Below are positions 1-26,277 of a DNA stretch of 26,277 bases, in pieces (positions within the stretch are counted from its first letter, which is position 1; each line of letters opens with the position of its first letter). The notes beneath the pieces were generated by a model. The model was not told the DNA's origin. It saw only the letters and a list, made by a program, of their open reading frames with translations, and ran no database searches. Source of the DNA: a virus; the IMG/VR virus record IMGVR_UViG_3300025147_000037, positions 1 to 26,277 of that record; one strand, written 5' to 3'. Made by a program: the position numbers and the translations under genes.

Positions 1-2
1 CA

Positions 3-86
3 CCTCGGCGAGTGCCGTCGTGCGGCTGGTACTACAGGCGGAGATTGACCGTGATTGAATTGGCGCGAGCTGCGCCGGAGGAATGA
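3..86 (+). CDS. C-terminal end of an upstream gene (partial, frame uncertain)
   Basis: The frame starting at base 3 is open from the window edge to a TGA at 84-86, one base before the ATG of the next gene, which fits the tight packing of this cluster. Its visible end reads ...CGWYYRRRLTVIELARAAPEE. A second frame (base 2 to a TGA at 56-58) is also open, so which one is translated cannot be settled from so short a piece. No function can be given. Confidence 0.25.
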   Translation, partial: PRRVPSCGWYYRRRLTVIELARAAPEE

Positions 87-87
87 C

Positions 88-417
88 ATGACCAGACAGG
101 GGCCAGATTTCGCTGAGGACATCGCAAGGCTGCACGAGCGAGGAGAACTAGAGCTCCTTCGCGCCGCCCTAGCGAAGAGCGAGGCGGAGATCATCGATCT
201 GCGAGCGGCGCTGGCAGAGGCAAACAACGGTGGCTTGAAAGCCGCTTACCAGGCACAGCAATGCGGTGGCAAGTTGATCGCCTGCCTCGTCGCCCTGCAA
301 GCCGCCGATGCGTACGCCGCTGGAGTCGAGGAAATGCGAAACGGCGGAATCGACATTGCCACGATGGATGATCTGCGGGCTAACTGGATCGCATGCCGCG
401 CCAAGGTGCCCGCATGA
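88..417 (+). CDS. small coiled-coil protein, unknown function
   Basis: A 109-residue protein. The ATG at 88 is preceded by GGAGG seven bases upstream, which is why it is preferred to the upstream TTG at 55. Residues about 8-45 are rich in Ala, Leu and Glu with heptad-like spacing (EIIDLRAALAEAN), so a short coiled coil is likely. The middle holds the only two cysteines before the C-terminal region (QQCGGKLIACL-type stretch). No family is recognised. It is the first complete gene of a four-gene rightward cluster, and its TGA overlaps the next ATG as ATGA at 414-417. Such clusters of short phage genes often serve early host-takeover or regulatory roles, but nothing in this sequence shows which. 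Confidence 0.65.
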   Translation: MTRQGPDFAEDIARLHERGELELLRAALAKSEAEIIDLRAALAEANNGGLKAAYQAQQCGGKLIACLVALQAADAYAAGVEEMRNGGIDIATMDDLRANWIACRAKVPA

Positions 418-650
418 ACTGGAAGGACACATCCTCTGACTCGCTGCAAGAGTCGACGTTGTACCTACCCGCCATTGACATTTCGGTGCATCGCCACGAC
501 GGCGTGGGATCATGGCTGGCGACGTGCCAGGACGTGCGCATGGAGTCGGCTAACTGCGAAACACAGGACCTTGCGGCGGCGCAGCGAAGAGCGGTGGACA
601 TGGTCAAGGCGCGCGTCGCGGCCTATTCAAGGTCGCTGGTGCTTGCATGA
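414..650 (+). CDS. hypothetical protein, 78 aa
   Basis: This small protein starts at the ATG that overlaps the previous stop codon (ATGA), so translation is probably coupled. The in-frame ATG at 393 is less attractive because it lies inside the upstream gene. The N-terminal half is beta-like (TLYLPAIDISVHRH, then GSWLATCQDVRMES) and the C-terminal half is a likely helix (AAAQRRAVDMVKARVAAYSRS). The overall beta-hairpin/helix shape recalls HicB-like or dsRBD-like small folds, but no diagnostic residue is present and no claim is made. It overlaps the next gene by four bases at 647-650. Confidence 0.6.
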   Translation: MNWKDTSSDSLQESTLYLPAIDISVHRHDGVGSWLATCQDVRMESANCETQDLAAAQRRAVDMVKARVAAYSRSLVLA

Positions 651-970
651 CCGCCGACCAGATCGTGCGGGCGCTGGTGAAGCGGGAGCCGATAGCGAAC
701 GTACCGGAGCCGTACGAACGGCACGCGACCACCCCGACGTGCATGCTCTGCGACGGCGAAGATCCGTACAACGAGGGCAAAGTCACCCACGCCGACACCT
801 GCCCATGGCTCGTGGCGGTGCGGTACGTGGCGGATCAGGATAGCTCGTATCGATCCAAGGCGCCGACGGTGACTAGTTGGCATCCAACAGGACCGATTGA
901 GCAACGCTGGGCATATTGCACCCGCTGCGAAAAGCGCGTGGTCGACTGTAAATGCAAGTCGGCGCCATGA
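647..970 (+). CDS. small zinc-ribbon-like protein, 107 aa
   Basis: Two clusters of potential metal ligands are visible: C32-x2-C35, H48 and C52 in the first half, and C91-x2-C94 with C101 and C103 at the C-terminus (YCTRCEKRVVDCKCK). Such paired CxxC knuckles are typical of small phage zinc-binding proteins that touch nucleic acid or protein, so metal binding is inferred and the partner is unknown. The start ATG overlaps the preceding TGA (ATGA). There is no signal peptide or membrane segment. It is the largest member of the rightward cluster and its stop is at 968-970. Confidence 0.6.
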   Translation: MTADQIVRALVKREPIANVPEPYERHATTPTCMLCDGEDPYNEGKVTHADTCPWLVAVRYVADQDSSYRSKAPTVTSWHPTGPIEQRWAYCTRCEKRVVDCKCKSAP

Positions 971-983
971 GCGCACACTGGAC

Positions 984-1103
984 ATGGCCACACTACTGGT
1001 CAACCCGCCCTTCGGCGCCGCGGTAGATGCACAGCCGCTCACGCTGGAGATCATCAAGCAGGGAATGGCGACGATTTACGACGAGAACGGGAATTTACGA
1101 TGA
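984..1103 (+). CDS. hypothetical 39-aa protein
   Basis: This short ORF begins MATLLVNPPFGAAVDAQPL and ends DENGNLR. Its ATG lies 13 bases after the previous stop and has no clear Shine-Dalgarno sequence. An alternative ATG at 967, which overlaps the previous TGA, opens another frame of only 19 codons. The downstream stop overlaps an ATG (ATGA at 1100-1103), continuing the coupling style of the cluster, and this is the main reason to believe the gene is real. No family recognised. Confidence 0.4.
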   Translation: MATLLVNPPFGAAVDAQPLTLEIIKQGMATIYDENGNLR

Positions 1104-1132
1104 CGCGCGCCGAGTGGCAGTACCGGGCCTAG
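1100..1132 (+). pseudogene. possible truncated gene start (10 codons) at a convergent junction
   Basis: An ATG overlapping the previous stop (ATGA) opens MTRAEWQYRA and then stops at a TAG (1130-1132). That TAG lies in the palindrome CCTAGG, where the leftward gene also ends. The coupled start followed by an almost immediate stop looks like the stub of a longer gene cut at a recombination joint, but a ten-codon ORF can equally be chance. Confidence 0.2.
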
Positions 1133-1323
1133 GTAAACACCAGCATCCGCAGCACAGGCCCCACGACGGGCTCAAGACATGCCTTCGCCGCCGCATATTC
1201 CCGGCATTCGGCCTCGGTCGGCAGGATGCAAATCAGTTCCTGTAAGCCGCAGCGACGGGCGTAGTACCACCCGCTTGGCTCGTAGGGGATTTTGCCGCGA
1301 CCGGTGACCCTGTTGTCGGTCAT
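1129..1323 (-). CDS. hypothetical 64-aa protein at the end of the late operon
   Basis: The ATG overlaps the stop of the upstream lipoprotein gene (AAATGA), so it is probably co-translated with it. The protein is basic at its N-terminus (MTDNRVTGRGKIPYEPSG), has an aromatic WYY motif near residue 19, and carries three Cys residues (CGLQELIC, AECREY). No family is recognised. It is the last gene of the long leftward transcription unit and ends exactly where the rightward cluster ends. The GWYY motif resembles the one in the partial ORF at the left edge of the window; only about 14 bases match, so this may be chance. Confidence 0.5.
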   Translation of the reverse strand: MTDNRVTGRGKIPYEPSGWYYARRCGLQELICILPTEAECREYAAAKACLEPVVGPVLRMLVFT

Positions 1324-1640
1324 TTACAGCGACAGTCGACAAGCCAGCCATGGCAAGTACACACGCCAACGGCACAAGTAAGGCCACAGCATGGCTCGCC
1401 CAGCGATCCACAGTGCCCCGTAAGGTCCGGCGGCGACGGGCGCAGGTCGCGTGGCTGCGCAAGGTCTACGGGCTGCGCCAGGTCCATGGGTTGTACCAGA
1501 TCGAAGGCCATGGCCAGATCGGGTACCGACGTCATGTCGACAACGGCACTCATGTCAGGTTCGGCAAGGTCGGCAATCGTGTTGGAGACGCCAGCGTCGC
1601 AGGCGCACCCGAAAAATACCAAGGCGAGTAGCAAACGCAT
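1320..1640 (-). CDS. secreted or lipoprotein-like Cys-rich protein with Asp/Pro linker (putative cargo)
   Basis: The 106-residue product starts at the ATG preceded by GAGGGGG with five-base spacing; the longer frame upstream lacks such a site. Residues 1-14 form an export signal (MRLLLALVFFGCAC) with Cys at 12 and 14, a weak lipobox. Residues 22-73 are a low-complexity linker of PDL/VDM/DLA units. Residues 77-106 hold eight cysteines (HCGSLGEPCCGLTC pattern), suggesting a compact disulfide-bonded knot. Asp-Leu-Ala linkers and the GxPCC pattern are familiar from myxobacterial surface lipoproteins, which suggests a host-derived cargo gene displayed on the cell surface. It follows the M15 peptidase gene by 16 bases, so it is probably expressed late or with lysis. 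It could instead be a lysis accessory lipoprotein, though the Cys-knot is not spanin-like. Confidence 0.7.
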   Translation of the reverse strand: MRLLLALVFFGCACDAGVSNTIADLAEPDMSAVVDMTSVPDLAMAFDLVQPMDLAQPVDLAQPRDLRPSPPDLTGHCGSLGEPCCGLTCAVGVCTCHGWLVDCRCK

Positions 1641-1656
1641 GAAGACCCCCTCAGTT

Positions 1657-2187
1657 TTAAATTCCCGATCCGAACTGAAAATGCATGGGGTCTGGAGTCG
1701 GAAACGTCCCGCCCCAAGTAAATCCAGCATCGGCAAAACACTTTCGAAACGCGTCTGGCATATCGCAGACCATCAGCGACCGCATCGGATTGGTATCGGC
1801 GTTGATGTCGACGGCCGCCGCAACGCTGTGAACACTCAGGCCCTCGCTCCAGCCCACGACATCGCCAGAGCCTTTCGCCACGCGCTTGGGACGCGGGCAG
1901 AACGCGCCGATGGTTCGGATAGTGTACTCGGGGCACGTCGCCTGCCAGGCCGTCAGGGCAGAGCGCAGGGGCACGACCAGAAGACGGTGGACGTAGAGCG
2001 GCTTCGCGAGCCCAGGGAAGTCGCGCACCACGACGCAGTTCTGTGATTCCCAGCGTGGTGGCGATACGATTTGCCAGCCGTCTGGGCCACGTCGGATCTT
2101 GACGTCGCCATAGGCCGCGATGACCTCGGCGAGACCCCGAGGTGGCGGGTAGTCCTGGCTCGGCGCTGGTGGAATTAGGATTGACAT
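1657..2187 (-). CDS. M15-family D-Ala-D-Ala/L-Ala-D-Glu-type peptidase (endolysin)
   Basis: This 176-residue protein cuts peptide cross-links or stem peptides of peptidoglycan to release phage. The zinc site of the M15 (VanY/Peptidase_M15_4) family is readable: S118-V-H120 with D127 six residues on (SVHSVAAAVDIN), then FTWGG at 156-160 and D166-P-M-H169-F near the C-terminus. H120, D127 and H169 are the expected zinc ligands. There is no signal peptide, so it needs a holin or other export route. It lies downstream of a cassette of membrane proteins and a small lipoprotein. The ATG at 2187 has a modest GGTGAT upstream. A strong inverted repeat (2218-2262) sits in its leader and could affect its expression. 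Confidence 0.85.
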   Translation of the reverse strand: MSILIPPAPSQDYPPPRGLAEVIAAYGDVKIRRGPDGWQIVSPPRWESQNCVVVRDFPGLAKPLYVHRLLVVPLRSALTAWQATCPEYTIRTIGAFCPRPKRVAKGSGDVVGWSEGLSVHSVAAAVDINADTNPMRSLMVCDMPDAFRKCFADAGFTWGGTFPTPDPMHFQFGSGI

Positions 2188-2217
2188 TTATCACCGTTCA
2201 TGGTGGCGTGGTCCTAT

Positions 2218-2262
2218 GGGCTCGTGCGGGAACTCGCGCAATAAATATTTCCGCACGAGCCC
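2218..2262. repeat. 15-bp inverted repeat upstream of the endolysin gene
   Basis: GGGCTCGTGCGG (2218-2229) is perfectly complementary to CCGCACGAGCCC (2251-2262). The stem extends to 15 pairs with one G-T wobble, leaving a 15-base loop. It lies between the stop of the 56-residue gene and the endolysin start in leftward transcription. No T-run follows on either strand, so it is not a standard intrinsic terminator. It may be an mRNA-processing or stability hairpin, or a protein-binding site. The 110-base gap 2188-2296 holds nothing else I can identify. Confidence 0.8.
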
Positions 2263-2296
2263 TATCCACTAGCGGCGATCCGCGCCCTCGGCTTCT

Positions 2297-2467
2297 TCAC
2301 GCCTGCCCCCGCAAATCCCTGATCTGTTGTTCGGCCAGATCGAGATCTGACCGCATACGAGACAACACCGTCGGTACGTGCTCGACGCGGTCAGCCTCGA
2401 TGGCCAGTATCATGATCTTGTTGGCAGCGAGGATCAGGGCCTCACGCGGTGTACGAGGGGCGCTCAC
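2297..2467 (-). CDS. hypothetical 56-aa helical protein in the lysis cassette
   Basis: The GTG start overlaps the stop of the preceding lipoprotein gene (GTGA), which decides the start over a longer frame reaching 2503. The product is mostly helical, with a likely coiled coil at the end (SRMRSDLDLAEQQIRDLRGQ) and no membrane segment or signal peptide. Its place in a run of small lysis-type genes suggests an accessory role such as an antiholin or spanin partner, but without a TM segment this is only positional. No family recognised. Confidence 0.6.
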   Translation of the reverse strand: MSAPRTPREALILAANKIMILAIEADRVEHVPTVLSRMRSDLDLAEQQIRDLRGQA

Positions 2468-2595
2468 CGTCCACCATCGGTATGGCGAACGTCGCCGATC
2501 CATTCACTGTCACCGGGCATGTACGGGTTGTGGTCCATGGCGAACCACGCCGCGCAGCCGGTGAGGGCGAAGGCCAAAAGGGCGAAGAACCTCAC
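2464..2595 (-). CDS. small lipoprotein, 43 aa (candidate outer-membrane spanin)
   Basis: This gene is short and easily missed. The GTG start overlaps the previous stop (CCGTGAGG) and its own stop overlaps the next GTG, so it is translationally coupled on both sides. The sequence MRFFALLAFALTGCAAW is a clear signal peptide with lipobox L11-T-G-C14. The mature part is only 30 residues (CAAWFAMDHNPYMPGDSEW...). Very short lipoproteins next to an endolysin are typical of Rz1-like outer-membrane spanins. Against this, the mature part is not notably proline-rich and the gene is not nested inside an obvious i-spanin gene. The role is inferred from class and position. Confidence 0.65.
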   Translation of the reverse strand: MRFFALLAFALTGCAAWFAMDHNPYMPGDSEWIGDVRHTDGGR

Positions 2596-2852
2596 GGCTG
2601 TTTGATAATCGGATTGGTGGCCGGCTCGTGGTCGAACTTGTCGTGGATCTCAGCCTTCGATGCAGCAAGCACCGCATCCAGTTCCGGCAGCAAGCCAGCG
2701 ACAGTCTCGCCCGTAGTTTTCAGCGCATCGTTGAGCATCTGCAACGCCGTCGCCTCATCCTTGGCGTTGATCGCCTCTTTCGCCGCCATGGCCGCCTGAA
2801 TCGCCGACGCCGAAAACTTGACCACCATTTCTGCGATAGATGCCAAGTCCAT
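2592..2852 (-). CDS. Ala-rich helical protein, 86 aa, unknown function
   Basis: The start ATG overlaps the stop of the upstream gene (TAATG) and is preceded by GGAGG about nine bases upstream, so the frame extending to 2936 is not used. The protein begins MDLASIAEMVVKFSASAIQ and is strongly helical and Ala-rich (KEAINAKDEATALQMLNDALK), ending in a charged tail. There is no strongly hydrophobic TM segment and no signal peptide. It sits between a holin/lipoprotein-like gene and a small lipoprotein gene, so a lysis-related or cytoplasmic accessory role is possible. It matches no family I recognise. Confidence 0.6.
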   Translation of the reverse strand: MDLASIAEMVVKFSASAIQAAMAAKEAINAKDEATALQMLNDALKTTGETVAGLLPELDAVLAASKAEIHDKFDHEPATNPIIKQP

Positions 2853-3529
2853 TAGATGCCTCCAGGAAGTTTGACGCCGAGGGGCGCCAAGACGGGTTGC
2901 AACTTGTAGTAGAGGTCCATGGCCAGCGCCATCCACTGAGCCAGGTCAGCGGGCGTTGCAGAGGCTTTGGCGATGGTCTGGACACGGTCACGACCGTAGA
3001 TCAGCGACTGGTAGGCAGCCTGCAATCCCGACGCGGCAACACGGCAGCGCTTGTCGATGTCGTCGACGGCGGCGGTTGCATCAGCCTCGGTCTTGCTCGA
3101 CTGGATGGCCTGATGTTCGACGCCCTTGCACGCGTCCGGCAGTTCCTTGGCGGCGATGCTGGTCCACGCTGCGGCTGCGGCCATGGTCTGATAGCTGACT
3201 TTCACCGTGGGCGCGCACGCCGACAGCAAGCCCGCGCCGATGAGCAAGAACGGGAGGAGGCGTAGCGAATGGGGCCCCGACGGCGGAGGCGGCAACGGCG
3301 CCGGGTCTTGCGTGGTGGTCACGGTCACGCTGTTGACCACCGCTTTGCCGCCGACGATGGGAACGCCGAGCAGCGCCAACACGTTGAACAACACGGCGTT
3401 GATAATCATAACGGCGACAGCAGCCTTACTGCCGGGGGTGAAAATACTAGCGAGCGACAGCATCGCCAGCGTGTTGAATACGGCGGCCAGAATTAGCGAC
3501 ATCCAAGGCGGGATTTTCAGGGGCTGCAT
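2852..3529 (-). CDS. holin-like two-TM N-terminus joined to an internal lipobox domain
   Basis: The 225-residue product starts at an ATG with AGGAG six bases upstream. Residues about 9-30 and 37-59 are two hydrophobic helices with a short turn, as in small two-TM holins. A Pro-rich linker follows (QDPAPLPPPPSGP). Then residues 88-105 read as a fresh lipoprotein signal (LRLLPFLLIGAGLLSAC) with an LSAC box at 102-105. The rest (about 120 residues) is helical and soluble. The frame is continuous with no stop. Either this is one protein with three membrane segments, or an internal start produces a separate lipoprotein; a TTG before the Pro run could serve but has no ribosome site. Lysis context supports a role in membrane permeabilisation or spanning. 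No named family is recognised. Confidence 0.6.
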   Translation of the reverse strand: MQPLKIPPWMSLILAAVFNTLAMLSLASIFTPGSKAAVAVMIINAVLFNVLALLGVPIVGGKAVVNSVTVTTTQDPAPLPPPPSGPHSLRLLPFLLIGAGLLSACAPTVKVSYQTMAAAAAWTSIAAKELPDACKGVEHQAIQSSKTEADATAAVDDIDKRCRVAASGLQAAYQSLIYGRDRVQTIAKASATPADLAQWMALAMDLYYKLQPVLAPLGVKLPGGI

Positions 3530-3538
3530 GGTGGTCTC

Positions 3539-3982
3539 CTATAGTCCTGCAATTTTGAGAGCGATCGCGGCGACACCGCCAAGCGTGATTGTGATGACGA
3601 GCAGCAACACCAGCCGCTGGCCACGCGGGGTCATCTCGTCGAGCTTGGCCAGAATCTTGATCGGACTGCGGCCGTTGTCAGGTCCGGCCGACAGCGTGAG
3701 TTGTCGATTTGCAACAAGCGTCAGCGCGGCCCCCATGGTGTCCAATCGCGAGCTGATTTCTTTCCAACGAATGTCATTGGCTCGGTCGAGTGTTTCCCGT
3801 CGAGTTTCGGAGTCATAGATCGTGACCGAAACTTTCTCTAGTCCGCGCGCAAGACGTTCATTGACGGTGGTTTTTTTGTTCGTAGCCGCGGTCTGATCGA
3901 GCAACAGGTTACAGAGCCGATCAATTTGCTGCGACCTGCCATCAACTATGGGCCTGAGTGGCGTAAGCTTTTCGTCGCTCAT
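3539..3982 (-). CDS. tail-anchored membrane protein (XhlA-like topology), lysis cassette
   Basis: This 147-residue protein has a very strong ribosome site (GGAGGAGGT, five bases before the ATG). Residues about 15-95 look like amphipathic helices or coiled coil with many charges, and residues 123-145 form one clear TM helix (RLVLLLVITITLGGVAAIAL) near the C-terminus. A cytoplasmic coiled coil with a C-terminal membrane anchor is the layout of XhlA-type holin-associated proteins, though this one is longer than the usual 80-90 residues. Its start lies 41 bases inside the preceding gene in another frame. Holin, antiholin or anchor protein are all possible. I am sure of the topology, not of the role. 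Confidence 0.6.
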   Translation of the reverse strand: MSDEKLTPLRPIVDGRSQQIDRLCNLLLDQTAATNKKTTVNERLARGLEKVSVTIYDSETRRETLDRANDIRWKEISSRLDTMGAALTLVANRQLTLSAGPDNGRSPIKILAKLDEMTPRGQRLVLLLVITITLGGVAAIALKIAGL

Positions 3983-4157
3983 TGGGTACCTCCTCCGACT
4001 GCATCGCGCCGATAGATGCCCGCACGGTTGCCTCGGTGCGGTCTACAAAATGGTCGAGCGATTCGCCCGGCCATCGGTGCGACTCGGGTTTGTCTTTGAC
4101 CCCGACGGTCCAGCCGAGGCCGATTGCGCACAGGAACAGCATGCCGGCGCTGATCAT
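3942..4157 (-). CDS. small N-terminal TM protein, 71 aa (holin/i-spanin-type candidate)
   Basis: The start ATG overlaps the preceding stop (ATGA) and has GAGG six bases upstream. Residues 1-19 (MISAGMLFLCAIGLGWTVG) form a single signal-anchor helix. The remaining 50 residues are polar and partly helical (DHFVDRTEATVRASIGAMQSE). One N-terminal TM with a short periplasmic tail fits an inner-membrane spanin or pinholin-like role, but the tail is short for a span across the periplasm. The 3' end overlaps the next gene by 41 bases in a different frame, unusually long for this otherwise 4-base-overlap operon. Confidence 0.55.
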   Translation of the reverse strand: MISAGMLFLCAIGLGWTVGVKDKPESHRWPGESLDHFVDRTEATVRASIGAMQSEEVPNERRKAYATQAHS

Positions 4158-4357
4158 TTGGCCCTCAAGATCTTGACTTCACCCGGGCCGCCGAAGCCGA
4201 ATTGGTCCAGCGCGCCGAACGCGTGCTTGTGGGCTATGTGGTCGCCGACCACTTGGAAGCGCAATTGTGCGTTGACCATGTCCGCGCGCGCAAGTTGCAG
4301 ATCAAGCGCGTCCTCACGGGACAGCATCTCTGGTGCCGGGCTGATATCAGGTTCCAT
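4154..4357 (-). CDS. hypothetical 67-aa protein between fibre and lysis genes
   Basis: The start ATG overlaps the fibre gene's TAA (TAATG), so a much longer frame reaching 4927 is rejected as a shadow of the fibre gene. The protein begins MEPDISPAPEMLSREDALDL and is mostly helical, ending in a Gly-rich tail (DQFGFGGPGEVKILRAK). No TM segment or signal is present. Its position directly after the distal fibre gene could suit a fibre chaperone, but small size and no family match leave this as a guess. Confidence 0.55.
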   Translation of the reverse strand: MEPDISPAPEMLSREDALDLQLARADMVNAQLRFQVVGDHIAHKHAFGALDQFGFGGPGEVKILRAK

Positions 4358-5559
4358 TATCCAGTCACAATCTGGACCCATGAATAGGTCCCCGCCGCTG
4401 CTTTGAGCGACATGTAAAGTTTGTCGGCGACGCCACCGCCGCCGGCGAGATACTTGAAGCTGCCGACGTTGGCAGCGGTTGCTGTGCCGAGGGCGTTGCT
4501 GCCGAGCTGTAGAGCGCCATTGACAAGCGTTCCGGCGCTGCCAACGCCGTCGATCTCGACTTGATCGTTGGCGTTGTTCCGGATCATGGCGATAAATCCG
4601 TTTGCCGCTGCGTTGAGCCCGTAGCAGAGGTACTGATTGTTGACCATCTTGCGGATGAACGAACCCGGCGCAAAATGCAGCGCACCTTGTCCGCTCTGGC
4701 CGATGCCGCCAGCGTCGTAGATCTGGAACCAAAACGACGCCTGGTCGCGTGGGCCTAACGTGACCACGTCTTGGTACATGAGCGTCGACAGTTGCAGCGA
4801 CGGTGCGTACTGGAAGATCGTCGAGAATGGCCGGTACTGCACCGACGCGGCAGTAGCAAATGCGATGTGCCGTTCCACTTGCCGCACGGTCCCGGACGGC
4901 GCGTAATATTGTTCGTACGCATCCCACGTCGCGGCGTTGACGCCGTCGAAGCTGCCGCCGCCGTTATTGACGTTCCAGCCGCGGAGCATGACGAAGTCTT
5001 TGCGGGCTGAGTCGGCGGGGTTGACTGAGCCGCTTACGAATTCATGCCAAGCCGTGTCACCAGCCGAGGCGGGATCTTGCGGCTGGATGCGCAGATACTC
5101 CAAGATGTTGCCGCCCGTCGACAGAGCGGCAATCTTGACATCGCTTGCGCCTGACTGATTGATCTCTAGCGACGCGGTAGCAGTCAGTGCAGGCAGCACG
5201 GGATTCGTCGCTGTCGACTGCAAGATCCAGCCGTAGCTGGTCTTCAGTTGGCTGACCGTGAATGGTCCGGCGAGGCCCTCGGGGAACGCGCCACGCCAGC
5301 GGGTGCCGTCCGGCATAAGTAGATCCCACAGCGCGGTTGTCGGGTCACATTCGCTTGGCCACGGGCCTACGGTGGTCCATGTGCCGTCACCGGCGATGGT
5401 GATAGGCCGCGTCGGCACCAAGATCTCACGGAGGACGCCGCCGATCTTGACGAAGACCGGCTGGGTTGCAGGGATCAGCCGGATCTGTTGGCCAATCTGC
5501 GGCACAGGTGCGCCGCTGTTGTCAATGGCTAACGCCTTGTCAATAATCGTGCAGCTCAA
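4357..5559 (-). CDS. tail fibre / receptor-binding-type protein
   Basis: The chosen start is TTG at 5559 (MSCTIIDKALAIDNSGAPV), because GGAGGTG stands six to seven bases upstream; the ATG at 5586 has none. The 400-residue product has a small N-terminal beta domain (about 1-110), then a Gly/Ser/Asn-rich beta body (repeated NNGGG- and GSAGTLVNGALQLGSN-like stretches) and a C-terminal region ending YSWVQIVTG. Such low-Cys, beta-rich proteins after the baseplate genes are typically distal fibres that bind the host surface. No specific fold is recognised. It is separated from the other fibre-like gene (6149-7000) by an oppositely oriented lipoprotein gene, an unusual interruption of the tail operon. 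Confidence 0.65.
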   Translation of the reverse strand: MSCTIIDKALAIDNSGAPVPQIGQQIRLIPATQPVFVKIGGVLREILVPTRPITIAGDGTWTTVGPWPSECDPTTALWDLLMPDGTRWRGAFPEGLAGPFTVSQLKTSYGWILQSTATNPVLPALTATASLEINQSGASDVKIAALSTGGNILEYLRIQPQDPASAGDTAWHEFVSGSVNPADSARKDFVMLRGWNVNNGGGSFDGVNAATWDAYEQYYAPSGTVRQVERHIAFATAASVQYRPFSTIFQYAPSLQLSTLMYQDVVTLGPRDQASFWFQIYDAGGIGQSGQGALHFAPGSFIRKMVNNQYLCYGLNAAANGFIAMIRNNANDQVEIDGVGSAGTLVNGALQLGSNALGTATAANVGSFKYLAGGGGVADKLYMSLKAAAGTYSWVQIVTG

Positions 5560-5589
5560 TTGACACCTCCAGAATAAGCGCGCCATAAT
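5560..5589 (+). promoter_or_regulatory. near-consensus sigma70-type promoter for the cargo lipoprotein gene
   Basis: TTGACA at 5560-5565 is a perfect -35 box. CATAAT at 5584-5589 matches the -10 consensus at five of six positions, with an 18-base spacer. The predicted start near 5596 leaves a leader of about eight bases before the ATG at 5604, with AGGTG as ribosome site. The -35 box directly abuts the TTG start codon (5559-5557) of the leftward fibre gene, so this 44-base gap serves both genes. Confidence 0.65.
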
Positions 5590-5603
5590 TGCGTCAGGTG
5601 AAA

Positions 5604-6152
5604 ATGCGCAAACTTCTGATCTTGGTTTTGCTGGGTGGATGTGGGGGCGGCGTGATCGGAGGTGATGCCATGGTCGTCAGCGATCTCGCAATGCCAGTCG
5701 ATGCAGATGCCAGCAATGCGGGCGGTGATATGCCCGGCGATATGGCCTTGAATGATCTGGCCAAAAAGTCGTGCGGCTATTCCTTGTCCGAGCCCTGGGC
5801 GATCAGCGGAGGAAGGATCGTCGGCATGAGCGACGCTGGTAACCCGATCATCAATACTCCGAGCTGCGATGCCGAAGTTACTACCTTCGCTATCTGGGCT
5901 CACGTCCAGCTTGGCAATTACCCGACGGGCGACGAGGTCTACTTGGTGATAGACCGCACGCACAAGGTTGGCGAGACCTTCATGCCGCAGATGGCGGTCA
6001 AGTACCCGTCGAGCCCATGTAGCGACTGGACCGGCGGTCTCACTCTTGACCGCGACGTGCCGTTTTGGAAAGTGAGCGTTAATCTCCAGTGCGCATCTGA
6101 CCCCGCGGTCAAATGGGTCGGCTGGATAGAGGGCAACCAGAACGCGCACTAG
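5604..6152 (+). CDS. surface lipoprotein with Asp-rich linker (moron / lysogenic-conversion candidate)
   Basis: The 182-residue product starts at an ATG with AGGTG four bases upstream. MRKLLILVLLGGC is a clear lipoprotein signal with lipobox L10-G-G-C13, so the mature protein should be lipid-anchored and surface or periplasmic. Residues 21-53 are an Asp/Ala/Pro/Gly linker (SDLAMPVDAD, GDMPGDMALNDLA) of the kind seen in myxobacterial lipoproteins. The remaining 130 residues look beta-rich with four Cys (57, 88, 139, 163), enough for two disulfides. It is the only + strand gene inside the leftward tail operon, has its own promoter, and its last four bases overlap the end of the convergent fibre gene. 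Expression from the prophage is therefore plausible. Function could be superinfection exclusion or a surface change; no family is recognised. Confidence 0.75.
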   Translation: MRKLLILVLLGGCGGGVIGGDAMVVSDLAMPVDADASNAGGDMPGDMALNDLAKKSCGYSLSEPWAISGGRIVGMSDAGNPIINTPSCDAEVTTFAIWAHVQLGNYPTGDEVYLVIDRTHKVGETFMPQMAVKYPSSPCSDWTGGLTLDRDVPFWKVSVNLQCASDPAVKWVGWIEGNQNAH

Positions 6153-7000
6153 AATTTAGTCCAGCGCGCGGCGATTGGACCAAAGGCGATACTTGTAAGT
6201 AGCGTGCCCCCAGCTTTTGTTTGGACAAGCGGATTGATGCTGACTCCAGCTGCTGGCATGTTTGCCGTGTCCGTCAACACCAGCGCGTCGTTTATGTAGT
6301 AACGAACCGAAGCTAGGTTCTTATCCATCGAGATTTTGAACCGACTAAATGCGCTGCCAATGGCAATGGCAACGCCGCTGTCAGTCCATACACCACCATT
6401 GCCGGCAAACCAGTTGCCGCTAGCGTTCGTAGCGTGAAACGAACAGGAGTTCGCTCCGAATGCGGTGTTTGTCGAAATCCCGAAAGTCCAATCGCGCTGA
6501 GTCCCGGTCTGGCGAAGCGGGGCGACATCAAACTCAATAAAGAACTGGCCCGTTGCCCACGTCAGAGCAATCGGATACATGGTTGAAAGCGTTTGGATAT
6601 GAGTCGCGTTATTAGATGTACCCTGATCAAGGGTCACCGATCTTGACGTCGCGGTAACTGCACCAAACACCGGGCCGGGGTCATTGATCCCTAGCGTCTG
6701 TGTAGCATCGGCAACGGCAAGCGTGTAAAACCAAATCTTATTGCTGAGGTCGGTAAGCGGGGAAGTGGATACCGAATATGATGCCGCGGCAGTTCTCCAT
6801 TCCTCGCGAAATTCAGAATAGTGGTTCGGACTGATCAGGTACGACAGGTAATCAGCCTGCGCTTTGACCATCTGCGCAACCGACGAAGCAGCAAGCGCAT
6901 CGCCGTCGGCAGGAAGAGTAATTACTGGACCAACGCCAGCCCCAGGGGCCAGAGCTGGAGCCTGTACACCGATATAGCTAGGAGTGTAGTTGCTACTCAC
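6149..7000 (-). CDS. tail fibre-like protein with lectin-like (LamG/ConA-type) C-terminal domain
   Basis: The start is GTG at 7000 with AGGTG six bases upstream. The N-terminal 75 residues (SSNYTPSYIGVQAPALAPGAG...) include a short helix likely to attach to the baseplate. From about residue 80 the sequence is a jelly-roll-like beta domain: a strand set around QFFIEFDVAPL, RDWTFGIST, NWFAGNGGVWTDSG, then SRFKISMDKNLASVRYYIND and a last strand. This resembles concanavalin/LamG glucanase-like folds used for sugar binding. It follows the gpI-type tail protein gene, the normal place for a receptor-binding protein. Its 3' end overlaps the convergent lipoprotein gene by four bases. Lectin fold is inferred by pattern only. 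Confidence 0.65.
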   Translation of the reverse strand: MSSNYTPSYIGVQAPALAPGAGVGPVITLPADGDALAASSVAQMVKAQADYLSYLISPNHYSEFREEWRTAAASYSVSTSPLTDLSNKIWFYTLAVADATQTLGINDPGPVFGAVTATSRSVTLDQGTSNNATHIQTLSTMYPIALTWATGQFFIEFDVAPLRQTGTQRDWTFGISTNTAFGANSCSFHATNASGNWFAGNGGVWTDSGVAIAIGSAFSRFKISMDKNLASVRYYINDALVLTDTANMPAAGVSINPLVQTKAGGTLLTSIAFGPIAARWTKF

Positions 7001-7009
7001 AATTGCACC

Positions 7010-7831
7010 TCATGGTGTAAACACCGTCGACGTTCCGCCCCAGTTGCCCGTACCGGCGCCCCAGACTTGCGATTCGGGAATGCCCCACTCTTTGCCGGCG
7101 AGACCGACATAGATGCCCATGCACGTCGCCTCGGCATTTCGCCATTGCTGAATGATCGCGCGAATGAGACCAACCTCCGACAGCGTGGGGGCGCTGGTCA
7201 CCGTCGGCGGATTGACGATGGATGTCCATGACGCGGGCAGATTCGCGGTCGTAATCACGACGGCAAACCGGCTACAAAAGTCGGTCTTGTCGTCGAACTT
7301 CCACCACGGATTCCCGGCCGGTATCGTTTTCGTATACGGCGCAACCGGCGTTGCTGGTGCGGTCAATGACGCCGCATTGGTGATAACCAGGCTGGTCGTC
7401 GGGTCGGCATTCGGCGGTGTGGTCAACCGAAACACCAGCCCGTTCTGCTGCACGATGGCAACGCCGGTGTAGCCAAGCGAGTAGTAGAGGTTCAGCAAGA
7501 TCGCGAGCGGCGTACCAGCATATGGCCACGACTTGTCCCATGCCTGTTTAAGCCGCGTAGCAAATGCCGTGTTGGTCTCAGCGGTGCCTGCGACAGCGCC
7601 ACCCTGGACAAGCCCCCGCTCGCTTCCAATGTGCGCCAGCGCGTCCACAGGGGCCTTGTCGGGGAAGCGCGCCTCGACGGCATCCTTGAGCCGGTCCACC
7701 TGCACATCGGCAAGCTGCGGCCATGCGCCGGCATCGGCCACGCTGTCGCTTGTGCCCGAGACGAGCCATGAGATCGGCAGCGACTGCATCCACTGCACGA
7801 ACGTGGTCGACTGTAGAATTGGCTGTGGCAT
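7010..7831 (-). CDS. baseplate wedge / tail protein at the P2 gpI - Mu gp48 position
   Basis: This 273-residue protein starts at an ATG overlapping the stop of the gpJ-like gene (TAATG). In P2- and Mu-like phages the gene after gpJ encodes the tail protein I/gp48 that closes the wedge and holds the fibres, and this gene occupies that slot. The N-terminal part is helical (VDRLKDAVEARFPDKAPVDALAHIGSERGL), the middle has a WPYAGTPLAILLNLYYSLGY stretch of the kind seen in gpI-like proteins, and the C-terminal 120 residues are beta-rich and may be an insertion. Identification rests on order more than on motifs. Confidence 0.65.
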   Translation of the reverse strand: MPQPILQSTTFVQWMQSLPISWLVSGTSDSVADAGAWPQLADVQVDRLKDAVEARFPDKAPVDALAHIGSERGLVQGGAVAGTAETNTAFATRLKQAWDKSWPYAGTPLAILLNLYYSLGYTGVAIVQQNGLVFRLTTPPNADPTTSLVITNAASLTAPATPVAPYTKTIPAGNPWWKFDDKTDFCSRFAVVITTANLPASWTSIVNPPTVTSAPTLSEVGLIRAIIQQWRNAEATCMGIYVGLAGKEWGIPESQVWGAGTGNWGGTSTVFTP

Positions 7832-9258
7832 TATCCGGCCACCGTCGCGTAGGTGAAGGTCAGCGCGTTGAGGAGCCCAAGCACGTATGTCGTCGTGCTA
7901 CCCAGCGTGAGGTTTGCAGCAACCGCATTGATGGTCACACCCGACACGTCGACCACGCCGGACTGCAACATGATCTGCTCAATGATGGCCGACAGCCGAT
8001 ACGTGCCATTGATGGCGACCGAGTTGCTATAGGCGGTCATGGCCGTTTGAACTAGGTTCTGGACGTTCGCCAGCTGCGACACGTAGCAGGTGATGGTGCC
8101 GGCCAGCGTGATACCCAGGGTCGTCGGTGACATGACAACGGGAAATACGGTCGTCGGGGTACGCGCCGCAACGTAGGCCTGAATCGTCGAGATGGTGCCG
8201 ACGGGCAACACGCCAGCCGCGCCGGCAACTACGATCAAGAGTTTGTTGTTGATATTGGCGTCCGGCTGCACGATGACCTGCGTCACCTGCGATCCGACGG
8301 TGGGCGTCGACGTGGCGAGGAGCTGATAGAGCTGCGTCACGCCGACATTGGCCAGCGTTGCCCAGCGTGCTTTGCAGCGAGTCGCAAGCGCAAGGTCTGC
8401 TTCAAGGTCGCTACCCTGACTTGTGATCCAGCTACCCGGTGACGAGGCCGTGAGCGTATCGCCAACAATGAATGATGGGGTGCCAGCGCCGTTGACGAGC
8501 GTGACGTTGATCCCAACGCCGCCGATGTTCGTCAGGCTTGCAACGGCGCCGGCCGAGATATACGCCGCGCCATCGAGCGAGTAGGACCACGAGGCCACGC
8601 CGCTCTGGCCGCTGGAGTCGATTCGCACGACGATCTGATGCGCGCCGATTGGTGATCCGCCGATGCCGATAGTCCCCGTGCCGGAGCCGGTCTGCACGAC
8701 GGTGCTGTATGCAAAGGCGACGTTGCCGACCGTCACGCCGGGAATCGAAGTGGTCAGCAGAATGCCGGTGACGTTGCTCGGATCGTTGTACGCGCTGCCG
8801 GGATTCTCGGCGACGAACGAGCCGGACACCGAGCCGGGGCCGACCGGGATCACGATGGTGCCTTGATTCAAGTAGCTGCGCCCCGATGCAGGGAACGTGA
8901 TCTTGAGCTGGCCGGCCTGATACGTCTGCGTCGCGACACCAGCCGCTGCGGTAAGCGTGATTGTGCCGACGGTGAACGATGCCGCGTTCTGCGTGAGGTT
9001 GTACACCTGCGCCGCAAGCAATGACATCCAACCCGTACCCGGCGCATAGTCAACAAAGCCACCCGCCGTGATGCTCGGCATGTATGACGCGATGGTGTTT
9101 TGCATCACCGTCGCAAATGCAAACAGGCGCGTCCGCTCGACACCACCGGCCTGCCACGAGGTGACCGGAAAGCCGGCCGCCGTGTAGTAGCCGAGCAGCG
9201 ACGTGTAGAGCTGCAGAACGGTCTGCGACGGCAACAGCGATGCGAGGGTAGCGGCCAT
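7831..9258 (-). CDS. baseplate J-like protein with an inserted beta domain
   Basis: The 475-residue product is the wedge protein that forms the outer ring of contractile baseplates. The gpJ signature is seen around residues 115-165: a conserved strand block followed by FVAENPGSAYNDPSN, the equivalent of the 'AxxxGxxxN' turn. An inserted domain of about 75 residues (200-275; IVVRIDSSGQSGVASWSYSL, then IVGDTLT) matches a domain found twice in the sheath protein. After it comes a helical DLEADLALATRCKARWATL segment and a C-terminal mixed domain (VFPVVMSPTTLGITLAGTI). The ATG overlaps the preceding TGA (TGATG), and the gene lies between the gp25-like and gpI-like genes as in P2. Confidence 0.8.
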   Translation of the reverse strand: MAATLASLLPSQTVLQLYTSLLGYYTAAGFPVTSWQAGGVERTRLFAFATVMQNTIASYMPSITAGGFVDYAPGTGWMSLLAAQVYNLTQNAASFTVGTITLTAAAGVATQTYQAGQLKITFPASGRSYLNQGTIVIPVGPGSVSGSFVAENPGSAYNDPSNVTGILLTTSIPGVTVGNVAFAYSTVVQTGSGTGTIGIGGSPIGAHQIVVRIDSSGQSGVASWSYSLDGAAYISAGAVASLTNIGGVGINVTLVNGAGTPSFIVGDTLTASSPGSWITSQGSDLEADLALATRCKARWATLANVGVTQLYQLLATSTPTVGSQVTQVIVQPDANINNKLLIVVAGAAGVLPVGTISTIQAYVAARTPTTVFPVVMSPTTLGITLAGTITCYVSQLANVQNLVQTAMTAYSNSVAINGTYRLSAIIEQIMLQSGVVDVSGVTINAVAANLTLGSTTTYVLGLLNALTFTYATVAG

Positions 9259-9653
9259 CAGAACACAAAGATATCTGTGACCGAGAGGCTGGCCACGGCA
9301 GAGGTGAGAGTGAAGGTCGGCCCGTTACTGAGGGTGACGGTTGCCGATATGGTCAGTGCGTTGCTGACGAACGAAAGCACCACGAGGCAGGACTGAACTT
9401 CTTCGTCCTTCAGCGCCTCGTTCTGCAATTGGATCTGCGCCGTCGACAAATCGAGCGAGGTCATCTTGCGGTTGATGTACTGCCGCACGTCCCAGCCGAA
9501 ATCAGGGTCATCGCCAATAAGCGCCAAGGCGCCGCGCGGCGTAGTCCACCTGCGCACGAGACGCTGGCTTACGACCTTGGGCCCGACGATCTGCAAATCG
9601 AATTTGCCGAGGCCCGTGGTGCAGCTCGTATCTTGCCCGTAGTAGGTAGCCAT
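9258..9653 (-). CDS. gp25/gpW-like baseplate wedge protein (Mu gp46 position)
   Basis: A 131-residue protein with the core of the T4 gp25 / P2 gpW / Mu gp46 group: an N-terminal strand (DLQIVGPKVVSQRL), then TPRGALALIGDDPDFGWDVR, where GDDPDFGWD is the turn typical of this family, then a helix (TAQIQLQNEALKDEEVQSC) and final strands. These proteins start sheath polymerisation from the baseplate. The ATG overlaps the hub gene's TAA. The position directly before gpJ is the standard one. Confidence 0.75.
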   Translation of the reverse strand: MATYYGQDTSCTTGLGKFDLQIVGPKVVSQRLVRRWTTPRGALALIGDDPDFGWDVRQYINRKMTSLDLSTAQIQLQNEALKDEEVQSCLVVLSFVSNALTISATVTLSNGPTFTLTSAVASLSVTDIFVF

Positions 9654-10843
9654 TAGCCGAGCCCCACGACGCTGCTACCGGCGGTGATTTTCTCTTTGAT
9701 GCTGATGGTTCCACCGACGCCGCTGATGTTCTGTGGGGCGCTGCCATCGCCGGGGGTGTACGTCATGGACAACGTAGCCGCGCCGGTGCCGGGCGCAAAG
9801 ACAACGGCCAACGTCCCGCCGCCCGCCGGATCATTCTTTCGCGCCGCGTCGGTGTTCCCGCCGAGCTGGATGCGCGTGGGTGACTCCGAGGTGAGGCCAC
9901 CCCAGATGAAGGGCGACCGGGGATCCCCGCCGTCCCAGCCGAGCAGCACCGTTGAGTCAACTGGTAGTTGAACCTTCACGCCGGTCCCGAAGCGGACCGG
10001 GACGCGCTGAAGGCCGCCAAGTTTCTTGTTCAACGGCACCACGTCGCAGGTAGTCAGGTCGGCAGATTGGGTCTTGACCTTGCAAACGTAGTGCGCCGAG
10101 TAATCGTATTTTGCCGTCGCTGAGGTTGCAATCGACTGCATCGCCGACAATTCCCCGCGAATGCCAGCGCCAATCCAGACCTTTGACCGGCACGTGGAGC
10201 CGTCGAGGTGGTGCTCGACGCGGGCCACGTTGCCGACATCGGCTAGGTTCATGCCGGGCAGAATCGCCGGGAAGTCGACGCCGAGCTCGAAGGCACCATC
10301 GGACGGGTCTTGGCCCATGATGGTGTGCTCCAGCGTTGACACGGTCCACGACTCGGTGCCAATCCACAGCGTCCCATCGGGCAGGAAGCGCCACGACAGG
10401 CCAGGCGACACGGCCGAGATCAACAGCATGAGGCCCTGCGATACGGACTGTGCCATCACCGACCATGCGGGTAGCGACGTGTTGGTGAACGCCGTAGCCG
10501 ATGTCGTAGACAGCGTCTCGCCGGCGTCCTTACACAAGCCGTTGAGTACGTCGCGCACGTATGCGCCCGGCTGCACATAGGAGACCGCACGCGCCGCTTT
10601 GGCAAGGCCCCCCTTGCCACCGAGCACCCGAACATGCATCGCGTCCAGAAGCTCGCCGGTCCGGTTAGGAGCGACAACGCCATTGAGCGTAAACGCGTCG
10701 GTGGCAATCTTGACTGCAGTCCCAGCGTCAAAGCCGGTGCCGCCCAGTTGGTCGATGCACAGGTCGGCGGTCCACACGCCGACGAGCGGCATGTTGATCG
10801 TCCCGCCGATGACGTTGACCCCATTTGCGGTGACGTCGCTCAT
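9653..10843 (-). CDS. baseplate hub-spike fusion (gpD/gp44-like plus gpV/gp45-like)
   Basis: This 396-residue protein appears to combine two roles that are separate in P2 and Mu. Residues about 1-235 are a mixed alpha/beta region with AYVRDVLNGLCKDAGETL and PGLSWRFLPDGTLWIGTESW, as in hub proteins of the gp27/gpD fold. Residues about 254-315 look like the OB-fold of spike proteins (VPVRFGTGVKVQLPVDSTVL, then GWDGGDPRSPFIWGG). The tail has QLGGNTDAARKNDP, the 'aaRkgD' motif seen in spike/PAAR-like ends, and a Gly/Thr-rich beta tip. It should form the central piercing device. Starts overlap as AAATGA. No metal-binding tip motif (HxH) is visible. Confidence 0.7.
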   Translation of the reverse strand: MSDVTANGVNVIGGTINMPLVGVWTADLCIDQLGGTGFDAGTAVKIATDAFTLNGVVAPNRTGELLDAMHVRVLGGKGGLAKAARAVSYVQPGAYVRDVLNGLCKDAGETLSTTSATAFTNTSLPAWSVMAQSVSQGLMLLISAVSPGLSWRFLPDGTLWIGTESWTVSTLEHTIMGQDPSDGAFELGVDFPAILPGMNLADVGNVARVEHHLDGSTCRSKVWIGAGIRGELSAMQSIATSATAKYDYSAHYVCKVKTQSADLTTCDVVPLNKKLGGLQRVPVRFGTGVKVQLPVDSTVLLGWDGGDPRSPFIWGGLTSESPTRIQLGGNTDAARKNDPAGGGTLAVVFAPGTGAATLSMTYTPGDGSAPQNISGVGGTISIKEKITAGSSVVGLG

Positions 10844-11529
10844 TTGGGACCCTTGTTGGCTTTGGCGTCGCCTGGCTTCGGGAATAGGGTCGCCGTAGCT
10901 GCCTGCGCCGCACCACCGATAGGATCAAACACCGTCGTCAGGGCTTGCACGGTCGTCGCGGTCGCGTTCTTTTTCAGCACCGGCGCTGGTGTATATTCGA
11001 TGGCGTTGATCACGAATTTGCGGCTGTTTTTGATGTCGCCTTTGTCGAGGCCCACACCGTCTTTGATCTGAATCGACTTGACACCATGGATCGAAAAGGT
11101 CGGGTGGCGCACGTCGAAAGACGGGTAGATGAACTTGCCGCTGGCGTCCTTCTTGGCCTTGCCCGGCTTGGGCTGGATTTGGTCCCAGAGGCCGATCAAT
11201 TCGTCGAGCTGGTCAGGGGTCCAGATGGTGATGGTGATAGCGATGATGGCTGGCTCGTATCCCGAGATAGTGATACGCGCACCGTCGCTGCCCTTGGATT
11301 TTTTCTTGTCCAAGTCGCGCGACTTCTTGCAGTCGACCTCGGCTAGGCCTGGAGTCGGCAAGATGCCGCCGATAAGGACCGTGTTCCAGGCCAGCTTAGA
11401 GAACGTATCGCCGGTGTAACCTGGGCAGTATTTTTTACCTTTGAGAGGTCCAGCCGTGGCAATGCCCACAGGAGAGCCCCAGAACTCCGACGAGATAGTC
11501 GGGAAGTTGCCGTATGGAAACTCGCTCAC
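10840..11529 (-). CDS. tail protein linking tape measure and hub (unknown family)
   Basis: The GTG start overlaps the tape-measure stop (GTGA). The 229-residue protein contains a basic, Lys-rich stretch (CKKSRDLDKKKSKGSDGA), a strand ITISGYEPAIIAITITIW followed by the helix TPDQLDELIGLWDQIQP, and a FDVRHPTFSIHGVKSIQIKD segment. The C-terminus is a low-complexity Ala/Lys/Pro tail. By position it corresponds to the proteins that join the tube and tape measure to the hub (DNA-circularisation-like or LysM proteins in other phages), but it has no LysM motif and I cannot assign a family. Confidence 0.6.
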   Translation of the reverse strand: MSEFPYGNFPTISSEFWGSPVGIATAGPLKGKKYCPGYTGDTFSKLAWNTVLIGGILPTPGLAEVDCKKSRDLDKKKSKGSDGARITISGYEPAIIAITITIWTPDQLDELIGLWDQIQPKPGKAKKDASGKFIYPSFDVRHPTFSIHGVKSIQIKDGVGLDKGDIKNSRKFVINAIEYTPAPVLKKNATATTVQALTTVFDPIGGAAQAATATLFPKPGDAKANKGPK

Positions 11530-13235
11530 CCGCCGCCCTCTTGCATGATCCGTTCGGCGGATTTGGCGGCAGCATCGCCAGCCGAGACGCCGACGGTGTG
11601 CGCGTTGGACTCGTCGACCTTGCCTTGCACGTTGACGTGGGTCTCCACGTGGATTGGCGCAGCGCCACGAAGGGCTTTGACCATCGCGCGGACGTTGTCT
11701 TCTGACACGCCGTAGGTCTTGGCCGTCGCTGAGACAGCGTCGGGCGAGTAAGTTTTGGCGCTGGCGATGTCGTTTGTCGCCGTGGCAAGGCCGCCGTAGG
11801 TATCGCCGGCCGCGCCCTGCTTGTTGCCATCAAAGCCGACAAATGCCGACTTGCCAGAGAACACCCGACCGATGCCGTCATAGAGACGGGCATTTGCGGC
11901 CATCGCATCGCCGATGACCTCGAAGAAGTGGCCAACCATCTGCAGCTTCTCAATCACGGTCTCGATGCCGGATACGAATTTCTCGATGTTCTCTGGGTCG
12001 AGCATTTTGATGACGGAGCCAGTCACCGTTTCAAAGAGACCGAGTAGCGACGCGGTAATGCGCTTGCCGCTCGGAGACTTGGGATCCAGCTGCTCTAGGA
12101 TCTCGCCAAATTTGTTTTCCAGTTCGGTCCATGCTGGCGAGTTAACAATCTGCTTTAGATATTCGCCAGGGAGCGCTTGGAGATGCACTAGCCGCGCTTC
12201 CATCGTGCTGCCGGTAGCTTCGCCGCCTGTACCGGCCGCGCCGCCATGGCTCTTGTTGACCTGGCGCGTAATCTCGTTCATGAGCAACTGCGGATCAATC
12301 TTCCCTTCGCCTGCCTGCTTTTTCGCCGTGTCCTTGTCAGTGTGAGTCTGTGCCGCAATTTCCTTGTAAAACGCCTTCTCGTCGACCTGCATCGACAATA
12401 GAAGTCTATCGGTGACGCCGCCCTTGAGCATGATCTTTTTGAAATCATCCATCAGCGCGCCGACCTTGCCTGCGTTGGTGCCGTCGCCCTCCTTGGATGC
12501 TACGTCGGCGGATGTGGCGAATGCTTGTCGCGTCGCCGCCTCGGACATATGGGCATTGCGAAGCGGTAGCATCATTTTCAAGATCGTGTCGTCGTCAAAG
12601 CCGGTGCGGCCCGAGTAACGCTCCACGTCCTCCATGGCCGACTTGCCACCCTCTTTGCCGAGGGAAAGCTTGTAGCCGAGGTTCAACGCCTCTTTCTTGC
12701 CGGCCTCTTCGAAGGCATACTTCACTCCCTCTTTGAGGATGTTGATTGCCTCTTTAATACCGTCGACCAGGCCCTCGATAATCTTGAATCCAGCCTCGGC
12801 AACGAAAGCGCCCATGAAGGCGGCGCCGCTCACGTTGTCGTGCTTGCCGAGGCCGCTGCCCTCTGTAAAGCCGCCCATGAAGCCATGACCGCCACCGCCA
12901 CCATGACCATGGCCGCCTGGAGTCTCGGCACTACGTCGCGCAGCGGCTAGATCACGCTGCGACTTGATCATCATTTGATAGCCCTTCGGGTCTACCTTCA
13001 TCTTGTTCAGCGACGCGTTTAGCCGGTCGATCTCCTTCGAGAAAGACATGGATTCGCGGAGTTTCTGTGCGTCTTTGGTGATCTGACTGAATGCCTTGGA
13101 CGAAGACTTGATATCGAGAGAGTCTTGGACCTTCTGCGCCTGCCGGTCGAGCGCGCGCAGAGAATCGGCCGCGCGTTTCGACGGCGCTGACACCACGTCA
13201 ATGAGGTTTACCTCATATGAGAGCTGCTCAGTCAC
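11526..13235 (-). CDS. tail tape measure protein
   Basis: The 569-residue product sets tail length and leaves the tail with DNA. Residues 1-100 are a charged coiled coil (RAADSLRALDRQAQKVQDSL; DLAAARR). A Gly/His-rich hinge follows near 107-130 (GGHGHGGGGGHG). Hydrophobic Gly/Ala-rich helices at about 140-170 and 400-480 resemble the membrane-active parts of tape measures. By the usual rule of about 0.15 nm per residue the tail would be roughly 85 nm. It starts with GTG at 13235, overlapping the stop of the frameshifted chaperone extension (GTGA), exactly the normal place for this gene. Confidence 0.85.
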   Translation of the reverse strand: MTEQLSYEVNLIDVVSAPSKRAADSLRALDRQAQKVQDSLDIKSSSKAFSQITKDAQKLRESMSFSKEIDRLNASLNKMKVDPKGYQMMIKSQRDLAAARRSAETPGGHGHGGGGGHGFMGGFTEGSGLGKHDNVSGAAFMGAFVAEAGFKIIEGLVDGIKEAINILKEGVKYAFEEAGKKEALNLGYKLSLGKEGGKSAMEDVERYSGRTGFDDDTILKMMLPLRNAHMSEAATRQAFATSADVASKEGDGTNAGKVGALMDDFKKIMLKGGVTDRLLLSMQVDEKAFYKEIAAQTHTDKDTAKKQAGEGKIDPQLLMNEITRQVNKSHGGAAGTGGEATGSTMEARLVHLQALPGEYLKQIVNSPAWTELENKFGEILEQLDPKSPSGKRITASLLGLFETVTGSVIKMLDPENIEKFVSGIETVIEKLQMVGHFFEVIGDAMAANARLYDGIGRVFSGKSAFVGFDGNKQGAAGDTYGGLATATNDIASAKTYSPDAVSATAKTYGVSEDNVRAMVKALRGAAPIHVETHVNVQGKVDESNAHTVGVSAGDAAAKSAERIMQEGGG

Positions 13236-13806
13236 TTGGCTTTGACCCCTAGCGCCTCAGCGATAAGCGGGAGCGATTGCAGATAGTCGGCAATTAGGAT
13301 GAGGCCGGCTTCAGCCTGGACTGACATTTCGTGTGCCATTGGCTCATCCCTCCCCGCTGCTGCTACCAGTCCAAAGACCGCCGCCTTGATTGCCTCCGCC
13401 TGCGACGCTGGCAGGATGTGCCGGCTAGATAGCGCGTCGAAAGCGGCCTTTACTTTTTTGTGCGGGCCTCTGCGTTGACACCTGCGATGCCCTGAATCTC
13501 GGAAACGAAGTTCATAATCATTCCGGGCCGCTGGTCGAACGTCTTAATCATCTCGTCGCGACCGGGATAGCGAACCATCAACAGCGTGAGCCGCTCGGCA
13601 GCCGCTTCGATGTTCTCGCGGTCGTCCTTGGCCGCGGCGATATCTTTACGGTAGCGCCGCCATTCCTCGCGGTTGGGACCCGTAGCCACAAAGCACATGG
13701 TCGCGTCGCTGTCTTTGCCGTCGACAGCCATCTCGATCATACGGACAATGCGGTCAGGGAATTCGCCCTGGACCTTGGCAAGCGCCAATTCCATATCGGC
13801 GCTCAC
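13232..13806 (-). CDS. frameshifted long form of the tail assembly chaperone (gpGT-type), 191 aa
   Basis: If ribosomes slip back one base on A AAA AAG (13459-13453), reading continues past the zero-frame TAA for 73 more codons with no stop. It ends at TGA 13234-13232, which overlaps the tape-measure GTG. The extension begins VKAAFDALSSRHILPAS and ends LPLIAEALGVKAK. It is rich in Ala and Leu and helical, like the T part of lambda gpGT. The long form is thought to bind the tape measure while the short form is made in excess. An independent start at the ATG 13339 (35 codons) is possible but would waste the long open upstream frame. Confidence 0.75.
13450..13806 (-). CDS. tail assembly chaperone, short form (118 aa)
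   Basis: The zero-frame product begins at a GTG overlapping the tail-tube stop (GTGA). It is helical and charged (REEWRRYRKDIAAAKDDREN; ERLTLLMVRYPGRDEM), size and position matching the G-type chaperones of lambda, Mu gp41 and P2 E. It ends ARTKK followed at once by TAA. The last two codons, AAA AAG, together with the last base of the preceding ACA, form the slippery heptamer used for the -1 shift. It should guide tube polymerisation around the tape measure and is not expected in the mature virion. Confidence 0.8.
   Translation of the reverse strand: MSADMELALAKVQGEFPDRIVRMIEMAVDGKDSDATMCFVATGPNREEWRRYRKDIAAAKDDRENIEAAAERLTLLMVRYPGRDEMIKTFDQRPGMIMNFVSEIQGIAGVNAEARTKK
13453..13459 (-). promoter_or_regulatory. 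programmed -1 ribosomal frameshift site (A AAA AAG)
   Basis: On the - strand the zero frame reads ACA AAA AAG TAA, so the heptamer A AAA AAG lies in exact register for simultaneous -1 slippage. It is followed directly by the stop codon. This is the same heptamer used in E. coli dnaX. No strong downstream stem was worked out. Confidence 0.75.
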
Positions 13807-14288
13807 GTGTTGGGATCCCCGAATGCGGACAAGCCGTTCAAGAGGCAGCGCTGAATGATCAGCTCGTACTTCTTGGTCAACGCGTCGGTGCCCTTCGAGC
13901 GGCTGTTGTCGATACCGGTGATCCGGCAGCCTTTGAGGGTGTCGGTGATAACCGCGGAAACGAGATCAACCGAGTAGGAGACCACGGCGTCAAAGTCGAT
14001 GGTCATGATCGGCGCATTGGTCACGCCCTGACCAGCCGCATAGTTAACCAACGCTTGGTTGAAATCGTTGGCATCCGACTCCAGCATTTCGAAATCGCCG
14101 GTACATTCGCCGTAGCCGACGGTGCGCCCCATGGACACGACCTGGTTGCCCTGGACGTTACCCGGCTGCTGAGTCGGCTTGTAGTTGATGCTCATCAGCA
14201 CGCCGCGCACCAGATCGATGCCGGCGAGCTGGAGCGATACGTTCTGAAAGGCGTACCGATTGCCGTTGATTTGCGTTTGTTGGGCCAC
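13803..14288 (-). CDS. tail tube protein
   Basis: The 161-residue product forms the inner tube of the contractile tail. It starts with GTG (GAGGT upstream) after the sheath gene, and its stop overlaps the chaperone start. The sequence is beta-rich, starting NRYAFQNVSLQLAGIDLVRG, with TGDFEMLESDANDFNQALVN in the middle and a strand near the end (KYELIIQRCLLNG). This matches the order sheath-tube-chaperone-tape measure in Mu (L-M-41-42). Size and strand layout fit tube proteins of the Mu gpM / T4 gp19 fold; residue-level identity cannot be shown without alignment. Confidence 0.75.
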   Translation of the reverse strand: MAQQTQINGNRYAFQNVSLQLAGIDLVRGVLMSINYKPTQQPGNVQGNQVVSMGRTVGYGECTGDFEMLESDANDFNQALVNYAAGQGVTNAPIMTIDFDAVVSYSVDLVSAVITDTLKGCRITGIDNSRSKGTDALTKKYELIIQRCLLNGLSAFGDPNT

Positions 14289-14296
14289 GTTTTACC

Positions 14297-16069
14297 TCAT
14301 ACCTGGACGGTCAAACCGACGTTGAAGGAGATGGTTCGCGCGTAGCCGAATGGCTGGACAACGCCGGTAATGATGAGATTTCCCGACGAGAGCAGGTTGT
14401 TCGTGCGGGTCACGATTACGTTAGTGGCGACCGCATCCTGAGGGTTGCTGTCGACGAGCGCAGTCGAGAGCGCCGAGTTAATCTTCTTCTCAATCTTGGA
14501 TGCCGACTTCTCAGTGATGCAGCCGGGCAATCCCGCGCGCGTGGTGGTTGGAATCTTGGTGTTGACCAGCTGCATGCCGTTGAGCCGGCACACCTGAGAA
14601 GCGCGGTCGACAACCCGGGCATTGGTCCACAGGTAGTAGTCCGAGGTCGCCAGCGTGCAGGTGTGCGCATCGGTCATGTAGAAACCCGACACGCCGGGAT
14701 ACTGGGACATGGTGGTCAGGCCGGCAGCGTCGAGAGCCTGCGTCGCGTACTCATTGCGGAACAGGTAGATCACGCCGGGAACGCCGCCTGCCGAAACATC
14801 GCCGATGTTGCGCGATGCCTCGAACTTGCTGGAGCGCATGGCCGCGGTGAATGCAGCCGAGCGGCGGAGGTTGAGGCCCGACAGCGGCTGATACAAAAGC
14901 GCATCGCCAGCGCCGCCGTTGACGTGAGGCGCCGAGACGCCCTGACGCGCGGTGATGACAACCGAGTCGGTGTCGGCCACGTCGACCGTGATGGAGCCCG
15001 CGTTGCCGCTAACGGTGCCCAGCGTCGGCACCTCGTTGATCACGCGGACATACACGCCGAGGCCATTCATCGTCGAGACGAACGCTTCAGCCGCAGCCGC
15101 CGCCGTTGCCCATGCCGCAACCGAGGCGTAGGTGTTGAACACCGTGACCATCGAGTAGATGGCCTGATTCAGGAACGTGGTTTGAAGCGCGGTGTATGCC
15201 GCCGTTAGGTCGGCCGGCGAGCTCGACGGACCAGCAGACTTGAACGTATAGGTATTGTCCGTGGTGAAGGTCGACGCGAAGGTCAGCACCAGGCCGGTGT
15301 ACGGAATCGCGTAGACGCCGCCTGCCGGGACCAACACGGCGCTGGAGTTGGTGCCGGCGCCCCTGAGGTTGGTCTCGCCGTTGTCGAGGCTGTAGACGAA
15401 CTGGGCAACGCCCAGAGCGCCCGCAGTCGGGATGGTGACCAACACCGAGTAGTCATCCACCGGCGATGCGGTGAAGGTCGGGACCGCGGGGCCAGCGCCC
15501 TGAGGATGGGCGACCACACCGAGGGTGGAGATCGTGTAGATATCCGGCGTGGCAACCGAGATATACGAGCCAGCGATGAAGACGATATTTACGTAGGTGC
15601 CGGGCAGGTTGTAGCCGGTCGAGGTCCAACCTGCGAGCGAGGTGACCGGGGCAGAGGTGACAGCGGGCAAGGTCGCGGTTGCGCCCAGCGTGAACGTGAA
15701 CGCCGCGGTACCAATGGCGCCAGCGGTGGTGCACGTGACCGTGACCGAACGGTGTGGCGCGATGGTGACAGCGACAGTACCAGCGCCGGTACCGGTCTTG
15801 GTCACAGCGCCAACGCCGCCACGCTGCGAAGTAGCAACGGGCATAAACATGGTCGGGCCGCCCGCGTAGGTCATGCCGAAGCCGCCACCCTCGACGAGCT
15901 TCCCCGCGTCGAAGTTCTGCAGCATGGTGGTGCTGTCAGAGAACGTGTAGAGCGTATTCGGAATGCCGAGCGTACAGGCGCCGATATACAGCATGAGCTG
16001 GGTGTTGCCGCCCGGCTGAAGGTTGAGGTTACCGTCGAGAACGTTGATCGTAAGACCGGGATTGGCCAT
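14297..16069 (-). CDS. contractile tail sheath protein (DUF2586/Mu-type) with two inserted beta repeats
   Basis: This 590-residue protein is the contracting sheath. The N-terminal 90 residues start NPGLTINVLDGNLNLQPGG, as in sheath proteins that open with a strand and a loop. The C-terminal 300 residues contain the conserved part: FVSTMNGLGVYVRVINEV, DTDSVVITARQGVSAPHVNG, LRRSAAFTAAMRSSKFEASR, DYYLWTNARVVDRASQVC and a final IKK-type helix with the last strand ARTISFNVGLTVQV. Between them (about 95-282) lie two copies of an 85-residue Ig-like domain likely exposed on the outside. The start ATG has AGGAG four bases upstream. Confidence 0.85.
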   Translation of the reverse strand: MANPGLTINVLDGNLNLQPGGNTQLMLYIGACTLGIPNTLYTFSDSTTMLQNFDAGKLVEGGGFGMTYAGGPTMFMPVATSQRGGVGAVTKTGTGAGTVAVTIAPHRSVTVTCTTAGAIGTAAFTFTLGATATLPAVTSAPVTSLAGWTSTGYNLPGTYVNIVFIAGSYISVATPDIYTISTLGVVAHPQGAGPAVPTFTASPVDDYSVLVTIPTAGALGVAQFVYSLDNGETNLRGAGTNSSAVLVPAGGVYAIPYTGLVLTFASTFTTDNTYTFKSAGPSSSPADLTAAYTALQTTFLNQAIYSMVTVFNTYASVAAWATAAAAAEAFVSTMNGLGVYVRVINEVPTLGTVSGNAGSITVDVADTDSVVITARQGVSAPHVNGGAGDALLYQPLSGLNLRRSAAFTAAMRSSKFEASRNIGDVSAGGVPGVIYLFRNEYATQALDAAGLTTMSQYPGVSGFYMTDAHTCTLATSDYYLWTNARVVDRASQVCRLNGMQLVNTKIPTTTRAGLPGCITEKSASKIEKKINSALSTALVDSNPQDAVATNVIVTRTNNLLSSGNLIITGVVQPFGYARTISFNVGLTVQV

Positions 16070-16076
16070 GGGGCTC

Positions 16077-16580
16077 CTAGATCGTTTCCGTGTGGGTCAC
16101 GCTGGTGACCGTGGCTTCAACAGGCGTGACATCGGGGATACCGATATCCACAGCGACGTTGAGAACGTACGTGCGGCCGTAGCGAGAGACCGCACCCAAC
16201 ATCTGCAGCCACCGACCTGATACCGGCCTGAAATAGAGACCTGTTGCCGCCTGTGCCTTCAGAGCTTGCAGCACCCAGGAGCGCAGATTCTCGACCGCCT
16301 CGTAGTGGTCGGCAGCGACGGCGCCGTCAATGAGCGACGAATTGACCAGTTGCATATCAATCGTGGCGCGAACCATCCAAATATCCTCGATATTCGGATC
16401 CATTCCCTTGGAGTATCCAGGCTCGTCGTATACGCCGCCGACCGGGATAATGCAGAGGTACGGCCGGCCGTCTTCCGCTGCCTGTACAGACTCTTCGCCG
16501 AGCGAGATTTTGACGTTATTCGCTGCCAAGATGAGGTCGGCAGAGAGGGTGTTATAGAGAGTCTTAATCGCCCCGGCCAT
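16077..16580 (-). CDS. neck / tail terminator protein (Mu gp37, DUF1834-like position)
   Basis: The ATG overlaps the preceding stop (TAATG), so the frame extending to 16637 is a read-through of the upstream gene and is not used. The 167-residue product has an N-terminal helix (AGAIKTLYNTLSADLILAAN), a strand block (RPYLCIIPVGGVYDEPG, DIWMVRATIDMQLV) and YEAVENLRSWVLQALKAQA followed by C-terminal strands (RTYVLNVAVDIGIP). This alpha/beta order and the position just before the sheath gene match tail-terminator proteins of the Mu gp37 type, which cap the tail tube and join it to the head. Confidence 0.65.
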   Translation of the reverse strand: MAGAIKTLYNTLSADLILAANNVKISLGEESVQAAEDGRPYLCIIPVGGVYDEPGYSKGMDPNIEDIWMVRATIDMQLVNSSLIDGAVAADHYEAVENLRSWVLQALKAQAATGLYFRPVSGRWLQMLGAVSRYGRTYVLNVAVDIGIPDVTPVEATVTSVTHTETI

Positions 16581-16981
16581 TACTTGAGCGCCTCGAGAAT
16601 GTGGTTCTTGGCCGCTTCGTCGAACGCTGCGCGCCACGTCGACGGCAACGCGCCAGAGACGGGAACCATCGGCCGTCCCGGCATGTTTTGAGTGCCGTAG
16701 TTCTGATACACGGCATAAAAGCGGCTATTGGCGATGGAAAATCCGGCTGCATCGGCGCGCCGAATGCCCCAGCCGTTTCGCATGGCGCCAGTAGCCTTAG
16801 AGGGAGGGCGCTTTAGATCTGCCCATGGACTGCCGCCAGGCGCGCTACGCACATCGCTCGAGGCCTGCGCTAGCGCAACTGCACGTTGAGCCAGGTCGCG
16901 AGCAAGACCCGCACGCCAGTCTGGAGTACCTAGGATATCAAGCCGCCGCACTAGGTCGGCAACGCGCCCGGTGCCGCTCAC
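16580..16981 (-). CDS. HK97 gp10 / virion-morphogenesis-like neck protein
   Basis: The GTG start overlaps the DUF1320 gene's stop (GTGA). The 133-residue product has an N-terminal helix (ADLVRRLDILGTPDWRAGLA), a long basic middle, and the signature RFYAVYQNYGTQNMPGRPMVPV. In the gp10/gpG/gpS family this 'Y..G....PaRPf' turn is the most conserved part. The short C-terminal helix AAFDEAAKNHILEALK completes the fold. It should sit at the head-tail joint, consistent with its place between DUF1320 and the terminator protein. Confidence 0.75.
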   Translation of the reverse strand: MSGTGRVADLVRRLDILGTPDWRAGLARDLAQRAVALAQASSDVRSAPGGSPWADLKRPPSKATGAMRNGWGIRRADAAGFSIANSRFYAVYQNYGTQNMPGRPMVPVSGALPSTWRAAFDEAAKNHILEALK

Positions 16982-17478
16982 AAATTGCCGTTCCCGGAGT
17001 CAGATCCCCAGCCGCCTGGAGCGCCGCGATTGGTCCAGCCGCGAACGGCCGAGGTGACAATCTGAAAATCGGGCGACGTGGTATTGACAGAGCCGTCGCC
17101 ACCATCAGCAGATGGCGTTGAGGAGTCGATCAGCGAGGCTGGCTCCTGCGTGCCCTTGGAGACTTGCTCCAGCCACAGCAGCGTGTCTTGTGCGCGGGCC
17201 CGGATGTTCTGATCCACGCCGGGTTGCTGGCCAAAGCCACGCGTGACCAGGAGGTCATACGAGGCTAGGACGCAGCAGGCGCGGACTAGGTCTTGGTCCC
17301 ACTGGACAAGTGGGAGTTGGTATCGAGAGGCGAGATACGAGTCAATAACCGCGCTGCACGCCGACAATGCAGCCTGCTTTGTTGGCAAGGTGATTGTCGA
17401 CGTGACCGTACCAACGAGTCCATAGTTCTGGAGATCGTTGGCATCGGCGTAAACGACGCGGTTGATTACTGCGGGCAC
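16978..17478 (-). CDS. DUF1320 head-tail connector (Mu gp36-like)
   Basis: A 166-residue protein starting with GTG immediately after the previous TAA. Family features are clear: an N-terminal segment with YADANDLQNYG, the helix QAALSACSAVIDSYLASRYQLPL (shown here in parts: AVIDSYLASRYQLP), then LVRACCVLASYDLL and GVDQNIRARAQDTLLWLEQV. Mu gp36 and related connector proteins stand between portal and tail. The C-terminal 50 residues are Ser/Gly/Asn-rich and probably flexible. In Mu the gene also directly follows the capsid gene. Confidence 0.85.
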   Translation of the reverse strand: MPAVINRVVYADANDLQNYGLVGTVTSTITLPTKQAALSACSAVIDSYLASRYQLPLVQWDQDLVRACCVLASYDLLVTRGFGQQPGVDQNIRARAQDTLLWLEQVSKGTQEPASLIDSSTPSADGGDGSVNTTSPDFQIVTSAVRGWTNRGAPGGWGSDSGNGNL

Positions 17479-17682
17479 TTACTTGCTCTTTGGCTTTTCG
17501 ACGGCAGGGGTTGCCGACATGCCATTGACGGTGATATCGCCGGCGTCAATACGCGCTTGGCACTCAGGAAGCTGCGAAGCGTAGATATCGATTTCCAGCG
17601 CGCGCCCTTCGGCGCACAACAGGCCGCCGAAGAGTGCCGCACCGTCACGAAGACAGAGCAGCGAGATGTGACGAATCTCCAC
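17479..17682 (-). CDS. hypothetical 67-aa protein between capsid and connector genes
   Basis: The GTG start overlaps the capsid gene's TAG (TAGTG). The product begins MEIRHISLLCLRDGAALFGG, contains a short strand (ALEIDIYASQLPEC) and ends in a Lys/Pro tail. Mu has a small gene (gp35) at the same place with unknown function, so a minor head role is plausible by position. Nothing else can be said. Confidence 0.6.
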   Translation of the reverse strand: MEIRHISLLCLRDGAALFGGLLCAEGRALEIDIYASQLPECQARIDAGDITVNGMSATPAVEKPKSK

Positions 17683-18629
17683 TAGCTGTTACCGCGGAGA
17701 ACGGTCTGCCAGAGGCCGTAGGTCGCAACGCCACGGGCGCGGATGCCCATCTGGTAAACGTCGCGCTCGAACACTGCCGGGTCAGTCGGCGAGGTCCGCT
17801 GCACCATCTGCGGCGCCTCACGGAGCTGCCACACAATGCCGCGAACGGGCATCGAGACATCGAACAAGTACCAGGCGGTTGCGCTGGTGATATACGGGTT
17901 AACGATCAGCTGCGCCGCGCCCATGAACGTGTTGCTAGACGGAGCGTTGGGAGCAGCGAGACCGTACGCGGTACCAGGAGAGAAGAAGTTGGCGCTTACC
18001 AAATCGCGTGCCGGCTTCTCTAGAACTGGGCCAACCATCAACACCGGCAGCGCGCCACCGGCGAAGGCGCCAAGGGGCGCGTTGTCACGGCCGACGAGCG
18101 CCTTGCCCGCAGCAAGAACGGTCGCGAAGTTCGCGCCGGTCAGGGGCAGGGCGTTGGTGTTGGACTGGAGCAACGCCGAGGTTTCGCCCGAGGGATCGAT
18201 CGGGTGAGACGCCGAGAAGAACGGCAACCCGTCGTAACAGATCGAGCCAGCCGCGCCGCCAGCGACCAGGGCCGCAGTGACGAGCTGGTCAGGCCAGATA
18301 GCCGCAGAGCGACCAAGCATCGCAGCAGCGGGGCTGTACAGGCCGTACTGATCGTCCTCGATCTTGGCGCGCGGGATTTCCAGCGTGCGCTCATAAAGGA
18401 GGTTGGTCGCGACCATGGAGCGGGCCACAACGTTCGCTACCTGGCGATCGCCCAACCACAGGCGAAGCGTCGGAACGAAGTCCATCCACGCGTAGACATT
18501 CGTCTCGGTGTTGGAGGCGACCGTCATCGAAAACTTCTCGTAGAAGGTCGGGGCGGCCATGAGACCGCCCTGGAAATCCTTACGGACGTTCTGGAACAGA
18601 AGGGCAAGATTTGACGGCGTGAGATCCAT
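17682..18629 (-). CDS. major capsid protein (Mu gpT-like)
   Basis: The 315-residue product forms the icosahedral shell. It opens with DLTPSNLALLFQNVRKDFQ, the conserved N-terminus of Mu gpT-type capsids (helical N-arm). Also typical are TEVYAW-like residues at 43-49 (ETNVYAWMDF), RLWLGDRQVANVVARS and YERTLEIPRAKIEDDQYGLY, then YDGLPFFSASHPID, and the final segment RTSPTDPAVFERDVYQMGIR with RGVATYGLWQ. The start ATG has GGAG eight bases upstream. It is preceded by a 72-base gap with a hairpin (18651-18673), which may tune its dosage. Confidence 0.9.
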   Translation of the reverse strand: MDLTPSNLALLFQNVRKDFQGGLMAAPTFYEKFSMTVASNTETNVYAWMDFVPTLRLWLGDRQVANVVARSMVATNLLYERTLEIPRAKIEDDQYGLYSPAAAMLGRSAAIWPDQLVTAALVAGGAAGSICYDGLPFFSASHPIDPSGETSALLQSNTNALPLTGANFATVLAAGKALVGRDNAPLGAFAGGALPVLMVGPVLEKPARDLVSANFFSPGTAYGLAAPNAPSSNTFMGAAQLIVNPYITSATAWYLFDVSMPVRGIVWQLREAPQMVQRTSPTDPAVFERDVYQMGIRARGVATYGLWQTVLRGNS

Positions 18630-18650
18630 TTATCGTCTCCAGCCCTCTCG

Positions 18651-18673
18651 CAAAACCCCGTCGGTGGACGGGG
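18651..18673 (-). terminator. intrinsic-terminator-like hairpin / attenuator before the capsid gene
   Basis: On the - strand CCCCGTC pairs with GACGGGG around a CACC loop, followed directly by TTTTG. An outer AGCCCT/AGGGCT pair can extend the structure. Seven GC-rich pairs plus four Ts is a modest terminator. It lies 21 bases upstream of the major capsid start, in an operon that must be read through, so attenuation or mRNA stabilisation is more likely than full termination. Confidence 0.6.
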
Positions 18674-18701
18674 GCTTACGACAGGGCTCGAAAGTGCTGC
18701 G

Positions 18702-19163
18702 TTAAACTCCAGTAATCGAGTAATTGCCGACGCGCACAATCGGAAGACCAGTCGCCGCATCAAAGCCACGGAACTGACCGAGAGCAGAACGGGTCGAGGT
18801 GTTCGAGGTTTTGCGCATAGTCTGGTCGTCCTCGGCAAACACGCCGATGCCGATGTCGGTCTGGAGCACCGGATCGCCGCCGAGGTTGGCAAAGGTGAAG
18901 TCGCCCGCCTGAACGTCGACGTTGAACGTGCCCGAAGCGGCAGCGCCAGCAACGATGGTCTTAAGCGCAACGCCCCAGATCTTGAGACCCGTTGCAGCAA
19001 GACCGGCACCGGAGATCGCAAACCCGGTAGCGTCGGTGGCAACGATTCCGCCCTTAAAAATAGTCTGGCCGGTCTTAACCAGGAGGTTGACTAGAGCGGG
19101 AACGCCAGTAGCCGGATTCGGCCCCGAGCGCGGGATAGAGCGTTCTGCAGCGAGGATGGCCAT
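18702..19163 (-). CDS. capsid decoration / cement protein
   Basis: A 153-residue beta-rich protein starting at an ATG with GGAAGGGG nine bases upstream. The pattern TIFKGGIVATDATGFAISG (start of a small beta barrel) with the flanking PATGVPALVNLLVKTGQT is typical of small head decoration proteins (DUF2190-like or Mu-type gp31/cement proteins) that stabilise the shell. GTFNVDVQAGDFTFANLGGD and LPIVRVGNYSITGV are further strands. Its location between the protease/scaffold gene and the capsid gene fits. An alternative reading as a minor structural protein is possible. Confidence 0.7.
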   Translation of the reverse strand: MAILAAERSIPRSGPNPATGVPALVNLLVKTGQTIFKGGIVATDATGFAISGAGLAATGLKIWGVALKTIVAGAAASGTFNVDVQAGDFTFANLGGDPVLQTDIGIGVFAEDDQTMRKTSNTSTRSALGQFRGFDAATGLPIVRVGNYSITGV

Positions 19164-19166
19164 GAC

Positions 19167-19769
19167 TTAGATCCCCTTCCGGATTTGCTCAGCGCGGATG
19201 TTCGCGGCCGAGACCTCTTCGAGGCGCTTGGCAACGGAGTCAGCGACGGAGACACGCGACCCGTCCGGCCCTTCGATGGTGCCGGTCCAAGACGCATTGG
19301 CGCGCGCGAAGACGGTAGCGATGCGAACCTCGTCAGCGCTGTACTGACCGGGAGCCGAGGCCTCGCGAATTTCAGTCTTCACCGAGGTGTCGACCAGCGC
19401 AGGAGCCGCGTCGAGGAACGAACGCAGCTGGAGCGCGCCGTCCTCTTTGCCACGAAGGGATTTGATCCACTCGGAGGCAGCGAGGGCAGGAGACAGCTTC
19501 TTGGCGTCGGAGCCAGCTTTGACAAGCGCGTCAAACTCAAGGGCGCGCTTCTCAGCGTTGGAAGCGGCGACCTGAGCGGTCAGGGCGACAACCTGGTCAT
19601 GCGATGCAGCCTGAGCGCGGATGACGCCCATAGCTTCAGCGAGGCTGGATTTACCGGTGATGCTGTACACCTCGCGTCGGAGATCAGCGAGCTTCGCGGC
19701 CTCCAACACGGCGGCGCTTTCGTCGAGATCGGCATTGAGGCCGAGCGCGACCAGAACGGTCTTGGACAT
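19167..19769 (-). CDS. scaffold protein from an internal start (Mu gpZ-like), 200 aa
   Basis: The ATG at 19769 lies in frame inside the protease gene and is preceded by GAGGAG nine bases upstream. The product begins MSKTVLVALGLNADLDESAA and is helical, with a coiled coil in the middle (SHDQVVALTAQVAASNAEKR) and a C-terminal capsid-binding-type tail (NIRAEQIRKGI). In Mu the scaffold gpZ is made from the same kind of internal start in gene I. The nested start is predicted from this site and that precedent. Confidence 0.65.
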   Translation of the reverse strand: MSKTVLVALGLNADLDESAAVLEAAKLADLRREVYSITGKSSLAEAMGVIRAQAASHDQVVALTAQVAASNAEKRALEFDALVKAGSDAKKLSPALAASEWIKSLRGKEDGALQLRSFLDAAPALVDTSVKTEIREASAPGQYSADEVRIATVFARANASWTGTIEGPDGSRVSVADSVAKRLEEVSAANIRAEQIRKGI

Positions 19770-20270
19770 GGTTACGATCTCCTCGCCGTCGCCGGCATGG
19801 GTGATGGATGCCGCGACGAGCGGCTGAAGCTGATTAGCTGCGGGGTTATTGGTGAGGCCGAAATTGATAACCGACATGACTCGGTTGGTCTTGGGATCGA
19901 CGCGGCAGGCGATAGAGAAGAATCGGTATTCACCGTCGGTAATCATCTTCGCAGCGCGGTCAGTCCAGGCGATGTTGCCAGCAACTAGGTCGCCGTTACG
20001 AAGCTCGGGGATCCACTTCTTCGCAGAGGCCGGCGCAACGATGGGCGGGTGCACGAGCGATTGGTGCTCGTAATCGGCCATGAGCTGAATGCCGCGCTTC
20101 TGATACGTAGCCATCACCGACGTAGCGGCAGCGGCGTCAAACAGTAGATCGCCGCCCTCGCAGGGATTCAACCCTGACTTGAGTAGGACGAACTCAGACG
20201 GCGCGGCCGAGCCAGATAGCTCAACTACACAGCGCCGCTCGATTGTCCCCACAGGGGCAGACTGCGGCAT
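19167..20270 (-). CDS. head maturation protease with C-terminal scaffold region (Mu gpI-like)
   Basis: The 367-residue protein combines a protease (about 1-165) and a scaffold (about 168-367). In the protease part, GIQLMADYEHQS (the DYEHQ motif conserved in Mu gpI-like proteins), FFSIACRVDPKT and INFGLTNNPA are visible; in family members the NNPA segment is the end of the domain. The protease is expected to cleave scaffold and capsid arms during head maturation. The start at 20270 has no good ribosome site; no better one lies downstream before the protease core. Order portal-protease/scaffold-cement-capsid agrees with Mu. Confidence 0.8.
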   Translation of the reverse strand: MPQSAPVGTIERRCVVELSGSAAPSEFVLLKSGLNPCEGGDLLFDAAAATSVMATYQKRGIQLMADYEHQSLVHPPIVAPASAKKWIPELRNGDLVAGNIAWTDRAAKMITDGEYRFFSIACRVDPKTNRVMSVINFGLTNNPAANQLQPLVAASITHAGDGEEIVTMSKTVLVALGLNADLDESAAVLEAAKLADLRREVYSITGKSSLAEAMGVIRAQAASHDQVVALTAQVAASNAEKRALEFDALVKAGSDAKKLSPALAASEWIKSLRGKEDGALQLRSFLDAAPALVDTSVKTEIREASAPGQYSADEVRIATVFARANASWTGTIEGPDGSRVSVADSVAKRLEEVSAANIRAEQIRKGI

Positions 20271-20318
20271 GCGGCAAATCAGGGGGTGTTTGGTCTGTTG
20301 CAGTGCAGCAAACGGGGC

Positions 20319-21626
20319 TTAGACTGGCGCCTGCTTTTCGTCGCTGCCATCTACCTCGGCATCCTGAGCGGGCATCATAGCGGCCTGCGCCTCCAGCTGC
20401 GCCTGCGCCTCGGCCTTCTTATCCTCGAGCAGTTGGGCATGCTCTGCCTCGGTCAGCATCGGGTATCCGGCCTGGGTCAAGATCTCGCGGGTATCCACTC
20501 CGAAAATCTCACACTTGGCTAGACCGTCGCCTAGCATGTTCAACTCCGTCGCGTGCAGCAAGCCGTCCTTAGGAGGTTCGACCTCGTACACAATCGAGCA
20601 GCAATTGCCCGCGCCGTAATTGAAGTCCGACCATGGGGTCATCATCTCGATGCTCAGATCTTCGATACAGCCCGCGACCCACTTCTTGATATCACCGCGC
20701 ACGGCATCGCCTGGGTTGGCCTTGCTCGAGAGCCCGCCTTGCCCTGTAGTGGACATGGACTGGCCCAACACGCGGACTGCGATGTCCTCGTTGAGCGACG
20801 ACACATAGGCGCCAAACTGCTCTTGGGCGTTATTCATGGCCTCGATCAGCTCGACGCCCCATTTGTTGCCGTCGACACCCTGGGGAGCGACCACCACCGA
20901 CTCAGATCCGAGGTTGGCGAGGGCGCTTTTAAACTGCTTCTTTTCGACGAGATCGGCTTCAGTCGGCGCGATTCCGAGCACAATCGGCTGGCCCAGGCGC
21001 TCACTGTGGCGCGCGCGGTCCATCGAGGCCCACTGACGCATGAGATACGGCATCGCCAGCGACCGCATGTAGCCGTTGAGGCGAGCGTATTTGCGGCCAT
21101 AGGGCGTAAACAGGATCCAGTTCGGATCGCCGGGCAGGATGGGGATCATGTTATCGCTCTGCCCCTCCTGCGCCGCCAGCCTGAGGTAGTAGATATCCTC
21201 AGCCAGTGAGTACCAGAGCGCCGACGGGTGCCACGTCTTGATCGTGAAATCCCAGCCGTTCCACTCACGACGTGCGAGACCAACGCCGATACCAAAGCCC
21301 CACGACAAGAGCGAGATCATCTCGGGCATGGGTGCCATTTCGGCCCATAGGTCGGTCGCGTCGTCGCTGACCTTCGTGGCCTTGGCTACGTCGCGGTGCG
21401 GCTCCATATGCCACGGCGCCCCCAGAACACTCTTGAGGAACACGTCCCACACGGCGGCAATGCGATCGTCGCGGAGCATCTGCGACCACAGCAAAGCACC
21501 GTCGGAGAACTGGCCGTTTTCGACATCGGCCAGGATGCCGGTAACCGATTGGACCCTGGACCACTGGGTGAATACCGGGAGGATCAGTTCTTTGAATGCA
21601 TCGGGGTTGCGCTTGATACCGGGCAT
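20319..21626 (-). CDS. portal protein (DUF935, Mu gp29-like)
   Basis: The ATG at 21626 has GGAG six bases upstream and is preferred to a TTG at 21650. The 435-residue product forms the DNA entry channel. Features of DUF935 portals are present: DGALLWSQMLRDDRIAAVWD and SVLGAPWHMEP near the start, FGIGVGLARREWNGWDF in the middle, LFTPYGRKYARLNGYMRSL, then MDRARHSERLGQPIVLGIAP and later VRVLGQSMSTTGQGGLSSKAN with GDIKKWVAGCIEDL. The C-terminal 50 residues are a Glu/Ala/Gln coiled coil (LLEDKKAEAQAQLEAQAAM). In 20271-20318, before the next gene, nothing is identified. Confidence 0.9.
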   Translation of the reverse strand: MPGIKRNPDAFKELILPVFTQWSRVQSVTGILADVENGQFSDGALLWSQMLRDDRIAAVWDVFLKSVLGAPWHMEPHRDVAKATKVSDDATDLWAEMAPMPEMISLLSWGFGIGVGLARREWNGWDFTIKTWHPSALWYSLAEDIYYLRLAAQEGQSDNMIPILPGDPNWILFTPYGRKYARLNGYMRSLAMPYLMRQWASMDRARHSERLGQPIVLGIAPTEADLVEKKQFKSALANLGSESVVVAPQGVDGNKWGVELIEAMNNAQEQFGAYVSSLNEDIAVRVLGQSMSTTGQGGLSSKANPGDAVRGDIKKWVAGCIEDLSIEMMTPWSDFNYGAGNCCSIVYEVEPPKDGLLHATELNMLGDGLAKCEIFGVDTREILTQAGYPMLTEAEHAQLLEDKKAEAQAQLEAQAAMMPAQDAEVDGSDEKQAPV

Positions 21627-21637
21627 GGGCGTCTCCA

Positions 21638-21676
21638 GCGCTCCCGGCAACGTCCTCAGCGAGGGCGCTCCCGGCA
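21638..21676. repeat. 12-bp direct repeat in the portal leader
   Basis: GCGCTCCCGGCA occurs at 21638-21649 and again at 21665-21676, a 27-base spacing, in the gap between terminase and portal genes. It may be a local duplication; no binding protein is known. Confidence 0.5.
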
Positions 21677-21691
21677 GTGCAGGCGAGGGGT

Positions 21692-23107
21692 TTAGATACG
21701 TCGAGCGGCGGAGACTCCTGCGATAGGATCGAATCGGGCAGCGGCAGGTGTGAGCATCAATTCAGCAAGCGCGAATACGAGGGCGTCGGCACGGTTGGGG
21801 CTTTCACCCTCGACGCCGGCAGAGGTGAAACGGCACATTTCATCCTCAAGATCGGAAAGGCACCCCTTGTGCACACGTGGAATAGCCCGCGTGTCGCATT
21901 TACAGGCGCCAACGTGATGCACGCGGTGCTGCTCATACAGCGCGGACACAGGCTCGGCGCGTACAACCTTGCCGCGGCTCGAGACCACTGGAGCCATCGC
22001 CACGCGCACGCCCAAGTCTTTGGCCGCCTGTTGGATAGTGGCCGCGACCATGGCGCCGCCGTAGTTGACCTCGTAGACAATACGGTCGGCCTTCAGCTCC
22101 TGATACAACTCGACGGCAGCCTTACCCCAGCCGGCCGGCGTGAGCTTGCACGTGCGGTCGGCCAACACGTAGCCATGACCATCGAAGCGACCCTTTCCGC
22201 AAGCCACGATGCCCTGGGCGTCATTGCCCTGGCCGTCGCCGCCCGACGGGTCTACGGCTATCACAATGCGGGACATGGCAGGTGCTACAGCAATGCGGTC
22301 GGCATCAATGCCGCCTTGTGTCCAGAGCGCGCCGGGGAAGTCGTCCAAAACCTCGGCATACAGCTCCTGCCGGCCTAGGCGCGTGCCCTCGTACTGGCGC
22401 TTGACCGCGTCGATAAACGCAGGGCTAAGGTTTTGCGCATTGTCGAACGTCGAGCCACGGGTAATGACCGATGTCGGATCAGCTATCAGCCGGCGTATTA
22501 GCGGTATCGCACGCGGCGTGGTGGATACGACGCATTGAGGCAGGTCACCCAAGCGCAGGGTCATCTGCAACATGTCCCAACATTCCTCAGCGTAGGCCCA
22601 TGCGGCGACCTCATCGGCGGATGCCCAATGATGGTTAGGACCACGTAGGCGGTCAGGCTCCTCAGCGCTGTATGTCGTGGCGGTTGAGCCGTATTCAGGC
22701 CAGCAGAGCGAGCGCTTGCTGGATTCGTAGATGCACCCAGGCGACCCGTCACGAAGCGGTGGCGTGCATGCCAAGATGGCCTTGACCATCACGTCACGGA
22801 CATCGCCTGCCGTCGAGCCAATGACCGCACCGTGCGAGCCGGGCATGGTCCGCGCCTTCATGCGCACCCACTCGGCGGCAGTGCGAGACTTGCCGAAACC
22901 ACGACCAGCCAACAGCAACCACGTTGACCATGTACCAGCCGGTGGCAATTGCTCTGGCCGTGCCCATGCCGGCCACTCATAGCGCAGCCGGTCTAGCGCC
23001 TCGTCTCCGAGAGCCGCCATCACCGCGTCGACGCCAAAGCGTTTGACCGCCTGCTCTATGAGGGATGCGGCCACGTTAGGGGATGAGGCCAGGCGGGACG
23101 ATGACAA
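21692..23107 (-). CDS. large terminase subunit (GTA/COG5323-type)
   Basis: This ATP-driven packaging motor and nuclease has 471 residues. The ATPase shows WLLLAGRGFGKSRTAAEW (Walker A, K73/S74), the Walker B with D165-E166 (WASADEVAAWAYAEECWDML) and the coupling motif STTPR near 195-199. The nuclease has IVIAVDPSGGDGQ (D286), YEVNYGGAMVAA (E346) and NRADALVFAL (D441). The GRGFGKxRTxAEW block and the EVNxGG motif are those of the gene-transfer-agent-like terminases rather than Mu gp28. The start is unsure: TTG at 23107 has a ribosome site placed too close, while GTG at 23074 follows the previous stop by one base. Confidence 0.9.
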   Translation of the reverse strand: MSSSRLASSPNVAASLIEQAVKRFGVDAVMAALGDEALDRLRYEWPAWARPEQLPPAGTWSTWLLLAGRGFGKSRTAAEWVRMKARTMPGSHGAVIGSTAGDVRDVMVKAILACTPPLRDGSPGCIYESSKRSLCWPEYGSTATTYSAEEPDRLRGPNHHWASADEVAAWAYAEECWDMLQMTLRLGDLPQCVVSTTPRAIPLIRRLIADPTSVITRGSTFDNAQNLSPAFIDAVKRQYEGTRLGRQELYAEVLDDFPGALWTQGGIDADRIAVAPAMSRIVIAVDPSGGDGQGNDAQGIVACGKGRFDGHGYVLADRTCKLTPAGWGKAAVELYQELKADRIVYEVNYGGAMVAATIQQAAKDLGVRVAMAPVVSSRGKVVRAEPVSALYEQHRVHHVGACKCDTRAIPRVHKGCLSDLEDEMCRFTSAGVEGESPNRADALVFALAELMLTPAAARFDPIAGVSAARRI

Positions 23108-23288
23108 ACCCTTCCGGGTGATAGAACCATGCGGTTGGACTAGTCAGCAGGTCGTATTCATAGACGCGTGTTTCATCGGACAAGGATTGCCTCCCGAGGA
23201 ACACAGCCACGCGCTCGTGCGGGATGAGCGTCATGGTGCCCATCGGATGCACCTCGTCGTTATGCGAATTCGTGCCGGTCACAATCAT
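23076..23288 (-). CDS. hypothetical 70-aa protein between the terminase genes
   Basis: Starts at an ATG with AGGAG six bases upstream. The sequence MIVTGTNSHNDEVHPMGTMT continues into a beta-like stretch (RVAVFLGRQSLSDETRVYEYDLL) and ends VIVPPGLIP. No TM segment. It ends inside or just before the terminase start region. The function is unknown; a packaging accessory is possible by position only. Confidence 0.6.
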   Translation of the reverse strand: MIVTGTNSHNDEVHPMGTMTLIPHERVAVFLGRQSLSDETRVYEYDLLTSPTAWFYHPEGFVIVPPGLIP

Positions 23289-23296
23289 GGTGTCTC

Positions 23297-23443
23297 CTAG
23301 GGCTTGCCGACGGGGCGGACGCGGGCGGGTGCCGTCAAGGACTTAATCGCCACCGTTCGCGACCTATTAAATCCTATGGATTTCTCTTGCTTTTTGCCGA
23401 GGTCGCTCAGCTTGCGATGGCTGCTCTTGAGACCCTTACGCAT
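23297..23443 (-). CDS. hypothetical 48-aa basic protein
   Basis: The ATG overlaps the preceding stop (TGATG), with GGCGGTG a few bases upstream, so the longer frame to 23611 is not used. The product is very basic (MRKGLKSSHRKLSDLGKKQ, then RSRTVAIKSLTAPARVRP), about one third Lys/Arg. Such basic peptides often bind nucleic acid; nothing confirms this. Its TAG is followed by the next gene's ribosome site. Confidence 0.5.
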   Translation of the reverse strand: MRKGLKSSHRKLSDLGKKQEKSIGFNRSRTVAIKSLTAPARVRPVGKP

Positions 23444-23535
23444 CAGAACACCGCCCATGGGATTTCGAATTGTCCAGCCATTGCCACGGCCAGCGCGATC
23501 AATGCTCCGAGAATGAACCAACCCCTCCAGTTCAT
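23443..23535 (-). CDS. 30-aa single-pass membrane peptide
   Basis: Too short for most gene finders, but both ends are coupled: the ATG overlaps the small-terminase stop (ATGA) and its TGA overlaps the next ATG (TGATG). The peptide MNWRGWFILGALIALAVAMA has a clear TM helix (residues 7-20) and ends QFEIPWAVF. A membrane peptide between the packaging genes is unusual. It might be a small holin or antiholin, but the site is far from the lysis genes. Confidence 0.5.
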   Translation of the reverse strand: MNWRGWFILGALIALAVAMAGQFEIPWAVF

Positions 23536-23861
23536 TCGGCGGGCTCCTCAATCGCGACCATCTTCCGCAGCACATCCACGATCCCGATATCGAATCGGAT
23601 CGGCTGCCCATCTTCGCCGGTGATGGCCTGAGGTGCCTTGCCCCAGCGACGATCCCACAGCAGGGACAAGGCCTTGTGTCGGATATCTTCGCTGTCGCTG
23701 CGAAGAAGACCCTGGATGACCTCCATCGCCAGCGGATCCATCTCCGCTAGCTGTCGACGGAACTCAGCCAGACCCGACGGCTTGCCCCCGGGGTTGCCAG
23801 ATTGCCCAGGCAGAAAAGGTCGGCCAGGTGATTTTCGAGGTGTGCCACTGTTATCAGCCAC
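23532..23861 (-). CDS. small terminase-like DNA-packaging protein (DUF5681-type N-terminus)
   Basis: The 109-residue product starts at GTG 23861 after a 179-base intergenic region. It opens with SPGRPFLPGQSGNPGGKPSG, the 'GQSGNPGG+P' box of DUF5681 proteins common in phages next to the large terminase. A helical part follows (LAEFRRQLAEMDPLAMEVIQ; DIRHKALSLLWDRRWGKAPQ) and then ITGEDGQPIRFDIG. Small terminases recognise packaging sites. There is no good Shine-Dalgarno sequence. It is the first gene downstream of the proposed late promoter (23952-23979). Confidence 0.75.
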   Translation of the reverse strand: MADNSGTPRKSPGRPFLPGQSGNPGGKPSGLAEFRRQLAEMDPLAMEVIQGLLRSDSEDIRHKALSLLWDRRWGKAPQAITGEDGQPIRFDIGIVDVLRKMVAIEEPAE

Positions 23862-23951
23862 GCCATAAAGAGGCGCCCGATATCCAAATAGGGGGCGTTT
23901 GCTGTAATGCGAAGTATGGCCGCAATGGTCGGGCCAATGTTGCAGTGCGAA

Positions 23952-23979
23952 ATTATAGGCTTACGATTTCGCTTGACAC
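23952..23979 (-). promoter_or_regulatory. candidate late promoter upstream of the packaging operon
   Basis: On the - strand a perfect TATAAT (23957-23952) is preceded at 16 bases by GTGTCA (23979-23974), four of six matches to the -35 consensus. Transcription would start near 23945 and give a leader of about 85 bases before the small terminase GTG. The 179-base gap (23862-24040) is the longest gene-free stretch in the window. Confidence 0.5.
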
Positions 23980-24000
23980 CCGTCGCTGGCAGGTTTCAAG
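23972..24000. repeat. imperfect palindrome over the candidate late promoter (operator-like)
   Basis: CTTGACACC (23972-23980) and GGTTTCAAG (23992-24000) are inverted copies of nine bases with one mismatch, separated by 11 bases. The left arm covers the candidate -35 box. Such spacing suits a dimeric repressor or activator. Confidence 0.5.
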
Positions 24001-24040
24001 TATTTTCCGAGTCCCTTACGCGCGCGGCCACCTCTGGCTG

Positions 24041-24223
24041 TTATTCGGGTCCCGACCACTCTGGCCATGACTCGTTAGCGTGTGCCTCTTCGAGTCGCTC
24101 GCGCTCCTCCTCCACTGCAAGCGTGACAATCTCCTCCATTACCACCACGGCAGCCGGAAACCGACGCCCGAACTCTCGGCGTTTGAATTCCAGGAGCGTG
24201 AGTTTTCCATTGTCATACGGCAT
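24041..24223 (-). CDS. hypothetical 60-aa protein
   Basis: The ATG at 24223 has AGGA six bases upstream and is preferred to the longer frame from 24292, which would overlap the previous gene. The product starts MPYDNGKLTLLEFKRREFGR and continues into a Glu-rich helix (VMEEIVTLAVEEERERLEEA). It overlaps the upstream 43-residue gene by 11 bases. It is the last gene before the long intergenic promoter region. No family recognised. Confidence 0.55.
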   Translation of the reverse strand: MPYDNGKLTLLEFKRREFGRRFPAAVVVMEEIVTLAVEEERERLEEAHANESWPEWSGPE

Positions 24224-24344
24224 TGGTGTCCTGCCGATACCGCCAGTCATGCACCAGGTACACTGGCGCCCGCCGATACCACTGCCATGCAAGGTGGAAG
24301 TATTGGTCGGGCGTGAGTTGCCCGTACATGCGAGGCTCGGTCAT
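24213..24344 (-). CDS. hypothetical 43-aa protein
   Basis: The ATG overlaps the stop of the upstream gene (ATGA), which decides the start. The peptide is rich in aromatic residues (YGQLTPDQYFHLAWQWYRRA, then WRYRQD). No TM segment. A role cannot be given; it is part of a run of six or more coupled small genes. Confidence 0.5.
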   Translation of the reverse strand: MTEPRMYGQLTPDQYFHLAWQWYRRAPVYLVHDWRYRQDTNAV

Positions 24345-24703
24345 CGGTTTCGGCCCAGCCTGGGATTTGCGATGACTCCCACTCCCTTGCATTTCGGACA
24401 TTCTACTGTTGACTTGGCAAGCGCCTCCATTGCGTCCATGGCTAGTTCCCGGGTAGCAAATGCTAAGTCGACCTCGATGCAGCCGGCTCCGCCTACCCAG
24501 CGCGTCTTCCTGTGATCGGCTGACGACCTTTCTGGCATGCGACTATCCTCAAACCATGGAATTGTACTAATCCATAATTCGAAACCATGTAATTCGGTCG
24601 AATAGACAGCATCTCCTGTTACTTCGTCCCTATGAAGCGTCCACGTCAATTTGTGTCGGTTAATGATTGGCTTTCTCTTTCTGTTTGCAGGGTCCCCGGT
24701 CAT
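24341..24703 (-). CDS. hypothetical protein with a C-terminal CxxC knuckle, 120 aa
   Basis: The start ATG overlaps the previous stop (ATGA). The N-terminus is basic (NRKRKPIINRHKLTW). The middle looks like strands around GDAVYSTELHGFELWISTIP, and the C-terminus has a helix (FATRELAMDAMEALAKS) followed by ECPKCKGVGVI, a single zinc-ribbon-like knuckle. A lone CxxC could pair with another chain, or it may be just a rubredoxin-like half. DNA or protein binding is possible but not shown. Confidence 0.55.
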   Translation of the reverse strand: MTGDPANRKRKPIINRHKLTWTLHRDEVTGDAVYSTELHGFELWISTIPWFEDSRMPERSSADHRKTRWVGGAGCIEVDLAFATRELAMDAMEALAKSTVECPKCKGVGVIANPRLGRNR

Positions 24704-24960
24704 GGGTAGCTAGCCCGCCCGACCGGAACGAACATCGTAGGCGCCTCCCGGTCTGGTGCAGGTTGCTCGTAGGTACCGGCCGCCTCGAGCATTCGTTGGT
24801 TGAATTGCGCATACAGGATTACACGCTGCTCGAGGGCCTGCGATAGGTCACGGGCCAGGGCCTCAGCGGTAGCGGTGGCCTCCCGGCTGCGGGTGCGGGT
24901 GATGCCGACCTCGACCTCGGCCAGGCGGATCGATTCTACCAGTTGTTGGATGTCGGTCAT
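24700..24960 (-). CDS. hypothetical coiled-coil protein, 86 aa
   Basis: ATG overlaps the preceding stop (AAATGA). Residues 1-60 form an unbroken helix with heptad-like spacing (MTDIQQLVESIRLAEVEVG; EALARDLSQALEQRVIL), followed by a Pro-rich tail (EQPAPDREAPTMFVP). It could be a small dimeric phage protein; no family is recognised. Confidence 0.55.
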   Translation of the reverse strand: MTDIQQLVESIRLAEVEVGITRTRSREATATAEALARDLSQALEQRVILYAQFNQRMLEAAGTYEQPAPDREAPTMFVPVGRASYP

Positions 24961-25175
24961 TTTGACACCATGGCAAAGAGCGACAGGAATTGCGGTCGCG
25001 GGTCCGAGGCATACCAGCGTAGGTGATACGTCGGTTTCCCCTGCTTCTCTTCCCCGGTAGCGGTAAGCAGGATGCCCCAGTCCTCATACCAGCCGGGGCC
25101 GGCGAAGGCGAAGCCTACCAGCCCTGATATCGGGCTGTTCATGATGACGTCTTCCGTTGGTGCAGTGCGGCTCAT
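24957..25175 (-). CDS. hypothetical 72-aa protein
   Basis: The ATG overlaps the stop of the sigma-like gene (ATGA). The product appears beta-rich (GLVGFAFAGPGWYEDWGILL; KPTYHLRWYASDPRPQFLSL) with aromatic strands, so a small beta-barrel is possible. No signal peptide or TM segment is visible. No family recognised. Confidence 0.55.
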   Translation of the reverse strand: MSRTAPTEDVIMNSPISGLVGFAFAGPGWYEDWGILLTATGEEKQGKPTYHLRWYASDPRPQFLSLFAMVSK

Positions 25176-25567
25176 TTGCTCTCCTTATATCTCAGGTATG
25201 GGTCGCTCGGATCCATGGCCATCATGATGCGGGCGCGGGCGCGTGCGACGGCAGTCATGGAATCGCGTTTCATCTTGTCGGCGCTGACGCCGTATATGTC
25301 GCCTATTTCTTCCTCTGACATTCCGCCTTTATCCGCGACATCCAGCGTGCACGTCTCGCTCATCTCGACGAGTGCGGCCACGATGCTATCGGGATCTCTC
25401 TCGTCGAAGTCGCGGGCCTTGTACATGCGGCCGTCACTGGCAATCGTGGTTAGCAGATGCCATTTGCAACTGACGTACGGGCATGGCCGCTGTGCATCAA
25501 TGCAGTCGGCACGGGTTACGGGATAGCCTGGCTCTCGCTCTAGCATGGGCAGGGCGCGGGCTTTCAC
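25172..25567 (-). CDS. sigma-region-4/HTH-like regulator with Cys-rich N-terminus
   Basis: The GTG start overlaps the previous stop (GTGA). The 131-residue protein has an N-terminal Cys segment (C22, C29, C34 with H37; CPYVSCKWHLL) and a C-terminal helix-turn-helix: helices around LVEMSETCTLDVADKGGMSE, then EEIGDIYGVSADKMKRDSM and AVARARARI. The pattern 'CALDVAD+GG.t.EEvG...gvt.e++r' belongs to small sigma-70-region-4-like proteins common in Myxococcota genomes. It would bind a -35 element or work as a transcription activator. No region 2 is present, so it is not a complete sigma factor. It sits upstream of the palindrome-covered late promoter, a natural target. Confidence 0.6.
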   Translation of the reverse strand: MKARALPMLEREPGYPVTRADCIDAQRPCPYVSCKWHLLTTIASDGRMYKARDFDERDPDSIVAALVEMSETCTLDVADKGGMSEEEIGDIYGVSADKMKRDSMTAVARARARIMMAMDPSDPYLRYKESK

Positions 25568-25881
25568 TGATCGTCCTTGAATAGCCCTTGGTCCCTTGGC
25601 TTCGATGGATCTTGCCAGTACCTCTGACCATGCTTGCGGAGCCTACCAATCTCAACTGAAACCAGGTATCTCCGGCATCTTAAAATTGCGTCTCTATAGA
25701 GCGTGGAAAAACGTCCAGCCGTCACCCGCATCGCCTTGGCGGCTCGTGCCTTAATCATCTCCTTGCCGTCGATTCCGTGAACTAGGCGTAGTGCTCTGGC
25801 CCAATGAAAAGGCAATCGAGTCAACAGGCGTCGGACCGCTGCTTTATCTTCACGGCGAATCATCTCTTCTTCTGGATTCAC
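25564..25881 (-). CDS. second sigma-region-4-like HTH protein, 105 aa
   Basis: The GTG at 25881 overlaps the preceding TAG (TAGTG) and has GGAG nine bases upstream, so the frame reaching 26088 is rejected. Residues about 14-65 match the region-4 pattern: LLTRLPFHWARALRLVHGID (helices 1-2), then GKEMIKARAAKAMRVTAGRF and STLYRDAILRCRRYL (helix-turn-helix). The rest is basic and Gln-rich. It may be an activator of phage genes, partner of the next regulator, or a DNA-binding packaging factor. The call is by pattern and is less sure than for its neighbour. Confidence 0.5.
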   Translation of the reverse strand: MNPEEEMIRREDKAAVRRLLTRLPFHWARALRLVHGIDGKEMIKARAAKAMRVTAGRFSTLYRDAILRCRRYLVSVEIGRLRKHGQRYWQDPSKPRDQGLFKDDQ

Positions 25882-26258
25882 TAGTCGCGCTCCAAGTGGA
25901 TAACCGCGTCGCCCACCCTCGACCCGCACAGCTTGATCAGCATCTCCGCCCTGGTCTCGCCGGGCACGTATCCGGGGCATGCGCCGCAGCGGAAGCCGGG
26001 CCAGTTGAGCGCCGAGGCGTGACCAAGGCAATGCCCGTATTGGGCGCAGTCGTCTCGCCGGTCGCCTATTGCGTTCTCTGGTGCGCATCCAGCCGGTAAC
26101 GACGGCTTCGGCCTAGCTGCCTCTCGACGCTCGGCGCGCATCTTCGTGAGCTCATACGTCCGCGCCAGCATCGTCTGTCGGCACGCCTCTGAGCAATAGC
26201 GCTTGCCATTGTTCGGCTCGCGGCAGCCATTGGCGTAGCACCTTTCACCGACCGGCAT
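25881..26258 (-). CDS. zinc-finger-like protein, 125 aa
   Basis: The N-terminus has CYANGCREPNNGKRYCSEAC (C7, C12, C22, C26), a four-Cys finger resembling small DNA- or protein-binding zinc fingers. A basic linker follows (KMRAERREAARPKP). A second Cys group (C71, C77, C91, C94; DCAQYGHCLGHAS and FRCGACPGY) forms another metal-type site. Start ATG at 26258; the window edge is 19 bases away, so an earlier in-frame start cannot be excluded. The end of an upstream gene may overlap here. Confidence 0.55.
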   Translation of the reverse strand: MPVGERCYANGCREPNNGKRYCSEACRQTMLARTYELTKMRAERREAARPKPSLPAGCAPENAIGDRRDDCAQYGHCLGHASALNWPGFRCGACPGYVPGETRAEMLIKLCGSRVGDAVIHLERD

Positions 26259-26277
26259 CCCATCGCTGGGTTTGCGG
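26245..26277 (-). CDS. possible C-terminal end of an upstream gene (partial)
   Basis: A frame entering from the right edge reads PQTQRWDAGR and stops at TGA 26247-26245, overlapping the first codons of the zinc-finger gene by 14 bases. The overlap is longer than the 4-base style here, and only ten codons are visible, so this is weak. Confidence 0.25.
   Translation of the reverse strand, partial: PQTQRWDAGR

Follow-up and report, generated by a model that had tools for sequence, protein, structure and literature searches.

A reversed lipoprotein gene beside the fibre genes of a Mu-like phage suggests an exchangeable shield against superinfection

Directly after the fibre gene FIB1, a group of related phages keeps a slot that is filled by reversed, usually unrelated lipoprotein genes, so that position and orientation are conserved and the content changes. 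This suggests that the slot lipoprotein is a swappable shield against further phages infecting the same cell. We put at roughly one half the probability that the protein is a lipoprotein of the envelope, expressed on its own and paired with the fibre module, which keeps further phages from adsorbing or entering; among the functions weighed here, superinfection blocking has the best support, by analogy with the Llp proteins of T5 and BF23. The DNA analysed, here called the window, is the whole stretch of 26,277 nt from position 1 to 26,277 of IMG/VR virus record IMGVR_UViG_3300025147_000037 (Table 1).

Table 1. Features of the window and occupants of the slot after FIB1 in related phages (positions are those of the window unless a record is named).
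Feature	Position	Strand	Remarks
Endolysin	1657-2187		window lysis region
FIB2, fibre-like gene	4357-5559	-	divergent from the lipoprotein gene; TTG start 5557-5559; Shine-Dalgarno GGAGGTG
Second promoter-like site, TTGTCA-17-AATAAT	5519-5547	+	10/12; within the FIB2 coding region
Promoter-like site, TTGACA-18-CATAAT	5560-5589	+	11/12; -35 at 5560-5565, -10 at 5584-5589
Shine-Dalgarno-like AGGTGA	5596-5601	+	short spacing before ATG 5604
Lipoprotein CDS, 182 aa	5604-6152	+	ATG start; TAG stop 6150-6152; homologue in the G016 slot
Predicted signal peptide MRKLLILVLLGG with lipobox LGGC (residues 10-13)	5604-5642	+	from translation
Asp/Ala/Gly/Met-rich linker	5643-5768	+	from translation; DMGGDMAG linker alike in the G016 homologue
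Mature domain	5769-6149	+	Cys57, Cys88, Cys139, Cys163
CTAG, convergent stop overlap of lipoprotein gene and FIB1	6149-6152
FIB1, fibre gene	6149-7000	-	N-terminal segment conserved (SNYT...PxDGDA..ASVAQ), C-terminus variable
gp48-like baseplate-to-fibre gene	7010-7831	-	Mx4 counterpart carries the change cluster of a host-range derivative
Baseplate J-like protein (PF04865)	7831-9258	-	anchor for the synteny comparison
G015 slot lipoprotein, 132 aa		reversed	immediately after FIB1
G016 slot lipoproteins, 184 and 124 aa		reversed	tandem, after FIB1
G017 slot lipoprotein, 75 aa		reversed	after FIB1
G021 slot lipoprotein, long, Cys-rich		reversed	frame continues into FIB1, end uncertain
G023 slot lipoprotein, 199 aa		reversed	after FIB1
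G029 slot, Cys-rich frame		reversed	5'-cut, after FIB1
Mx4 slot lipoprotein, 134 aa	OK085710 40560-40964 (L033:15291-15695); OR576728 40561-40965	reversed	after FIB1; lipobox; WNM70406.1, hypothetical

The late genes of the window run leftward and include those for terminase, Mu-type portal, protease, gpT capsid protein, DUF2586 sheath and baseplate J. Metagenomic contigs are the relatives that match the window best, and no bacterial prophage relative was found by sheath alignment. The annotated phages that best match its baseplate J are Myxococcus phage Mx4, which has been classed as Mu-like (PMC8530038), and Thermus/Meiothermus phages. From Mx4 and from the Asp/Ala/Met-rich linkers of the lipoproteins we infer that the host likely belongs to the Myxococcota. 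One relative, G016 (IMGVR_UViG_3300031507_000021), is classed as linear but appears to be a complete genome of 39.2 kb with circular permutation, because its two contig ends can be joined into a single gp48 frame, after which FIB1 starts; this apparent circular closure, together with the tyrosine integrase gene that G016 carries, indicates that the clade of the window can be temperate.

The preliminary description had recognised a + strand gene inside the leftward operon, and this arrangement stands: an ORF from 5604 (or from an alternative upstream TTG at 5589) to 6152 lies between the leftward frames 4357-5559 and 6149-7000. We regard this lipoprotein gene as real. With the late genes of the window as training set for a codon model, its frame scores 0.24 per codon and the opposite strand -0.10 to -0.07, other minus-strand genes of the window scoring mostly 0.1-0.5. 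Another reading is that the + strand gene is not real and that the operon gene is a 197-aa ORF on the - strand (5556-6149), completely antisense to it, which exactly fills the gap and joins both neighbours via TAGTG and TTGA overlaps in the style of a coupled operon. This ORF, however, has a codon score of -0.10 against +0.24, a GC3 of 0.56 against 0.72 for the lipoprotein frame, and no Shine-Dalgarno sequence ahead of its GTG, whereas the + strand encodes a signal peptide and a lipobox and its product has a homologue in the G016 slot. As the coding frame the antisense ORF is strongly disfavoured, and we give this reading next to no chance.

The translation bears the LGGC lipobox that had been read from it, with Cys13 as the predicted lipidated residue, and four further cysteines, the number first counted. 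Both the +2 and the +7 residue of Cys13 are Gly; the outer-membrane sorting rule for myxobacteria asks for no Lys at +2 and no Ala at +7 (quoted in PMC5562445), and the lipoprotein most likely goes to the outer membrane. Its mature domain is probably beta-rich with two disulfides. The 184-aa lipoprotein in the G016 slot is recognisably homologous: BLASTP gave E = 8e-5 over most of the length (one pairwise comparison, to which the linker contributes), all four mature cysteines are matched, and the score of the mature parts by themselves is 53, with shuffles at 28 +/- 5; of 2000 shuffles in which the cysteines were kept fixed, 3 attained it. No other pair of slot proteins showed a recognisable relation. 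The window protein had no match in Pfam, NCBIfam or PADLOC, tblastn with E allowed up to 10 retrieved no phage record, no solved structure resembled the protein, and its one PHROG match (E = 0.01) was to a family of unknown function. Searches for homologues in viral contigs, genome contigs, phages and plasmids returned chance matches only, the pattern search being one that reaches close relatives only, and the AlphaFold2 model (pLDDT 37.6) was unusable.

Upstream, the promoter that had been proposed (TTGACA, an 18-nt spacer, CATAAT) proved to be the best of 10 promoter-like sites in the window, in which 0.05 sites of this quality are expected, and its -35 box directly adjoins the start codon of the divergent FIB2, as first noticed. 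A transcript starting about 7 nt past CATAAT would begin near 5596, on the Shine-Dalgarno-like motif, and have a leader of <10 nt; the second promoter-like site, 41 bp further upstream, would give a leader of about 50 nt. Independent transcription of the lipoprotein gene is thus supported by sequence. A + strand terminator was not found by a sequence search at the locus, and the inverted repeat 6155-6163/6176-6184, already described as weak and without a T-run, is just that. A hairpin at the stop overlap is unusual on the fibre strand of the window only (z -2.9), not in the relatives. Within the gene, the in-frame ATG 5670 follows a perfect GGAGGTG (GGAGGTG-ATGCC-ATG, 5658-5672, +) and was the start picked by our gene caller; initiation there could yield a 160-aa unexported form without signal peptide. 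Upstream of the unrelated slot lipoproteins of G016 and G017 lies a 17-bp palindrome, TGCGRCAATTTGWCGCA (G016:36514-36530, G017:16187-16203), possibly an operator in these two slots; it is missing from the window, and the second-best match in G016 resembles coding sequence.

Related contigs were read around their baseplate J gene with a purpose-written simple gene caller. The gene order J, gp48-like, FIB1 recurs, and the slot after FIB1 holds a reversed lipoprotein gene in 8 of the 17 readable phages (the window included), four of the five closest phages among them. It is empty in the other nine (G001, G002, G020, G024, G025, G026, G027 with G028 the same, L116 and L068). Several slot proteins are Cys-rich, STIG1-like ones among them, and the stop codons of FIB1 and of the lipoprotein gene overlap by four bases in the window, G015 (CTAA), G016 (CTAG) and G017 (TTAG). 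Across the late modules of J-bearing relatives, a lipobox was found in 6 of 25 anti-operon genes and in 2 of 478 sense genes (Fisher p = 2e-7, a guide and not a strict probability, the contigs being related); by chance it occurs in 14 of 1422 non-coding shadow ORFs. The anti-operon count is conservative, because it lacks the genes of G016, G017, G021 and G023 and also counts several anti genes that were miscalled in G022. Reversed lipoprotein genes also occur elsewhere in the tail module (G020:25039-25479, G024:about 22020-22451 and L117:5967-6551), either between an h9653-like gene and W or between h10840-like and h9653-like genes; together with the empty slots they indicate that pairing with FIB1 is not strict.

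The gene had been called a moron. Its absence from G001, which has FIB1 with no reversed gene after it, agrees with that name and with the expectation that some relatives with fibre genes would lack it; the idea of a sporadic insert holds only in part, since a reversed lipoprotein gene recurs in nearly half of the slots. The close coupling of the gene to its fibre neighbours could also mean that the protein is a virion part or an assembly partner of FIB1 or FIB2. Against this stand its export signal and lipobox and the opposite direction of transcription, and we consider such a role very improbable. The universal conservation expected of an essential tail component is likewise not seen: the slot lipoprotein is absent in G001 and others, by which a conserved tail part is ruled out.

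Either FIB1 or FIB2 would be the receptor binder. The C-terminus of FIB1 is weakly concanavalin-A-like, with only weak fold matches; its AlphaFold2 model was too poor (pLDDT 38.8), and Foldseek returned SPRY, beta-glucanase and galectin-like folds, all at E above 0.02, so that the lectin-like nature of the tip is no more than hinted at. In the phages with a filled slot the FIB1 C-terminus is lectin-like, unlike the Gly-rich one of G001 (L032:4427-5500), a close relative without slot lipoprotein (one case only).

Phage Mx4 offers a further view of the neighbourhood. Its reversed CDS shares with the window the slot after the fibre gene, the orientation and the lipobox, and is unrelated in sequence to the window lipoprotein. 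The second, later annotation (OR576728) calls this CDS independently at the slot coordinates; in OK085710 (2021), two small + strand genes, p68 and p69, are called over it. Comparison of OK085710 (gp48-like gene at 38372-39718) with OR576728 places 5 of the 21 genome-wide differences of an Mx4 host-range derivative (PMC10720576) in the gp48-like gene (V139M, S257 ambiguous, G282W, G318R and T430A; chance about 2e-4), which lies two genes from the lipoprotein gene and holds most of the changes in this part of the genome. The gp48-like gene is a candidate for the site of the known hrm-1 lesion, and the cluster makes it plausible that the slot neighbourhood is host-recognition machinery, although the changes may be passengers of mutagenesis.

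The closest parallel comes from phages T5 and BF23. In T5, the lipoprotein gene (+, 110429-110662) lies 80 bp from the receptor-binding gene oad (-, 108427-110349), with promoters both ways, and its product Llp attaches to FhuA on the periplasmic side and makes the outer loops fold, which prevents the receptor-binding protein from binding (PMC9586334). In BF23, the llp gene adjoining the gene for the receptor-binding protein is not homologous to T5 llp and encodes a protein that blocks BF23's own receptor (PMC4728585). As in the window, these lipoprotein genes lie on the opposite strand beside a receptor-binding or fibre gene with their own promoters (promoter-like sites in the window), different phages carry non-homologous versions, and the products are disulfide-bonded, as would be the mature domain of the window protein. 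The Cor proteins of T1, phi80 and related phages are likewise small, disulfide-bonded superinfection-exclusion lipoproteins (PMC9586334). Unlike these, the window protein matches neither family; it has 182 aa against the 77 codons of the T5 gene, an Asp-rich linker and four mature cysteines, and several slot proteins are rich in Cys, which the small Llp and Cor proteins are not. The phage itself also differs from T5 in being Mu-like with a contractile tail and in having the gene between two fibre genes. Because the slot shows the traits of T5 and BF23 (adjacency to host recognition, reversed independent expression, unrelated content), blocking of receptor or entry is ranked first among the functions.

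Under this superinfection-blocking function, the lipoprotein would be made from its own promoter, against and independently of the late operon, so that it could be produced while the tail genes are silent, presumably early in infection or in the lysogen. In a slot reserved for them next to the fibre genes, lipoproteins would be swapped, or diverge fast, together with the host-recognition module. At the outer membrane, the protein would bind or mask the structure recognised by the phage's own fibre and thereby block adsorption or entry of further phages, as T5 Llp does; masking might also spare progeny from sticking to debris.

Ranked second is the view that the protein is cargo for lysogenic conversion in general, a lipoprotein of the outer membrane altering fitness or surface of the host with no link to the phage's own receptor. 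The wide variation of slot content between phages, with its STIG1-like proteins, the three phages that have reversed lipoprotein genes at other sites of the tail module, and the lipoprotein cargo known from myxobacterial prophage elements (PMC5562445) all fit. But the recurrent position adjoins the fibre genes and not the operon ends, and neither the recurrent slot nor the four-base stop overlap would be explained, which leaves general cargo unlikely, if a serious contender. Another candidate is a SitA-type kin-discrimination toxin, delivered between myxobacteria via outer-membrane exchange, as SitA proteins are likewise lipoproteins on prophage-like elements (Mx-alpha of Myxococcus xanthus; PMC5562445) and highly polymorphic (PMC8546572). 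SitA genes, however, come as sitB-sitA-sitI, whereas the window gene lies in a tail module without sitB or sitI neighbours, its stop overlaps FIB1 and no + strand immunity gene follows; no toxin domain was found by family searches, and the mature part has only about 127 aa. A SitA identity fails on the features tested (immunity gene and toxin domain are both missing), and we hold it to be very improbable.

Phage lipoproteins are often outer-membrane spanins, so a lysis role was also considered. The lysis region, however, lies elsewhere, around the endolysin, with a sense-strand lipoprotein of its own, and no inner-membrane partner adjoins the slot gene; we give a spanin role scarcely any probability. 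That other lipoprotein is encoded at 2852-3529 (-), an apparent fusion of a membrane (holin-like) segment and a lipoprotein (SLRLLPFLLIGAGLLSAC...). Its lipoprotein half (about 2852-3294, sense strand) is conserved in G001 as a separate gene (L032:8072-8449), which makes it probably the lysis lipoprotein.

Returning to superinfection blocking, a bolder version would be that Mu-like phages of Myxococcota keep the reversed slot to exchange unrelated outer-membrane lipoproteins and that the exclusion is transferable to neighbouring cells. Since outer-membrane exchange lets myxobacteria hand lipoproteins of the outer membrane from cell to cell, protection of neighbours as well as of the infected cell is conceivable, and we treat it as a long shot. 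What had looked like an odd single gene becomes a testable rule, that of a fibre-side slot in Mu-like phages with reversed lipoprotein genes of changing content, and, if superinfection blocking is true, the pairing of a receptor-binding gene with a blocking lipoprotein known from T5 and BF23 would extend to a distant phage group. Because Mx4, a laboratory phage, carries a slot lipoprotein gene, the function is testable in the tractable M. xanthus, for which little seems to be established about the receptors of its phages or about superinfection exclusion (the word 'receptor' does not occur in the review PMC6070905). Apart from its two slot lipoproteins, G016 encodes one of 354 aa on the sense strand (33070-34134, -); it lies where the late operon ends, contains DMATPP repeats and is possibly a further cargo protein.
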